64,000 bases of DNA from Rouxiella badensis (GTDB lineage: Bacteria > Pseudomonadota > Gammaproteobacteria > Enterobacterales > Enterobacteriaceae): positions 186,001 to 250,000 of the forward strand of contig NZ_MRWE01000002.1 in assembly GCF_002093665.1 (NCBI RefSeq), given 5' to 3'. Position numbers and translations under genes: made by a program. Shown in pieces: positions 1 through 64,000 of the stretch (its first letter is position 1; each line of letters opens with the position of its first letter). Under the pieces are notes generated by a model. It saw only the letters and a program-made list of their open reading frames with translations. It ran no database searches and was not told the origin of the DNA.

Positions 1-843
1 CGGGCTGATGGTCATGTCCAGCTTGGCGGCGAAGCGCACGGCACGCAGCATACGTACCGGATCTTCACGGTAACGCGTCTCAGGATCGCCAATCAGGCGA
101 ATCACGCCTTCTTTCAAATCTTTCAGGCCGCCGGTGTAGTCGCGCAGCGTAAAGTCAGAAATTCCGTAGTACAGGCTGTTAATGGTGAAGTCGCGGCGCT
201 GAGCATCTTCTTCAATTGAACCAAAGATGTTGTCGCGCAGCAGCATACCGTTCTGAGCCTGCTGGGAAAGATTCTTGTCGTCGGTTTCCTGCACCTGTTC
301 GTGGTGTCCACGGAAGGTCGCTACTTCGATGATTTCCGGGCCAAACATGACGTGGGCCAAACGGAAACGACGGCCAACCAGACGGCAGTTGCGGAACAGT
401 TTACGGACCTGCTCTGGCGTCGCGTTGGTGGTAATGTCGAAGTCTTTCGGTTTCTTGTGCAGCAGCAGATCGCGAACGCCGCCGCCGACCAGATAGGCCT
501 CATACCCTGATTTATTCAGGCGATAGAGCACCTTCAGCGCGTTATCGCTGATGTCTTTGCGTGAAATATCGTGGCCGTCGCGCGGGATAATCGTCATGTC
601 GCCAGACGATACATCGCTTTGTTTGCTCACGTGTTTTTGCTGTGGCTGCTGCGTGCGCGGCGATTGACGCGGTGCAGTGCGTCTTTCACGAACTTCTGGC
701 GCTTTAGCCTTCACCTGTTCAACGTCAGGGGAAGTAATGGGATCGCGGTGGCCTTTATCATCATGAACGGGCGTCTCTTCACGACTGATTTTATCTTCAC
801 GAACTAGCACCTTACGGCAAAAATTGGCTACTCGGGTAAAAAT
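1..843 (-). CDS. pcnB: poly(A) polymerase I, 3' part cut off by window start
   Basis: Adds poly(A) tails to RNA 3' ends, promoting decay and plasmid copy control. The reading frame is open from 843 to the window edge (281 codons). The nucleotidyltransferase signature is visible: GGGVRDLLL near residues 120-127, then the catalytic DFD at 134-136. No ATG, GTG or TTG gives a family-like N-terminus. The frame starts [12 protein letters not shown], which matches E. coli PcnB ([12 protein letters not shown]) from codon one, so the start is ATT at 843-841, preceded by a GAGGTG ribosome-binding site. E. coli pcnB is known to use AUU. Residues about 15-85 form a polar, Q/K/R-rich linker clearly longer than in E. 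coli. It lies 50 bp downstream of gluQ on the same strand. Confidence 0.93.
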
Positions 844-853
844 GGTACACCTC
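841..853 (-). promoter_or_regulatory. pcnB ribosome-binding site and AUU start codon
   Basis: On the minus strand GAGGTG is followed by four bases (TACC) and then ATT, the first codon of a frame matching E. coli PcnB from its first residue. AUU initiation is rare and inefficient, and in E. coli it limits PcnB synthesis. The same arrangement here suggests the low-expression control is conserved. Confidence 0.8.
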
Positions 854-893
854 GATAGTGTCGGATAAGAATGGCGCAACTTAAAAACAGCGG

Positions 894-1775
894 CTAATCA
901 TAGCTCACACGGGCAAATCGTGGAACTTTTTCCAACGACCAATGCGTTACTGCCCAGCGTAATAATAAAGGCAAAGTTAAATCCTGCCAGCTTTCTGGTA
1001 CAGATTGCCCTAAAAATAACATTGTTTGCACAATTACCGGCCGCGGATCGCCGTCGGGTAGCGCTGGAGCATGATTTTGCTTGGAGAGTTTGTCGCCGTT
1101 GGCATTAAGTGCCAAAGGTAAATGAACGTAACCTGGCGCTGGCAGACCCAAATGCTGATACAGTGACAGTTGTCGCACCGTCGGCGCAATCAGGTCAGCG
1201 CCGCGTACGATATGGTTGACGCCCTGAAAATGGTCGTCGATCACCACCGCCAGATTATAGGCAAACAGCCCGTCGCGGCGGCGGATAATAAAATCTTCTT
1301 CTGCCAGTCCGGCATCAGCAATAAATTCGCCCTGTAGCTCGTCGTGAAAGCGCTGAACCGGCAAGGTTTGATGCAAACGAATCGCTGCATTCTCCGGGCC
1401 ATGACCTGCACAACGGCAGTGGCCGTCATAGGTGCCACCGAGCTGAGAGATACGTTGGCGCGTACAGGTGCAGTAATAGCTTTTACCCTGCTGATGCAGC
1501 CATGCCAGCGTTTCTCGGTAGGCCTCGTGTCGCTGTGACTGCCAGACCACCTCGCCGTCCCACTCTAGCCCGTACTGCTCGAGCTTGGCCAGAATTCGAC
1601 TTGCGCTGCCTGGGACTTCTCGCGGTGGGTCGAGGTCATCGATACGCACATGCCATTGTCCACCCTGTGAACGGGCGTGCAGATAGCTACCGAGTGCGGC
1701 AATCAATGAACCAAAGTGGAGGTCGCCTGAAGGCGAAGGAGCGAAACGACCGATATAGGGAGATGAGATAGACAT
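894..1775 (-). CDS. gluQ: glutamyl-Q tRNA(Asp) synthetase
   Basis: Truncated glutamyl-tRNA synthetase paralogue that attaches glutamate to the queuosine base of tRNA(Asp). It has 293 residues and lacks the anticodon-binding half of true GluRS. It starts [19 protein letters not shown], with the HIGH-type motif in SGDLHFGS. A zinc-binding CTC...Y...C cluster lies near residues 95-120, and a KLSKQ motif (KMSKS type) lies near residue 230. The start at 1775 is chosen because upstream in-frame residues do not resemble the family. It lies 49 bp after dksA, separated by a hairpin, an arrangement known from Shigella and E. coli, where gluQ is co-transcribed with dksA through a terminator. Its queuosine substrate links it to queE and queD in this window. 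Confidence 0.95.
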
Positions 1776-1786
1776 GGCGAGGAGAG

Positions 1787-1810
1787 CGCGGTGTGCAAAA
1801 ACACACCGCG
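1787..1810 (-). terminator. dksA-gluQ intergenic hairpin
   Basis: A perfect 9-bp stem (CGCGGTGTG at 1787-1795, CACACCGCG at 1802-1810) with a 6-nt loop sits between the dksA stop and the gluQ start. No strong U tract follows on the minus strand, so it may be a leaky terminator or attenuator. A terminator limiting gluQ expression has been described at this place in Shigella flexneri. Confidence 0.6.
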
Positions 1811-1824
1811 TGAGTTCCCGTAAC

Positions 1825-2280
1825 TTAGCCGGCCATCTGCTTTTCGCGGATTTCTGCCAGTGTTTTACAGTCGATGCACAAGTCAGCGGTTGGACGTGCT
1901 TCAAGACGGCGGATACCAATCTCTACGCCACAGGATTCACAGAAACCGAAATCCTCGTCTTCCACTTTTTTCAACGTTTTCTCGATCTTTTTAATCAGCT
2001 TACGCTCGCGATCGCGGTTACGCAGTTCCAGGCTGAACTCTTCTTCCTGAGTGGCACGGTCTGCCGGGTCAGGGAAGTTTGCTGCTTCTTCCTGCATGTG
2101 CGTAACGGTACGGTCGACTTCATCCCTGAGCTGATTGCGCCATGCTTCAAGAATCTTTTTGAAGTGGTCCAGCTGGGCGTCGTTCATGTACTCTTCGCCT
2201 GGCTTCTCTTGATACGGCTCCACCCCAGCGATGGCGAGAATGCTCAGGGACGAGGTTTTACGGGTTTTCCCTTCTTGCAT
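1825..2280 (-). CDS. dksA: RNA polymerase-binding transcription factor DksA
   Basis: Binds the RNA polymerase secondary channel and works with ppGpp to reset transcription in the stringent response. It is 151 residues, identical in length to E. coli DksA. The coiled-coil tip motif D71-x-x-D74-x-A76 is present, and the four zinc-finger cysteines occur as CESC and CIDC near residues 114-138. The start at 2280 gives the family N-terminus [10 protein letters not shown]. The next gene upstream is sfsA, with 203 bp between them, room for its own promoter. relA, which makes its partner ppGpp, lies at 40983. Confidence 0.98.
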
Positions 2281-2483
2281 GATGCTTCTCCTACATAACA
2301 CGCACTATCGATCCCCAACGGGGGGAAAAAATCAGGCCGCTATAAATACCAGAAGGTGGCGAGGTTGGCAATTATTCATCACAGCCTATTGACAAGCCTG
2401 TGAGAGAAAGCGTATTCGCGACCAGCGGTTTTGGCTGCTGACGACTTCAATTTGGGTACATCACACATCGATTAATAAACAGG

Positions 2484-3197
2484 CTATCGACCTGGAATGA
2501 CCAACGGTAGCCGCTCTGTGAGTTGCATTCCCTCAGCAGAGAGTTCGGCACCATAACACATCACTTCGACACCGTTTTCCTGCACCTGCGTCAATAATTC
2601 TGCGTAGCGGGGATCAATATGGTGTGCCGGAGCCACACTTTCAATGCCTGAATGCAATACTGCGAAAAAAAGTATCGTTCGTTTACCTTGTTCCGCCATT
2701 GATTGCAGTTCGCGTAAATGTTTCTGACCACGCAGCGTCACTGCATCTGGGAAATAACCACATCCTTGTTGCAGCAGCGTGACAGATTTTACTTCAATAT
2801 AGCATTCGGGACGGTTTTCCGCCTGCAATAACAGATCTATACGGCTGTTCTCTGTGCCATAGCGAACCTCAGCGCCGAGTTTACTGTAACCGGATAATTC
2901 GGGTATGCGCTGTTGCTCAATTGCTTCCCGCACGAGCTGGTTGGCGCGCAGGGTGTTGACGCAGATCCAATGCCCGTCCTGCGTTTCAGACAATTCCCAA
3001 CTGTGGGCATACTTTCTTTTCGGGTTATCTGACGTGGAATACCAGACGGTATCACCGGGCGTTGCGCATCCGGTCATGGCACCCGTATTCGCGCAGTGTA
3101 GCGTAAGTTCGCGCCCATCGGCGGTGACGACATCGGCGAGAAAACGTTTGTAACGTTTGATAAGCGTTGCCGGTTGAAGCGGCGGAAAGAATTGCAT
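2484..3197 (-). CDS. sfsA: sugar fermentation stimulation protein SfsA
   Basis: Conserved protein first found as a stimulator of maltose gene expression; it has a nuclease-like fold and reported DNA binding, but its precise role is unsettled. The 237-residue product begins [20 protein letters not shown] and carries the family block [13 protein letters not shown] and the YIEVKSVTL segment (E-x-K nuclease-like motif). The start at 3197 was chosen by family match; in-frame upstream sequence belongs to thpR read in another frame. It is 16 bp downstream of thpR on the same strand, so the two are probably one transcript. Confidence 0.95.
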
Positions 3198-3213
3198 CAA
3201 ATCGGCTCTCTGA

Positions 3214-3756
3214 TTAGCAAGGGGATGACGCGACCAACGGCCAGCTTTGCAGGCACTGATAGCGGGTGCGTCCCTGATGATACTGGGACTCGTAAAGACT
3301 GAATTCGTTAGCATCGAGCTGCCACTCAGGCGTCGAGGCGGGCAATGCCACCGGACGCGTTGCGCCGCGCAGCAGGGAAACGTGGGGATGAAACGGCAGC
3401 GTTGACTGATAACAACCGTTGCGCGCAGCGTGTGAGCGCAGCAGGGAGGCCAGTTGCAGGAGCGCAAGCGGTGCACGTCGAGTGCCTAGCCAGACAACGC
3501 CCGGGCGCGGCCAGTGGCCCAGGTCGTCAAGCGTTAAACTAAACGTCGGTGACGTTATGCGGGAAGCAATCCCGCTCAGCACCCTGGCCTTAGCGTCGCT
3601 GACGTCGCCCAGAAAGGCCAGCGTCAGATGAAGATTGGCCGCCGCAACAGGACGCCCCGCCTCGGCCTCAAAACTGTCGGCGCGCCACTGTATCACCTGC
3701 TTTTGCAGCTTGGTCGGCAAAGGAAGGGCGAAAAAAAGGCGGCGTGATTCAGACAT
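3214..3756 (-). CDS. thpR: RNA 2',3'-cyclic phosphodiesterase
   Basis: 2H phosphoesterase (formerly LigT) that opens 2',3'-cyclic phosphates on RNA ends and can join tRNA half-molecules in vitro. It is 180 residues. The two H-x-T/S signatures are visible: H43-L-T45 in NLHLTLAF and H125-V-S127 in HPHVSLLR. It is probably the first gene of a thpR-sfsA transcript and diverges from hrpB, with 138 bp between them for both promoters. Confidence 0.93.
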
Positions 3757-3894
3757 GATTTTTCCTTGAGGGTAAGGTTACTGAACGCGGCTACATACCG
3801 GCAGTAAGGCTAAATGCTACAATTCATCCCGGTCTGCGACAATTTTTTCTATTACAATGCCGGCCCTGAATACTGAATCATCAATGGAGAATCT

Positions 3895-6333
3895 GTGTCT
3901 TTACTGCCCGTCGGTGCCGTTTTGAACCAAGTTATTGCCGCGCTGCAACAGGCGCAGCAGGTGTTATTGCATGCGCCCACCGGAGCCGGTAAGTCGACCT
4001 GGTTACCGTTGCAGATTCTTAAGTCCGGCCTGTTTCCAGGAAAAATCTTGCTGCTTGAGCCTCGCAGACTGGCGGCAAAGAGCGTGGCCTATCGTCTGGC
4101 GCAGCAGCTTGGTGAACAACCGGGGCAGACTGTCGGCTACCGCATGCGCGCCGAATCAAAGACCAGCGCGGAGACGCGCCTCGAGGTGGTCACCGAGGGA
4201 ATTTTAACCCGCATGGTGCAGCAGGACCCCGAGCTTGCCGACTACTCGCTGGTTGTTCTCGATGAATTCCATGAACGCAGTTTGCAGGCCGACCTTGCGC
4301 TGGCGCTGCTGCTCGACGTGCAGCAGGGGCTGCGTGAAGATTTGCGGTTGCTGATTATGTCGGCGACGCTCGACAACGCCCGCCTGTCGCCGCTGCTGCC
4401 TGACGCGCCGGTCATTATCTCTGAAGGCCGCAGTTTTCCGGTCGAGCGCCATTATCTGCCGCTCGCCAGTCATGAGCGTCTCGACGAAGGCGTTGCGCGT
4501 ATCGTCAGCCGTCTCATGGCCGAGAATAGTGGCTCGATGCTGCTATTTTTACCCGGCGTGGCGGAAATCACCCGTACGCAAAATCTCCTGACCGGACGGC
4601 TGAGCGACGACGTCGATCTCTGTCCGCTTTACGGTGCGCTTTCGCTGGAACAGCAGCAGAAAGCGATTCAACCTGCGTCGACCGGTCGTCGCAAGGTGGT
4701 GCTGGCGACCAACATTGCCGAGACCAGCCTAACTATTGAAGGCATTCGGCTGGTGGTCGACAGCGGTCTGGAGCGCAGCGCGCAGTTTGACGCCCGCAGC
4801 GGGCTGACGCGGCTTGTCACGCAACGCATCAGTCAGGCGGCGATGACTCAGCGTGCAGGGCGCGCTGGGCGTCTCGAGCCGGGACTGTGCTGGCACCTGT
4901 TCAGTAAAGAGCAGGCCGAGCGTGCCGCTGCGCAAAGCGAAGCGGAAATTCTACAAAGTGATTTAAGCGGTCTATGGCTGGAGCTGTTGCAGTGGGGATG
5001 TCAGGATGCTTCGCAGCTGACGTGGCTCGACGCGCCACCGGCTATCGCGCTCAAGGTCGCGCAGCGGCTGCTGAGCTCGCTGGGCGCGATAGACGACGAG
5101 GGCAAACTTACCCCGGTCGGGCGTTCTATGGCACAGATTGGCTGCGAACCGCGTCTTGCGGCGATGCTGGTGCAGGCCGAGCGCCAGGGGGCTGACGCGC
5201 TCGCCACCGCGGCGCTGCTGGCCGCCATTATTGAAGAACCTCCGCGTGGGGGGCAGCCGGATATCGACTACTGGCTTAGCCGACCGCAGCCGCACTGGCA
5301 GCGTCGTGCCCGTCAGCTCAGTCAGCGACTTTCGCGCAGCAGCGGACAGGTTGATGCCTCGCTTGCTCCCTGGCTGCTGGCCTCGGCGTTCAGTGACCGT
5401 ATCGCCGAGCGACGCGGGCTCGATGGCCGTTATCAACTCGCGAACGGTTTGGGCGCCTCACTGGCGCAGGACGATGCATTAACCCGCGCTCCCTGGTTGG
5501 TCGCGCCGCAGCTGTTGCAGGGCAATAACAGCCCTGATGCACGCATTCTGCTGGCCATCACGCTGGACGCTTCTCAGCTTGCCGCGCGGCTACCCAAGAT
5601 TGTTAAAGAGCAGACCGCCGTCGAATGGGACGAAGAAAAAGGGACCCTGCGCGCGTGGCGACGCTGGCAGGTTGGGCGTCTGGTGTTGAAGGCGCAGCCG
5701 CAGGCTAAACCGGCGGACGAAGACCTACAGCAGGCGCTGCTTGAGTGGGTGAGAGCGCAGGGGCTTCAGGGGCTGACCTGGTCAACGGCGGCCGAACAGC
5801 TGAGGATTCGCCTGATGTGCGCCGCGAAATGGCTGCCGGAAATCAGCTGGCCAGCGATGGATGACGCAAGCCTGCTCGATAACCTCGAGCAGTGGTTGCT
5901 CCCGTCGCTCAACGGCGTTCGCAGCCTGCGTGCGTTACAGCAGATTGATCTGGCAGAGGCATTGCTGCGCCTGATGAGTTGGGATCAACGTCAGCGTCTT
6001 GACGCTAATTTACCCACCCATTACAGCGTCCCGACTGGCAGTCGGCTGGCAATCCGCTATCATAGCGACCAGCCACCGGCGCTGTCGGTGCGTTTACAGG
6101 AGATGTTTGGAGAGCAACGCAGCCCGATGCTGGCCGAAGGCCGCGTCGCCGTGGTGCTAGAACTGCTTTCCCCAGCACATCGGCCTTTGCAAATAACCCG
6201 TGATTTGGCCGCCTTCTGGCAGGGCTCCTATCGCGAGGTTCAAAAAGAGATGAAGGGCCGATACCCTAAACACCCGTGGCCGGATAATCCCGCCGAGGCG
6301 TTACCCACGCGTAGAACCAAGAAATACAGCTGA
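3895..6333 (+). CDS. hrpB: ATP-dependent RNA helicase HrpB
   Basis: DEAH-type superfamily 2 helicase of unknown physiological substrate. It is 812 residues: Walker A GAGKST at 30-35, a DEFH form of the DEAH box in VVLDEFHERS, motif III SAT, and motif VI QRAGRAGR, then the HrpB-specific C-terminal domain. The start is GTG at 3895, supported by a GGAG Shine-Dalgarno six bases upstream and by the family N-terminus (SLLPVGAVL). It sits between thpR and mrcB as in E. coli. Confidence 0.96.
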   Translation: MSLLPVGAVLNQVIAALQQAQQVLLHAPTGAGKSTWLPLQILKSGLFPGKILLLEPRRLAAKSVAYRLAQQLGEQPGQTVGYRMRAESKTSAETRLEVVTEGILTRMVQQDPELADYSLVVLDEFHERSLQADLALALLLDVQQGLREDLRLLIMSATLDNARLSPLLPDAPVIISEGRSFPVERHYLPLASHERLDEGVARIVSRLMAENSGSMLLFLPGVAEITRTQNLLTGRLSDDVDLCPLYGALSLEQQQKAIQPASTGRRKVVLATNIAETSLTIEGIRLVVDSGLERSAQFDARSGLTRLVTQRISQAAMTQRAGRAGRLEPGLCWHLFSKEQAERAAAQSEAEILQSDLSGLWLELLQWGCQDASQLTWLDAPPAIALKVAQRLLSSLGAIDDEGKLTPVGRSMAQIGCEPRLAAMLVQAERQGADALATAALLAAIIEEPPRGGQPDIDYWLSRPQPHWQRRARQLSQRLSRSSGQVDASLAPWLLASAFSDRIAERRGLDGRYQLANGLGASLAQDDALTRAPWLVAPQLLQGNNSPDARILLAITLDASQLAARLPKIVKEQTAVEWDEEKGTLRAWRRWQVGRLVLKAQPQAKPADEDLQQALLEWVRAQGLQGLTWSTAAEQLRIRLMCAAKWLPEISWPAMDDASLLDNLEQWLLPSLNGVRSLRALQQIDLAEALLRLMSWDQRQRLDANLPTHYSVPTGSRLAIRYHSDQPPALSVRLQEMFGEQRSPMLAEGRVAVVLELLSPAHRPLQITRDLAAFWQGSYREVQKEMKGRYPKHPWPDNPAEALPTRRTKKYS

Positions 6334-6486
6334 ATTTTCAGACCTTTCTTCTATGCAGGATGAAAGGCCAGGAACAGAGTAAGCGCCAGTTTCGACACAG
6401 CTCTTATTTTAAAAAACATTTTTCAAATAACCGCAGTAAATAGCATCCGGCATTTTTTTATAAGTCGGGTCTGATGGAGATTAAGT

Positions 6487-9120
6487 ATGTCTGGCGATGA
6501 TCGCGAGCCGATTGGCCGTAAAGGCAAACCGTCACCCCCTAAGCCCAAGCGCGGGCGCCCCGTGCGCCGTAGCCGTGACGACGAAGAAGAGACCCGTTAT
6601 AGCTATCAGGGCGATGATGAACAGGACGATGATGACGTTAGTAGAAATGCAGCACCTCAGGAGTCACGCATGACTCCCCGTAAAACTGCCAAGGGCGGCA
6701 AGGCTGGCAACGGCAAGAAGCCGCGTAAAAAACGCCGCTGGTTTGGTCTGCTGATCAAGCTGTTTATCATCTTCGTGGTATTGATGGCCGCCTGGGGCGT
6801 TTATCTCGACTCCGAAATTCGTGGGCGTATCGACGGCAAAGTCTGGCAGCTGCCTGCCGCCGTCTATGGCCGCATGGTGACGCTGGAGCCGGGCACGCCG
6901 TATACTGAAAAAGAGATGATTAACCTGCTGGAAGGGACGCAGTATCGTCAGGTTACGCGCATTACTCGTCCGGGCGAATTCAGCGTGAAGGGCGGCAATA
7001 TCGATTTGCTGCGCCGCCCGTTTGACTTCCCAGATGGTAAAGAAGGTCAGATCAACGCGCGTCTGATTTTCAAAGGCAATCAGCTTGCCGAAATCAAGAA
7101 CATGGACAACAATCGCGACTTCGGGATTTTCCGCCTCGATCCGCGTCTGATAACCATGTTGCAGTCGCCAAACGGCGAGCAGCGCCTGTTTGTTCCGCGT
7201 TCCGGCTTCCCGGATTTGCTGGTGCAGACGCTGATTGCCACCGAAGACCGCCACTTCTACGAGCATGACGGCATCAGCCCATATTCTATCGGTCGTGCGT
7301 TCGTGGCTAACCTGACGGCAGGACACGCGGTACAGGGCGGCAGTACGCTGACTCAGCAGCTGGTTAAAAACCTGTTCCTGACCAATCAGCGCACCCTGTG
7401 GCGTAAGGCGCGCGAAGCCTATATGGCTATCCTGATGGACGGTCGCTACAGCAAAGACCGCATCCTTGAGCTTTACCTCAACGAAGTGTATCTGGGCCAA
7501 AGCGGTTCAGATCAGATTCGTGGTTTCCCGCTGGCCAGCCTTTACTACTTCGGCCGTCCGGTTGACGAGCTGAGCCTTGACCAACAGGCGCTGCTGGTTG
7601 GGATGGTAAAAGGGGCTTCGCTGTATAACCCGTGGCGTAATCCGAAGCTAGCGCTCGAACGTCGTAACCTGGTGCTGCGTTTGCTGCAGGAGCAGGGGAT
7701 TATCGATAAAGAGCTGTATGACATGCTCAGCGCGCGTCCTCTTGGCGTGCAGCCGAAAGGTGGGGTGATTTCACCACAGCCGGCGTTCATGCAGATGGTT
7801 CGCCAAGAGCTACAGCAGAAACTCGGCGATAAAATTACCTCGATGTCCGGCGTGAAGATCTTCACCACCCTGGATCCGATCGCTCAGGACGGCGCAGAGA
7901 AAGCGGTAGAAGAAGGTATTCCTCTTCTGCGTAAGCGCAGCGGCTTTAACGACATTGAAACAGCGATGGTCATCGTTGATCGCTACACCGGCGAAGTGCG
8001 TGCGATGGTTGGCGGAGCGGAAACGCAGTTCGCCGGCTTCAACCGTGCGATGCAGGCGCGTCGTCAGGTCGGCTCACTGGCTAAGCCAGCGACTTATTTG
8101 ACCGCGCTGAGTGATCCGAACAAGTATCGTCTGAACACCGTACTTGCCGACCAACCGCTGTCTATCAAACTGTCGAACGGCCAGACCTGGTCACCGCACA
8201 ACGATGATAATCAGTTCCGTGGTCAGGTACTGTTGGTGGATGCGCTGGCGCGTTCGATGAACGTGCCCACCGTGAACCTCGGTATGGCGGTCGGACTGGA
8301 CAACATTACCAAGACGCTGATCAACCTGGGTATTCCTAAAGAGTCGTTGAGCCAGACGCCATCTATGCTGCTGGGTGCGATTGCCCTAACGCCGATGGAA
8401 GTGGCTCAGGAATACCAGACAATCGCCAGCGGCGGTAACCGGGCGCCATTGTCGGCGGTTCGCTCGGTCATTGCCGAAGACGGCACCGTGCTGTACCAGA
8501 GCTATCCACAGGCGGAGCGCGTTGTTCCCTCCGAGGCGGCTTATCTGACGATGTACGCGATGCAGCAGGTGGTGGCAGAAGGAACCTCACGCCAGCTGGC
8601 GGTGAAATATCCGAAGCTGCATCTGGCGGCGAAAACCGGTACTTCCAACGAACTGCGCGACAGTTGGTTTGCAGGGATTGACGGTAACCAGGTGGCGATT
8701 ACCTGGGTAGGACGCGACAACAACGGTCCTTCCAAACTGTGGGGTGCGACCGGTGCGCTACAGCTTTACAGCCGTTATCTCGGCAACATCACGCCAATGC
8801 CGCTGGACCTGCAGGTCCCAGACGACGTGAGCATGATGAACATCGATGACAGCGGTAACTTTATCTGTAACAACGGCGGCGGTGTGATGACCGGCGGCGG
8901 GTTGCGCGTGATTCCTGTATGGACCGACAATGCTCAGCAGCTGTGCCAGGCCTCTCAGGCGGCGGCTTATCAGCAGCAGCAACAGCTTTTGCAGCAACAA
9001 CAGCAGCAACAGCAACAGGGCCAACCGCAGGGTCAGCCGCAACAGCAGCAGCCTCAGGACAATCAAAAGGACAGCAACGGTGTTGCAGGCTGGATAAAAG
9101 ACATGTTCGGCTCAAAATAG
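6487..9120 (+). CDS. mrcB: penicillin-binding protein 1B, bifunctional murein synthase
   Basis: Class A PBP that polymerises glycan strands and cross-links peptides. It is 877 residues: a charged cytoplasmic N-terminus, one membrane segment near 85-105, the UB2H domain, a glycosyltransferase domain with catalytic E253 in TEDRHFYEHDG, and a transpeptidase domain with S530 (SLAKP), SMN and KTG at 716-718. The start has a GGAG site. The C-terminal tail is unusually glutamine-rich, with a run of nine Q among longer Q/P/G repeats before the conserved WIKDMFGS end. Internal Met codons could give a shorter form, as known in E. coli. Confidence 0.98.
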   Translation: MSGDDREPIGRKGKPSPPKPKRGRPVRRSRDDEEETRYSYQGDDEQDDDDVSRNAAPQESRMTPRKTAKGGKAGNGKKPRKKRRWFGLLIKLFIIFVVLMAAWGVYLDSEIRGRIDGKVWQLPAAVYGRMVTLEPGTPYTEKEMINLLEGTQYRQVTRITRPGEFSVKGGNIDLLRRPFDFPDGKEGQINARLIFKGNQLAEIKNMDNNRDFGIFRLDPRLITMLQSPNGEQRLFVPRSGFPDLLVQTLIATEDRHFYEHDGISPYSIGRAFVANLTAGHAVQGGSTLTQQLVKNLFLTNQRTLWRKAREAYMAILMDGRYSKDRILELYLNEVYLGQSGSDQIRGFPLASLYYFGRPVDELSLDQQALLVGMVKGASLYNPWRNPKLALERRNLVLRLLQEQGIIDKELYDMLSARPLGVQPKGGVISPQPAFMQMVRQELQQKLGDKITSMSGVKIFTTLDPIAQDGAEKAVEEGIPLLRKRSGFNDIETAMVIVDRYTGEVRAMVGGAETQFAGFNRAMQARRQVGSLAKPATYLTALSDPNKYRLNTVLADQPLSIKLSNGQTWSPHNDDNQFRGQVLLVDALARSMNVPTVNLGMAVGLDNITKTLINLGIPKESLSQTPSMLLGAIALTPMEVAQEYQTIASGGNRAPLSAVRSVIAEDGTVLYQSYPQAERVVPSEAAYLTMYAMQQVVAEGTSRQLAVKYPKLHLAAKTGTSNELRDSWFAGIDGNQVAITWVGRDNNGPSKLWGATGALQLYSRYLGNITPMPLDLQVPDDVSMMNIDDSGNFICNNGGGVMTGGGLRVIPVWTDNAQQLCQASQAAAYQQQQQLLQQQQQQQQQGQPQGQPQQQQPQDNQKDSNGVAGWIKDMFGSK

Positions 9121-9172
9121 GGCTGACAGGGCTATTTTAGGCCAAGTCATTAACAGCAACTTCCTGATTTAT

Positions 9173-9201
9173 AAAGCGCGATGAAAATCGCGCTTTTTTT
9201 T
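9173..9201 (+). terminator. rho-independent terminator after mrcB
   Basis: Ten-bp stem AAAGCGCGAT/ATCGCGCTTT (9173-9182 and 9187-9196) with a GAAA tetraloop, followed by a run of T to 9201. It separates mrcB from the fhu operon. Confidence 0.92.
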
Positions 9202-9352
9202 ATTCTTTTTCCGACCGGCCCTTACGGCTTTACTTATCAGGTATCAACTGCTTGCTTGACCCTAAACATTGCAGGGACGGCTTTAATTTGCCCGCAGGCC
9301 GCCAAAAGTAAATGCCCTTGCAGTTTCCTTACCGTTCCGCATATCATGCGAT

Positions 9353-9371
9353 GTTTATAATAATAATTATC
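9353..9371 (+). promoter_or_regulatory. Fur box upstream of fhuA
   Basis: The 19 bases match the classical Fur consensus at 15 of 19 positions by hand alignment, including a complete ATTATC right arm and a complete central ATAAT. It lies 38 bp before the fhuA start, so iron-bound Fur should block the fhu promoter. Confidence 0.8.
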
Positions 9372-9408
9372 GTTTCTATTCCCATTCAAACATCTCCAGA
9401 GAATAATA

Positions 9409-11631
9409 ATGGCACTTATGCGTACGTCTTCAGTGAAAAACTGCCCAATACTTTTTATTCCTAACAAACTCGCGTTAACCGTGGCCGCCGCGTTAGCGGG
9501 CTTTGCTTTTCAGGCTTCTGCCGCCCAAACCACGGCCAATGCGTCAAAAAACGACACCATCACTGTGGTTGGCGATAGCGCATCGAACGTGGTTCAAGAG
9601 TCTGCCTGGGGACCTGCGCCCACTATCGTAGCCAAACAAAGCGCGACGGGGACCAAGACCGATACGCCAATAGTCAAGACACCCCAGTCTATTTCGGTCG
9701 TGACCCGTGAAGAGATGGACACGCGCCAACCGACCACGGTCAAACAGGCGCTGAACTATGCGCCGGGCGTTTTCGCCAGCCGCGGTAGCTCAAACACCAT
9801 CGACGCGGTCGAAATTCGTGGCTTTACCTCGGTGAATACTAATCAGTATCTGGATGGCATTAAATTACAGGGGGACAACTACTCTGAAGTCGCGATGGAC
9901 CCTTACATGCTGGAGCGCGTAGAGCTGCTGCGCGGCCCGTCTTCCGTTTTATACGGTAAGAGCAATCCGGGTGGCGTCATTGCCATGGTCAGCAAGCGTC
10001 CAACTACCGAGCCGCTGCACGAAATCCAGTTCAAGATGGGCAACGATAACCTCTATCAAACCGGTTTCGACTTCAGTGACGCCATCGACGACGCGGGCGT
10101 TTGGTCCTATCGTTTGACCGGCGTGGCGCACAGCCAGGATTCACAGCAGGAGATGGCGAAAGAAAAACGCTATTCCATCGCGCCGTCGTTCAGCTGGCGT
10201 CCAGATGATAAAACCGAATTCACCTTCCTGAGCAACTTCCAGAACGACCCGTATCTGGGCTTCTATGGCTGGTTGCCGCGCCAGGGGACCGTGGTCCCTT
10301 ATTACGATGCTGCGGGCAATGCGCACAAGCTGCCAACCAATTTCAACGACGGTGAAGCGGTCAACAAGATGTCGCGCAACCAAAAAATGGTGGGCTACAG
10401 CTTCAGTCATGAATTCAACGATACCTGGACCGTGCGCCAGAACCTGCGCTACACCAAGCTGCAAACGCAGTACATCGGTTTCTATGGTACGGGCTACACT
10501 GCACCGGGCACGCTTAACCGCGCCTATGTGCAGTCCAACGAGAACCTGAGCAACTTCGACGTGGACACGCAGGCGCAGGCTAAGTTTGCCACCGGCGCTG
10601 TCGATCATACGCTGCTGTTGGGCGTTGATTACATGCGCATGCGCAATGACATCGATGCGGACTACGGCACCGCGTCTGACCTGGATATGCTGGCCCCGCA
10701 GTATGGCAACGACAAGAGCAATCTTTACTACGCCTACAACATTTTGAATCGCCAGGAGCAAACCGGCCTGTATGCGCAGGATCAGGCAGAATGGGACCAC
10801 TGGATCCTGACCGCAGGGCTTCGTTACGACATCGCTAAAACCTCAACGCTGACGCGTAGCACCAACGATACCGCGGCGATTACCGATCACCGATTCACCT
10901 GGCGCGGCGGTCTGAACTACCTGTTTGACAATGGAATTTCACCTTACTTTAGCTACAGTGAGTCGTTTGAACCGACCCCAGGCGCGACGGCCGATGCCAA
11001 GCCGTTCAAACCGTCCGTCGGCAAGCAGTATGAAGCTGGGGTAAAATACATCCCCAATGACCGTCCAATCAGCCTGACCGCCGCGGTCTATCAGCTGACA
11101 AAAGACAATAACCTGACTGCTGACCCTGTAAACCTAGGTTTCAGCGTACAGTCTGGCGTGATCCGTTCTCGCGGCGTCGAGCTGGAGGCCAAGGCGGCCG
11201 TTAATGCCAACGTTAACGTCACCGCGTCTTACACCTTCACCGACGCGAAATACACCCACGATTCGGAATATCAGGGTCAGCGTCCGGTTGAAGTGCCGCG
11301 CAACATGGCGTCACTGTGGGCCGATTATACCTTCCATGAGTCTGCGCTTAGCGGTCTTACGGTGGGTTCCGGTGTCCGTTACGTTGGCTCGACGTCCAGT
11401 TTCTACACCACTGGCGATAACACCAATAAACCTTTCAACGTGGCGAGCTATGCACTCGTTGATGCACTGGTGAAATACGATCTGGGACGTTTTGGCCTGC
11501 CGGGCTCCTCCGTCGGTGTCAATGTCAACAACCTGTTTAACCGCGAGTACGTTGCCAGCTGTTATCGCGACTATGCCTGCTACTGGGGATCTGACCGTCA
11601 AATCGTCGCGACGGCCACCTTCCGCTTCTAA
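9409..11631 (+). CDS. fhuA: ferrichrome TonB-dependent outer-membrane receptor
   Basis: Imports Fe(III)-ferrichrome across the outer membrane using TonB-ExbBD energy; in E. coli it is also a phage, colicin M and albomycin receptor. It is 740 residues: a signal peptide to about residue 39, TonB box DTITVVG at 49-55, a plug domain with PQSISVVT and PYMLERVELLRGP, and a 22-strand barrel ending in Phe. The extracellular loop segment corresponding to E. coli residues about 310-350 is shorter and differs, so phage specificity probably differs. Two in-frame ATGs (9409, 9418) are possible; the first is given. It is first in fhuACDB. Confidence 0.96.
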   Translation: MALMRTSSVKNCPILFIPNKLALTVAAALAGFAFQASAAQTTANASKNDTITVVGDSASNVVQESAWGPAPTIVAKQSATGTKTDTPIVKTPQSISVVTREEMDTRQPTTVKQALNYAPGVFASRGSSNTIDAVEIRGFTSVNTNQYLDGIKLQGDNYSEVAMDPYMLERVELLRGPSSVLYGKSNPGGVIAMVSKRPTTEPLHEIQFKMGNDNLYQTGFDFSDAIDDAGVWSYRLTGVAHSQDSQQEMAKEKRYSIAPSFSWRPDDKTEFTFLSNFQNDPYLGFYGWLPRQGTVVPYYDAAGNAHKLPTNFNDGEAVNKMSRNQKMVGYSFSHEFNDTWTVRQNLRYTKLQTQYIGFYGTGYTAPGTLNRAYVQSNENLSNFDVDTQAQAKFATGAVDHTLLLGVDYMRMRNDIDADYGTASDLDMLAPQYGNDKSNLYYAYNILNRQEQTGLYAQDQAEWDHWILTAGLRYDIAKTSTLTRSTNDTAAITDHRFTWRGGLNYLFDNGISPYFSYSESFEPTPGATADAKPFKPSVGKQYEAGVKYIPNDRPISLTAAVYQLTKDNNLTADPVNLGFSVQSGVIRSRGVELEAKAAVNANVNVTASYTFTDAKYTHDSEYQGQRPVEVPRNMASLWADYTFHESALSGLTVGSGVRYVGSTSSFYTTGDNTNKPFNVASYALVDALVKYDLGRFGLPGSSVGVNVNNLFNREYVASCYRDYACYWGSDRQIVATATFRF

Positions 11632-11703
11632 CGGGTTTTCTTCGTAAAACATAGCCGGGTACAGGCCAATGCCGTGCCCGGTTAACGTAACGATAGGCCA
11701 CAA

Positions 11704-12516
11704 ATGAAAACTGCCAATGTAGAACCACCACAGGGGCTTACCGACAGCGTTTATCGCCTCGATCGCGTAAGTTTCACCGTACCGGGACGCACCTTGCTGT
11801 CACCGCTTTCTCTAACCTTTCCGCAGGGGAAAGTCTGCGGGCTGATAGGCCACAACGGTTCCGGTAAATCTACACTGCTTAAGATGCTGGGCCGACACCA
11901 GCCTGCCACCTCCGGGCAGGTGCTGTTGAATGAAAAACCGGTCGAACGGTGGGAAAGCAAGGCCTTTGCCCGTCAGGTGGCGTACCTCCCGCAGCAGCTT
12001 CCCGCCGCAGAAGGCATGACGGTGCAAGAGCTGGTGGCTATCGGCCGCTACCCGTGGCACGGCGCTTTGGGGCGTTTTCGTTTGCAGGACAGAGAGAAGG
12101 TCGACGAGGCCATCGAACTGGTCGGGCTTAAGCCTTTTGCCCAACGTCTGGTTGACAGTCTCTCTGGCGGGGAACGTCAGCGCGCCTGGCTGGCGATGAT
12201 GGTGGCACAGGATAGCCGCTGCCTGCTGCTCGACGAACCTACCTCCGCACTGGATATCGCTCATCAGGTTGAAGTACTGGCATTAATTCAACGCCTTAGT
12301 CACCAAAAAGGCCTCACCGTCATCGCCGTATTGCACGATATCAATATGGCCGCACGCTATTGCGATCGCCTGATGGCGTTGCGCGGCGGAGAGATGATTG
12401 CCGAGGGCAGCCCGATCGAGATGATGCAGGGGGACGTGCTGGAAAAAGTTTACGGCATTCCGATGGGAACGCTGCCTCATCCCGCAGGCGGAGCACCGGT
12501 CAGTTTTGTCTACTGA
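11704..12516 (+). CDS. fhuC: ferrichrome ABC transporter ATP-binding protein
   Basis: Cytoplasmic ATPase that drives FhuB for hydroxamate siderophore uptake. It is 270 residues, with Walker A GHNGSGKST at 49-57, signature LSGGERQRAW near 155-165 and Walker B CLLLDEP near 178. It follows fhuA by 72 bp and is separated from fhuD by a 134-bp gap containing an ERIC-like palindrome, which may affect the mRNA of the distal genes. Confidence 0.97.
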   Translation: MKTANVEPPQGLTDSVYRLDRVSFTVPGRTLLSPLSLTFPQGKVCGLIGHNGSGKSTLLKMLGRHQPATSGQVLLNEKPVERWESKAFARQVAYLPQQLPAAEGMTVQELVAIGRYPWHGALGRFRLQDREKVDEAIELVGLKPFAQRLVDSLSGGERQRAWLAMMVAQDSRCLLLDEPTSALDIAHQVEVLALIQRLSHQKGLTVIAVLHDINMAARYCDRLMALRGGEMIAEGSPIEMMQGDVLEKVYGIPMGTLPHPAGGAPVSFVY

Positions 12517-12529
12517 ATCCGCTTCTTAC

Positions 12530-12640
12530 TTGAAGCCGCAGCGGCGCTTTCTGCGCTCACTTACCCGAATCGCATACATGAGTAAGCGCATCGGGTTTCA
12601 TTCACTTGCAATCTTGTTGCAACTCCAATTAATGTGCGGA
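12530..12640. repeat. degenerate ERIC-like palindrome between fhuC and fhuD
   Basis: The core at 12564-12595 has outer arms CCCGA/TCGGG, a symmetric 4x4 internal loop and an inner stem CATAC/GTAAG with one mismatch. It has the same 32-nt spacing as the cores near barA, relA and queE. The flanking GCGGCG...CGCTCAC also resembles the other copies. It is a diverged single copy inside an operon and would be transcribed. Confidence 0.6.
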
Positions 12641-12650
12641 TTGGTCAGGA

Positions 12651-13562
12651 ATGATTGATTTTAATAACTTATCCCGCCGTCGACTGTTACAGGCGATGGC
12701 GCTGGCTCCGCTGATGTTCGCTTTTCCTGCGTTGAGCGCCTCCCCGAATTCGTCAAAAGGTCATACCGACCTCGACCGTATCATTGCTCTCGAGTGGCTG
12801 CCTGTCGAACTGCTGATTGCACTCGGCGTTATGCCGATGGGCGTCGCGGATATCCATAACTACGGCCTATGGGTGAAAGAGCCGCAGCTTGCGCCGTCTG
12901 TCATTGAGATAGGGCAGCGCACCGCGCCCAATATGGAATTGATGCAACAGATGAATCCGTCGCTGTTGGTGATTTCTCAGGGCTATGGTCCGAAGGCCAG
13001 CCAGCTCGAGTTAATTGGCCCGGTGCTAAGCGTCACGGCCAACGATGGTTCGGGGCATCCGCTGCAACAGGCCATTCATTCGCTGAATAAACTGGCCGAT
13101 TTTCTCGGTTTGCAGGACCGGGCCGAACGACATCTGGCGCAGTATCAGCAGGTGCTGACGCAGACTCGCGAGAGCCTGAAATCAGCCGCCGAACGGCCGG
13201 TGCTGTTGTTCTCGTTTCTTGATAAACGCCATGTGCTTATCTTTGGTGAAGGCAGTCTGTTGCAGGAGGTGATGAGCGACGTGGGACTGACCAACGCCTG
13301 GAACGGTGAGCGTAACTACTGGGGCAGCGTGACCGTTGGTATCGAGCGACTGGCGTCGATTAACAACGCTCGTGCCCTGTGCTTTGACCACGGCAGCGAA
13401 GGCATACTGGCCGAAGTGGCGAAAACCCCGCTGTGGCAGTCGCTGCCGTTTGTCCGTCAAAACCAGCTCAGCGTTGTGCCCGCCGTCTGGTTCTATGGTG
13501 CTACGCTTTGCGCCATGCGTTTTTGCCATATTTTATCGGCAACTCTTGGGAAGCCCGTATGA
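12651..13562 (+). CDS. fhuD: ferrichrome periplasmic binding protein
   Basis: Binds Fe(III)-hydroxamates in the periplasm and delivers them to FhuBC. It is 303 residues, with a twin-arginine type leader (SRRRLLQ at 8-14 followed by a hydrophobic stretch), as in E. coli FhuD. The binding-protein landmarks IALEWLPVELL and PAVWFYGATL are present. The stop codon overlaps the fhuB start (ATGA at 13559-13562), so the two are translationally coupled. Confidence 0.96.
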   Translation: MIDFNNLSRRRLLQAMALAPLMFAFPALSASPNSSKGHTDLDRIIALEWLPVELLIALGVMPMGVADIHNYGLWVKEPQLAPSVIEIGQRTAPNMELMQQMNPSLLVISQGYGPKASQLELIGPVLSVTANDGSGHPLQQAIHSLNKLADFLGLQDRAERHLAQYQQVLTQTRESLKSAAERPVLLFSFLDKRHVLIFGEGSLLQEVMSDVGLTNAWNGERNYWGSVTVGIERLASINNARALCFDHGSEGILAEVAKTPLWQSLPFVRQNQLSVVPAVWFYGATLCAMRFCHILSATLGKPV

Positions 13563-15547
13563 ACCGCCGTTCCGTTAGCCAGACGCTGGTCCTGTTAATT
13601 TCGCTCACCTTTGTCTGTGCTTTGCTTAGTCTTTATAACCTGTATCAACAGCTGCCCTTCGCCCAGTGGCGCGAGGCGCTGTGGCAGCCAAATATCGATA
13701 ATGTGGGTCAGATGCTGTTTCATTACAGCCTATTGCCGCGCTCTGCGGTGGCGCTGTTGGCCGGAGCCGGTCTCGGGCTGGCGGGCCTGCTGTTTCAGCA
13801 GGTGTTGCGTAATCCGCTCGCCGAACCCTCGACGCTCGGCGTCTCTGCCGGAGCGCAGCTTGGGCTGACGGTCGCGACGTTGTGGAGCTTGCCCGGTGGT
13901 GAAGTGACTCAGCAGTTCGCGGCGATGGCCGGAGCGATTGTGGTTGGCGGGCTGGTGTTTGGCATTGCCTGGGGCAAAAGAATGTCTCCGGTCACGCTTA
14001 TCCTCGCGGGTCTGGTGGTTGGCCTTTACTGCGGCGCGGTGAGCAGTTTGTTGGGGTTATTTAACTATCAGCAGCTGCAAAGCCTGTACCTGTGGAGCAC
14101 CGGTTCGCTTAACCAGCAGGACTGGAGCACGGCGGGTTTCCTGCTGCCGCGCGTGGTGGGGGTCTGGCTGCTGGCATTTGTGCTGCAACGCCCAATGACG
14201 CTTTTGGGGCTGGACGACGGCGTTGCCCGTAATCTGGGGTTAGGGCTGTCGGCGGCGCGGCTGGCAGTGCTCGGATTGGCCATTTTGCTCAGTGCCCAGT
14301 TGGTCAATGCGGTGGGAATTATCGGCTTTATTGGCCTTTTTGCGCCGCTGCTGGCAAAAATTCTCGGCGCGCGTCGCCTGAAATCGCGGTTGATTCTGGC
14401 TCCGCTGCTGGGTGCCTTGCTGCTGTGGCTTACCGACCAAATCGTCATGTGGCTGTCCGGCGTCTGGTTTGAGGTCTCGACCGGCGCAGCAACGGCGCTG
14501 GTTGGCGCGCCTATTCTACTGTGGCTGCTGCCGCGTCTGCGCACCCACGCCGTGCCGCCACCGATGAATCAGGGCGACCACATTCCCAAAGAACGTCAAC
14601 ATCTGCTGCGCTGGATGGTGCTGGCGGCCGGGCTAATGCTGGCAGGTCTTGTGGTGGCATTCTGCTTTGGGCGCAACGCACAGGGCTGGCACTGGTCGAT
14701 GGGACATCCGCTCGATCTGCTGCTGCCGTGGCGTGGGCCGCGCATCTTTGCTGCACTGGCAGCGGGGGCAATGCTGGCGTCTTCCGGGGTGATAATCCAG
14801 AAGCTGACCGGTAACCCGATGGCCAGCCCGGAAGTCTTGGGGATTAGCTCCGGTGCCGCGTTTGGCGTGGTGATAATGCTGTTTCTGGTGCCTGGCGATG
14901 CCTTTGCATGGTTACTCCCGGCGGGGAGCCTCGGGGCCGGATTGACGCTGCTGGTTATCATGCTTATCTCGGGATTTCGTCAGTTCTCACCGGAGCGCAT
15001 GCTGCTGACCGGCGTGGCGTTAAGCACCGCCTTCAACACTGTTCTGGTCCTGCTGTTGGCCAGCGGCGATCCGCGCATGGGTGACCTGCTGTCGTGGATA
15101 TCTGGCTCGACCTATGCGGTGACGGCAGAACAGGCGTGGCGCACGGGCATCATTACTGTGATGTTGCTGCTGCTGGTGCCGCTGTGTCGCCGCTGGATGA
15201 GCATCTTGCCGCTCGGCGGTGTGACGGGGCGTTCGATGGGGGTGGCGTTGGTGCCCACCCGCATGGCGCTGCTGGCATTGGCGGCGGTCATGACCGCACT
15301 GGCGACGTTATCGGTAGGGCCGTTGAGCTTTATTGGGCTGATGGCTCCGCACATGGCGCGCATGCTCGGCTTCAGGCGGGCAATGGCTCAATGGATGGTG
15401 GCCAGCGTGTTGGGTGGGTTGCTGATGGTGCTGGCAGACTGGTGTGGACGAATGATTTTCTTCCCGAACCAGATCCCGGCCGGGCTGCTGGCGACCTTTA
15501 TCGGCGCGCCATACTTTATCTATCTGCTGCGTAAACAGGCGTCATAA
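13559..15547 (+). CDS. fhuB: ferrichrome ABC transporter permease
   Basis: Inner-membrane permease for ferrichrome uptake, a fused two-lobe protein of the FecCD family. It is 662 residues made of two homologous halves of about 330 residues, each with about ten membrane segments and a conserved G-rich block (NPLAEPSTLGVSAGAQLG and NPMASPEVLGISSGAAFG). The start at 13559 overlaps the fhuD stop by ATGA and gives the family N-terminus; the frame stays open upstream to 13433, but that part lies inside fhuD. Last gene of the operon. Confidence 0.96.
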   Translation: MNRRSVSQTLVLLISLTFVCALLSLYNLYQQLPFAQWREALWQPNIDNVGQMLFHYSLLPRSAVALLAGAGLGLAGLLFQQVLRNPLAEPSTLGVSAGAQLGLTVATLWSLPGGEVTQQFAAMAGAIVVGGLVFGIAWGKRMSPVTLILAGLVVGLYCGAVSSLLGLFNYQQLQSLYLWSTGSLNQQDWSTAGFLLPRVVGVWLLAFVLQRPMTLLGLDDGVARNLGLGLSAARLAVLGLAILLSAQLVNAVGIIGFIGLFAPLLAKILGARRLKSRLILAPLLGALLLWLTDQIVMWLSGVWFEVSTGAATALVGAPILLWLLPRLRTHAVPPPMNQGDHIPKERQHLLRWMVLAAGLMLAGLVVAFCFGRNAQGWHWSMGHPLDLLLPWRGPRIFAALAAGAMLASSGVIIQKLTGNPMASPEVLGISSGAAFGVVIMLFLVPGDAFAWLLPAGSLGAGLTLLVIMLISGFRQFSPERMLLTGVALSTAFNTVLVLLLASGDPRMGDLLSWISGSTYAVTAEQAWRTGIITVMLLLLVPLCRRWMSILPLGGVTGRSMGVALVPTRMALLALAAVMTALATLSVGPLSFIGLMAPHMARMLGFRRAMAQWMVASVLGGLLMVLADWCGRMIFFPNQIPAGLLATFIGAPYFIYLLRKQAS

Positions 15548-15574
15548 ATCAGCATTAACTCAGCGCGTAATCAG

Positions 15575-15619
15575 AAAAAAATCAGGGCCGGCAGGGTATT
15601 AATCCCTTGCCGGCCCTGA
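15575..15619 (-). terminator. rho-independent terminator of hemL
   Basis: A strong GC-rich stem-loop, with TCAGGGCCGGCAGGG at 15582-15596 pairing with the complement ending at 15619 (one bulge). Seven A at 15575-15581 give a U run on the minus-strand RNA. The plus-strand side lacks a T run, so it mainly ends hemL and probably slows fhuB transcripts. Confidence 0.88.
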
Positions 15620-15638
15620 ATGCTAAGCGTAAAAGTAA

Positions 15639-16919
15639 TTAAAGTTTAGCGAAGCTGCGGCGTGCTGCATCCAGAGTGTGCTGAATGTTTTCCTGGCTGT
15701 GAGCCAGAGACATAAAGCCAGCTTCAAACGCTGACGGTGCCAGATAAACGCCTTCTTCCAGCATCAGGTGGAAGAACTTTTTGAAACGCTCAACGTTTGA
15801 CTGCATCACGTCCTGATAAGAAGTGACGGCCTCCAGCTCGGTGAAGAACAGGCCAAACATGCCGCCGACGTGGTTAACCACAAACGGAATATTTTCGGCC
15901 GCCGCCGCCGCCTTCAGGCCTTCGGCAAGCTGAGTGGTCAGCTCGGTCAGTTTCTGGTGAACGCCAGGCTGAGAAACCTCGGTCAGACAGGCCAGACCGG
16001 CTGCCATGGCGATAGGGTTACCGGACAGCGTACCTGCCTGATAAACCGGGCCGGTCGGTGCCAGCGCCTGCATGACTTCATGACGACCGCCGAACGCGCC
16101 CACCGGCATACCGCCGCCGATGATTTTACCCAGGCAGGTCAGGTCAGGCTTCACGCCGTAGTATTCCTGAGCGCCGCCCAGCGCCACGCGGAAGCCGGTC
16201 ATCACTTCATCGATGATAAGCAGTGCGCCAAACTCGTCACACAGGGCACGCAGGCCGGGCAGGAACTCAGGCAGTGGCGGCACGCAGTTCATGTTGCCTG
16301 CGACCGGTTCAACGATGATACAGGCCACGTCGTCCGGATATTGTTCAAACACCGCACGGACAGAATCCAAATCGTTATAGGTACAGGTCAGCGTGTGCTT
16401 GGCGAAGTCAGCAGGCACGCCCGGTGAGTTCGGCTGGCCTAGCGTGAGTGCGCCAGAACCGGCTTTTACCAGCAGGCAGTCAGCGTGACCATGATAGCAG
16501 CCTTCAAACTTGATGATTTTGTCACGATGGGTGAAACCGCGTGCCAGACGAATAGCGCTCATGGTGGCCTCAGTACCGGAGTTCACCATGCGAACCATGT
16601 CCATGCTTGGCACCAGTTCAGTGACCAGACTGGCCATTTTGACTTCCATCTCGGTCGGCGCGCCGAAGCTTAGGCCGCGCTGCGCCGCTTCGATAACCGC
16701 ATCGCGGATAGTGGCATTGTTATGACCCAGCACCATCGGACCCCATGAGCCCACGTAGTCGATATAAGCCTTACCGTCCGCGTCATATAAAAATGCACCG
16801 TCAGCGCGTTCGATGAACAGTGGAACACCGCCCACGCCGTTAAACGCGCGCACCGGCGAGTTCACGCCCCCGGGGATCAGCGTTTGTGCTTGGGTAAATA
16901 GACTTTCTGACTTACTCAT
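15639..16919 (-). CDS. hemL: glutamate-1-semialdehyde 2,1-aminomutase
   Basis: PLP enzyme that converts glutamate-1-semialdehyde to 5-aminolevulinate in the C5 route to tetrapyrroles. It is 426 residues, the usual length. It starts [26 protein letters not shown] and has the PLP-lysine segment [16 protein letters not shown] near residue 265. It is divergent from clcA, with 239 bp between them. Siroheme (cysG here) and heme both depend on its product. Confidence 0.97.
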
Positions 16920-17158
16920 TGAGAGGCTCCTGGATTTTTGTGCAGCCAGATACGGGCTGTACGAGCAAAATTAGTCATGTGAAAAAGCCGCTTCGCGGGC
17001 GACCTTGCGATAGGCTCTATTCTAGAGAACATGGCGTCGTTATGAAATGTTTGCAGGTGAGCAATTCGGTTAAGAAAGATATTATGCATCTTCAAATCAT
17101 GATTTGTATGATTAAATCTTTACCCCGAATCCTTTTGCCAATCACTGAAAAGAGCACC

Positions 17159-18604
17159 ATGAGCGAATCTTTAGACCCGAGGCCCGCCGCAGCTGGCCTT
17201 CCGACCCGCAGACGCCCTAGCGAAGTTCTGCGTCAGTTTTTGCGTCGCGACAAGACGCCGGTGGCTATCCTTATCGTCGCGGCACTGGTGGGTATCGTCG
17301 CGGGCCTGCTCGGCGTGGCCTTCGAAAAGGCCGTCGATTGGGTGCAGCACGTCAGGCTCTCCGGGCTTGGCACGGTCAGCGGACACGTCTGGTTGCTTTG
17401 GCCATTGACCTTTATCGTCTCGGCGCTGCTGGCAATGGTCGGCTACTATTTGGTGCGGCGTTTCGCGCCGGAGGCCAGCGGGTCGGGCATTCCCGAGATT
17501 GAGGGGGCGCTGGAAGAACTGCGACCGGTTCGCTGGTGGCGAGTGATTCCGGTGAAGTTTGTGGGAGGCATGGGCACGCTCGGCGCAGGCATGGTGCTTG
17601 GGCGAGAAGGGCCAACGGTGCAGATGGGCGCTAACCTCGGCAAAATGCTGGCGGACATTTTCCGCATGCGCAGCGCCGAAGCGAGGCACACGCTGTTGGC
17701 CACCGGCGCAGCGGCCGGGCTTTCCGCCGCCTTCAACGCACCGCTCGCCGGGATCCTGTTTATTATCGAAGAGATGCGCCTGCAGTTTCGCTATAGCCTG
17801 ATTTCGGTTAAAGCGGTGTTTATCGGCGTTATCATGTCGAGCATCGTTTATCGGTTATTTAACGGCGAGAGGGCGGTGATTAACGTCGGCGTGCTTGCGA
17901 ATGTCTCGCTGCAAACCTTCTGGCTTTATCTGGTGCTGGGGATGGTGTTTGGTATCGTCGGCGTCCTTTTTAACGCGCTGATTTTCCGTATGCAGGACCT
18001 GTTTGCCCGCCTGCACGGAGGGCGTTTGCCGACTATCCTGCTGATTGGCGGTTTGCTTGGCGGCATGTGTGGCCTGCTGGGGCTCATCAAACCTGAGGCG
18101 GCGGGCGGTGGCTTTGGCCTGATCCCCCTGGCCGCTGCGGGGACTTATTCGCTCGGCGCGCTGCTGTTTATTTTCATTGCTCGCGTCGTGACGACCCTGC
18201 TGTGCTTCTCTTCGGGTGCACCCGGCGGTATTTTTGCGCCGATGCTGGCGCTCGGCACCTTGCTCGGTACCGCATTTGGCATGGCCGCGGCGGCGATGTT
18301 CCCAGAATACGGCATTCAACCCGGTACCTTTGCGATTGCGGGCATGGGGGCTCTGTTTGCGGCGACGGTACGTGCACCGCTGACCGGTATCGTTCTGGTG
18401 CTCGAGATGACTGAAAATTATCAGCTGATCCTGCCCATGATTATTACCTGTCTTGGCGCAACGCTGCTGGCGCAGTTTCTTGGCGGTAAACCCTTGTATT
18501 CTGCTTTGTTAACCCGCACTTTACAGAAGCAGGAACGCGAGCAGGCTGAGCAGGCCGCACGTACGGCGTCGCAGAGCAGTGAGAGCACGGTTTCACAAAA
18601 ATAA
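17159..18604 (+). CDS. clcA: H+/Cl- exchange transporter ClcA
   Basis: CLC antiporter exchanging two chloride for one proton, important in extreme acid resistance. It is 481 residues. Selectivity motifs are present: GSGIP at 108-112, GREGP with gating E150, and GAPGGIFAP; the internal proton glutamate lies in FIIEEM. The start at 17159 has an AAGAG site and fits the E. coli length. The same frame is open upstream to 16919 but encodes nothing family-like. It is followed 133 bp later by erpA. Confidence 0.96.
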
Positions 18605-18737
18605 CCGCAAAAATTAGCGGGACGGCGTGACGAAAACGGCTCATACTTGAATCTGAGATACATGTATAAGATAATCAGTTCATTATTCAGACAGTCAATC
18701 CGGCGGCCTGAACAGAATTCGGATTGGGAGTGAAAAC

Positions 18738-19115
18738 ATGAGTGAACCCATTTTAAGTGAGCCAACCGTAGACGAACCACCGATGGCGCTGCCGTTGCAG
18801 TTTACTGACGCTGCAGCCCGTAAGGTCAAGAATCTGGTGGCCGATGAAGAAAACCCTGAGCTGAAGCTGCGTGTATACATCACCGGCGGCGGTTGCAGCG
18901 GTTTCCAATATGGCTTCACCTTTGACGACAAAGTCAATGACGGTGATATGACCATCGAGAAATCCGGCGTTGCGCTGGTCGTTGACCCAATGAGCCTGCA
19001 ATATCTGGTCGGCGGCGAAGTGGATTATACCGAAGGGCTGGAAGGTTCGCGCTTCGTGGTGACTAACCCGAACGCTAAAACCACCTGCGGTTGTGGTTCA
19101 TCCTTCAGCATCTGA
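18738..19115 (+). CDS. erpA: iron-sulfur cluster insertion protein ErpA
   Basis: A-type carrier that delivers [4Fe-4S] clusters to apoproteins, including the isoprenoid enzymes IspG and IspH. It is 125 residues with the three cluster cysteines C53 (GGGCSGF), C117 and C119 (CGCGSSFSI). The start at 18738 follows a GGGAG site. The N-terminus ([14 protein letters not shown]) is about 11 residues longer than in E. coli; an internal ATG at 18783 lacks an obvious site. A strong terminator follows. Confidence 0.96.
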
Positions 19116-19140
19116 TGCTGCTGCGGTGAGAAAGAATTGA

Positions 19141-19173
19141 AAAGCCCTGTGCATTTGCACGGGGCTTTTTTTA
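19141..19173. terminator. bidirectional terminator between erpA and btuF
   Basis: Thirteen-bp stem AAAAGCCCTGTGC (19141-19153) with GCACGGGGCTTTT (19158-19170), one G-T pair, a 4-nt loop, then more T. The A run on the left gives U on the minus strand too, and btuF stops only five bases away, so it serves both genes. Confidence 0.92.
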
Positions 19174-19177
19174 TGGC

Positions 19178-19981
19178 TCAACGCTTGAGTGCGTCAATCT
19201 CCGAACACAGCTGCTGCGCGGCAAGCAGGATGCGGGGACCCGCGCGGTTGAACCAGTCGGCGTTAACCGCGAGAAGCGGCACCTGCAGCTGACCTTGCCA
19301 AAAATGATTGATTTCGGCCTGCTGCTGCGCGGTACCGGGGAAAATTATCGCCTTTGGCGCGCGACTCAGTACCTGCTCGCGGCTGACCTGCGGCCAGGGC
19401 GCGGGGCTATCGGCAAAGATATTTTCTGCGCCGCACAGGCTGACAATCTGACTCTGTAGGGTATGACCTGAACTGGTAAAAAGTGGCTGAGTAGAGAACT
19501 GGATAAACACCGGCACAGCAGCGTGCTCAGGATGTTGCGCCTTCAATTGCTGTAGCCGTTGCCGCATCTGACGGGCCGCTGCATGGCCGTTTTCAGGCTC
19601 GCGGCTATAGTCTGCAAGCTTGTCCAGCGCGTCGGCGACTTGCTCCACGCTTTGCGGATCCAGATAGACGACTTTGACGCCCAGCGAAGCCAGTTGATCC
19701 AGCGGCCGCTGCGGATTCCCGCCTCGCCACGCCAGCACCAGATCGGGTTTTAGCCTTAGAATGCGTTCGACGTTAATCCCTTGCCAGTTGGCAACTTGCT
19801 CTATCTTCTGTGCTGCAGGGGGGAAATCGGAATAGGCGCTGACGCCCACCAGCTTATCGCCGAGTCCGGCGGCATAGGCCAGCTCGGTCAAGTTGGGCGC
19901 GAGGCTGACCACGCGCTCGGCAACCTGCGCCGTCGCCGCCAACGGCAGCCACAGCGCGATAAGCAGGAGAAGCCTAAGCAC
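19178..19981 (-). CDS. btuF: vitamin B12-binding periplasmic protein
   Basis: Periplasmic cobalamin carrier for the BtuCD transporter. It is 267 residues with a signal peptide ([18 protein letters not shown]), then [16 protein letters not shown] and the family segments [10 protein letters not shown] and [11 protein letters not shown]. The start is GTG at 19981; no ATG gives a plausible leader. It begins nine bases after the mtnN stop, so the two genes form one minus-strand transcript, as in E. coli. Confidence 0.93.
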
Positions 19982-19990
19982 GAGGCTGGA

Positions 19991-20689
19991 TTACTCCGCA
20001 GCCAGCGCTTTCAGCATGGCGTCAACCATCAGGGTTGACTGCTCGGCGGCGACCACCAGGAACTCTTCAAAGCTCAGGTGTGATTCGCTGTCGGCGACGT
20101 CGGAGATGGCGCGCACGACTACGAACGGTGTACCGAACAGGTGGCACACGTGGCCTACGGCAGCGGCTTCCATTTCTACGGCTGCCACGTTTGGGAAGGT
20201 ATTGCGAATGCGCGCCAGCGGTTCTGCGCCGTTGATGAAGGCATCGCCACTGCAAACCAGCCCGCGCACAGCGTTCAGTTTCAGACCGGTGAGGCATTCT
20301 TCGGCCAGTTTGATCAGTTTGGCATCAGCCACAAAAGACGGAGGGCAACCTGCCATCTGGCCCGGCTCGTAACCAAAAGCGGTGACGTCGGCGTCGTGAT
20401 AGCGAACCTCTTCGGAAACCACAATGTCGCCCACTTTCAGCGTCTTGGCGAGGCCACCGGCGGAACCCGTATTGATGACCACGTCGGGCTTGCAGTGTTC
20501 CAGCAGCAGGGTGGTCCCCATAGCTGCCGAGACCTTGCCAATGCCAGATTTCAGCAGCGCCACGTCTACGCCGTTCAGCTGTCCGGTATAGATTTCGCAG
20601 CCAGCACGTTGCAGGGTTTGACGGTTTTCGATTTTGTCGCGCAGAAGGGTAACTTCTTGTTCCATTGCGCCAATGATGCCTACTTTCAT
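19991..20689 (-). CDS. mtnN: 5'-methylthioadenosine/S-adenosylhomocysteine nucleosidase
   Basis: Cleaves adenine from MTA, SAH and 5'-deoxyadenosine, clearing by-products of methylation, polyamine, autoinducer-2 and radical-SAM reactions. It is 232 residues, the same length as E. coli Pfs/MtnN, with catalytic E12 (MEQEV), E174 in VEMEAAA and D197 in ISDVAD. It is divergent from dgt, with 177 bp between them. Confidence 0.98.
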
Positions 20690-20866
20690 AGTGAATACTC
20701 GCAGATGATAAAAATTTCCCCATCATCATTCAGATGCAGGGCATGTTGGACACGGCCTCGATGAATGCGGCATAGTCTATCATGGCTAAAGGCAAGAAAT
20801 AATGCGTTTACTGCCTGCAACAAGGCTCAGGATTAACGGAAGAAGTGACTGATAAGGTAGGAAATC

Positions 20867-22384
20867 ATGTCTGGGATCGATTTTAAAACGAAATTCAACT
20901 TCCAACGTCCTTTTAGTCCACCGATAGAAGCCGGTGATGAATACGATGTGATCCGCCAGTTTGAAAGCGATCGCGGACGGATCATCAACTCCGCCGCCAT
21001 TCGGCGTCTGCAGCAGAAGACTCAGGTTTTCCCGCTCGAGAAAAACGCCGCGGTGCGCAGTCGCCTGACGCACTCGATGGAGGTGCAGCAGGTGGGGCGA
21101 CACATCGCCAAAGAGGTGCTGCATCGTCTGCGTAAAGCGGGGCGTATCGAGAGCCTTGGCCTTACGGAGTCCACCGATCCCTTTGAAAGCGTGGTCGAAA
21201 TGGCCTGTCTGATGCACGATATCGGCAATCCGCCGTTCGGTCATTTTGGCGAATCCGCTATCAATAACTGGTTCGCGAAACGCATGGATACCGCCAGCAT
21301 CGAGAGCGGGGGGGCGGCGTTCGAAAGCTGCCGCCCCGGTTTTCTGTGCCTCGATGGGCAAGACGCCGAGCTGGACACCTTGCGTAAAAAGGTGCGCGTC
21401 GATCTCTGCCATTTTGACGGCAACGCGCAGGCTATCCGCCTGGTGTTTGCGCTGCTAAAACTCAATCTTACCTACAGCCAGAGCGCCTGCATCCTCAAGT
21501 ACACCCGGCCCGCCTATTGGTCGGGTAAACCTCTCGACGAATTCAGCTACCTGATGAAGAAACCTGGATTCTATCTTTCCGAAGAGCCGTTCATTCGCCG
21601 TCTGCGCGATGAGCTGGATCTCGGTGAATTTCATCGTTACCCACTGACCTACATCATGGAAGCGGCCGACGATATTTCCTACTGTATCGCTGACCTTGAG
21701 GACGCCGTCGAGAAGGATATCTTCACCGTCGAGCAGCTTTATCAGCACCTTAAGCGCGAGTGGAAAGACCAACAGCCGGGCGATCTGTTCGAAAGCGTGG
21801 TCGATACCGCCTATCAGAAAATGGATCGCGCCAAAACGTTCCGCAATCCGGTGGATTACTTCTTTATGGAGCTGCGGGTGCAGACGGTGAAGCAGTTGGT
21901 CCCGCATGCTGCGAAGCGATTTATAAGTAATTTATCGTCAATATATTCAGGAACCTTCAATCAGGCTTTACTTGAAGATGACAGCCAGTCTAACCGGCTG
22001 CTGGAAATATATAAAAGCGTGGCGCGTAAGCATGTTTTCAACCACTATGAAGTGGAGGAACTTGAGTTGCAGGGTTATCGAGTCATTAGCGGGCTATTGG
22101 ATATTTACAGTCCGCTGCTGGATATGCCGTTGGCCGAGTTTACCCAACTGGTGGAAGAGGACACGCATCGCGACTATCTTATTGAAACTAGGCTGTTTCA
22201 TAAGCTTTCTTCCAAGCATCGTCTGGCCTACAGCGAAGCCATCGCGAAATTAGCCGACGCCTCCGAGGCGCAGCGACAGGTGAGCGAATATTATTTCCGC
22301 GCGCGAATGATCCAAGATTATATCAGCGGCATGACGGACCTCTACGCCTACGATGAATATCGCCGACTGATGGCAGCCGAATAA
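20867..22384 (+). CDS. dgt: deoxyguanosinetriphosphate triphosphohydrolase
   Basis: HD-superfamily hexameric enzyme that splits dGTP to deoxyguanosine and triphosphate. It is 505 residues. The metal-binding HD motif is visible in [14 protein letters not shown] near residue 115, with an upstream His in [14 protein letters not shown]-like sequence. The start at 20867 has an AGGAAAT site. Order mtnN/dgt/degP follows E. coli. Confidence 0.96.
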
Positions 22385-22499
22385 TTCGCGGGGATATTAG
22401 CCGATTTAAGTGAAATTATTTCGAGCAATCCCTTGGTTAAAAAGTAGGCTTTTGTAAATATCGACAATATTTTTTTACTATTGTCAGATCGACGAAGAT

Positions 22500-22526
22500 G
22501 AACTTCGGGTTATTAATAAAATCTCA
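22500..22526 (+). promoter_or_regulatory. sigma-E promoter of degP
   Basis: GAACTT at 22500-22505, a 16-bp spacer, and TCTCA at 22522-22526 match the extracytoplasmic-stress sigma-E consensus (GAACTT, TCTGA). The placement, 67 bp before the degP start, is like that of the mapped E. coli degP promoter. Confidence 0.82.
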
Positions 22527-22592
22527 GTAACGACTACCTGGCAAAGTGGCAAAGACTTGTCGCCACCATATAAATTAAAGAGATTTCTTCTG

Positions 22593-24053
22593 ATGAAAAA
22601 AACTACTCTATTCTTGAGCGCTCTGGCGTTAAGTGTTGGTATGGCTGTAGCGCCTGTTTCATCGGCATTGGCTGCAGAGACGGCTTCTTCCAGCACCACT
22701 CAGGTTCCTAGCCTGGCACCGATGTTGGAAAAAGTGATGCCTTCGGTTGTCAGCATCAACATCGACGGTAGTGCACCGGTAAAAACTCCTCGCATGGGAC
22801 AACAGTTTCAGCAGTTCTTTGGTGAGAATTCACCGCTTTGCCAGGATGGTTCACCCTTCCAGGGTTCACCTGTCTGCCAGCAGGGCGGTGCAGGTGGCGA
22901 TGACGGCAGCGACGACGGCCAGCAGCAAGCCCCTGAAAAACAGGCCTTCCAGGCGCTGGGTTCTGGCGTAATCATTGACGCGGCTAAAGGCTATGTGGTG
23001 ACCAATAACCACGTAGTGGATAACGCCAACAAAATCACCGTTGTGCTTAACGATGGCCGTCGCTACAACGCGAAGGTGATCGGTAAGGATCCGCAGTCTG
23101 ACATCGCGGTTATCCAGCTGATCGACGCTAAAAATCTGACGGCGATTAAATTTGCCGACTCCGAGCAGCTGCGCGTGGGTGACTACACCGTAGCCATCGG
23201 TAACCCTTACGGTCTGGGCGAAACCGCGACCTCGGGGATTGTTTCCGCGCTGGGCCGCAGTGGCCTGAACATCGAGAACTACGAGAACTTCATTCAGACT
23301 GACGCCGCAATTAACCGCGGTAACTCCGGTGGCGCGCTGGTGAACCTGAACGGTGAACTGATCGGGATGAACACCGCTATTCTGGCACCGGACGGTGGCA
23401 ACATCGGTATCGGTTTTGCTATTCCAAGCAACATGGTGCAAAACCTGGCGAAACAGATGATTCAGTACGGTCAGGTTAAACGCGCCGAGCTGGGCATCAT
23501 GGGTACCGAGCTGAACCCTGAACTGGCGAAAGCCATGAAAGTTGACGCCGATCGCGGGGCCTTTATCAGTCAGGTTCTGCCGAAGTCTGCTGCCGAGAAA
23601 GCCGGCATCAAGGCGGGCGACGTGATTGTCAGCATGAACGGCAAGCCTATTAGAAGCTTTGCTTCGTTCCGTGCTGATGTCGGCACCATGGCGGTTGGGA
23701 GCAAAATTACCATCGGCCTGCTGCGCGACGGCAAACCGCTTAACGTTGACGTCACTCTGCAACAGAGCTCTCAGCCTGCACAGGTTGCTTCAGCCACGGT
23801 TTACACCGGTATTGAAGGTGCTGAACTGAGCAACAGCGACGTTAACGGCCAGAAAGGCGTTAAAGTGGATAACGTGAAACCGGGTTCCACCGCGGCACGT
23901 GTCGGATTGAAAAAAGGCGATATTATCCACGGCGTTAACCAGCAACAGGTCAATAATCTGGGCGATTTGCGCAAAATTCTGGACAGTAAACCGGGTGTAC
24001 TGGCGCTGGATATTCAGCGCGGCGACAGCCAGATTTATCTGCTGGCACAATAA
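22593..24053 (+). CDS. degP: periplasmic serine protease and chaperone DegP (HtrA)
   Basis: Degrades or refolds misfolded envelope proteins. It is 486 residues: a signal peptide cleaved near A27; protease domain with triad H140 (TNNHVVD), D170 (QSDIAVI) and S245 (GNSGGA); then two PDZ domains. The LA loop keeps two cysteines (SPLCQDG and SPVCQQG) and has a Gly/Asp/Gln-rich stretch. The start at 22593 has an AAAGAG site and gives the proper leader. It is preceded by a sigma-E promoter and followed by a hairpin terminator. Confidence 0.97.
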   Translation: MKKTTLFLSALALSVGMAVAPVSSALAAETASSSTTQVPSLAPMLEKVMPSVVSINIDGSAPVKTPRMGQQFQQFFGENSPLCQDGSPFQGSPVCQQGGAGGDDGSDDGQQQAPEKQAFQALGSGVIIDAAKGYVVTNNHVVDNANKITVVLNDGRRYNAKVIGKDPQSDIAVIQLIDAKNLTAIKFADSEQLRVGDYTVAIGNPYGLGETATSGIVSALGRSGLNIENYENFIQTDAAINRGNSGGALVNLNGELIGMNTAILAPDGGNIGIGFAIPSNMVQNLAKQMIQYGQVKRAELGIMGTELNPELAKAMKVDADRGAFISQVLPKSAAEKAGIKAGDVIVSMNGKPIRSFASFRADVGTMAVGSKITIGLLRDGKPLNVDVTLQQSSQPAQVASATVYTGIEGAELSNSDVNGQKGVKVDNVKPGSTAARVGLKKGDIIHGVNQQQVNNLGDLRKILDSKPGVLALDIQRGDSQIYLLAQ

Positions 24054-24105
24054 GCGTTGGCGCATCGCGCGCCAGCTTGACCTCGCGTCGACAGTGAAGA
24101 AAAAG

Positions 24106-24133
24106 CAGGCAGACTTCGGTCTGCCTTTTCTTT
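24106..24133 (+). terminator. rho-independent terminator after degP
   Basis: Eight-bp stem AGGCAGAC (24107-24114) with GTCTGCCT (24119-24126), a TTCG tetraloop, followed by TTTCTTT. Confidence 0.88.
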
Positions 24134-24184
24134 ATCCCCGCAAACTGTGATGTCACTCCCAACTCTGAACGGATCCCCGGCGCT

Positions 24185-24200
24185 TTGTGCGTTTGCACAA
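24185..24200. promoter_or_regulatory. candidate CdaR operator upstream of cdaR
   Basis: A perfect 16-bp palindrome, TTGTGC-GTTT-GCACAA, sits 65 bp before the cdaR start. Related copies precede gudP, garD and garL, which suggests autoregulation by CdaR. The protein-DNA link is inferred from co-location only. Confidence 0.6.
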
Positions 24201-24265
24201 TGTATGACGCCGCTCGACTGCGTATTCTGATTAAAATAATTAAAACGAACAGGAGCAGCAGGAAG

Positions 24266-25423
24266 ATGGCGGCCTATCACTTTGATTCCAAGCTGGCGCA
24301 GCAGATAGTCGCCCGCACGATGCAGATTATCGACAGCAACGTCAACGTTATGGACGCCAGAGGGAAAATCATCGGCAGCGGCGACGAGCAGCGTCTGGGG
24401 GAATTGCATGAGGGGGCGCTGCTGTGCATTTCACAGGAACGTGTGGTGGATATTGATGAAGGTGTCGCCCGGCATCTGCACGGCGTCAGACCGGGGATCA
24501 ATCTGCCAATGCGCATCGACGGGCAGATAGTGGGCGTCATCGGGCTGACAGGCAACCCTACGCAGCTGAGGCAGTACGGCGAACTGGTGTGTATGACCGC
24601 CGAGATGATGCTGGAGCAGGCGCGCTTGCTGCACATGTTGGCGCAAGACAGCCGACTGCGTGAGGAGCTGGTGCTCAACCTCATTCGCATGGATGAGCTC
24701 TCTCCGGCGCTGATGGAGTGGGCGCAACGGCTGGGGATTGATATTCACAAGCCGCGCGTGGTGGCGGTCGTTGAGGTCGACAGCGGCCAGCTCGGCGTAG
24801 ACAGCGCGATGGCCGAACTTCAGCAGCTCCAGCAGCTGTTAACCACGCCCGAACGCGACAACCTGATTGCCATCGTCTCGCTGACAGAAATGGTGGTACT
24901 CAAGCCTGCTCTTAACAGCTATGACCGATGGGACCCCGAGTCGCATCGCCAGCGGGTGGAGCATTTGATGTCGCGAATGACCGAGAACGGTCGGCTGCGG
25001 ATCCGAATCTCACTGGGCAACTTTTTCACCGGACCGGGCAGCATCGCGCGCTCTTATCGCACCGCGAAAACCACCATGGCCGTCGGCAAGCAGCGTATGC
25101 CCGATAAGCGCAGCTACTTCTATCAGGATCTCATTCTTCCGGTTCTGCTCGACAGTCTGCGCGGCGGCTGGCAGGCCGATGAGCTGGTACGTCCGTTGGC
25201 GCGCCTGAAAGCGACCGATACCAACGGACTGCTTCGCCGTACCCTGGCGGCGTGGTTCACCCACAACGTGCAGCCTACGGCCACCTCGAAGGCGTTATAC
25301 ATTCACCGTAACACCCTGGAGTATCGGCTTAATCGCATCTCGGAACTGACGGGGCTGGATCTGGGCAACTTCGACGATCGTCTTCTGCTGTATGTCGCCC
25401 TGCAACTCGACGAAGAGCACTGA
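24266..25423 (+). CDS. cdaR: sugar diacid regulator CdaR
   Basis: Transcriptional activator of glucarate and galactarate catabolism, responding to the diacids or glycerate. It is 385 residues, exactly the E. coli length. The N-terminal sugar-diacid recognition domain starts MAAYHFDSKLAQQIV, and a C-terminal PucR-type helix-turn-helix covers about the last 60 residues (ALYIHRNTLEYRLNRI). The start at 24266 has AGGAAG; the frame upstream to 24185 covers the palindrome and is not family-like. In E. coli its targets lie elsewhere; here they follow directly. Confidence 0.97.
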   Translation: MAAYHFDSKLAQQIVARTMQIIDSNVNVMDARGKIIGSGDEQRLGELHEGALLCISQERVVDIDEGVARHLHGVRPGINLPMRIDGQIVGVIGLTGNPTQLRQYGELVCMTAEMMLEQARLLHMLAQDSRLREELVLNLIRMDELSPALMEWAQRLGIDIHKPRVVAVVEVDSGQLGVDSAMAELQQLQQLLTTPERDNLIAIVSLTEMVVLKPALNSYDRWDPESHRQRVEHLMSRMTENGRLRIRISLGNFFTGPGSIARSYRTAKTTMAVGKQRMPDKRSYFYQDLILPVLLDSLRGGWQADELVRPLARLKATDTNGLLRRTLAAWFTHNVQPTATSKALYIHRNTLEYRLNRISELTGLDLGNFDDRLLLYVALQLDEEH

Positions 25424-25539
25424 TCGAAAACTCATAAACAGCGTCTCATCAACAAGGTATTTATTATAAGGATCCTCGCAGCGACGAGGAGTATTAATAA
25501 ATAATGGCAGTCTGAGCCTTGGCTGCGGGAATTTAATAA

Positions 25540-25555
25540 TGTGATATTAATCACA
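25540..25555. promoter_or_regulatory. CRP site upstream of gudP
   Basis: TGTGA-TATTAA-TCACA has both consensus CRP half-sites at the correct six-base spacing. It supports cAMP-CRP control of the glucarate genes, as expected for a secondary carbon source. Confidence 0.78.
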
Positions 25556-25643
25556 ATTGAATTTCTTCGCCGTTTAGCCTTATTTTCCTATAACCCACCG
25601 ACTTTTCGACCCACTATTTTTTCGTGACATAACTCGCAGCCGA

Positions 25644-25659
25644 TTGTGCAGTTGCAGCA
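25644..25659. promoter_or_regulatory. candidate CdaR operator upstream of gudP
   Basis: TTGTGC-AGTT-GCAGCA: the left arm is identical to the cdaR site and the right arm keeps four of six bases. It lies between the CRP site and the TATACT hexamer. Confidence 0.5.
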
Positions 25660-25885
25660 ATTTAATTCACCTGACCGCTTTAAGCTTGGCGATTTGCCTA
25701 GTGAGGCGCGTAAACCTTGCCCCTATACTGATTATCTCAGTCATTGTTCGATAATGAACTTTCTAATAAGAATGACGTTTTCATTAATTACATGACGCCT
25801 TGTTCAGTATGAGTTTTATTCTGACACCCTGCATTTTTTCTTCATCAGAATAAGCTTTGCATCCTCCCTCTCTTTGGAGAACACC

Positions 25886-27235
25886 ATGGTGACTTTCAGC
25901 TCGGCGGAGAGTATGACCAAAAACAGAACTAACGCTCGCTACTGGATAGTGGTGATGTTGTTTATTGTGACATCATTCAATTATGGCGATCGAGCAACGC
26001 TTTCTATTGCCGGTTCGGCGATGGCGAAAGATATTGGGCTCGATTCGGTAGGAATGGGTTATATCTTTTCTGCATTTTCCTGGGCCTATGTAATTGGACA
26101 GATTCCCGGCGGCTGGCTGCTGGATAAGTTTGGATCTAAAAAGGTTTATTTCTACAGCATCTTTATCTGGTCGTTATTTACCCTGTTGCAAGGGTTTGTC
26201 GATATCTTCCACGGTTTTGGCATCGTCGTCGCACTGTTTGCACTGCGTTTTCTGGTCGGTCTGGCCGAGTCTCCGTCTTTCCCGGGCAATAGCCGCATTG
26301 TTGCTGCCTGGTTCCCGGCACAGGAGCGCGGCACCGCCGTGTCTATTTTCAACTCCGCCCAATACTTCGCGACGGTTATTTTCGCCCCGATCATGGGGTG
26401 GCTCACCTCTGAAGTCGGCTGGTCGCACGTGTTTTTCTTCATGGGCGGCCTGGGGATCGTGCTGAGCTTTATCTGGCTGAAGGTCATTTACGATCCTAAA
26501 GATCATCCCAGGGCTAATCAGGCCGAGCTGGATTATATCGAGGCCGGTGGGGGACTGATCAATATGGATCATAAGGAAAACAAGGGCGGAAAGGTCATCG
26601 GTAAAGGCAGTAAAACCCAACAGATCAAGCAGCTGCTTTCCTCACGCATGATGATCGGCATTTACCTCGGGCAGTACTGCATTAATGCGCTGACCTACTT
26701 TTTCATTACCTGGTTTCCTATTTATCTGGTGCAGGAAAAAGGGATGTCGATCCTCAAGGCCGGGATGGTGGCCTCGATTCCGGCGATTATGGGATTCCTC
26801 GGCGGTATTCTCGGCGGCATTATTTCGGATTACCTGATGCGCCGCACCCAATCACTCACCTTTGCCCGCAAGTTCCCCATCGTGCTCGGTATGCTGCTCT
26901 CTATGTCGATGATCGTTTGCAACTATGTCTCAACAGAATGGGTGGTGGTTGCCGTCATGGCCGCGGCATTCTTCGGGAAAGGCATTGGGGCTTTGGGCTG
27001 GGCGGTGCTAGCCGATACCGCACCGAAAGAAATCAGCGGCCTCAGCGGCGGTTTATTCAACATGTGCGGCAACATCTCCGGCATCGTGACGCCGATTGCC
27101 ATCGGTTACATCATCGCGGCGACCGGCTCGTTCAATGGCGCATTGGTTTATGTGGCGCTCCACGCGCTGGTGGCGGTGGTCAGCTTCCTGTTCATCGTGC
27201 AAAAAATCGAACGTATCGAACTCAAGGCTTACTGA
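25886..27235 (+). CDS. gudP: glucarate/galactarate MFS transporter
   Basis: Proton-coupled uptake of D-glucarate and probably galactarate; anion:cation symporter branch of the major facilitator superfamily. It is 449 residues with 12 predicted membrane segments. The N-terminal block RTNARYWIVVMLFIVTSF and FNYGDRATLSIAG are almost identical to E. coli GudP. The start at 25886 has a GGAG site; a TTG at 25876 in the same reading direction is less likely. No garP-like second transporter occurs in the window, so GudP may serve both diacids. Confidence 0.96.
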   Translation: MVTFSSAESMTKNRTNARYWIVVMLFIVTSFNYGDRATLSIAGSAMAKDIGLDSVGMGYIFSAFSWAYVIGQIPGGWLLDKFGSKKVYFYSIFIWSLFTLLQGFVDIFHGFGIVVALFALRFLVGLAESPSFPGNSRIVAAWFPAQERGTAVSIFNSAQYFATVIFAPIMGWLTSEVGWSHVFFFMGGLGIVLSFIWLKVIYDPKDHPRANQAELDYIEAGGGLINMDHKENKGGKVIGKGSKTQQIKQLLSSRMMIGIYLGQYCINALTYFFITWFPIYLVQEKGMSILKAGMVASIPAIMGFLGGILGGIISDYLMRRTQSLTFARKFPIVLGMLLSMSMIVCNYVSTEWVVVAVMAAAFFGKGIGALGWAVLADTAPKEISGLSGGLFNMCGNISGIVTPIAIGYIIAATGSFNGALVYVALHALVAVVSFLFIVQKIERIELKAY

Positions 27236-27284
27236 GATTGACGGATTTCATTTTTAACGTGCCGACTTAACGCGGAAGGAAATC

Positions 27285-28625
27285 ATGATGAGTACACAAA
27301 GTTCACCCATTATTACCGACATGCAGGTCATTCCGGTCGCCGGTCATGACAGCATGCTGTTGAATATTGGAGGTGCGCACGGTGCCTTTTTCACCCGTAA
27401 TATCGTTATCCTGAAAGACAGTGCGGGCAACACCGGAGTGGGGGAAGCCCCCGGTGGCGAAGTCATTTATAACACCCTGATGGATGCGGTGGCACAGGTT
27501 AAGGGCAAGGAGCTGGCGCGCATGAACAGCCTGGTTCATGCGATCCACGTCGGCAATCAGTCCTCGGATTTTGACTCCTTCGGCAAAGGGGCCTGGACCT
27601 TTGAGCTTCGCGTGAATGCCGTGGCGGCACTCGAGGCGGCATTGCTTGATCTGATGGGCCAGTTCCTCGGCGTGCCGGTGGTTGAACTGCTCGGGCCTGG
27701 CAAACAGCGCGATGAAGTGACCGTACTGGGCTATCTGTTTTACGTCGGCGATCGCGAGAAAACCGACCTGCCTTATCAGGGCGGTGAAGGACCGAAGGAC
27801 GCCTGGTATCACCTGCGTCATCAAAAGGCGATGGACAGTGCGGCGATTGTCCGTCTCGGCGAGGCGGCGCAGGCGCGCTACGGTTTCAAAGACTTCAAAC
27901 TCAAGGGCGGCGTACTGCGGGGTGAACAGGAGATAGAGGCGGTTACCGAACTGCATAAACGTTTCCCGGATGCGCGGATTACCGTCGATCCGAACGGCGC
28001 CTGGCTGCTCGATGAGGCCATTAGTCTGTGTAAAAACATGCGGGGGATTCTGACTTACGCCGAGGATCCGTGCGGTGCGGAGCAAGGTTTCTCCGGGCGT
28101 GAGGTGATGGCAGAGTTTCGTCGTGCAACCGGACTGCCGGTGGCGACCAATATGATAGCCACCAACTGGCGCGAGATGCAGCACGCGGTGATGCTGCAAT
28201 CCGTCGATATTCCATTAGCCGATCCCCATTTCTGGACCATGCAGGGTGCGGTTCGCGTGGCACAACTTTGCAACGACTGGGGCCTGACCTGGGGCTGCCA
28301 TTCTAATAATCATTTCGATATCTCGCTGGCAATGTTCACCCACGTCGGGGCCGCTGCACCCGGTAAACCGACGGCAATCGACACCCACTGGATTTGGCAG
28401 GAAGGTAACCAGCGACTGACCAAAGAGCCGTTACAAATCGTTAACGGCAAAATCAAAGTGCCCGAAAAACCGGGACTCGGCGTCGAAATAGACATGGATA
28501 GAATCCATCAGGCCCATGATTTACATAAAAAACTGCCGAGCGGTGCACGTAACGATGCGGCCTCAATGCAGTACCTCGTTCCCGACTGGAAATTCGACCG
28601 TAAACGCCCGGCGTTTGGTCGTTAA
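27285..28625 (+). CDS. gudX: glucarate dehydratase-related protein
   Basis: Enolase-superfamily paralogue of GudD. It is 446 residues (start at 27285, or 27288 as the second ATG, behind AAGGA). It keeps KLKGG (catalytic Lys), DPNGAW, GAEQGF, PLADPHF and HSNNHFD, so the metal and general-base residues are in place. It has MIATNW where GudD has MIATDW, and GCHSNN where GudD has GSHSNN. E. coli GudX is a weakly active relative; whether this one works on glucarate, idarate or another diacid cannot be told. It lies between gudP and gudD in one operon. Confidence 0.93.
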
Positions 28626-28637
28626 ATAGGAGCCGTT

Positions 28638-29966
28638 ATGTCTTCACCTAAAATCGTTTCGATGCAGGTCGTACCCGTTGCCGGACACGACAGTATGTTG
28701 CTCAACCTAAGCGGCGCCCATTCGCCGTTCTTCACGCGTAATATTTTGATTCTAAAAGATAACGACGGTCACACTGGCGTTGGCGAAGTGCCCGGTGGGG
28801 AGAAGATTCGCCAGACGCTGGCGGATGCAGAACCGCTGGTGGTCGGCAAAACGCTGGGGGAATACAAGAATGTGATGAACGCGGTGCGCCGTGAGTTTGC
28901 TGACCGTGATGCTTCCGGACGTGGCCTGCAAACCTTCGACCTGCGTACTACGATTCACGTGGTGACGGCGATTGAAGCCGCGATGCTTGACCTGCTCGGC
29001 CAGCACCTTGGCGTTACCGTCGCCTCGCTGCTGGGAGACGGACAGCAGCGCGATTCCGTCGAAATACTGGGCTATCTGTTCTACGTCGGCAATCCGGATA
29101 AAACGTCGTTGCCGTATCAGCGCGAAAAAGATCAGCGCAACGACTGGTATCGTCTGCGTCACGAGGAGGCGTTAACGCCTGAAAGCGTGGTACGTCTGGC
29201 CGAGGCGGCCTATGAGCAATACGGTTTTAACGATTTCAAACTCAAGGGAGGCGTCCTTAGAGGCAGCGAAGAGGCCGAGGCGGTGACTGCGCTGGCACAG
29301 CGCTTTCCGCAGGCGCGCATTACGCTGGATCCCAACGGGGCCTGGTCTCTTGATGAGGCGATCGGCCTGGGCAAACAGCTGCGTAATGTGCTGGCTTACG
29401 CCGAGGATCCTTGTGGTGCAGAACAGGGCTTTTCGGGCCGTGAGATCATGGCCGAATTCCGTCAGGCAACCGGACTGCCTACCGCGACCAATATGATAGC
29501 CACCGACTGGCGGCAGATGGGGCATACCATTCAGCTCAAATCGGTCGATATCCCGCTGGCGGATCCTCATTTCTGGACCCTGCAGGGATCGGTTCGCGTA
29601 GCGCAGATGTGCCACGAGTGGGGGCTGACGTGGGGATCGCACTCCAATAATCACTTTGATATTTCGCTGGCGATGTTTACGCACGTGGCCGCCGCGGCAC
29701 CGGGCAAAATAACCGCTATTGATACGCATTGGATCTGGCAGGAAGGCAATCAGAGCCTGACCAAAGAGCCGTTGCAGATTAAGGGCGGCAGGGTGAAAGT
29801 GCCGGAACGCGCGGGGCTGGGCGTTGAGATTGATGCCGATCGACTGATGAAGGCGCACGAGCTTTATAAAAACATGGGCTTGGGCGCGCGGGATGACGCG
29901 GTGGGCATGCAATTCTTGGTGCCAAACTGGACGTTTGATCCTAAAAAGCCCTGCCTGGTGCGTTAA
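28638..29966 (+). CDS. gudD: D-glucarate dehydratase
   Basis: Dehydrates D-glucarate (and L-idarate) to 5-keto-4-deoxy-D-glucarate. It is 442 residues with the enolase-superfamily sites: KLKGG, metal ligands in LDPNGAW, GAEQGF and ATNMIATDW, the Asp of PLADPHF and the catalytic His of SHSNNHFD. It begins 12 bp after gudX with an AGGAG site, third gene of gudPXD. Its product feeds GarL encoded at 32065. Confidence 0.97.
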
Positions 29967-30027
29967 GGGCGCCGCGCTAGACTCTGCGCGCGCATCCTGG
30001 AAGGTCAAGGTCTAAAGCACGCGGCTT

Positions 30028-30049
30028 CTGGGCGGTCTAGGCCGCCCAG
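30028..30049. repeat. palindrome between convergent gudD and garD
   Basis: Eight-bp GC-rich stem CTGGGCGG/CCGCCCAG with a TCTAGG loop, 62 bp after gudD and 79 bp before the garD stop. No T run on either side, so it is not a classical terminator. A small AT-rich palindrome CGATTT-ATAA-AAATCG follows at 30106-30121. It may stop convergent transcription by RNA structure. Confidence 0.55.
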
Positions 30050-30127
30050 TGAGCGAAGCGCATGTTTTTTAACTTGAAGCGTTTAAAGCGCTTAAAAAGA
30101 TGACTCGATTTATAAAAATCGTCGTCA

Positions 30128-31693
30128 CTACGTGACAGGCGCTGGGTTAAACACCGCGAGGGCATTATGGAGCCCCCATTGATCTGACCAGGTTTTCTTA
30201 CGCCCGCTGGCGATATCCAGAATAAAGTGAAACAGCTCCCAGCCGACGTCCTCAATGGATGCATCACCGGTGGCGATAGTGCCGGCGTTGATGTCAATCA
30301 GATCAAACCAGCGGTTGGCGAGCGTGGTGCGAGTCGCCATTTTTATTACCGGCACCGCCGTCAGTCCGTAAGGCGTGCCGCGTCCGGTAGTGAAAACCTG
30401 CACGGTAATACCCGAGGCAACCTGCTGCGTTCCGCACACAAAATCACTGGCTGGGGTGGCGGCATAGATTAGCCCACGTCGGGTGGGTCGCTGTCCCGGT
30501 GATAGCACCTCGACAATAGCGCTGGTCCCCGACTTGGCAATCGAGCCGAGGGCTTTTTCGACCACGTTGGCAAGGCCCCCTTTCTTGTTGCCCGGAGACG
30601 GGTTGGCGCTGCGGTCGGTCATACCGGTAGCAAGATAATTGTCGTACCACGCCATCTCCTCAAGCAACCGTCTGCCGACCTGTTCGTCGACCACGCGCGG
30701 CGTGAGCAGGTGAATCGCATCGCGCACCTCGGTGACTTCAGAGAACATCACCGTTGCGCCACAGCGTACCAGCAGGTCTGAGGCGAAACCGACGGCAGGA
30801 TTGGCGGTCACGCCCGAGAAGGCGTCGCTGCCGCCGCATTGGGTGCCCACCACTAAATCGGACGCCGGACAGCTTTCCCGCTGACGTTTGTTGAGGCGCT
30901 GTAGGTGAAAGTCGGCCACGGTAAGAATATCGTCGACCATCGACTGAAATCCCACGTGCTGTTCGTCCTGTAGGCGGACCACCTTCGCGTCATCGAGAGA
31001 AATGGCCTGCACGTCGGACGTTCCCAGCAGCAGTTTTTCCGGCTGCAGCTTCTCACAGCCCAGACCAACCACCATGACTTCGCCGCCGAAATTCGGATTC
31101 AGGGCCAAATTGTGAATAGTACGGATGGGCACCACGGCAGCGGGCGCATTGATAGCCACGCCGCAGCCGTAAAGGTGATTGAGGCCGACGACACCGTCGA
31201 CGTTGGGGTATTTGGGCAGCAGACAGCGTTCGATAATCTTGACCACGTAATCCACCACGCCAGCCACACAGTGCACGCTGGTAGTGATGCCGAGCAGATT
31301 TTTAGTGCCTACGCTGCCGTCGGCGTTTCTGTAGCCTTCAAAGGTGTATCCCTCGAGCGGCGGCAGCGGTGCAGGGACTCGGGTGGCAAGCGGCAGACTC
31401 TCGAGCGTGGGGGCCTGCGGCAGCGCGACCACTGATTCGTCAATCCAGCCACCTTCGGGGATGTCGCGCAGGGCGTAGCCAATCACCTCGCCGTAGCGAA
31501 CAATATCTTCGCCCTGCAGAATTTTGTTTAGCGCCACTTTGTGGCCCTGCGGAATATGTTCCACCAGCACAAGACCGGAAGCGAACGCGGTACCGGCCGG
31601 CAGGCCGTTGTCGTTAACAATGATGGCAACGTTGTCGTCCTGATGGACTTTGATATACAAGGCCTCGGTGGCCTGCTCTTTTTTACGCGACAT
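30128..31693 (-). CDS. garD: galactarate dehydratase
   Basis: Iron-dependent dehydratase converting galactarate (mucate) to 5-keto-4-deoxyglucarate, the same intermediate as GudD. It is 521 residues: an N-terminal SAF-type domain (about 10-85), then the UxaA/GarD catalytic part with [24 protein letters not shown] and the conserved cysteine in [10 protein letters not shown]. It is divergent from garLRK and convergent with gudD. In E. coli garD stands alone next to garPLRK, so this arrangement is similar but lacks garP. Confidence 0.96.
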
Positions 31694-31768
31694 AAACGGC
31701 TCCGGTAAGCAATGCGGCGACTATCCACCCATGACCAGAAATTATACGCAAAGCCACTGCATTGCTCA

Positions 31769-31784
31769 TTGTGCAACTGAACAG
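31769..31784. promoter_or_regulatory. candidate CdaR operator for garD
   Basis: TTGTGC-AACT-GAACAG: the left arm is identical to the cdaR palindrome and the right arm matches at four of six positions. Confidence 0.48.
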
Positions 31785-31831
31785 CTTTGCGCAGCTTAAA
31801 AGCGCTTTTATCTGGCAAATGTGTGAGCGAA

Positions 31832-31847
31832 CGTGACGTTAATCACC
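31832..31847. promoter_or_regulatory. CRP-like site between garD and garL
   Basis: CGTGA-CGTTAA-TCACC keeps eight of ten half-site bases of the CRP consensus at the correct spacing. Confidence 0.5.
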
Positions 31848-31944
31848 GTTTTTAGAGGGCGTTGCTATCCCGCTGAAAGAGTGTGATTCCTGTCCCATGC
31901 CCATGTGGTTATGCTAAAAAATTGCCGGTAACTCGCGGGGATCC

Positions 31945-31960
31945 TTGGGCGCTTGCACAG
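31945..31960. promoter_or_regulatory. candidate CdaR operator for garL
   Basis: TTGGGC-GCTT-GCACAG matches ten of the twelve arm positions of the cdaR palindrome. A GGATCC box lies just upstream both here and in front of the cdaR site, so the surroundings also look related. Confidence 0.52.
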
Positions 31961-32064
31961 TGTTATTTTGGCCTGCGCTTTTTATACTGAATTAACTTTT
32001 GAATGGCTGCATCAGCGACGCAGGCCGTGTCCGCATTTGTCGACCCCCATAATTGAGGTTCCGT

Positions 32065-32835
32065 ATGAGTAATCAAATGATTCCAAACCGTTTCCGTCAG
32101 GACCTGTTGGCGGGAAAAACCTTGATAGGTTGCTGGTCTGCCTTGTCCAATCCCATCTCGACCGAGGTGCTGGGACTGGCCGGATTCGACTGGTTGCTGC
32201 TCGACGGCGAACATGCGCCGAACGATATTTCCAGCTTCGTGGTGCAGCTCATGGCACTGAAGGACAGCCGCAGTGCGCCGGTTGTCAGGCCGCCGACCAA
32301 TGAGCCGGTGATTATCAAGCGTCTGCTGGATATCGGCTTCGCCAACCTGCTTATCCCGTTCGTCGAAACCCAGGCTCAGGCCGAGCTGGCGGTGGCCTCA
32401 ACGCGCTATCCACCGGCGGGGATTCGCGGCGTATCCGTCTCCCATCGCGGCAACATGTTTGGGACCGTGCCGGACTATCTGGCGCAGGCGAACGACCACA
32501 TCAGCGTCATCGTGCAGATTGAGAGCCAACGGGGCGTCGACAATATAGACGCCATTACCGCCGTCGAAGGTGTTGACTGTATTTTTGTCGGCCCGAGCGA
32601 CCTGGCGGCGGGGCTGGGGCATTTAGGCAATGCCGGTCATCCTGACGTGCAGTCTGCCATCAAATACATTCTTGAACGAGCCAAAGCGCACGGCAAACCC
32701 AGCGGTATTCTTGCCCCGGTTGAGGCCGATGCCCGTCGTTATATCGAGTGGGGAGCAACCTTCGTTGCCGTTGGCAGCGACTTGGGCGTTTTCCGCACTG
32801 CGACGCAGGCGCTATGCGACCGTTTCACTAAATAA
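32065..32835 (+). CDS. garL: 5-keto-4-deoxy-D-glucarate aldolase
   Basis: Class II aldolase of the HpcH family that splits 5-keto-4-deoxyglucarate to pyruvate and tartronate semialdehyde. It is 256 residues, the E. coli length. Family marks are [23 protein letters not shown] (metal-binding Glu) and [12 protein letters not shown] (metal-binding Asp). The start at 32065 has a GAGG site. First gene of garLRK; it joins the products of GudD and GarD. Confidence 0.96.
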
Positions 32836-32850
32836 TTTGAGGGGAAAAGC

Positions 32851-33735
32851 ATGAAAATCGGATTCATTGGTCTGGGGATTATGGGCAAGCCGATGAGCAA
32901 AAACCTGCTCAAGGCGGGTTATTCGGTCGTTTTCCTTGACCGGCATAAAGAGACGACCGACGAGCTGCTGGCCGCCGGTGCCGAAAAGGCGGCAACCCCG
33001 AAGGCGGTGGCCGAAAAAAGCGACATCATCATAACCATGTTGCCCAATTCTCCGCAGGTGAAAGAGGTGGTGCTGGGGGAAAACGGCATTATCGAAGGTG
33101 CGCGTGAGGGCGCTATTGTCATCGACATGAGCTCCATTGCGCCACTTGCCAGCCGGGAAATCAGTCTGGCGTTGGCTGAGAAAAAAATCCACATGCTGGA
33201 CGCGCCGGTCAGCGGTGGTGAACCGAAGGCCATCGAGGGAACGCTGTCGGTCATGGTCGGCGGTGACAAGGCGGTGTTCGACACATGCTACGAGGTCATG
33301 AAATCGATGGCCGGTTCGGTGGTGCACACCGGAGAGATTGGGGCGGGTAACGTGACCAAGCTGGCGAATCAGGTCATCGTGGCACTCAACATTGCCGCCA
33401 TGTCTGAGGCGTTGGTGCTAGCGACCAAAGCGGGCGTGGATCCTTCACTGGTTTATCAGGCCATCCGCGGCGGGCTCGCCGGAAGCACAGTTTTAGACGC
33501 AAAAGCGCCGATGGTTATGGACCGCAATTTCAAGCCGGGTTTTCGTATTGATTTGCATATCAAGGATCTGGCGAATGCGTTGGATACCTCTCACGAGATT
33601 GGGGCACAACTGCCGTTGACTGCATCAGTGATGGAAATCATGCAGGCGCTAAGGGCGGACGGTCAAGGACAATCTGATCACAGCGCAATAGCACGCTATT
33701 ATGAAAATTTGGCGAAGGTGGAAGTCACCCGATAA
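32851..33735 (+). CDS. garR: tartronate semialdehyde reductase
   Basis: NADH-dependent reduction of tartronate semialdehyde to D-glycerate; beta-hydroxyacid dehydrogenase family. It is 294 residues: Rossmann motif GFIGLGIMGKPM at the N-terminus, substrate motif DAPVSGGEPKA, and catalytic Lys in GNVTKLANQ. It begins 15 bp after garL with a GAGGGG site. It could also act on related 2-hydroxy acids, but the operon fixes the likely role. Confidence 0.96.
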   Translation: MKIGFIGLGIMGKPMSKNLLKAGYSVVFLDRHKETTDELLAAGAEKAATPKAVAEKSDIIITMLPNSPQVKEVVLGENGIIEGAREGAIVIDMSSIAPLASREISLALAEKKIHMLDAPVSGGEPKAIEGTLSVMVGGDKAVFDTCYEVMKSMAGSVVHTGEIGAGNVTKLANQVIVALNIAAMSEALVLATKAGVDPSLVYQAIRGGLAGSTVLDAKAPMVMDRNFKPGFRIDLHIKDLANALDTSHEIGAQLPLTASVMEIMQALRADGQGQSDHSAIARYYENLAKVEVTR

Positions 33736-33814
33736 TCAACCAACGGGCGCGGCTCGGAATACAGCCGTGCGGATGGTTTCTGAAAAGTGGCTCGTTTCTG
33801 AAAATGGATAGCTT

Positions 33815-34954
33815 ATGAAAATAGTAATCGCACCGGATTCATTTAAAGAAAGCTTGTCGGCACTCGACGTGGCTACAGCCATCGAAAGTGGCTTTCGTGA
33901 AATTTTCCCGCAGGCCGAATATGTCAAACTGCCGGTTGCCGACGGCGGCGAAGGCACGGTTGAGGCTATGGTTGCCGCGACCGGCGGACGGGTTATCGAG
34001 GCCAACGTAACCGGCCCGCTCGGCGAACCGCTCAAAGCCTTCTTCGGGCTTTCCGGCGATGACAAGATAGCCTTTATCGAGATGGCGGCGGCGAGCGGCC
34101 TCGAGAGTGTGCCGCAGGACAAGCGTAACCCCTTGAAAACCACCTCTTACGGCACCGGCGAGCTGATTAAAAATGCGCTCGACCACGGCGTTGAACACTG
34201 CATTATTGGCATTGGTGGCAGTGCGACCAATGACGGTGGCGCAGGCATGGTGCAGGCACTGGGGGCCAGGCTGCTGACCGCAGACGGCAAAGAGATAGGC
34301 TATGGCGGCGGTGAGCTGAAGCATCTGGCTAATATTGACATCGGCGGGCTCGATAAGCGGATTAAAAAATGCCGCTTTGAGGTGGCCTGCGACGTCACAA
34401 ATCCGTTAACCGGTGACGAGGGGGCGACGGCAATTTTCGGCCCGCAGAAAGGGGCTACACCGGAGATGATCGCTCAGCTCGATGGTTATTTGAAACACTA
34501 TGCCCAAATCATCAAGAAAGATTTAGGCATCGACGTCGAACATGTTCCCGGTGCCGGTGCCGCCGGGGGAATGGGGGCGGCGCTGTACGGATTCTGTCAC
34601 GCTGAGCTACGTCAAGGCATTGAAATCGTGACCGAAGCACTGGGGTTGGACGCGCTGGTCAGAGACGCTACGCTGGTTATCACCGGCGAAGGGCGCATCG
34701 ACAGTCAAAGCATCAACGGCAAGGTGCCAATTGGCGTCGCGCGCGTTGCCAAACGTTATAACAAGCCCGTGATCGCCATCGGCGGCAGCCTTACCCAAGA
34801 TGTCGACGTGGTTTATGAACATGGGCTGGATGCGGTCTTCAGCGTGCTCTATAGCATTTGCACCCTCGAAGAGGCGCTGGACAACGCTGCCGATAACCTG
34901 CGCAAGTCCGCGCGCAATATTGCTGCCACCATTCGTCTGGCACAAAAATTTTAA
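33815..34954 (+). CDS. garK: glycerate 2-kinase
   Basis: Phosphorylates D-glycerate to 2-phosphoglycerate, which enters glycolysis at enolase (eno at 46253). It is 379 residues of the GckA/GarK class: N-terminus MKIVIAPDSFKESLSA, PVADGGEGT, GIGGSATNDGGAGM and GAAGGMGAAL. It lies 79 bp after garR, with a weak ribosome-binding site, and is followed by a terminator that closes garLRK. Confidence 0.96.
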   Translation: MKIVIAPDSFKESLSALDVATAIESGFREIFPQAEYVKLPVADGGEGTVEAMVAATGGRVIEANVTGPLGEPLKAFFGLSGDDKIAFIEMAAASGLESVPQDKRNPLKTTSYGTGELIKNALDHGVEHCIIGIGGSATNDGGAGMVQALGARLLTADGKEIGYGGGELKHLANIDIGGLDKRIKKCRFEVACDVTNPLTGDEGATAIFGPQKGATPEMIAQLDGYLKHYAQIIKKDLGIDVEHVPGAGAAGGMGAALYGFCHAELRQGIEIVTEALGLDALVRDATLVITGEGRIDSQSINGKVPIGVARVAKRYNKPVIAIGGSLTQDVDVVYEHGLDAVFSVLYSICTLEEALDNAADNLRKSARNIAATIRLAQKF

Positions 34955-34984
34955 TTCCCTGTCCAGGCAGACATTTTTAACCCC

Positions 34985-35019
34985 AAACCGGTGTCTTCAA
35001 AGGGAGATATCGGTTTTTT
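34985..35019 (+). terminator. rho-independent terminator after garK
   Basis: Twelve-bp stem AAACCGGTGTCT (34985-34996) with AGATATCGGTTT (35005-35016), two G-T pairs, 8-nt loop, then TTT. It separates garLRK from the next gene. Confidence 0.82.
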
Positions 35020-35108
35020 ATTGCATCCAGGCAGCGCCTGCTTAAAGCGGTTTCATCCGCAGGTTTTTTACGTTAATTTTTAGGCCTGTTATTTAACGAG
35101 AGCGCACC

Positions 35109-36416
35109 ATGTCAGAGACTTTTTTTGCCCGCCTACCGGCTAACACACACACCAAAGGGCTGGGTCTTCTGCCCGCCGATGCCCAGATGGGCGACATCGC
35201 CAGGCAGGGCTGGAACATCCTGCAGGAGCAGGTTAGCCTGCCGGTTGCCGTGCTGTCGGAAGAAAAAATCCAGCATAATCTGGCATGGATGCAAGAGTTC
35301 ATCGACCGCTATCAGGTCAAGCTGGCACCTCACGGTAAAACCACCATGAGTCCCGAGCTGTTCCAGCTGCAAACTGACGCTGGTGCATGGGGGATCACGC
35401 TGGCAACCGCGCCGCAGACCGAGGCGGCGTTTGCCCACGGCGTGCGTCGTGTGCTGATGGCAAACCAGCTGGTGGGGAAAGGCAATATGGCGATCGTCGC
35501 CGAGCTGATGCGCCGTGACGCCCATTTTGAGTTCGCCTGTATTGTCGATTCGGCGGACAACGTGGACGCCCTGGGCGAGTATTTTGCCGAAAGCGGCCAG
35601 ACGCTGCGCATTCTGCTGGAATATGGCGTGGTGGGGGGCCGAACGGGTATCCGCGATCGGCAGCAGGAAGACGCGGTGCTTGAGGCCGTGGCGCGCTGGC
35701 CTCAGTCGCTTTCGCTGGTGGGGATCGAGATTTATGAAGGTGTATTAAACGAAGAAGCGCCAATCCGCGAGTTCCTGCGCCATGTGGTTTCCAGAGCCGA
35801 GGCGCTGGCCGAAACGGGATGCTTCAAAGAGCCGGACGTTATTCTTTCTGGCGCAGGATCGGCCTGGTATGACGTGGTGGCAGAAGAGTTTAGCCGTGTG
35901 AACAAGCATCTCGACAGCGCCAGACGCCATACGCTGGACGTGGTGCTGCGCCCGGGATGCTACCTGACACATGATGTCGGTGCCTATCATCGTGCCTCCG
36001 ATCGCATCAAGCAGAATAACCCTGTGGCTCGCGAAATGAACTTTAGTTTGCTCCCGGCATTGCAGGTGTGGGCCTACGTGCAGTCACTGCCAGAGCCGGG
36101 CAGGGCGATTATCGGACTGGGCAAGCGCGACTCTTCGTCGGATGCCGGATTCCCGGTCGCTAGCGGCCATTATCGTCCTCAGAGCCGCATCAGTGAGGCC
36201 TATGCCGCCGTTGTACCTGCGCCAAAAGACTGGAAAATTTTCGCCATGATGGACCAGCACGCTTTTATGTCGATACCTGAAGACGCTGACATCAAGGTGG
36301 GTGACATGCTGTCGTTTGATATTTCACACCCCTGTCTGACTTTCGACAAATGGCGTCAGCTTTTGCTCATCAACGAACAGTTTGATGTGACGGGCTCTGT
36401 TTCCACCTGGTTCTAA
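35109..36416 (+). CDS. PLP enzyme of the D-serine dehydratase/D-threonine aldolase family
   Basis: Fold-type III PLP protein of 435 residues with an alanine-racemase-like N-terminal barrel and a C-terminal D-serine dehydratase-like domain. K77 in KLAPHGKTTM is the expected PLP lysine (family motif H-x-K-T). H384 (MMDQHAFM) and C409 (SHPCLTFD) are candidate metal ligands, as in zinc- or manganese-dependent members. Family members split D-3-hydroxyamino acids or release ammonia from D-serine-type substrates. The substrate here is unknown. It follows garK on the same strand after a terminator and has no CdaR-like site that I can see, so a link with diacid use is only positional. It is absent from E. 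coli K-12 gar and gud loci. Confidence 0.8.
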   Translation: MSETFFARLPANTHTKGLGLLPADAQMGDIARQGWNILQEQVSLPVAVLSEEKIQHNLAWMQEFIDRYQVKLAPHGKTTMSPELFQLQTDAGAWGITLATAPQTEAAFAHGVRRVLMANQLVGKGNMAIVAELMRRDAHFEFACIVDSADNVDALGEYFAESGQTLRILLEYGVVGGRTGIRDRQQEDAVLEAVARWPQSLSLVGIEIYEGVLNEEAPIREFLRHVVSRAEALAETGCFKEPDVILSGAGSAWYDVVAEEFSRVNKHLDSARRHTLDVVLRPGCYLTHDVGAYHRASDRIKQNNPVAREMNFSLLPALQVWAYVQSLPEPGRAIIGLGKRDSSSDAGFPVASGHYRPQSRISEAYAAVVPAPKDWKIFAMMDQHAFMSIPEDADIKVGDMLSFDISHPCLTFDKWRQLLLINEQFDVTGSVSTWF

Positions 36417-36424
36417 ATACACGA

Positions 36425-36643
36425 TATCTTTCGCACGGCAGATGCGTTAGCTTCCTCCGCTCACCCCGGTCACTGACTTGTGTCAGCTCCCGGGGATTCG
36501 CCTCGTTGCTGCCTTCCTGCCGCACGAAATCTATCGCGTATTATTGCCGCGCAGATGCGTTAGCTTCCTCCGCTCACCCCGGTCACTGACTTGTGTCAGC
36601 TCCCGGGGATTCGCCTCGTTGTCGCCTTCTCGCACAGCGAAAT
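36425..36643. repeat. two tandem ERIC elements at the 3' end of barA
   Basis: Two near-identical units 113 bp apart have cores at 36464-36495 and 36577-36608. Each core has outer arms CCCCGG/CCGGGG and inner arms CTGAC/GTCAG around TTGT. The flanks CGCTCACCCC and CGGGGATTCGC correspond to the classical ERIC-PCR primer sites. A 35-nt block (36525-36559) is repeated at 36638-36672, where it covers the barA stop and last codons, so the tandem unit includes barA coding sequence. Confidence 0.8.
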
Positions 36644-39409
36644 CTATCGCGTATTATTGCCGCGCAGATGCGCTTTAGCTTCACGGGTTACGTTGTCAAT
36701 TTCATCCAGCAGTTCTAACCATTCGGGTTCGAGTTCGGCGGTAGAAGCGTTTTTTCTTAGCTGTTGTTCGATGTAGAAACACAGCTGTTTTAAACGCGGC
36801 ACGCCGCTGTAGCTACAGCTGCCGTGCAGCTTGTGGATCAGCGCCAGAATATCGGCATCTTTTTCGCCCTGGGTAATGGCGGTCACGCGGTTGCTGACCT
36901 GCGGCAGAAAATCGAGCAACATTTGCAGCAGGTCGTTAGCCAAGGCCTCTTTATTGGCCGACTGACGCAGCGCCAGCGGCCAATCCAGAGTCTTGAGAGA
37001 CTCCACCGGCATCGGCTTGTCGAGTGGGGTAAAGCTGTGCTGCGCAATCGGTGTCTGCGAAGAGTGATGGCGCGCCAACACGACTTTCAGCATCGCTTCA
37101 TCGATGGGCTTCGACAGGTAATCTTCCATTCCTGCTTTGATAAACTGCTCTCTTTCGCCACTCAGTGAGTGCGCAGTCACGGCAACAATAGGCGTTTTGC
37201 TGTGGTGCGGAAGCTGGTGAATCAATTCGCTAGTGCGGATGCCGTCGATCTTGGGCATCTGAATGTCCATCAGAATCACGTCCATGCTGACGTTCTTCGC
37301 CAGCTCAATGGCCTCTTCACCGCTGTTGCACAGCAAGGTGGTTTCGACCAGTTCCTCGAGCAGCGCCCCGATAAGCTTGAGATTGGCAGGGTTGTCGTCG
37401 ACGGCCATCACCGTCATCGGCAGGCGTTGGCCGCGATGACCTGCGCCTTCGCCGTCCTGGCTGCTGTCTTCGAGCAGATACGGCATCAGTCGCACGCTCG
37501 ACACCGGCTTACTCACGCAGGCATATACGCCTTTACTTTTGAGCTGTTCGGCCGAAATCTGGAACTGGCTTGGCAGTGCCAGTATCAGGCGATCGCAGTG
37601 GCTTAACAGCTGTTGCAACCGCTCTTCGTAATCTTGCAGGTGGTGGTTGAGGCGAATTGGCATGCCATAAAGAATGAAATCATAGTGCTCGTCAGGCAAC
37701 AGCGCCTGACTGGTGCGGTGAATGACCTCGACCGGCGTGCTCGACAGCATCTCCTTCACTGCCTTGGCTGCTGTCGGATTCGCCTCGATGTAGGCCAGTC
37801 TTTTGCCCCTCAGGCAGCTCATCGACGGCGGCGCGTGGTGATGGCTTTCATTAAGCTCAAGCGTGATGTGGAACCAGAAGGTTGAGCCACGGTTAAACTG
37901 GCTGTAGAAGCTGATATCGCCGCCCATCTCCTTTACCAGTCGCTGGGTGATAACCAGCCCCAGTCCTGTGCCACCGTGGCGGCGGGTAATGCTGGCGTCA
38001 GCCTGTCGGAAGGCCTGGAACAGCTGCGACTGCTGTCGTTCTGAAATGCCGATGCCGGTGTCGTGAATCTGCATCTCCAATTCGACTTGCAGATTGTTTT
38101 GCGAGCGCAATTCCACATTGATATCAATGTTGCCATTTTCGGTGAATTTGATGGCATTTCCCAGCAGATTTGTGACAACCTGCTGCAGTCGCATCGGGTC
38201 ACCCAGCACGTTTTCCGGCACATTATTGTGCACATTAATGGTGAGTTCCAGGCCTTTGTCGTGAGCGCTGTGCGCCAGCAGAATCACCACTTCGTCGAGC
38301 ATTTCTCGCAGCGAGAACGGAATGTGTTCCAGTACCAGCTTTCCGGCCTCCAGCTTTGAGAAATCGAGTACGTCATTAATGATGGTCAAAAGGTTGTTGG
38401 CCGAACGTTCAATAGTCTGCAAATAGTCCGTCTGGGTGGGCGAAAGCTGTGTTTTTAGGGTCTGGCGGGTAAAGCCAATGACCCCGTTAAGCGGAGTGCG
38501 CAGCTCGTGCGACATATTAGCCAGAAACTCTGACTTTATTCGCGCGGCTTCCTGAGCGCGCTTCTTCGCCAGATCGAGCTCCACGTTCTGGATCTCCATC
38601 TGCTCCAGCGTTTCGCGCAGGTCTGACGTCGCCTGATCGATGTTTTGCTGCACCTCCTCATGATAGGCGGTCAGGGACATCGCCATCGAATTGATGCCAT
38701 TTTTCAGCATGCTTAGCTCGCCGAGCATGTTGCCCTCAACGCGACTGTCGAGCTGGCCGCGACGAATTCGGTCGACGGTGTTGACCATATTACGGATAGG
38801 CCCGGTGACGTCACGCATTAGACGATAGGCAAACAGGGTGGCGATGCCGAGGCACAGCAGCAGGAATAGGGTTGAGACAAAGGCCTCCTGATACTGCTGA
38901 AGTCGTACCGAGCTGAGGTCAAGCTCAATGGCGATGTAACCGAGATTGCGCTCGGGGGACCCGCGAAAGTCGCCATCGGGGGCATCGGTGTGGTTCTCCG
39001 CCAGGATCGGGGTGCGCAGTATCAGGGAGTCGCCCGAGCGTTCCTGGGTAAGCTCCTGCGGCAGCGGGTCGCCGCTTGCTACCTGCAAAAGGTCGGTGTC
39101 GCGCAAGGAATTCGAGGTGGCAAACAGGGCGTTGTTGCCGTCAAACACGCTGATTGCCCGCACGATATCGGAGTGGGTGCGGTGCAGCCGGTCGATAAGT
39201 CGGGTTATGGGAGCGCGCTCGCGAAACGTCATCCCGTACTCACTGGCGACCGCCAGGGGTTCTATAATACTGGCACCCGAGTCGATGAGCTGGTTCTGCA
39301 ATTCGTTGTAGCGATGCACGATAAAGAAGGTGCTGAGCAGCAAACCGATCATTAACGTCGGTGCCAGAATTAAAATCATCATCCTTGCCCGAAGGCTATA
39401 TTTGGTCAT
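36644..39409 (-). CDS. barA: hybrid sensor histidine kinase BarA
   Basis: Tripartite sensor that phosphorylates UvrY and so controls the Csr carbon-storage system in response to short-chain acids. It is 921 residues: TM1 near 10-30, a periplasmic domain, TM2 near 175-195, HAMP, a HisKA H-box ([13 protein letters not shown]), an HATPase domain ([16 protein letters not shown]), a receiver with Asp in ILMDIQMP, and a C-terminal Hpt domain with [12 protein letters not shown]. Its 3' end is part of a tandem ERIC repeat. It is divergent from rlmD. Confidence 0.97.
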
Positions 39410-39527
39410 GAGGTTCCGATGTGGGAGAATTGGCGGCTGACGTATACCTAAAGTAATAGAAATTGCCGTAAATCGACAACTTCAGGCACGACGGGTATCA
39501 ATTTCATGAATCAGCATGCGAACAACA

Positions 39528-40913
39528 ATGGCCCAATTCTACTCTCCGAACCGCCGCGTGACGACCCGGCAAATGATTACTGTGACCGCAACCGACCTTG
39601 ACGCGTTCGGGCAAGGTGTGGCGCGTCACAAGGGTAAAACGATATTTGTCACTGGCCTGCTGCCCGGAGAACAGGCAGAAGTGACGCTGACCGAAGACAA
39701 ACGCCAGTATGCCAAGGGGCGAGTAAAGCGCTTGCTGAGCACCAGCGAGGATCGCGTCGCGCCAGAATGCCCTCACTTTTCGGTCTGCGGCGGTTGCCAG
39801 CAGCAGCATGCCAGCGTCGCGCTGCAACAGCGCAGCAAGTCGGAATCTCTTCTGCGCCTGATTGCGCGCGAGACTGGCGTTAATGCCGAGCCGGCTCCGG
39901 TCATTGCCGCTGAACCTTACGGATATCGCCGTCGTGCCAAACTTGGCTTGCAGATTGCTTTAGCCAAACCGGGTGCGAAGAAAATGCCGGTAATGGGCAA
40001 GCCTCAAAAGGGTGCAGCGGTGGCCTCAGGTCCGCTAATGATGGGATTCCGGCAAGAAGGCTCCAACTCGCTGATAAACATCACGCGTTGCCCGGTGCTC
40101 CGCCCAGAACTGGAGCAACTGCTGGTTCCGTTGCACCAATGTTTAGCGGCGCTAAAGGCGGTCAGCCGCCTCGGACACGTTGAACTGGTATTGGCAGACA
40201 ACGGCCCGGTCGTCGTGCTGCGTCATCTCGACCCGCTGGTTGAGAGCGACAGGGAGAACCTGTTGGCGTTTGCCGAGCGCCACGGCATCACGTTTTTCCT
40301 CGCGCCTGACAGCGAGAACATTGAAAAATTGTGTGGTGAATCGCCGTTTTATCATATTGACGGCTTAGCCTTGCAGTTTAATCCGCGAGATTTTATTCAG
40401 GTTAATGACGCAGTTAACCAAAAAATGGTCGCGCAGGCGTTATCATGGCTGGATATACAGCCAGAAGATCGCGTATTGGACCTGTTTTGCGGGATGGGCA
40501 ATTTCACTTTGCCGCTGGCAAAGCGGGCAAAGCAGGTTGTCGGGGTAGAAGGTGTTGCCACGCTGGTGGCGAATGGGCAAGATAACGCTAAGCGTAATCA
40601 TTTATCCCATGTCTCTTTTTACCACGAGAACCTTGAGGACGACGTGAGCCGGCAACCTTGGGCCGCGCAGGGCTTCAATAAGGTGTTATTGGACCCCGCA
40701 CGCGCCGGTGCCCCCGGAGTCATGGCGCATATTATTAAACTTGCTCCGCAACGAGTGGTCTATGTTTCTTGTAATCCGACCACTCTGGCGCGTGACAGCA
40801 AAACTTTGCTGGAGGCGGGCTATCGTCTGAAAGAGGTGCGTATGCTGGACATGTTCCCGCACACCGGGCACCTCGAATCGATGGCTTTGTTTATCAACCA
40901 GTCTGGTGAATAA
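39528..40913 (+). CDS. rlmD: 23S rRNA (uracil(1939)-C5)-methyltransferase
   Basis: Methylates U1939 of 23S rRNA using S-adenosylmethionine. It is 461 residues from ATG 39528 ([10 protein letters not shown], matching the family); an in-frame ATG at 39516 would add four residues, and neither start has a clear ribosome-binding site. It has a TRAM domain near 10-70, iron-sulfur cysteines in [13 protein letters not shown] motif [14 protein letters not shown], and catalytic Cys in [12 protein letters not shown]. It is 69 bp upstream of relA. Confidence 0.95.
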
Positions 40914-40982
40914 AAATTTATACCCCGTTGCAGGAGCAGTGGCTCGGGTGCGACGGTGATACCAGAAACGTAGGGAGAGGTT

Positions 40983-43226
40983 ATGGTTGCGGTACGTAGT
41001 GCACATTTGAATACGGCTGGCGAATTTGCGCTTGACGAGTGGATCACGACTTTAGGCATCTCCAGCCAGGAATCATGTGAGCGTTTAGCCGAAACCTGGC
41101 GCTACTGCGAACAACAAACTCAAGGGCATCCCGACGCCTCGCTGCTGCTATGGCGCGGCCTGGAAATGGTAGAAATCCTTTCCACGCTGAGCATGGACAA
41201 CGACAGTATGCGCGCGGCGCTGCTGTTCCCGCTGGTTGATGACGGCATTATTGACGAGGCGACCCTCGCCAAGGCGTTCGGTAAAGACATCACTTATCTG
41301 GTGCACGGCGTACGCGACATGGACGCTATTCGCCAGCTGAAGGCCACGCATAATGACTCGATGGCCTCGGAGCAGGTCGATAACGTCCGCCGCATGCTGC
41401 TGGCCATGGTCGAAGATTTCCGCTGCGTGGTGCTCAAGCTCGCCGAACGTATCGCTCACCTGCGTGAGGTAAAAGATGCGCCGGAAGAAGAGCGAGTGCT
41501 GGCGGCGAAAGAGTGTACCAACATCTATGCGCCGCTCGCTAACCGTCTCGGTATCGGCCAACTAAAATGGGAGCTTGAGGACTTCTGCTTCCGCTACCTG
41601 CACCCTGATGAATACAAACGTATCGCCAAACTGCTGCACGAGCGTCGTATTGACCGCGCGCAGTATATCGATGACTTTGTCAGCACTGTGCGTAACGCCA
41701 TGGCGGAAGAGGGCATTAAGGTTGATGTCTACGGCCGACCAAAACACATCTACAGCATCTGGCGCAAGATGCAGAAAAAATCCCTCTCCTTCGACGAGTT
41801 GTTCGACGTACGCGCCGTGCGCGTAGTGGTTGAACGCCTTCAGGACTGCTATGCCGCACTGGGGATTGTGCACACTCATTTCCGCCATCTGCCTGACGAG
41901 TTTGACGACTACGTCGCTAATCCGAAGCCGAACGGTTATCAGTCGATCCACACGGTGGTGCTGGGCCCGCGTGGTAAAACGCTCGAAGTACAGATTCGTA
42001 CCCGCCAGATGCACGAAGACGCCGAATTAGGCGTGGCCGCGCACTGGAAATACAAAGAGGGTACGGCGGTTGCAGGCGGCCGCAGCGGCGGTTACGAAGG
42101 CCGTATCGCATGGCTTCGTAAGCTTATTGCCTGGCAGGAAGAGATGGCCGACTCGGGCGAAATGCTCGACGAAGTGCGCAGCCAGGTGTTCGATGACCGA
42201 GTTTATGTGTTTACGCCGAAAGGTGACGTGGTCGACCTGCCAATGGGCTCCACGCCGCTCGATTTCGCCTACCACATTCACAGCGACGTCGGTCACCGCT
42301 GTATCGGGGCGAAAATTGGTGGCCGCATCGTGCCGTTTACCTATCAGTTGCAGATGGGCGATCAGGTCGAAGTTATCACCCAGAAGCACCCGAACCCAAG
42401 TCGTGACTGGCTGAACCCAAGTCTGGGGTATATCACCACCAGCCGTGGGCGCTCGAAGATCCAGAACTGGTTCCGTAAGCAGGACCGCGACAAGAATATT
42501 ATCGCCGGCAAGCAGATTCTCGACGACGAGCTCGAGCGCATGGACATCAACCTGAAGGACGCTGAAAAGCTCCTACTGCCGCGCTATAACTTTAACTCGC
42601 TCGACGAGCTGCTGGCGGCCATCGGTAATGGCGACATTCGGCTCAACCAGATGGCGAATTATCTTCAGTCGCAGCTGAAGAAACCGAGTGCGGAAGAGCT
42701 TGATGAAGAGGCGCTGCGCCAGCTGACGCAGAAAACGACTCGTGCGCCGGTACGCAGTGGCTCGAAAGAAAACGGCCGCGTTGTGGTGGAGGGCGTGGGT
42801 AATCTGATGCACCACATCGCCCGCTGCTGCCAGCCGATTCCGGGCGACGAAATTATTGGTTTCATCACCCAGGGGCGCGGAATTTCAATTCACCGTGCGG
42901 ACTGTGACCAGCTCGAAGATCTGAAGTCTCATGCACCGGAGCGTATTGTCGATGCGGTGTGGGGCGAGAGCTATTCAAGCGGATATTCCCTGGTGTTGCG
43001 TGTGGTAGCGAACGACAGGAGTGGACTACTGCGTGACATCACCACCATTCTTGCCAACGAAAAAGTTAACGTGCTGGGCGTTGCCAGCCGCAGCGATACC
43101 AAGAATCAGCTGGCAACTATCGACATGGACATCGAGATCTACAATCCGCAGGTCTTGAGCCGGGTTATCGCCAAGCTCAATCAGCTGCCGGATGTCATCG
43201 AAGCCAAGCGCCTCCATGGTTCCTAA
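40983..43226 (+). CDS. relA: (p)ppGpp synthetase RelA
   Basis: Ribosome-associated ppGpp synthetase activated by uncharged tRNA. It is 747 residues: an N-terminal pseudo-hydrolase domain in which the HD residues are replaced (FPLVDDGIID), a synthetase domain near 240-390 with KPNGYQSIHT, TGS domain near 405-465, a zinc-finger-like region (HHIARCCQPIPGD), and a C-terminal ACT domain. The start at 40983 follows GGGAGAGG. A single degenerate ERIC element separates it from mazG. Confidence 0.98.
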   Translation: MVAVRSAHLNTAGEFALDEWITTLGISSQESCERLAETWRYCEQQTQGHPDASLLLWRGLEMVEILSTLSMDNDSMRAALLFPLVDDGIIDEATLAKAFGKDITYLVHGVRDMDAIRQLKATHNDSMASEQVDNVRRMLLAMVEDFRCVVLKLAERIAHLREVKDAPEEERVLAAKECTNIYAPLANRLGIGQLKWELEDFCFRYLHPDEYKRIAKLLHERRIDRAQYIDDFVSTVRNAMAEEGIKVDVYGRPKHIYSIWRKMQKKSLSFDELFDVRAVRVVVERLQDCYAALGIVHTHFRHLPDEFDDYVANPKPNGYQSIHTVVLGPRGKTLEVQIRTRQMHEDAELGVAAHWKYKEGTAVAGGRSGGYEGRIAWLRKLIAWQEEMADSGEMLDEVRSQVFDDRVYVFTPKGDVVDLPMGSTPLDFAYHIHSDVGHRCIGAKIGGRIVPFTYQLQMGDQVEVITQKHPNPSRDWLNPSLGYITTSRGRSKIQNWFRKQDRDKNIIAGKQILDDELERMDINLKDAEKLLLPRYNFNSLDELLAAIGNGDIRLNQMANYLQSQLKKPSAEELDEEALRQLTQKTTRAPVRSGSKENGRVVVEGVGNLMHHIARCCQPIPGDEIIGFITQGRGISIHRADCDQLEDLKSHAPERIVDAVWGESYSSGYSLVLRVVANDRSGLLRDITTILANEKVNVLGVASRSDTKNQLATIDMDIEIYNPQVLSRVIAKLNQLPDVIEAKRLHGS

Positions 43227-43229
43227 TCC

Positions 43230-43345
43230 CCGTCGTGCTTAACGCTGTAGCAGCGTTAGCGGTGCCTGCCCTCCTGACTCAATGACTCATGTCAGCTTGT
43301 CGGGGGGCTCGCTTGCCGCATGTTGAAGCTTCAATGACCTAGGGA
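43230..43345. repeat. degenerate ERIC-like element between relA and mazG
   Basis: The core at 43273-43304 has outer arms CCTGA/TCGGG (one T-G pair) and an inner stem TGAC/GTCA around TCAT, with the same 32-nt span as the other copies. The flank GCGTTAGC...TGCC on the left and CTCGCTTGCCGC on the right match the ERIC pattern. It is a single copy in the relA-mazG transcript region. Confidence 0.62.
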
Positions 43346-43376
43346 TAATTCTCTTTTAAAATTTACGGAAAGCCTC

Positions 43377-44192
43377 ATGACAACTTCACTTCCCCTGCAG
43401 CGCCTCCTCGGTATTATGAAAACCCTGCGCGATCCGGTTGCCGGTTGTTCGTGGGACAAAGAGCAAACCTTCGAGACTATCGCACCCTATACGCTGGAAG
43501 AAACCTACGAAGTGCTTGATGCCATTGAGCGTAAAGACTTCGCCGACCTGCGCGACGAGCTGGGTGACCTGCTGTTTCAGGTGGTGTTCTATGCGCAGAT
43601 GGGCAGCGAACAAGGGCTGTTTAATTTTGACGATATCTGCACCGCTATCTCCGACAAGCTAGAGCGTCGCCACCCTTACATCTTCAACCAGCAGCAGTCT
43701 GCTCCCGACAAAGACACGACTCAGGTGCTGCTTGAATGGGAGAAGGGTAAATCGCAGGAACGTGCCGACAAGGCGCTATTCTCAGCCCTCGATGATATTC
43801 CTGCCACGCTTCCTGCTCTGATGAAGGCGCACAAGATCCAAAAACGCTGTGCTAACGTCGGCTTCGACTGGACCACGCTCGGCCCGGTGCTTGATAAGGT
43901 CTATGAAGAGATAGACGAAGTGATGTTTGAGGCCAAACAGGCCGTGGTCGATCAGGATAAATTGGGCGAGGAGATAGGCGACATGCTGTTCGCAACCGTG
44001 AACCTTTCTCGTCACCTCGGACACAAGGCCGAAGGCGCTCTTCAGGCCGCAAACCGTAAATTTGAACGTCGTTTTCGCCAGGTTGAAGAAATAATTCGCG
44101 GCTCAGGCCTGAAAATGGAAGAAGCGAGCCTCGAACAGATGGAAGAGGCCTGGCAGCAGGTCAAAATGCAGGAAAAATCAGGCCTGAGGTAA
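43377..44192 (+). CDS. mazG: nucleoside triphosphate pyrophosphohydrolase MazG
   Basis: Hydrolyses NTPs and dNTPs to monophosphates; in E. coli it lowers ppGpp effects during starvation. It is 271 residues with two tandem all-alpha MazG domains. The N-terminal one has LRDELGDLLFQVVF and the C-terminal one LGEEIGDMLFATVN (both E-x-x-E...E-x-x-D metal-binding type). It lies between relA and pyrG; no mazEF toxin-antitoxin pair is present between relA and mazG, unlike in E. coli. Confidence 0.96.
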   Translation: MTTSLPLQRLLGIMKTLRDPVAGCSWDKEQTFETIAPYTLEETYEVLDAIERKDFADLRDELGDLLFQVVFYAQMGSEQGLFNFDDICTAISDKLERRHPYIFNQQQSAPDKDTTQVLLEWEKGKSQERADKALFSALDDIPATLPALMKAHKIQKRCANVGFDWTTLGPVLDKVYEEIDEVMFEAKQAVVDQDKLGEEIGDMLFATVNLSRHLGHKAEGALQAANRKFERRFRQVEEIIRGSGLKMEEASLEQMEEAWQQVKMQEKSGLR

Positions 44193-46170
<1,978 letters not shown>

Positions 46171-46228
46171 AATATAAGACCAGAGGTGCGCTGCCGGAGT
46201 GCGGCGCATCCTGAGTCCGAAGCTTTAG

Positions 46229-47557
<1,329 letters not shown>

Positions 47558-47577
47558 TTTCTGAACCCTGGCTTCAC

Positions 47578-47601
47578 AAAACCCGCTTCGGCGGGTTTTT
47601 T
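47578..47601 (+). terminator. rho-independent terminator after eno
   Basis: Nine-bp stem AAAACCCGC/GCGGGTTTT with a TTCG tetraloop and a following T run. Confidence 0.93.
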
Positions 47602-47741
47602 ACTTTATTAGAAACCCCCTTTATTAGCCGAGCAACGCGGTGAATCGAAGATTTCTGAAAGTTGTGCGATTCCGCGATAGGTTTGGCGCAACCCGCGATG
47701 TCTGCGATAATAGCCGTTGGCTCCTTAACACTGAGATACAC

Positions 47742-48413
47742 ATGCAGTACCCGATTAACGAGATGTTCGAAACCCTGCAAGGGGAAGGCTATTTTACCGG
47801 CGTGCCGGCTATTTTTATTCGTTTACAGGGCTGCCCGGTGGGCTGTAGCTGGTGCGATACGAAACACACCTGGGAAAAATTCGCCGATCGTGAAGTCGAT
47901 ATGCAGCGTATCCTGGTTAAAACCGAAGAGAGCGACGCGTGGGGCAATGCCACCGCCGAGCAGCTGCATCAGGTTATCAAGAATCAGGGTTGGACGGCCA
48001 ACCACGTCGTGATAACCGGCGGTGAGCCGTGCATCTACGATTTGCAGCCGTTGACCGAGCTTTTGGAATCATTGGGCTATAGCTGCCAGATTGAAACCAG
48101 TGGCACGCATGAAGTGCGCTGTTCTGCCAAGACCTGGGTGACGGTTTCTCCAAAAGTGAATATGCGTGGCGGTTACGACATTCTGCCGCAGGCTCTGCAG
48201 CGAGCAGACGAGATTAAGCATCCGGTCGCACGCCAGCGTGATATCGATGCATTGGAAGTGTTGCTTGCGACACTGACCGACCAGAAGGCGCGTATTATCG
48301 CCCTACAGCCGATCAGTCAGAAAGAAGAAGCCACTAAATTGTGTATCGCGACGTGCATCGCCAAAAACTGGCGGTTGTCAATGCAGACCCATAAGTATTT
48401 AAACATCGCCTAA
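47742..48413 (+). CDS. queE: 7-carboxy-7-deazaguanine synthase
   Basis: Radical-SAM enzyme forming the 7-deazaguanine ring of queuosine precursors from carboxytetrahydropterin. It is 223 residues, the E. coli length. The cluster cysteines are in GCPVGCSWCDTKHTW (a CX3CX2C form), and GGEP follows. The start at 47742 gives MQYPINEMFETLQGEG; the frame is open upstream to 47640 but this is not family-like, and the ribosome-binding site is weak. It is convergent with queD across a repeat array. Confidence 0.96.
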   Translation: MQYPINEMFETLQGEGYFTGVPAIFIRLQGCPVGCSWCDTKHTWEKFADREVDMQRILVKTEESDAWGNATAEQLHQVIKNQGWTANHVVITGGEPCIYDLQPLTELLESLGYSCQIETSGTHEVRCSAKTWVTVSPKVNMRGGYDILPQALQRADEIKHPVARQRDIDALEVLLATLTDQKARIIALQPISQKEEATKLCIATCIAKNWRLSMQTHKYLNIA

Positions 48414-48924
48414 TTTTCTTCGCCCTTGTCACTGTGGCGGCGTTGCTTCGCTTGCTCGCCCGAATCACTGACTTATGTCAGCTCATCGGGACTTGCGCAC
48501 TTTGCGCCTTGCCACAGCAACAAGGGCTTTGAAAATTCTTTCTTTGGTCTTGTCACTGTGGCGGCGTTGCTTCGCTTACTCGCCCGAATCACTGACTCAT
48601 GTCAGCTCATCGGGACTTGCGCACTTTGCGCCTTGCCACAGCAACAAGGGCTTTGAAAATTCTTTCTTTGGTCTTGTCACTGTGGCGGCGTTGCTTCGCT
48701 TGCTCGCACGAATCACTGACTTATGTCAGCTCATCGGGACTTGCGCACTTTGCGCCTTGCTACAGCAACAAGGGCTTTGAAAATTCTTTCTTTGGTCTTG
48801 TCACTGTGGCGGCGTTGCTTCGCTTACTCGCCCGAATCACTGACTTATGTCAGCTCATCGGGACTTGCGCACTTTGCGCCTTGCCACAGCAACAAGGGCT
48901 TTGAAAAGAGGTTAGGCGAGCAGT
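48414..48924. repeat. four tandem ERIC-like repeats between queE and queD
   Basis: A 511-bp gene-free gap is filled by four units of exactly 124 bp starting at 48425, 48549, 48673 and 48797 (the last ends near 48907). Cores at 48459-48490, 48583-48614, 48707-48738 and 48831-48862 have outer arms CCCGA/TCGGG (unit 3: CACGA) and inner arms CTGAC/GTCAG. Unit ends are also inverted (CTTGTCACTGTGGC against GCCACAGCAACAAGG), so each unit is a long imperfect palindrome, as in ERIC. Units differ at only a few bases. Confidence 0.8.
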
Positions 48925-49284
48925 TTAACCGCGATAAACGCAGCCGGCGGTGCAGGTTTCTTTGATGCGCACCGCGCTCAGCAGGGGAAGCTGAGGCTTC
49001 ATCTTGTTCCAGATCCATTCGGCGAGTACTTCGCTGGTTGGATTTTCAAGGCCCGGGATATCATTGAGATAATAGTGATCCAGGCTGTCTAGGGTCGGTT
49101 TAAACGCGGCTTTCAGCTCAGCAAAATCCATGACCCAGCCGGTGTGTGGATCAACTTCGCCGGTGATTTCCAGACGCACGGCAAAAGAGTGCCCATGCAG
49201 GCGGCCACATTTATGCCCTGCGGGAACGTGAGGCAGGTGATGAGCGGCTTCGAACATAAAATCTTTAAATAATGTAGTGGTCAT
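48925..49284 (-). CDS. queD: 6-carboxy-5,6,7,8-tetrahydropterin synthase
   Basis: Turns dihydroneopterin triphosphate into 6-carboxytetrahydropterin, the substrate of QueE. It is 119 residues. Zinc-binding histidines lie in FEAAHHLPH and RLHGHSF, with the catalytic Cys in GHKCGRLHG. It faces queE across the repeat array; in E. coli the two genes are also near each other but separated by other genes. GluQ in this window acts on tRNA carrying the final queuosine. Confidence 0.97.
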
Positions 49285-49454
49285 AACACTGTCTCGTTGA
49301 CTGCAAAAAACGCGGCATATTAACGGAATCTGGCCGCTTACGCCATGACTTATCTGCTCTGCAAATAGACAGATATTGAGCTTTGGTGTATTTACTCAAT
49401 GTGACTCGATGACTTACATTGGGGGCGTTGGATATTAACCTATTGAGATAGTGA

Positions 49455-50621
49455 ATGATTAGAGCGCTGCGTTGGGCCATTTTGTTGCTGATAGTTTCTG
49501 CAACAGCTAAAGCCGATGAACTATCGATCCCCTATAAATTACCCACTGCGGGTGATGCACCGGCGGTAAATACCCCTGTGCCTGCGGCTCCTGACAAGGC
49601 AGCATCGGCTACACCGCAAACTGCGCCCGCTGCGCCTGCTGCGCCATCGCCTGCGGTGACGCCGTCTGCGGTTTCCGCTGCAAAAGCTGCCCCTGCTAAC
49701 GGTCAAACGGTTACGACGCCCGCAGCACCGGCCAAGCCTGCTGTCTCTAAAGCCCCCGCCAAGCCCACTGGGATAGTGTTAAAAACCCTGGCCGATGGCA
49801 CCGGCAGCTTTTACTTCCCGGTTGGTGGCAACAAAAAACCTGTCGAAGTCTTCACCTATCAGCCCGCCGGTACCGACGCCAGCACCCCGGTGATTATGGC
49901 GATGACGGGTGTCGATCGTAACGCATCCACCTACCGCAACGACTGGATCAAAATCGCCGACCAATACCATTTCCGCATCGTGGTTCCGCGTTTTACCGAT
50001 CAGGACTTCCCCGGCAGCTATGGCTATAACCTGGGAAATATCCAGGATCCGAAAACGCATCACCGGCTGCCTAAGTCGCAGTGGACCTTCACCTTGGTGA
50101 ATGACATTTTCAACGCCATGCGCCAGCAAGGAATCACCACTCAGTCTCAGTATTATCTGTTTGGCAACAGCGCGGGCTGCCAGTTCGTTCACCGTATGCT
50201 GACCCTGCTGCCGCAGCCAGAGGTCAAGGCCGCTATTTGCTCCGCCGCTGGCTGGTGGACGCTGCCGGATACCGACCAGCGCTGGCCTTACGGTCTGCGC
50301 GCCTCGCCGATAAAAGTCAGTCAGTCTCAGTTGGCCGAGTACTTTGCCAAACCTATTCTCATTGCGGTGGGGACCAATGACGACGATCCTGAAAATCGTC
50401 TGCTGCGTCACTCCAAGGGCGCGATGGCGCAAGGCGTAACGCGTCTTGACCGTGCCGAGAACTTTTTCACCACCTCTCAGCAGCAGGCAGAGCAAAACTA
50501 CATGCCGTTTAACTGGCACTTTGTGGCGCTTCCGGATATCGGCCATAGCGATATCAAAATGTCGATTTACGCCGCAGGGCAGTTCTCGCGCTTCGAGCAG
50601 CAGCACGAGTTCAATCCATAA
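49455..50621 (+). CDS. putative exported alpha/beta hydrolase with Ala/Pro-rich linker
   Basis: Not recognised from E. coli K-12. It has 388 residues: a probable signal peptide cleaved after ATAKA (residue 20), a low-complexity Ala/Pro/Thr/Lys linker at about 40-105, then an alpha/beta hydrolase domain resembling esterases of the PHB-depolymerase type. A likely triad is S239 in FGNSAGCQF, one of D309-D311 in GTNDDDPE, and H364 in DIGHSD. The linker could span periplasm or peptidoglycan. Substrate unknown. It lies between queD (divergent) and cysJ and has its own terminator, so it is probably a single-gene unit. Confidence 0.75.
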   Translation: MIRALRWAILLLIVSATAKADELSIPYKLPTAGDAPAVNTPVPAAPDKAASATPQTAPAAPAAPSPAVTPSAVSAAKAAPANGQTVTTPAAPAKPAVSKAPAKPTGIVLKTLADGTGSFYFPVGGNKKPVEVFTYQPAGTDASTPVIMAMTGVDRNASTYRNDWIKIADQYHFRIVVPRFTDQDFPGSYGYNLGNIQDPKTHHRLPKSQWTFTLVNDIFNAMRQQGITTQSQYYLFGNSAGCQFVHRMLTLLPQPEVKAAICSAAGWWTLPDTDQRWPYGLRASPIKVSQSQLAEYFAKPILIAVGTNDDDPENRLLRHSKGAMAQGVTRLDRAENFFTTSQQQAEQNYMPFNWHFVALPDIGHSDIKMSIYAAGQFSRFEQQHEFNP

Positions 50622-50679
50622 CGGACTGATGTTCTGCGCCACTTTCTGACGGCAAGCCTGTGAACTCAAAGAAATTTTT

Positions 50680-50704
50680 AACCCCGCAAATGCGGGGTTT
50701 TCTC
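50680..50704 (+). terminator. rho-independent terminator after the hydrolase gene
   Basis: Eight-bp stem AACCCCGC (50680-50687) and GCGGGGTT (50692-50699) with an AAAT loop, then TTCTC; a modest T run. Confidence 0.78.
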
Positions 50705-50960
50705 ATCTAGACTCCTGAATTTACCCCCGATGAATAAACCTGATTTTTTTATTAGTTATTTCAGTAGCCTATAACTGCGGCTTTACCACTTTTACCGATA
50801 GTTTCTACCTGAAAAAACACTTAGTCATTATGGTTATTTAATATTCCCATCACTTATTTAATTGTTATGATCCTGCTGGTTAACCTTACAAGCTATCAAA
50901 TTCTTAATCATTTAATGGCCCGCTGAAACTGGCTTAAGCAATAAGGGAATTCGTACCGCG
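50705..50960 (+). promoter_or_regulatory. cysJ upstream region
   Basis: The gene-free gap from 50622 to 50960 holds the preceding terminator and then an AT-rich leader. TATGAT at 50866-50871 could be a -10 hexamer. The poor -35 match would fit a CysB-dependent promoter, as known for cysJIH, but I cannot point to a definite CysB site. Confidence 0.4.
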
Positions 50961-52763
50961 ATGACGACTCAGGCTCCTCCTCTATCTTTGCTTCCGTTAA
51001 CCCCGGAGCAAATGACACGGCTGCAATCGGCGATTGGTGACTATTCGCCGACCCAGTTAGCCTGGCTTTCAGGTTATTTTTGGGGATTGACTAACCAGCA
51101 GTCGGGCGCGGTGGCGGCACCTGCTCCAGTCGCTGCGGCGGCATCGATTACCCTTATCTCAGCGTCCCAGACCGGTAACGCACGCCGTCTGGCCGAGCAG
51201 CTGCGCGATGCGCTGGTTGCGGCTAAGCTTAACGTTAACCTGGTCAACGCCGGTGACTACAAGTTCAAGCAGATTGGCCAGGAAAAATTACTGCTGATCG
51301 TCGCGTCTACACAGGGAGAGGGCGAGCCGGCGGAAGAGGCTGTGGCGCTACACAAGTTCCTGCTTTCCAAAAAGGCGCCGCAAATGTCCGATACGGCCTT
51401 CGCGGTGTTTGGCCTGGGTGACACTTCTTACGAATTCTTCTGTCAGGCGGGTAAGGACTTTGATAGCCGTTTGGGTGAACTCGGCGCAGAGCGTTTGCTC
51501 GACCGCGTAGACGCCGACGTTGAGTACCAGCACCAGGCCGCTGACTGGATTCAAAATGTGGTTGAGGTACTGAAAAAGCGCGTACCTGCCGAAGGTCCTG
51601 CCGCGCTGGCGGCTACCGTCGCTGGAAACGTGAATCAGCTCGACAGCAGCCCTTACACCAAGGAACAGCCGCTGACGGCGCTGCTTTCGGTCAACCAGAA
51701 AATTACGGGTCGCAACTCTGATAAAGACGTGCGCCATATTGAAATTGATTTAGGCGATTCTGGCCTGCGCTACCAGCCGGGTGACGCGCTGGGCGTGTGG
51801 TTCGAAAACAGTCCTGCTCTGGTGAAAGAACTGCTCGAGCTGCTGTGGCTGAAAGGCGATGAGCCGGTCGAAGTCCACGGCAAAACGCTCGCGTTGAGCG
51901 ATGCGCTTACGCATCATATCGAGCTGACGCAGAACACCACGGTCATTGTCGACAAGTACGCCGCCGTATGTCGCGACGCCGACCTGCTGGCGCTGGTTTC
52001 CGACAAGAGCGCGTTGCAACAGTTTGCACAGAACACGCCGTTCGTCGACATGATTCGCCGTGCACCGACCGAGCTTCAGCCTCAGCAACTGGTTGATATG
52101 CTGCGCCCGCTGACGCCACGGCTTTATTCTATTGCCTCTTCACAGGCGGAAACCGACACCGAAGTCCACATTACCGTCGGCGTAGTGCGTTACGAAATTG
52201 ATGGCCGTGCGCGTACCGGGGGAGCGTCGGGCTATCTTGCTGACAGACTGCAAGAAGACGGTGAAGTCCGCGTCTTCATCGAGCACAACGATAACTTCCG
52301 TCTGCCGGCCGATCCTGAGGCACCGGTCATTATGATCGGCCCGGGCACCGGTATTGCGCCCTTCCGCGCCTTTATGCAGCAGCGTGATAACGACGGTGCG
52401 GGCGGTAAAAACTGGCTGTTCTTTGGTAATCCGCACTTTACCGAAGATTTCCTTTATCAGGTTGAGTGGCAGCGCTATGTCAAAGATGGACTGTTAACCC
52501 ATATTGACCTGGCCTGGTCGCGCGACCAGTCCGAGAAAGTTTACGTTCAGGACAAGCTGCGTGCCAAAGGCGCTGAAGTGTGGCAATGGCTGCAGGAAGG
52601 CGCACATATTTATGTCTGCGGTGACGCCAACCGCATGGCGAAAGACGTGGAGCAGACGCTGCTTGAGCTGATTGCCGAGCACGGTTCCATGAGCCTTGAA
52701 GACGCCGATGAATTCCTGAGCGAGCTGCGTTTTGACCGTCGTTACCAGCGAGATGTCTATTAA
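50961..52763 (+). CDS. cysJ: sulfite reductase flavoprotein (alpha) subunit
   Basis: Passes electrons from NADPH through FAD and FMN to CysI for sulfite reduction to sulfide. It is 600 residues: a flavodoxin domain with [15 protein letters not shown] near 65-80, an FAD domain with RLYSIASSQ, and an NADPH domain with [16 protein letters not shown]. Its stop overlaps the cysI start (TAATG at 52761-52765). First gene of cysJIH. Confidence 0.98.
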
Positions 52764-54493
52764 TGAGCACTGAAACTATGAACGAAAAACATCCCGGACC
52801 TTTGGTGGTCGAAGGCAAATTAACCGACGCTGAACGTCTTAAGAAAGAAAGTAACTTTCTGCGCGGCACCATTACCGAGGATCTGACCGACGGCCTGACC
52901 GGCGGTTTCAACGGCGACAACTTCCTGCTGATCCGTTTCCACGGCATGTACCAGCAAGACGACCGTGACATTCGCGCCGAGCGTGCCGAGCAGAAGCTCG
53001 AGCCGCGCCATGCGATGATGCTGCGTTGCCGTCTGCCGGGCGGTGTGATGACCCCCGAGCAGTGGCTCGGCATCGATAAATTCGCCGCAGACAGTACGAT
53101 TTACGGCAGCATTCGTATCACCAACCGCCAGACGTTCCAGTTCCACGGCATTCTGAAGCCTAACGTTAAACCGGTTCATCAGCTGCTGAACAAGCTGGGC
53201 CTTGACGCGCTGGCAACCGCCAACGACGTGAACCGTAACGTGCTCTGTACCTCTAACCCGGTAGAGTCCGAGCTGCATTTCGAAGCCTGGCAGTGGGCGA
53301 AGAAGATTTCCGAGCATCTGCTGCCGCGTACCCGCGCCTATGCCGAAGTGTGGCTGGATCAGGAAAAGGTCGAGACTACCGACGAAGAGCCGATTCTGGG
53401 GGCAACCTATCTGCCGCGTAAGTTCAAGACGACGGTCGTTATCCCGCCGCAGAACGACGTGGACCTGCACGCCAACGATCTGAACTTCGTGGCGATTGCC
53501 GACAACGGTAAACTGGTTGGCTTTAACGTGTTAGTGGGCGGTGGACTGTCTATCGCGCATGGCGATAAGACGACCTATGCCCGCACCGCAAGCGAACTGG
53601 GCTTTATCCCACTCGAAAATACGCTGGCGGTCGCTGAGGCGGTAGTAACCACTCAGCGCGACTGGGGTAACCGCACCAACCGTAAGAACGCCAAGACCAA
53701 ATACACCCTGGAACGCGTCGGCGTCGAGACCTTCAAGGCTGAAGTCGAGAAGCGTGCGGGTATCACCTTTGGTGACGTGCGTCCTTACGAATTCACCGGC
53801 CGTGGCGATCGCATCGGTTGGGTGAAGGGCATTGATAACCAATGGCACCTGACGCTGTTCATCGAAAACGGACGTATTCTGGACTACCCGGGTCGTCCGC
53901 TGAAAACGGGTCTGGCCGAGATAGCCCGCATTCATAAAGGCGATTTCCGTCTGACCGCGAACCAGAACCTGATCGTGGCGGGTGTCGATGAGAAAGATAA
54001 AGACGCTATCGAGGCGCTGGCGCGCAATCACGGTCTGATCGATGACGGCGTGACCGAGCAGCGTAAAAACTCGATGGCCTGCGTGTCCTACCCAACCTGT
54101 CCGCTGGCTATGGCCGAAGCAGAGCGCTTCCTGCCAGAGTTTGTGACCAAGGTAGAAGGCATCATGCATCAGCACGGGGTCGGCAAGGAACACATCGTCC
54201 TGCGCGTCACCGGTTGCCCTAACGGCTGTGGCCGTGCGCTGTTGGCTGAAATCGGCCTGGTAGGTAAAGCGATGAACCGCTACAACCTGCATCTGGGCGG
54301 TAACCGTGAGGGTACGCGTATTCCACGCATGTATCGTGAGAACATCAGCGATGTCGAGATCCTGACGATTATCGATGAGCTGGTCGGACGCTGGGCAAAA
54401 GAGCGCGAGACCGATGAAGGCTTTGGCGATTACGTGATCCGCGCAGGCATCATCAAGCCGGTGCTCGATCCCGCTCGCGATTTTTACGACTGA
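52763..54493 (+). CDS. cysI: sulfite reductase hemoprotein (beta) subunit
   Basis: Siroheme and [4Fe-4S] enzyme that reduces sulfite to sulfide. It is 576 residues with the four cluster cysteines in CVSYPTC and GCPNGCG near 435-485, and the sulfite-binding Arg segment [13 protein letters not shown]. It overlaps cysJ by one base, implying translational coupling. Its siroheme is made by CysG, encoded at 56519. Confidence 0.99.
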
Positions 54494-54504
54494 CAGGAGG
54501 CGAT

Positions 54505-55236
54505 ATGAGCTTACTCTCCCTAACAGAACTGAATGCACTGCCCAAGTCCGGGCAGGCATTGGCACTGGCCGAGGTTAACGGCCAGCTGGAAAAACTCTCG
54601 GCCGAAGAGCGCGTGAGCTGGGCGTTGGAAAATCTGCCGGGCGTGTTTGCCTTGTCGTCCAGCTTCGGTATTCAGGCGGCGGTGTGTCTGCATCTGGTCA
54701 CGCGTCAGAAGTCGGATATTCCGGTGATCCTGACGGATACCGGCTATCTGTTTCCGGAAACCTACCAGTTTATCGATACCCTGACTGAGCAACTGAACCT
54801 GAATCTTAAGGTTTATCGCGCCGAGCACTCTGCCGCATGGCAGGAAGCGCGGTACGGCAAGCTGTGGGAGCAGGGCGTTGAGGGCATCGAGAAATATAAC
54901 CTGATCAACAAGGTTGAACCAATGAACCGCGCGCTTGAAACGCTGGGGGCGCAGACCTGGTTCGCCGGTCTGCGTCGTGAGCAGTCGGGCAGCCGTGCCA
55001 ATCTACCGGTGTTGGCGGTGCAGCGTGGGGTGTTTAAAATCCTGCCGATCATCGACTGGGACAACCGTCAGATCTTCCAGTATCTAAAGCAGCACGGGCT
55101 GAGCTACCACCCGCTGTGGGATCAGGGCTATCTGTCCGTTGGCGACACTCACACCACCAAAAAGTGGGAAGAGGGGATGAAGGAAGAGGAAACTCGGTTC
55201 TTCGGCCTTAAGCGTGAGTGCGGACTGCACGAATAA
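54505..55236 (+). CDS. cysH: phosphoadenosine phosphosulfate (PAPS) reductase
   Basis: Reduces PAPS to sulfite using thioredoxin. It is 243 residues with the PP-loop-like region [12 protein letters not shown] and the catalytic C-terminal ECGLHE. No iron-sulfur cysteine pairs are present, so it is PAPS- rather than APS-dependent, in agreement with cysC being present. It starts 11 bp after cysI with an AGGAGG site. Confidence 0.98.
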
Positions 55237-55245
55237 TCAGTTTTC

Positions 55246-55276
55246 AAATCCCCCACACGATGGGGGATTTTTTTTT
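55246..55276. terminator. terminator between convergent cysH and iap
   Basis: Ten-bp stem AAATCCCCCA (55246-55255) with TGGGGGATTT (55261-55270), 5-nt loop and T run. The iap stop codon lies inside the T run on the other strand; the left A run is short, so it mainly serves cysH. Confidence 0.9.
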
Positions 55277-56312
55277 AACGTCCCTCAGGCGTCGCTAACT
55301 CTTTCAGTAAAGGCAGCAGAATTCTCACGCTGTCTTTTTCACGTCTGGCGATGCGCCCTGGCAGATAGCGGTCAAGATATTGCAGATTGTCTATCCGCCC
55401 CTGGAAGCGGCTGGTGCCGGCCGGGAAGTGAGAGCTTATCGGACGCTGCTGCTGCCCATCCTGTTTCCCCAGTCGCCAGTCGCTGGCGGAGACCAGCATC
55501 AGCGGAATATGCTGGTCGTCCAGCGCCTTCAGCCCCTCGCAGCAGCTGGTTCCCGACGGGCTGCGTGCGGCGTCGATGCCCAGGCGACGCGCGATGCTCA
55601 GCGCCTTGTCCCTCGAGAGCTTGGCGACGACGGACGAGGTATTCACACCGCTGTTGAAATACAGTCGGTCACCGACAATCAGCGAATTCAGATTGATGAC
55701 CAGCAGCGTGCGTTTTTTCTCCTCCGGCGTCAGGCTGTCGAGATAGTCTTTTGCACCTTGCTCACCGGCCTCCTGTGCACTCAGGGCGACGAAACGCAGG
55801 CTGTAGTGCGTCGACTCTTGGCTCATCCGCTGCGCCAGCTCGAGCATAGCACCGACGCCGGAGGCGTTATCGTCGACGCCCTGTAGCGTCAGGCCGCCGA
55901 GATTCTCGTCGCTGTCCTTATCGCTCTGCGGCAGATAGGTATCGAAATGCGCCATGACCACTATCTGTTGCGGTACTTCGCCTGCGCGGTCGGCTATTAC
56001 TGAGGTGGCGTGAACGCTGTGCCAGTTCTGGCGGCCGTCCTGACTGGTGTAAAGATAACGAGCTTCAAACGCGCGCAGATGGCTCTGGTAGCCCATTTTG
56101 TTCAGCGTCTGATTAAGGTAATCGGCGGCGATGATTTCAGCCGGGCTGCCGGCCATTCTTCCCGGAAAATAGGTGGCAATGTGTCGCGTCTGCTGTTCCG
56201 CCATGTGGCCGAGTGGCGGATTTTTTAAGGGATGTCCCACGGCAGAGACCGCATACCAGCCGCTCAGCGTGAGTAACAGTGCTGAACGCGCTACGTGGCG
56301 GAGAGAAAGCAT
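55275..56312 (-). CDS. iap: Iap-type M28 family aminopeptidase
   Basis: Exported zinc aminopeptidase; in E. coli Iap converts alkaline phosphatase isozymes by removing N-terminal Arg. It is 345 residues with a signal peptide (about 1-26). Zinc ligands are in VMAHFDTY, LQGVDDNASG and ALSAQEAGEQGA, and later segments INLNSLIVGDRLYFNSGV and the CC pair (TSCCEG) agree with Iap. The usual EE catalytic pair reads QEAGE here. It is inserted on the minus strand between cysH and cysG. Confidence 0.9.
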   Translation of the reverse strand: MLSLRHVARSALLLTLSGWYAVSAVGHPLKNPPLGHMAEQQTRHIATYFPGRMAGSPAEIIAADYLNQTLNKMGYQSHLRAFEARYLYTSQDGRQNWHSVHATSVIADRAGEVPQQIVVMAHFDTYLPQSDKDSDENLGGLTLQGVDDNASGVGAMLELAQRMSQESTHYSLRFVALSAQEAGEQGAKDYLDSLTPEEKKRTLLVINLNSLIVGDRLYFNSGVNTSSVVAKLSRDKALSIARRLGIDAARSPSGTSCCEGLKALDDQHIPLMLVSASDWRLGKQDGQQQRPISSHFPAGTSRFQGRIDNLQYLDRYLPGRIARREKDSVRILLPLLKELATPEGR

Positions 56313-56518
56313 ACTAAAAATCCTTATCAGGCGTCCTTGAAAAGTCTGCCCGTAGTATGCGATTCGGCGACGAAATTAACAATTTACAGTTTTCTCAAAA
56401 CGAGCTTTTTACTGGCTATATTCCATTCTGGAACTAATCATTCCATTTCGTCATTTCATCTCGATAACGGCCACGCCGTATAGTCATATTATCGATTTGT
56501 TTATGCATAAAGGTTGTT

Positions 56519-57943
56519 GTGGACTATCTCCCTATATTTGCCGACCTGAAACAACGTCCGGTACTGGTCGTTGGCGGTGGCGAAGTGGCTGCACGCAAAA
56601 TTGATCTTCTTCTGCGAGCAGGTGCGGAAGTGAGAGTCGTCGCACAGGCATTGTCTGGTGAAGTGGAGTCTCTGCACCAGCAGTCTGACGTTCTTTGGTT
56701 GTCTCAGTCTTATCAGCCTGAGCAGCTTGATGACGTATTTCTGGTGATCGCCGCAACGGATGACACTGAGCTTAACGCCCGCGTGTATGAAGACGCTAAT
56801 CAGCGCCGCGTGCTGGCCAATGTCGTTGACGATCAGCCTAAATGTTCATTTATTTTTCCGTCCATTGTCGATCGCTCGCCGATCGTGGTGGCTATTTCGT
56901 CCAGCGGGCAGGCGCCCGTGCTGGCCAGAATGCTGCGTGAAAAACTCGAAACGCTGCTGCCCGCCAGCCTCGGTAAAATGGCGGAAATCGCCGGTAGCTG
57001 GCGTGAACGCGTCAAGCAGCGTTTTAACTCGATGTCTGCCCGTCGTCGTTTCTGGGAGCAGGCTTTTGACGGCCGCTTCGCTTCATTGACCGCTGGGGGG
57101 CAGTTCGATGAGGCGGAGCAGGCGTTAAAGCAGCTGATGGATGCGCCGGACGAGGCGACTCATCAGGGGATGGTGACGCTGGTCGGTGCGGGTCCCGGCG
57201 ACGTGGGGCTTCTGACGCTGCGTGGATTGCAGGTCATGCAACAGGCCGACGTGGTGCTGTATGACTTCCTGGTTAGCGATGAGGTATTGGACCTCGTGCG
57301 CCGCGACGCGGAGAAAATCTGCGTCGGTAAGCGTGCGGGCAACCATCTGGTGATGCAGGAAGAAACCAATCGACTCTTGGTCGACCTGGCGAAGCAGGGA
57401 AAAAAAGTGGTCAGGCTGAAAGGCGGTGACCCGTTCATTTTTGGTCGCGGTGGCGAAGAGCTTGAAGTGGTCGCCGCGGCTGGCATTCCTTTTCAGGTGG
57501 TGCCGGGAATTACCGCCGCAGCCGGGGCAACGGCCTATGCCGGTATTCCTCTGACGCACCGCGAACGCGCGCAGAGCGTGATGTTTATTACCGGCCAAAT
57601 CCGCACTGACGGCAATGGCCTGCAATGGTCCGAACTCGCCCGCGGGCAACAGACGCTGGCGATTTATATGGGCGCAATGAAAGCCTCGGACATCAGTCAT
57701 CATCTTATCGCCCACGGGCGCGCCGCCGAAACGCCGGTGGCGGTGATTGGTCGCGGTACGCGCGCAGACCAACAGGTGTTGACCGGAACATTGCAAAATT
57801 TAGAACAATTAGCCCAACAGGCGCCGTCGCCGGCCCTGCTGGTTATTGGTGAAGTGGTTGAACTTCATCACAAACTCGCCTGGTTTGGGCATCATCCAGA
57901 GACTGCCGGTGCACAACGCCCGACGGTCGTGAATTTGGCTTAA
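56519..57943 (+). CDS. cysG: siroheme synthase (trifunctional)
   Basis: Methylates uroporphyrinogen III twice, oxidises precorrin-2 and inserts iron, giving siroheme for CysI. It is 474 residues: an NAD-binding dehydrogenase/ferrochelatase half with [11 protein letters not shown] and [13 protein letters not shown], then a methyltransferase half with [15 protein letters not shown] and [14 protein letters not shown]. The start is GTG at 56519 behind AAAGG. It heads cysGDNC. In E. coli K-12 cysG is instead next to nirBDC, so this could be a second, sulfate-dedicated copy. Confidence 0.96.
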
Positions 57944-57952
57944 GGATCTGAT

Positions 57953-58861
57953 ATGGACGAAAAACGACTCACCCATTTACGACAGCTGGAGGCGGAAAGC
58001 ATCCATATCATCCGCGAGGTTGCGGCTGAATTCGCTAACCCGGTGATGATGTATTCCATCGGTAAAGACTCCTCTGTGATGCTGCATCTGGCGCGTAAGG
58101 CCTTCTTCCCCGGCACGCTGCCTTTCCCGCTGCTGCACGTCGATACTGGCTGGAAATTCAAAGAGATGTATGAGTTTCGCGACCGTACGGCGAAGAATTA
58201 TGGCTTTGAGCTGCTGGTGCATAAAAACCCGGAAGGCGTGGCAATGGGCATTAACCCGTTCGTACACGGCAGCGCCAAGCACACCGATATCATGAAAACC
58301 GAAGGCCTGAAGCAGGCGCTGAACAAATACGGTTTTGACGCTGCCTTTGGCGGTGCTCGTCGTGATGAAGAGAAATCGCGTGCCAAAGAGCGTATCTACT
58401 CGTTCCGCGATCGTTTCCATCGTTGGGATCCGAAAAACCAGCGTCCAGAGCTGTGGCACAACTACAACGGCCAGATCAACAAGGGTGAAAGCATCCGCGT
58501 CTTCCCGCTGTCTAACTGGACCGAGCTGGATATCTGGCAATACATCTATCTGGAAAACATTGAGATTGTTCCGTTGTATCTGGCCGCACCGCGTCCGGTA
58601 CTGGAGCGTGACGGTATGCTACTCATGGTCGATGACGACCGTATCGAGCTACAGCCGGGCGAGGAGATTGAAGAGAAAATGGTCCGTTTCCGTACTCTGG
58701 GATGCTGGCCGCTGACCGGTGCGGTGGAGTCCGAAGCGCAAACGCTGCCGGAAATCATCGAGGAGATGCTGGTTTCCACCACCAGCGAGCGTCAGGGGCG
58801 TGCCATCGACCGCGATCAGGCGGGTTCGATGGAGCTTAAAAAGCGTCAAGGGTATTTCTAA
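57953..58861 (+). CDS. cysD: sulfate adenylyltransferase subunit 2
   Basis: Catalytic subunit that forms APS from sulfate and ATP. It is 302 residues with the PP-loop [12 protein letters not shown] near residue 38 and the family segment [15 protein letters not shown]. It begins nine bp after cysG and ends 12 bp before cysN, its GTPase partner. Confidence 0.98.
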
Positions 58862-58873
58862 GGAGCACGGACT

Positions 58874-60301
58874 ATGAATAACGCAATTGCACAACAAATC
58901 GCTGAGCAGGGCGGCGTAGAAGCTTATCTGCACGCACAACAGCACAAAAGTCTGCTGCGCTTCCTGACCTGTGGCAGCGTGGATGACGGTAAAAGTACGC
59001 TAATCGGCCGCCTGCTGCACGACACACGTCAGATTTATGAAGATCAGCTGTCTTCACTGCACAATGACAGCAAGCGTCACGGTACTCAGGGCGAGAAGAT
59101 TGACCTGGCGCTGCTGGTTGACGGTTTGCAGGCCGAGCGTGAGCAGGGCATTACTATCGACGTGGCTTATCGCTACTTCTCAACTGAAAAACGTAAATTC
59201 ATCATCGCCGATACCCCGGGGCACGAACAGTACACCCGTAACATGGCGACCGGCGCATCGACCTGCGACCTAGCAATTTTGCTGATCGATGCGCGTAAAG
59301 GCGTACTGGATCAGACCCGCCGTCACAGCTTTATCGCAACGCTGCTGGGGATTCGTCATCTGGTGGTTGCAGTCAACAAGATGGACCTGGTCGACTACAG
59401 CGAAGAGGTATTCGAGCAATTCAAGCAAGACTACCTGACCTTCGCCGAGCAGTTGCCAACCGATCTGGACATTAAATTCGTGCCGCTTTCCGCGCTGGAA
59501 GGCGACAACGTGGCGTCCGAAAGCCAGAAGATGCCTTGGTACACTGGCCCGACGCTGCTCGACGTGCTGGAAACCGTCAACATCATCAACGTGCGTGAAC
59601 AGCAGCCGATGCGTTTCCCGGTGCAGTATGTGAACCGTCCAAACCTCGACTTCCGTGGTTATGCCGGTACGCTGGCCTCCGGTTCCGTTCGCGTAGGGCA
59701 GAAAATCAAGGTGCTGCCATCAGGCGTTGAGTCCACCGTGGCGCGTATCGTGACCTTCGACGGCGACCTGCAGGAAGCCTGGGCCGGAGAGGCGATTACG
59801 CTGGTGCTGGACACCGAGGTTGATATCAGCCGGGGTGACCTGCTGGTGGACGCCAACGAGACGGTAAAAGCGGTGCAGAACGCCAAGGTTGACGTGGTGT
59901 GGATGGCCGAACAACCGCTGAGCGTGGGCCAGAGCTATGACATCAAGATTGGTGGCAAGAAGACCCGTGCGCGCGTCGAGAACATCGAATATCAGGTTGA
60001 GATCAACTCGCTGACTCAACGCGTGGTCGACAGCCTGCCGCTGAACGGCATCGGTCTGATTGAGCTGGCCTTCGACGAACCGCTGGTGTTGGACAACTAT
60101 CAGCAGAACGCAGTGACCGGCGGCATGATCTTTATCGATCGCCTGAGCAACGTAACCGTCGGTGCGGGTCTGGTGCGAGAAGCGCTTGAACAGGTTTATG
60201 AAGAAAAAGGGGCTTACAGCGCCTTCGAGCTTGAGCTGAACGCGCTGGTTCGTCGTCATTTCCCACATTGGGGCGCGCGCGACCTGCTGGGTGGCAAGTA
60301 A
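58874..60301 (+). CDS. cysN: sulfate adenylyltransferase subunit 1 (GTPase)
   Basis: EF-Tu-like GTPase that couples GTP hydrolysis to APS formation by CysD. It is 475 residues with G1 [10 protein letters not shown]3 [13 protein letters not shown]4 NKMD, and two beta-barrel domains after it. It is not fused to an APS kinase; cysC follows one base after the stop. Confidence 0.98.
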
Positions 60302-60302
60302 T

Positions 60303-60908
60303 ATGGCCCTTCAGGACGAAAATATCGTCTGGCATCCGCACGCGGTGACGCGTGCGGATCGCGAAAAGCAGCATGGGCATCGCGGCGTGGTGCTGTGGTT
60401 TACCGGCCTTTCAGGGTCGGGTAAATCCACCGTGGCAGGCGCGCTGGAGCAGGCGCTTTTCAGCCTCGGCGTGAGCACTTATCTTCTCGATGGTGACAAT
60501 GTAAGACACGGACTGTGTCGCGATTTGGGCTTTTCCGATGACGACAGACGTGAAAATATCCGCCGCGTCGGGGAAGTAGCCAAGCTGATGGTAGACGCCG
60601 GACAGGTGGTGCTTACTGCGTTTATCTCACCTCATCGCGCCGAGCGTCAGATGGTACGTGAGTTGTTGGATAACGGGCAGTTTATCGAGGTATTTGTCGA
60701 TACGCCGTTGGCTATCTGCGAGGCGCGTGACCCTAAGGGGTTATACAAGAAAGCGCGCGCGGGAGAGCTGAAAAACTTCACCGGTATCGACTCGGTTTAT
60801 GAGCCGCCGCTGGAGGCTGATATTCACCTCGATGGTGAACAATTAGTAACACATTTGGTCCCGCAATTATTAGCTGTGCTGCGTGGTCGAGGTATTATCA
60901 ATCCCTGA
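60303..60908 (+). CDS. cysC: adenylylsulfate kinase
   Basis: Phosphorylates APS to PAPS for CysH. It is 201 residues with P-loop GLSGSGKST and the segment [14 protein letters not shown] at 60303 is chosen over an in-frame GTG at 60291 because it follows the cysN stop directly and gives the E. coli length. Last cys gene of this operon. Confidence 0.98.
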
Positions 60909-60969
60909 ATGTTGCTGGCAAAACGCCGAAGAGCGTGTCGGTGTACAGCGAAACAACAGGGGTTGAACC

Positions 60970-61305
60970 ATGCAAACGTTAAGTCAGTTATTCATCGACA
61001 TCAAGCGTAAGAAGCCGTCGGTAAAGGAGAGCGAAGAACCTTCCTACTCCATGGTCGGCGGCTGCACCGGATTTGTGTTCTTCTGGCTGGCGTTTTCCCT
61101 TCCTTTTGTCATCTACGGCTCCAATACGCTGTTTTTCCTGCTCTATACCTGGCCGTTCTTTCTGGCGCTGATGCCTATCTCGGTGCTTATCGGTATCGCC
61201 TTCAGCATGCTGTTCAGCGGTCGTCTGTGGAAGACTCTGCCGTTGACCGGTCTGGTGGTATTTTGCGTATTTTGGACCGTGTTCAAGTTTCTCAGCGGCT
61301 GGTAA
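60970..61305 (+). CDS. ygbE: DUF3561 inner-membrane protein (YgbE-like)
   Basis: Small membrane protein of unknown function, 111 residues, with three predicted membrane helices (about 33-52, 57-80 and 88-108). The block YGSNTLFFLLYTWPFFLAL is nearly identical to E. coli YgbE and identifies the family, which sits between cysC and ftsB in enteric genomes. The cytoplasmic N-terminus is charged. Confidence 0.88.
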   Translation: MQTLSQLFIDIKRKKPSVKESEEPSYSMVGGCTGFVFFWLAFSLPFVIYGSNTLFFLLYTWPFFLALMPISVLIGIAFSMLFSGRLWKTLPLTGLVVFCVFWTVFKFLSGW

Positions 61306-61498
61306 TCGCCTCCTCGTTCTCATTTTTCTCCGCCTTTCTGCGCAGCTTTTAATCGTTTTTATCCTCACGGTTGTAAACCATTGTGTCATTTGGGGACTTA
61401 TTCTTAACTTAACTCCTAATCTGCTCGCCAATTTCCCCTTCAGTGTGGAGTCAAAGTGAAAGTTGTGGGATGATTGAGCGGCTATTTCAGGGGGCGGA

Positions 61499-61828
61499 AT
61501 GGGCAAATTAACGCTGCTATTATTGATTATTCTAGGCTGGTTGCAGTATTCACTGTGGCTGGGTAAGAACGGTATTCACGATTACGTGCGGGTTAACGAT
61601 GATGTTGAGGTGCAACAGGCCAGCAACGTCAAACTTAAATCACGCAATGACCAACTCTTCGCAGAGATTGACGACCTTAATGGCGGTCAGGAGGCGATTG
61701 AGGAACGCGCACGCAATGAGCTGGGCATGATCAAGCCCGGTGAGAGTTTCTATCGCCTGGTGCCAGACCAAAACAAGCGCAATCAGGCTTCCAACACAAC
61801 GCAAGTAAGAATCAACAATAATCCATGA
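61499..61828 (+). CDS. ftsB: cell division protein FtsB
   Basis: Bitopic protein of the FtsQLB divisome complex that helps activate septal peptidoglycan synthesis. It is 109 residues: membrane helix at about 4-22, periplasmic coiled coil at about 30-70 and the C-terminal segment [18 protein letters not shown]. The stop overlaps the ispD start by ATGA (61825-61828), giving translational coupling. Confidence 0.96.
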
Positions 61829-62544
61829 GCCACACAGCCGTCTCCTCGGCCGATATCGTCGCGGTGTTGCCCGCCGCCGGTATTGGCAGCCGCATGCAAA
61901 GCGAACTTCCTAAACAATATCTGACCATCGAAGGGAAAACCCTGCTCGAGCACGCTATCAATGCGCTGCTGCGCAGTCCCCGCGTCAGGAAAGTGGTGGT
62001 CGCTATCAGTCCTCAGGACACCTGGTTTGCCCAGTTGCCTGTTGCGCAGGACCCGCGTATTCAGGCGGTGACCGGTGGCGCGCAGCGTGCCGATTCGGTT
62101 ATGGCCGGGCTCAAGCAGGCGGGAGACGCGTCCTGGGTGTTGGTTCATGACGCGGCACGTCCGTGCCTGCATCCTGATGACTTGACGCGACTGCTGGCTA
62201 TCAGCGCAACGAGTAACGTTGGCGGGATCCTTGCCGCGCCGGTACGCGACACGATGAAGCGCGGTGAACCGGGGATTGAGAAAATCGCCCATACCGTCGA
62301 CCGTCAGGATTTATGGCACGCGCTTACGCCGCAGTTTTTCCCATTGGGTCTGTTAAAAGCCTGTCTGGAACGTGCGCTTGATGAAGGCGCTACCGTGACC
62401 GACGAGGCCTCGGCCATCGAATACTGTGGTTATCATCCGCAGTTAGTGCCGGGAAGATCCGATAATATTAAAGTTACCCGTCCAGAAGATCTGGCACTGG
62501 CAGCATTCTATTTAACTCAGTTACACCAAGAGGAGAGCGCATGA
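61825..62544 (+). CDS. ispD: 2-C-methyl-D-erythritol 4-phosphate cytidylyltransferase
   Basis: Third step of the MEP isoprenoid pathway; uses CTP (made by PyrG) to form CDP-methylerythritol. It is 239 residues with the nucleotide-binding loop [20 protein letters not shown] and the DAARP motif. It overlaps ftsB upstream and ispF downstream by ATGA. Confidence 0.98.
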
Positions 62545-63017
62545 TGCGTATCGGTCACGGTTTTGACGTACATAAATTTGGTGGCGAAGGCCCTCTGGTG
62601 ATCGGCGGCGTGCGTATCCCTTATGAAAAGGGTCTGCTGGCACATTCAGACGGCGACGTTGCCCTGCATGCGGCGACTGATGCTCTGCTCGGTGCTGCCG
62701 CGCTTGGTGATATCGGCAAACTGTTCCCGGATACCGACCCGGCCTATAAAGGTGCAGACAGCCGCGAGCTGTTGCGTGAAGCCTATCGTCAGATTAAGGC
62801 GAAGGGCTATCGTCTCGGTAACCTCGACATCACCATCATCGCGCAGGCGCCAAAAATGCTGCCGCACGTGCCGCAGATGCGTGTCTTCATCGCCGAAGAC
62901 CTGGGCTGCCACATGGACGACATCAATGTGAAAGCCACTACGACTGAAAAGCTGGGCTTTACCGGCCGCGGCGAAGGCATTGCCTGTGAAGCCGTTGCCC
63001 TGTTGATCAAGGCCTGA
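62541..63017 (+). CDS. ispF: 2-C-methyl-D-erythritol 2,4-cyclodiphosphate synthase
   Basis: Fifth step of the MEP pathway. It is 158 residues from the first of two adjacent ATGs (62541, 62544). Metal ligands D8 and H10 (GFDVHKF, counted from the second Met) and H42 (LAHSDGD) are present, with the family end [16 protein letters not shown]. It starts inside the ispD stop and is followed closely by truD. Confidence 0.98.
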
Positions 63018-63021
63018 TGCA

Positions 63022-64000
63022 ATGGACATGAATAATCTGACCTGGCTGTACGGCAAGCCGCTTTCGAACGGTACGCTGAAAGCCAATCCAGAAGATTTCA
63101 TCGTTGAGGAAGACCTTGGCTTTGAGCCGGACGGGGAAGGGGAGCATCTGCTGGTGCGCATCCGCAAGACCGGCTGTAACACCCAGTTTGTCGCCGAGCA
63201 GTTGGCCCGTTTCGCCGGTGTGCATCCCCGTTCGGTAAGCTATGCGGGTCTTAAAGACCGCCACGCCGTTACCGAGCAGTGGTTCTGTGTGCATTTGCCG
63301 GGGAAAGAAAACCCGGACCTCAGCCAGTTCCAGCTCGAAGGCTGTGAAGTGGTGCGCTTTGCTCGTCATCTGAAAAAGATGCGTATCGGTACACTGAAAG
63401 GCAATGCATTCACACTGGTACTGCGCGATTTGACCGACCTTGCAGACATTGAGCAGCGTCTGGAGAAGATTGTGTTACAGGGCGTGCCGAACTATTTTGG
63501 CGTGCAGCGCTTTGGGCGCGGCGGCAATAATCTGCTGCAGGCGACCCGCTGGGCGAAGGACGAAATCCGCGTTAAAGAGCGTCCTAAGCGCAGCTTCTAT
63601 CTTTCTGCGAGCCGTAGCGCGATGTTTAACATTGTCGCCAGCCAGCGTTTGGCAAAAGGGCTGATGAGTGAGGCGATGCTGGGTGATGCGCTTCAGTTGA
63701 GCGGACGCGGCAGCTGGTTTGTTGCCAGGGAAGAAGAGCTGGAGTCGGTGCAGTCGCGCGTGGCCAGCGGTGAGCTGTTGATCACGGCACCGTTGCCGGG
63801 TGATGGTCCTTTGGGTTCACAGCAGGATGCCGAAGCTTTCGAGCTGAGCTGCATTGAGGACCAGACGCCGCTGCTGTCTCTGCTCAAGCGTGAACGTGTT
63901 GATCCTGCGCGCCGTGCCATTATGCTGCACCCGCAGAACATCGTCTGGAAACCGCTGGACGAGGCGACGCTGGAGCTTAAGTTCTGGCTGCCCGCGGGCA
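63022..64000 (+). CDS. truD: tRNA pseudouridine(13) synthase, 3' end cut by window
   Basis: Makes pseudouridine 13 in tRNA(Glu). The frame is open from ATG 63022 to the window end (326 codons plus one base). The N-terminus [13 protein letters not shown] aligns with E. coli TruD. Catalytic Asp 79 lies in [13 protein letters not shown], and NYFGVQRFG is the family signature. There is no good ribosome-binding site, and it starts five bases after ispF, so coupling is likely. About 20-25 C-terminal residues are missing at the edge. Confidence 0.96.

Follow-up and report, generated by a model that had tools for sequence, protein, structure and literature searches.

How does a short intergenic element of a dispersed family come to stand four times in a row between two genes, and what would such a row do there? 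This question is raised by the spacer between queE and queD in Rouxiella badensis, which we analyzed within a contiguous stretch of 64,000 nucleotides (hereafter the window; Table 1). The initial annotation, made from the letters of this DNA, had described four exact 124-bp tandem ERIC-type units between two convergent genes. This layout was confirmed by the period, the core positions and the NCBIfam calls: the four head-to-tail units follow each other with a start-to-start distance of exactly 124 bp, Tandem Repeats Finder reported a period of 124 over 48425-48907 (3.9 copies, 97% matches), a repeat search gave start-to-start spacings of 124 and 124, strict ERIC cores lie at 48465, 48589, 48713 and 48837, and the two gene families were found on opposite strands. 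The word exact holds for the spacing and not for the sequences, which are near-identical, with pairwise differences at 1-4 positions per 112 bp. Each period consists of an element of about 111-122 bp and a 13-bp linker, which is found solely between units and is absent at the array edges, and its length is close to that of ERIC (127 bp). ERIC has a TA target that is duplicated on insertion. At the queE stop codon the left end reads TAATTTTC, and the right end reads GAAAAGAGG, which contains no TA; the corresponding spacer of Rouxiella silvae is too different to serve as an empty site. The annotation had also proposed that a dimer was duplicated as a block, since units 1 and 3 carry GCTTGCTCG and units 2 and 4 carry GCTTACTCG. 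This alternation concerns a single site, and at each of the other four variable sites, one of which is at the extreme left edge, a single unit deviates, except for the right flank of unit 4, so the block duplication was not supported. ORFs of 76-101 aa cross the array; since the period of 124 is not divisible by 3, a reading as a repeat protein was set aside. Plasmid matches to 48200-49200 of the window comprised 10 records, of which 7 covered the queD side only, 1 covered the queE and queD sides, and 2 covered the array region only.

Table 1. Coordinates of the features discussed, counted from the first nucleotide of the window
Feature	Position	Strand	Basis or remark
Tandem array, four ERIC-like units, period 124 bp	48414..48910	+	Tandem Repeats Finder, repeat search, ERIC alignment, core positions
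Unit 1, left end abutting queE stop codon, reads TAATTTTC...	48414..48535	+	
Linker TTCTTTCTTTGGT, repeated at 48660-48672 and 48784-48796	48536..48548	+	Between units only
Unit 2	48549..48659	+	
Unit 3	48673..48783	+	
Unit 4, periodicity ends at GAAAA	48797..48907	+	
queE, 7-carboxy-7-deazaguanine synthase	47742..48413	+	NCBIfam TIGR04322, 369.9 bits
queD, 6-carboxytetrahydropterin synthase, convergent with queE	48925..49284	-	NCBIfam TIGR03367, 110.5 bits
Further ERIC tandem, a dimer of period 113, oriented like the queE-queD array	36438..36682	+	Tandem Repeats Finder, ERIC alignment

The assignment to ERIC was borne out by alignment. Using the consensus letters given in PMC2759123, the queE-queD units reached local scores of 87-94 in forward and 19-22 in reverse orientation, compared with a maximum of 46.5 in 300 shuffles of unit 4, and 85 of 120 aligned bases of unit 1 are identical to the E. 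coli ERIC consensus, which places the relatedness above chance. The second tandem of the window is nearer to the consensus (92 of 122 identical). A search of the whole window against Rfam at gathering thresholds returned no match. As judged from its sequence, the queE-queD unit is a diverged relative of ERIC: it has the core palindrome, the length, the intergenic place, the hairpin and the dispersed copies of ERIC (IRU), a MITE-like element of about 127 bp, but it differs in its homogenized head-to-tail arrays, its diverged arms and ends, and an orientation that follows the replichore in some genera. In a review, ERIC is described as a MITE with variable copy number (PMC10969869). Copies were counted here with the strict core TCACTNACNNNNGTNAGCTC, which misses diverged copies, so that all counts are lower bounds and an apparent solo may have diverged neighbors. 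The R. badensis genome has 18 strict cores dispersed over 9 places, namely five arrays (14 cores) and four solos. With crude ORF calling, no ORF was flagged as spanning the element in 34 intervals of a second genome of the genus (G004), and some ORFs run into it, by up to 109 bp (L149).

The view that ERIC elements are normally solitary fails in this genus. Arrays are present at 5 of the 9 places in R. badensis, and in G004, which is assembled in two contigs and has 96 strict cores, they occupy 20 of the 34 intervals examined around cores, with up to 8 units. Among 246 genomes of the family, 119 contain the strict core, and head-to-tail core pairs at 105-135 bp were found in 31 genomes and 22 of 154 genera; of the 145 pairs summed, 73 came from the three same-genus genomes sampled. 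In contrast to these pairs, no head-to-head pair at unit spacing was found in the 246 genomes, and no tail-to-tail pair in 43 genomes, a subset including all 31 with head-to-tail pairs. A control spacing of 170-200 bp gave 7 pairs in 5 of the same 43 genomes, and a single 186-bp array supplied three of these pairs. An ERIC array with a 186-bp period and four cores was seen in another genus (G071:C93:41123-41700). Copy number alone does not account for the tandem habit, because two genomes with 121 and 127 cores (G179 and G268) have no pair, G268 being a draft, a kind of assembly that can lose arrays. In G004, as at queE, the stop codon of a co-oriented ORF is frequently found within a few bases of the element's left end (L122-L125, L129, L133, L136, L138-L142).

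The age of the queE-queD array can be judged from orthologous loci. By QueE, the closest named genomes, at 94% each, are those of R. silvae and Serratia sp. M24T3. The queE-queD spacer of R. silvae is 56 bp long and lacks the element; in M24T3 one diverged unit is present, and because linker-like sequence follows it up to the contig end, the locus is suggested to hold further units. G004 carries 7 units at this site. Unit distances at queE-queD are 1-4 within R. badensis, 0-5 among units 1-6 of G004, and 5-9 between the two species; unit 7 of G004, next to queD, shows 11-15 differences from the other units of both species, and unit 1 of M24T3 shows 22-26 differences with gaps (31-37 ungapped, inflated by a one-base indel). 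We relied on these distances because a tree of the queE-queD units contained no supported fork. Since this site holds 7 units in G004 and units are more alike within than between species, the array predates the species split and is internally homogenized, and the low divergence between units, which had been taken as a sign of recent expansion, reflects turnover instead. At five orthologous loci the numbers of strict cores in R. badensis and G004 are 4/7 (queE-queD), 4/8 (3 in a further genome, G005), 1/3, 2/4 and 1/1, in a comparison between species in which the R. badensis counts may be too low, its genome being a draft. At the first four of these loci, tandem units differ in copy number between lineages, as in VNTRs or minisatellites and with the same reservation about the draft; the array type is specific to each species at three orthologous loci. 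An ERIC-family element lies directly after queE, is tandem both here and in the sister species, and differs between them in copy number.

Because the R. badensis genome is a draft of 72 contigs, the exact number four at queE-queD could be wrong, and the initial annotation had named an assembly artefact as a possible outcome. As an explanation of the array itself, an artefact is hardly credible and is largely refuted by G004, whose two contigs contain this array, there 7 units long, and 19 others. The second refuting outcome named in the annotation, a unit unrelated to ERIC, is contradicted by the alignment to the consensus.

ERIC-like elements between queE and queD also occur outside the genus. 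Among 80 named queE loci, 66 have queD nearby, and 13 of these have an ERIC-like element in between, namely 6 of 7 in Rahnella, 6 of 10 in Yersinia and one in Serratia; two of the Yersinia elements are tandem according to Tandem Repeats Finder. These loci are L006, L007, L009, L011-L013, L020, L021, L025, L029, L031, L032 and L039. In 8 of the 9 spacers inspected, the element directly follows the queE stop codon. An ancestral insertion and an insertion hot spot are alternatives for this recurrence.

The origin of the rows was addressed by comparing 25 arrays of R. badensis (G000) and G004 through 69 core-to-core segments. Identity was 0.969 within arrays (median of 100 pairs; minimum 0.931) and 0.649 between arrays (300 pairs), and the three highest between-array identities (0.919, 0.80 and 0.78) belonged to orthologous pairs. 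The arrays grew in place, because each of the 25 has its own sequence type and orthologous arrays are the closest pairs. This result argues against arrays that were inserted as ready multimers, with a head-to-tail dimer or circle as the transposition intermediate. Intermediates with abutted ends are found in IS elements, and by analogy such a route would account for the strict head-to-tail order and for some end-to-end joins, but we hold it to be quite improbable here.

The main rival to duplication in place is serial insertion, in which separate ERIC copies would have inserted beside a resident one, using a TA within or close to the end of the latter, and would later have been homogenized by recombination. 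Several features fit this reading. Some junctions, as in G193 and G255, read GGGTATATACCC, two ERIC ends around a TA, and look like two elements sharing one TA. In addition, linkers vary among the 25 arrays, whose periods range from 113 to 158 bp, as would be the case with insertions a few bases apart, and in G004 a polarity of insertion would by itself yield head-to-tail order. Many linkers are longer than the 2-bp target duplication (13 bp at queE-queD), and insertion near a resident copy is favored in some arrays for this reason. However, duplication is favored because the head-to-tail order is strict even in genomes without polarity, where head-to-head and tail-to-tail pairs are absent as well, and because units are alike within an array while arrays differ. 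On balance, we consider serial insertion unlikely. The array edges also bear on growth in place. In 24 of 25 arrays, periodicity begins 32-59 bp ahead of the first core, near the left end of the element. The right edge coincides with the right end of the element (58-78 bp past the last core) in 12 of 25, stops short in 7 and runs past in 6, as expected if terminal units were truncated or diverged, which leaves room for other histories too.

What the units may do was examined through their structure. On the + strand, each of the four units folds better than all 200 of its own dinucleotide shuffles (MFE -44 to -56.5 kcal/mol, z -4.2 to -7.0), and in all four folds the ends are paired with each other in a long imperfect hairpin with terminal inverted repeats, so the predicted hairpin in every unit was found. 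In an alignment of 47 loci with one unit each, whose rows share ancestry and include orthologous pairs and whose counts are therefore not independent, covariation is present in both the outer and the core stems: standard pairs make up 92.8% of the cells versus 80.5% after shuffling, both sides are changed in 80 cells versus 25.9, and the covariation score is 0.337 versus 0.135, none of these three values being reached in 500 shuffles. Two of the five measures, the counts of pairs and of pair types, are weak (reached by 170 and 33 of 500 shuffles). When stem partners were slid by 1-3 columns, 16-51% remained paired, in a comparison that favors the structure since it was derived from the same alignment. 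In 41 of the 47 loci, the unit's own left and right arms fold better than its left arm does on average with 12 random other right arms. The alignment excludes L140, an aberrant unit; L093 and L096, which lack a strict core, were left out of the counts. Seven stem pairs (alignment columns 21-26 with 104-109, and 59 with 68) contain 24 A.C and 6 G.U cells, with relatedness uncontrolled; A.C corresponds to G.U on the opposite strand, and the excess could hint at the folding strand, a point on which we draw no conclusion.

The annotation had expected a ladder of hairpins at the ends of the queE and queD transcripts. As structures, the hairpins stand, since they covary between loci; termination by them is not supported, because none of the three terminator-like sites found (GC-rich hairpin and T run) lies inside the array, and an intrinsic terminator was rejected as the function of the array. 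More probably, the array is a hairpin region that is tolerated at the 3' ends of queE and queD and no dedicated terminator. Selection of the array as a 3'-end structure, either terminator or mRNA stabilizer, for these two genes or for convergent genes generally, would be in line with the covarying stems and with the placement in G004, where 11 of 20 arrays lie between convergent and 1 of 20 between divergent ORFs, compared with 6 and 4 of 14 solos. According to PMC10969869, an ERIC inserted at 3' ends in Yersinia enterocolitica can act through an RNase E site and change the level of the transcript. However, 53 of the 66 named loci with both genes, including R. silvae, have no ERIC-like element between them, and the placement, as counted in these 34 intervals, may reflect no more than selection against promoter regions. 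With the lack of a terminator-like site in the array, this makes selection for a 3'-end role rather improbable.

A further feature of the element is its orientation. In G004, the + strand carries all 7 loci at 0.54-2.43 Mb, and the - strand carries 27 of the 28 loci at 2.80-5.16 Mb; GC skew, sampled at 20 points, is positive over 0-2.45 Mb and negative from 2.61 Mb on, with weak values at the first and last samples. Orientation therefore agrees with the replichore at 34 of 35 loci, and at 16 of 17 convergent loci, the sole exception being the convergent locus L145. By crude ORF calling, the flanking ORFs of 34 intervals are convergent in 17, codirectional with the element in 8, codirectional against it in 4 and divergent in 5, and gene direction apparently does not explain the bias in G004. 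In G255, of another genus, 23 of 27 loci agree; its codirectional ORFs run with the element in 11 cases and against it in 7, 17 of these 18 loci follow the replichore, and of only two convergent loci one is for and one against it.

The replichore test covered 11 genomes with a chromosome-length contig (Table 2), and flanking genes were inspected in two of them, G004 and G255. It left out G268, a draft, as well as G019 and G022, which have few loci. Agreement was found at 166 of 220 pooled loci, after 33 of 253 loci that lie between skew samples of opposite sign had been set aside as ambiguous and loci beyond the last sample had been given its sign. G004 and the genus of G255 and G154 show a strong bias, and three genomes show none; in the others it is moderate, and a gene-direction effect could contribute there. 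A best-two-breakpoint test of orientation in 11 genomes (without G195 and G204), significant for G004, G154 and G255 only, was superseded by replichores defined from GC skew. In G204 (L221-L230), the skew samples change sign more than twice, and near 2.3-2.9 Mb most cores are on the - strand, as predicted by the single negative sample there. In the R. badensis window, GC skew is positive and all 6 strict cores are on the + strand. One further core on the same contig (C27:58462) is on the - strand, and two contigs of the draft carry ERIC-like copies in both orientations (G000:C27:58462; G000:C18:12113 / 48998), against strict polarity.

Table 2. ERIC loci that follow, oppose or are ambiguous to the replichore
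Genome	Follow/against/ambiguous	Remark
G004	34/1/0	
G255	23/4/0	
G154	13/1/0	Genus of G255
G028	13/4/0	
G195	42/18/1	Only 4 skew samples
G204	21/9/21	Irregular skew
G002	5/1/3	Not significant alone
G100	4/1/3	Not significant alone
G190	3/5/1	No bias
G021	3/4/0	No bias
G030	5/6/4	No bias

We favor, with moderate confidence, the reading of these rows as a MITE-derived bacterial minisatellite that grew in place and is kept uniform by unequal exchange or slippage. Tandem units that span the whole element, growth in place, a conserved palindrome and, in some genera, polarity were all observed. There are also points against this reading: the right edge falls at the element end in only 12 of the 25 arrays, linkers longer than 2 bp also fit nearby insertions followed by homogenization, the unit tree lacks a supported fork, some covariation measures are weak, G190, G021 and G030 show no replichore bias, and some high-copy genomes have no tandem. 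In the mechanism that we propose for the minisatellite, the first duplication would join the element's own two ends. Most likely, the long palindrome would fold at the replication fork and bring the ends together, and the nascent strand would then copy the element again. From two copies onward, the number of units could be altered by unequal exchange or slippage, which could also spread variants along the row, a process that would amount to concerted evolution. The orientation along replichores, strong in this genus and one other, may in turn reflect insertion or survival coupled to fork direction. More tentatively, at somewhat short of an even chance, ERIC as a whole may be coupled to the replication fork, inserting or surviving in one orientation relative to fork movement, with the fork in Rouxiella also turning single copies into head-to-tail rows.

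These arrays resemble several known systems in part. First, BIME/REP clusters and pneumococcal BOX elements are likewise small palindromic intergenic repeats able to occur in rows, but here the unit is a whole ERIC-like element with head-to-tail neighbors only. Second, bacterial VNTRs and minisatellites are likewise tandem and differ in copy number between lineages, whereas the present arrays originate from a mobile element, one family having seeded many unlinked loci. Third, the orientation of IS200/IS605 and of TnsE-directed Tn7 also follows the direction of replication, but ERIC, unlike these, has terminal inverted repeats and a TA target. In eukaryotic satellite DNA derived from MITEs, a mobile element has likewise become a tandem array with concerted evolution; the present arrays differ in being bacterial, in having 2-8 units and in their replication polarity. 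A literature search on tandem or oriented ERICs, with coverage that did not include De Gregorio 2005 and Wilson and Sharp 2006, found no report of homogenized tandem arrays or replichore polarity, which does not prove their absence, and the accessible parts of PMC2759123, PMC10969869 and PMC3091717 do not mention tandem ERIC arrays or ERIC replichore polarity. The arrays can also serve as a small bacterial model for the passage from mobile element to satellite under concerted evolution.

Strains are typed by ERIC worldwide, yet its mode of movement is not known, and we know of no transposase for it. Typing of this kind would be affected by arrays whose copy number changes, and a replichore polarity that is independent of gene direction would be a direct and testable clue to the insertion mechanism of ERIC. 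If the coupling to the replication fork is true, a bacterial repeat regarded as interspersed would behave like satellite DNA, with replication-directed birth and concerted evolution.
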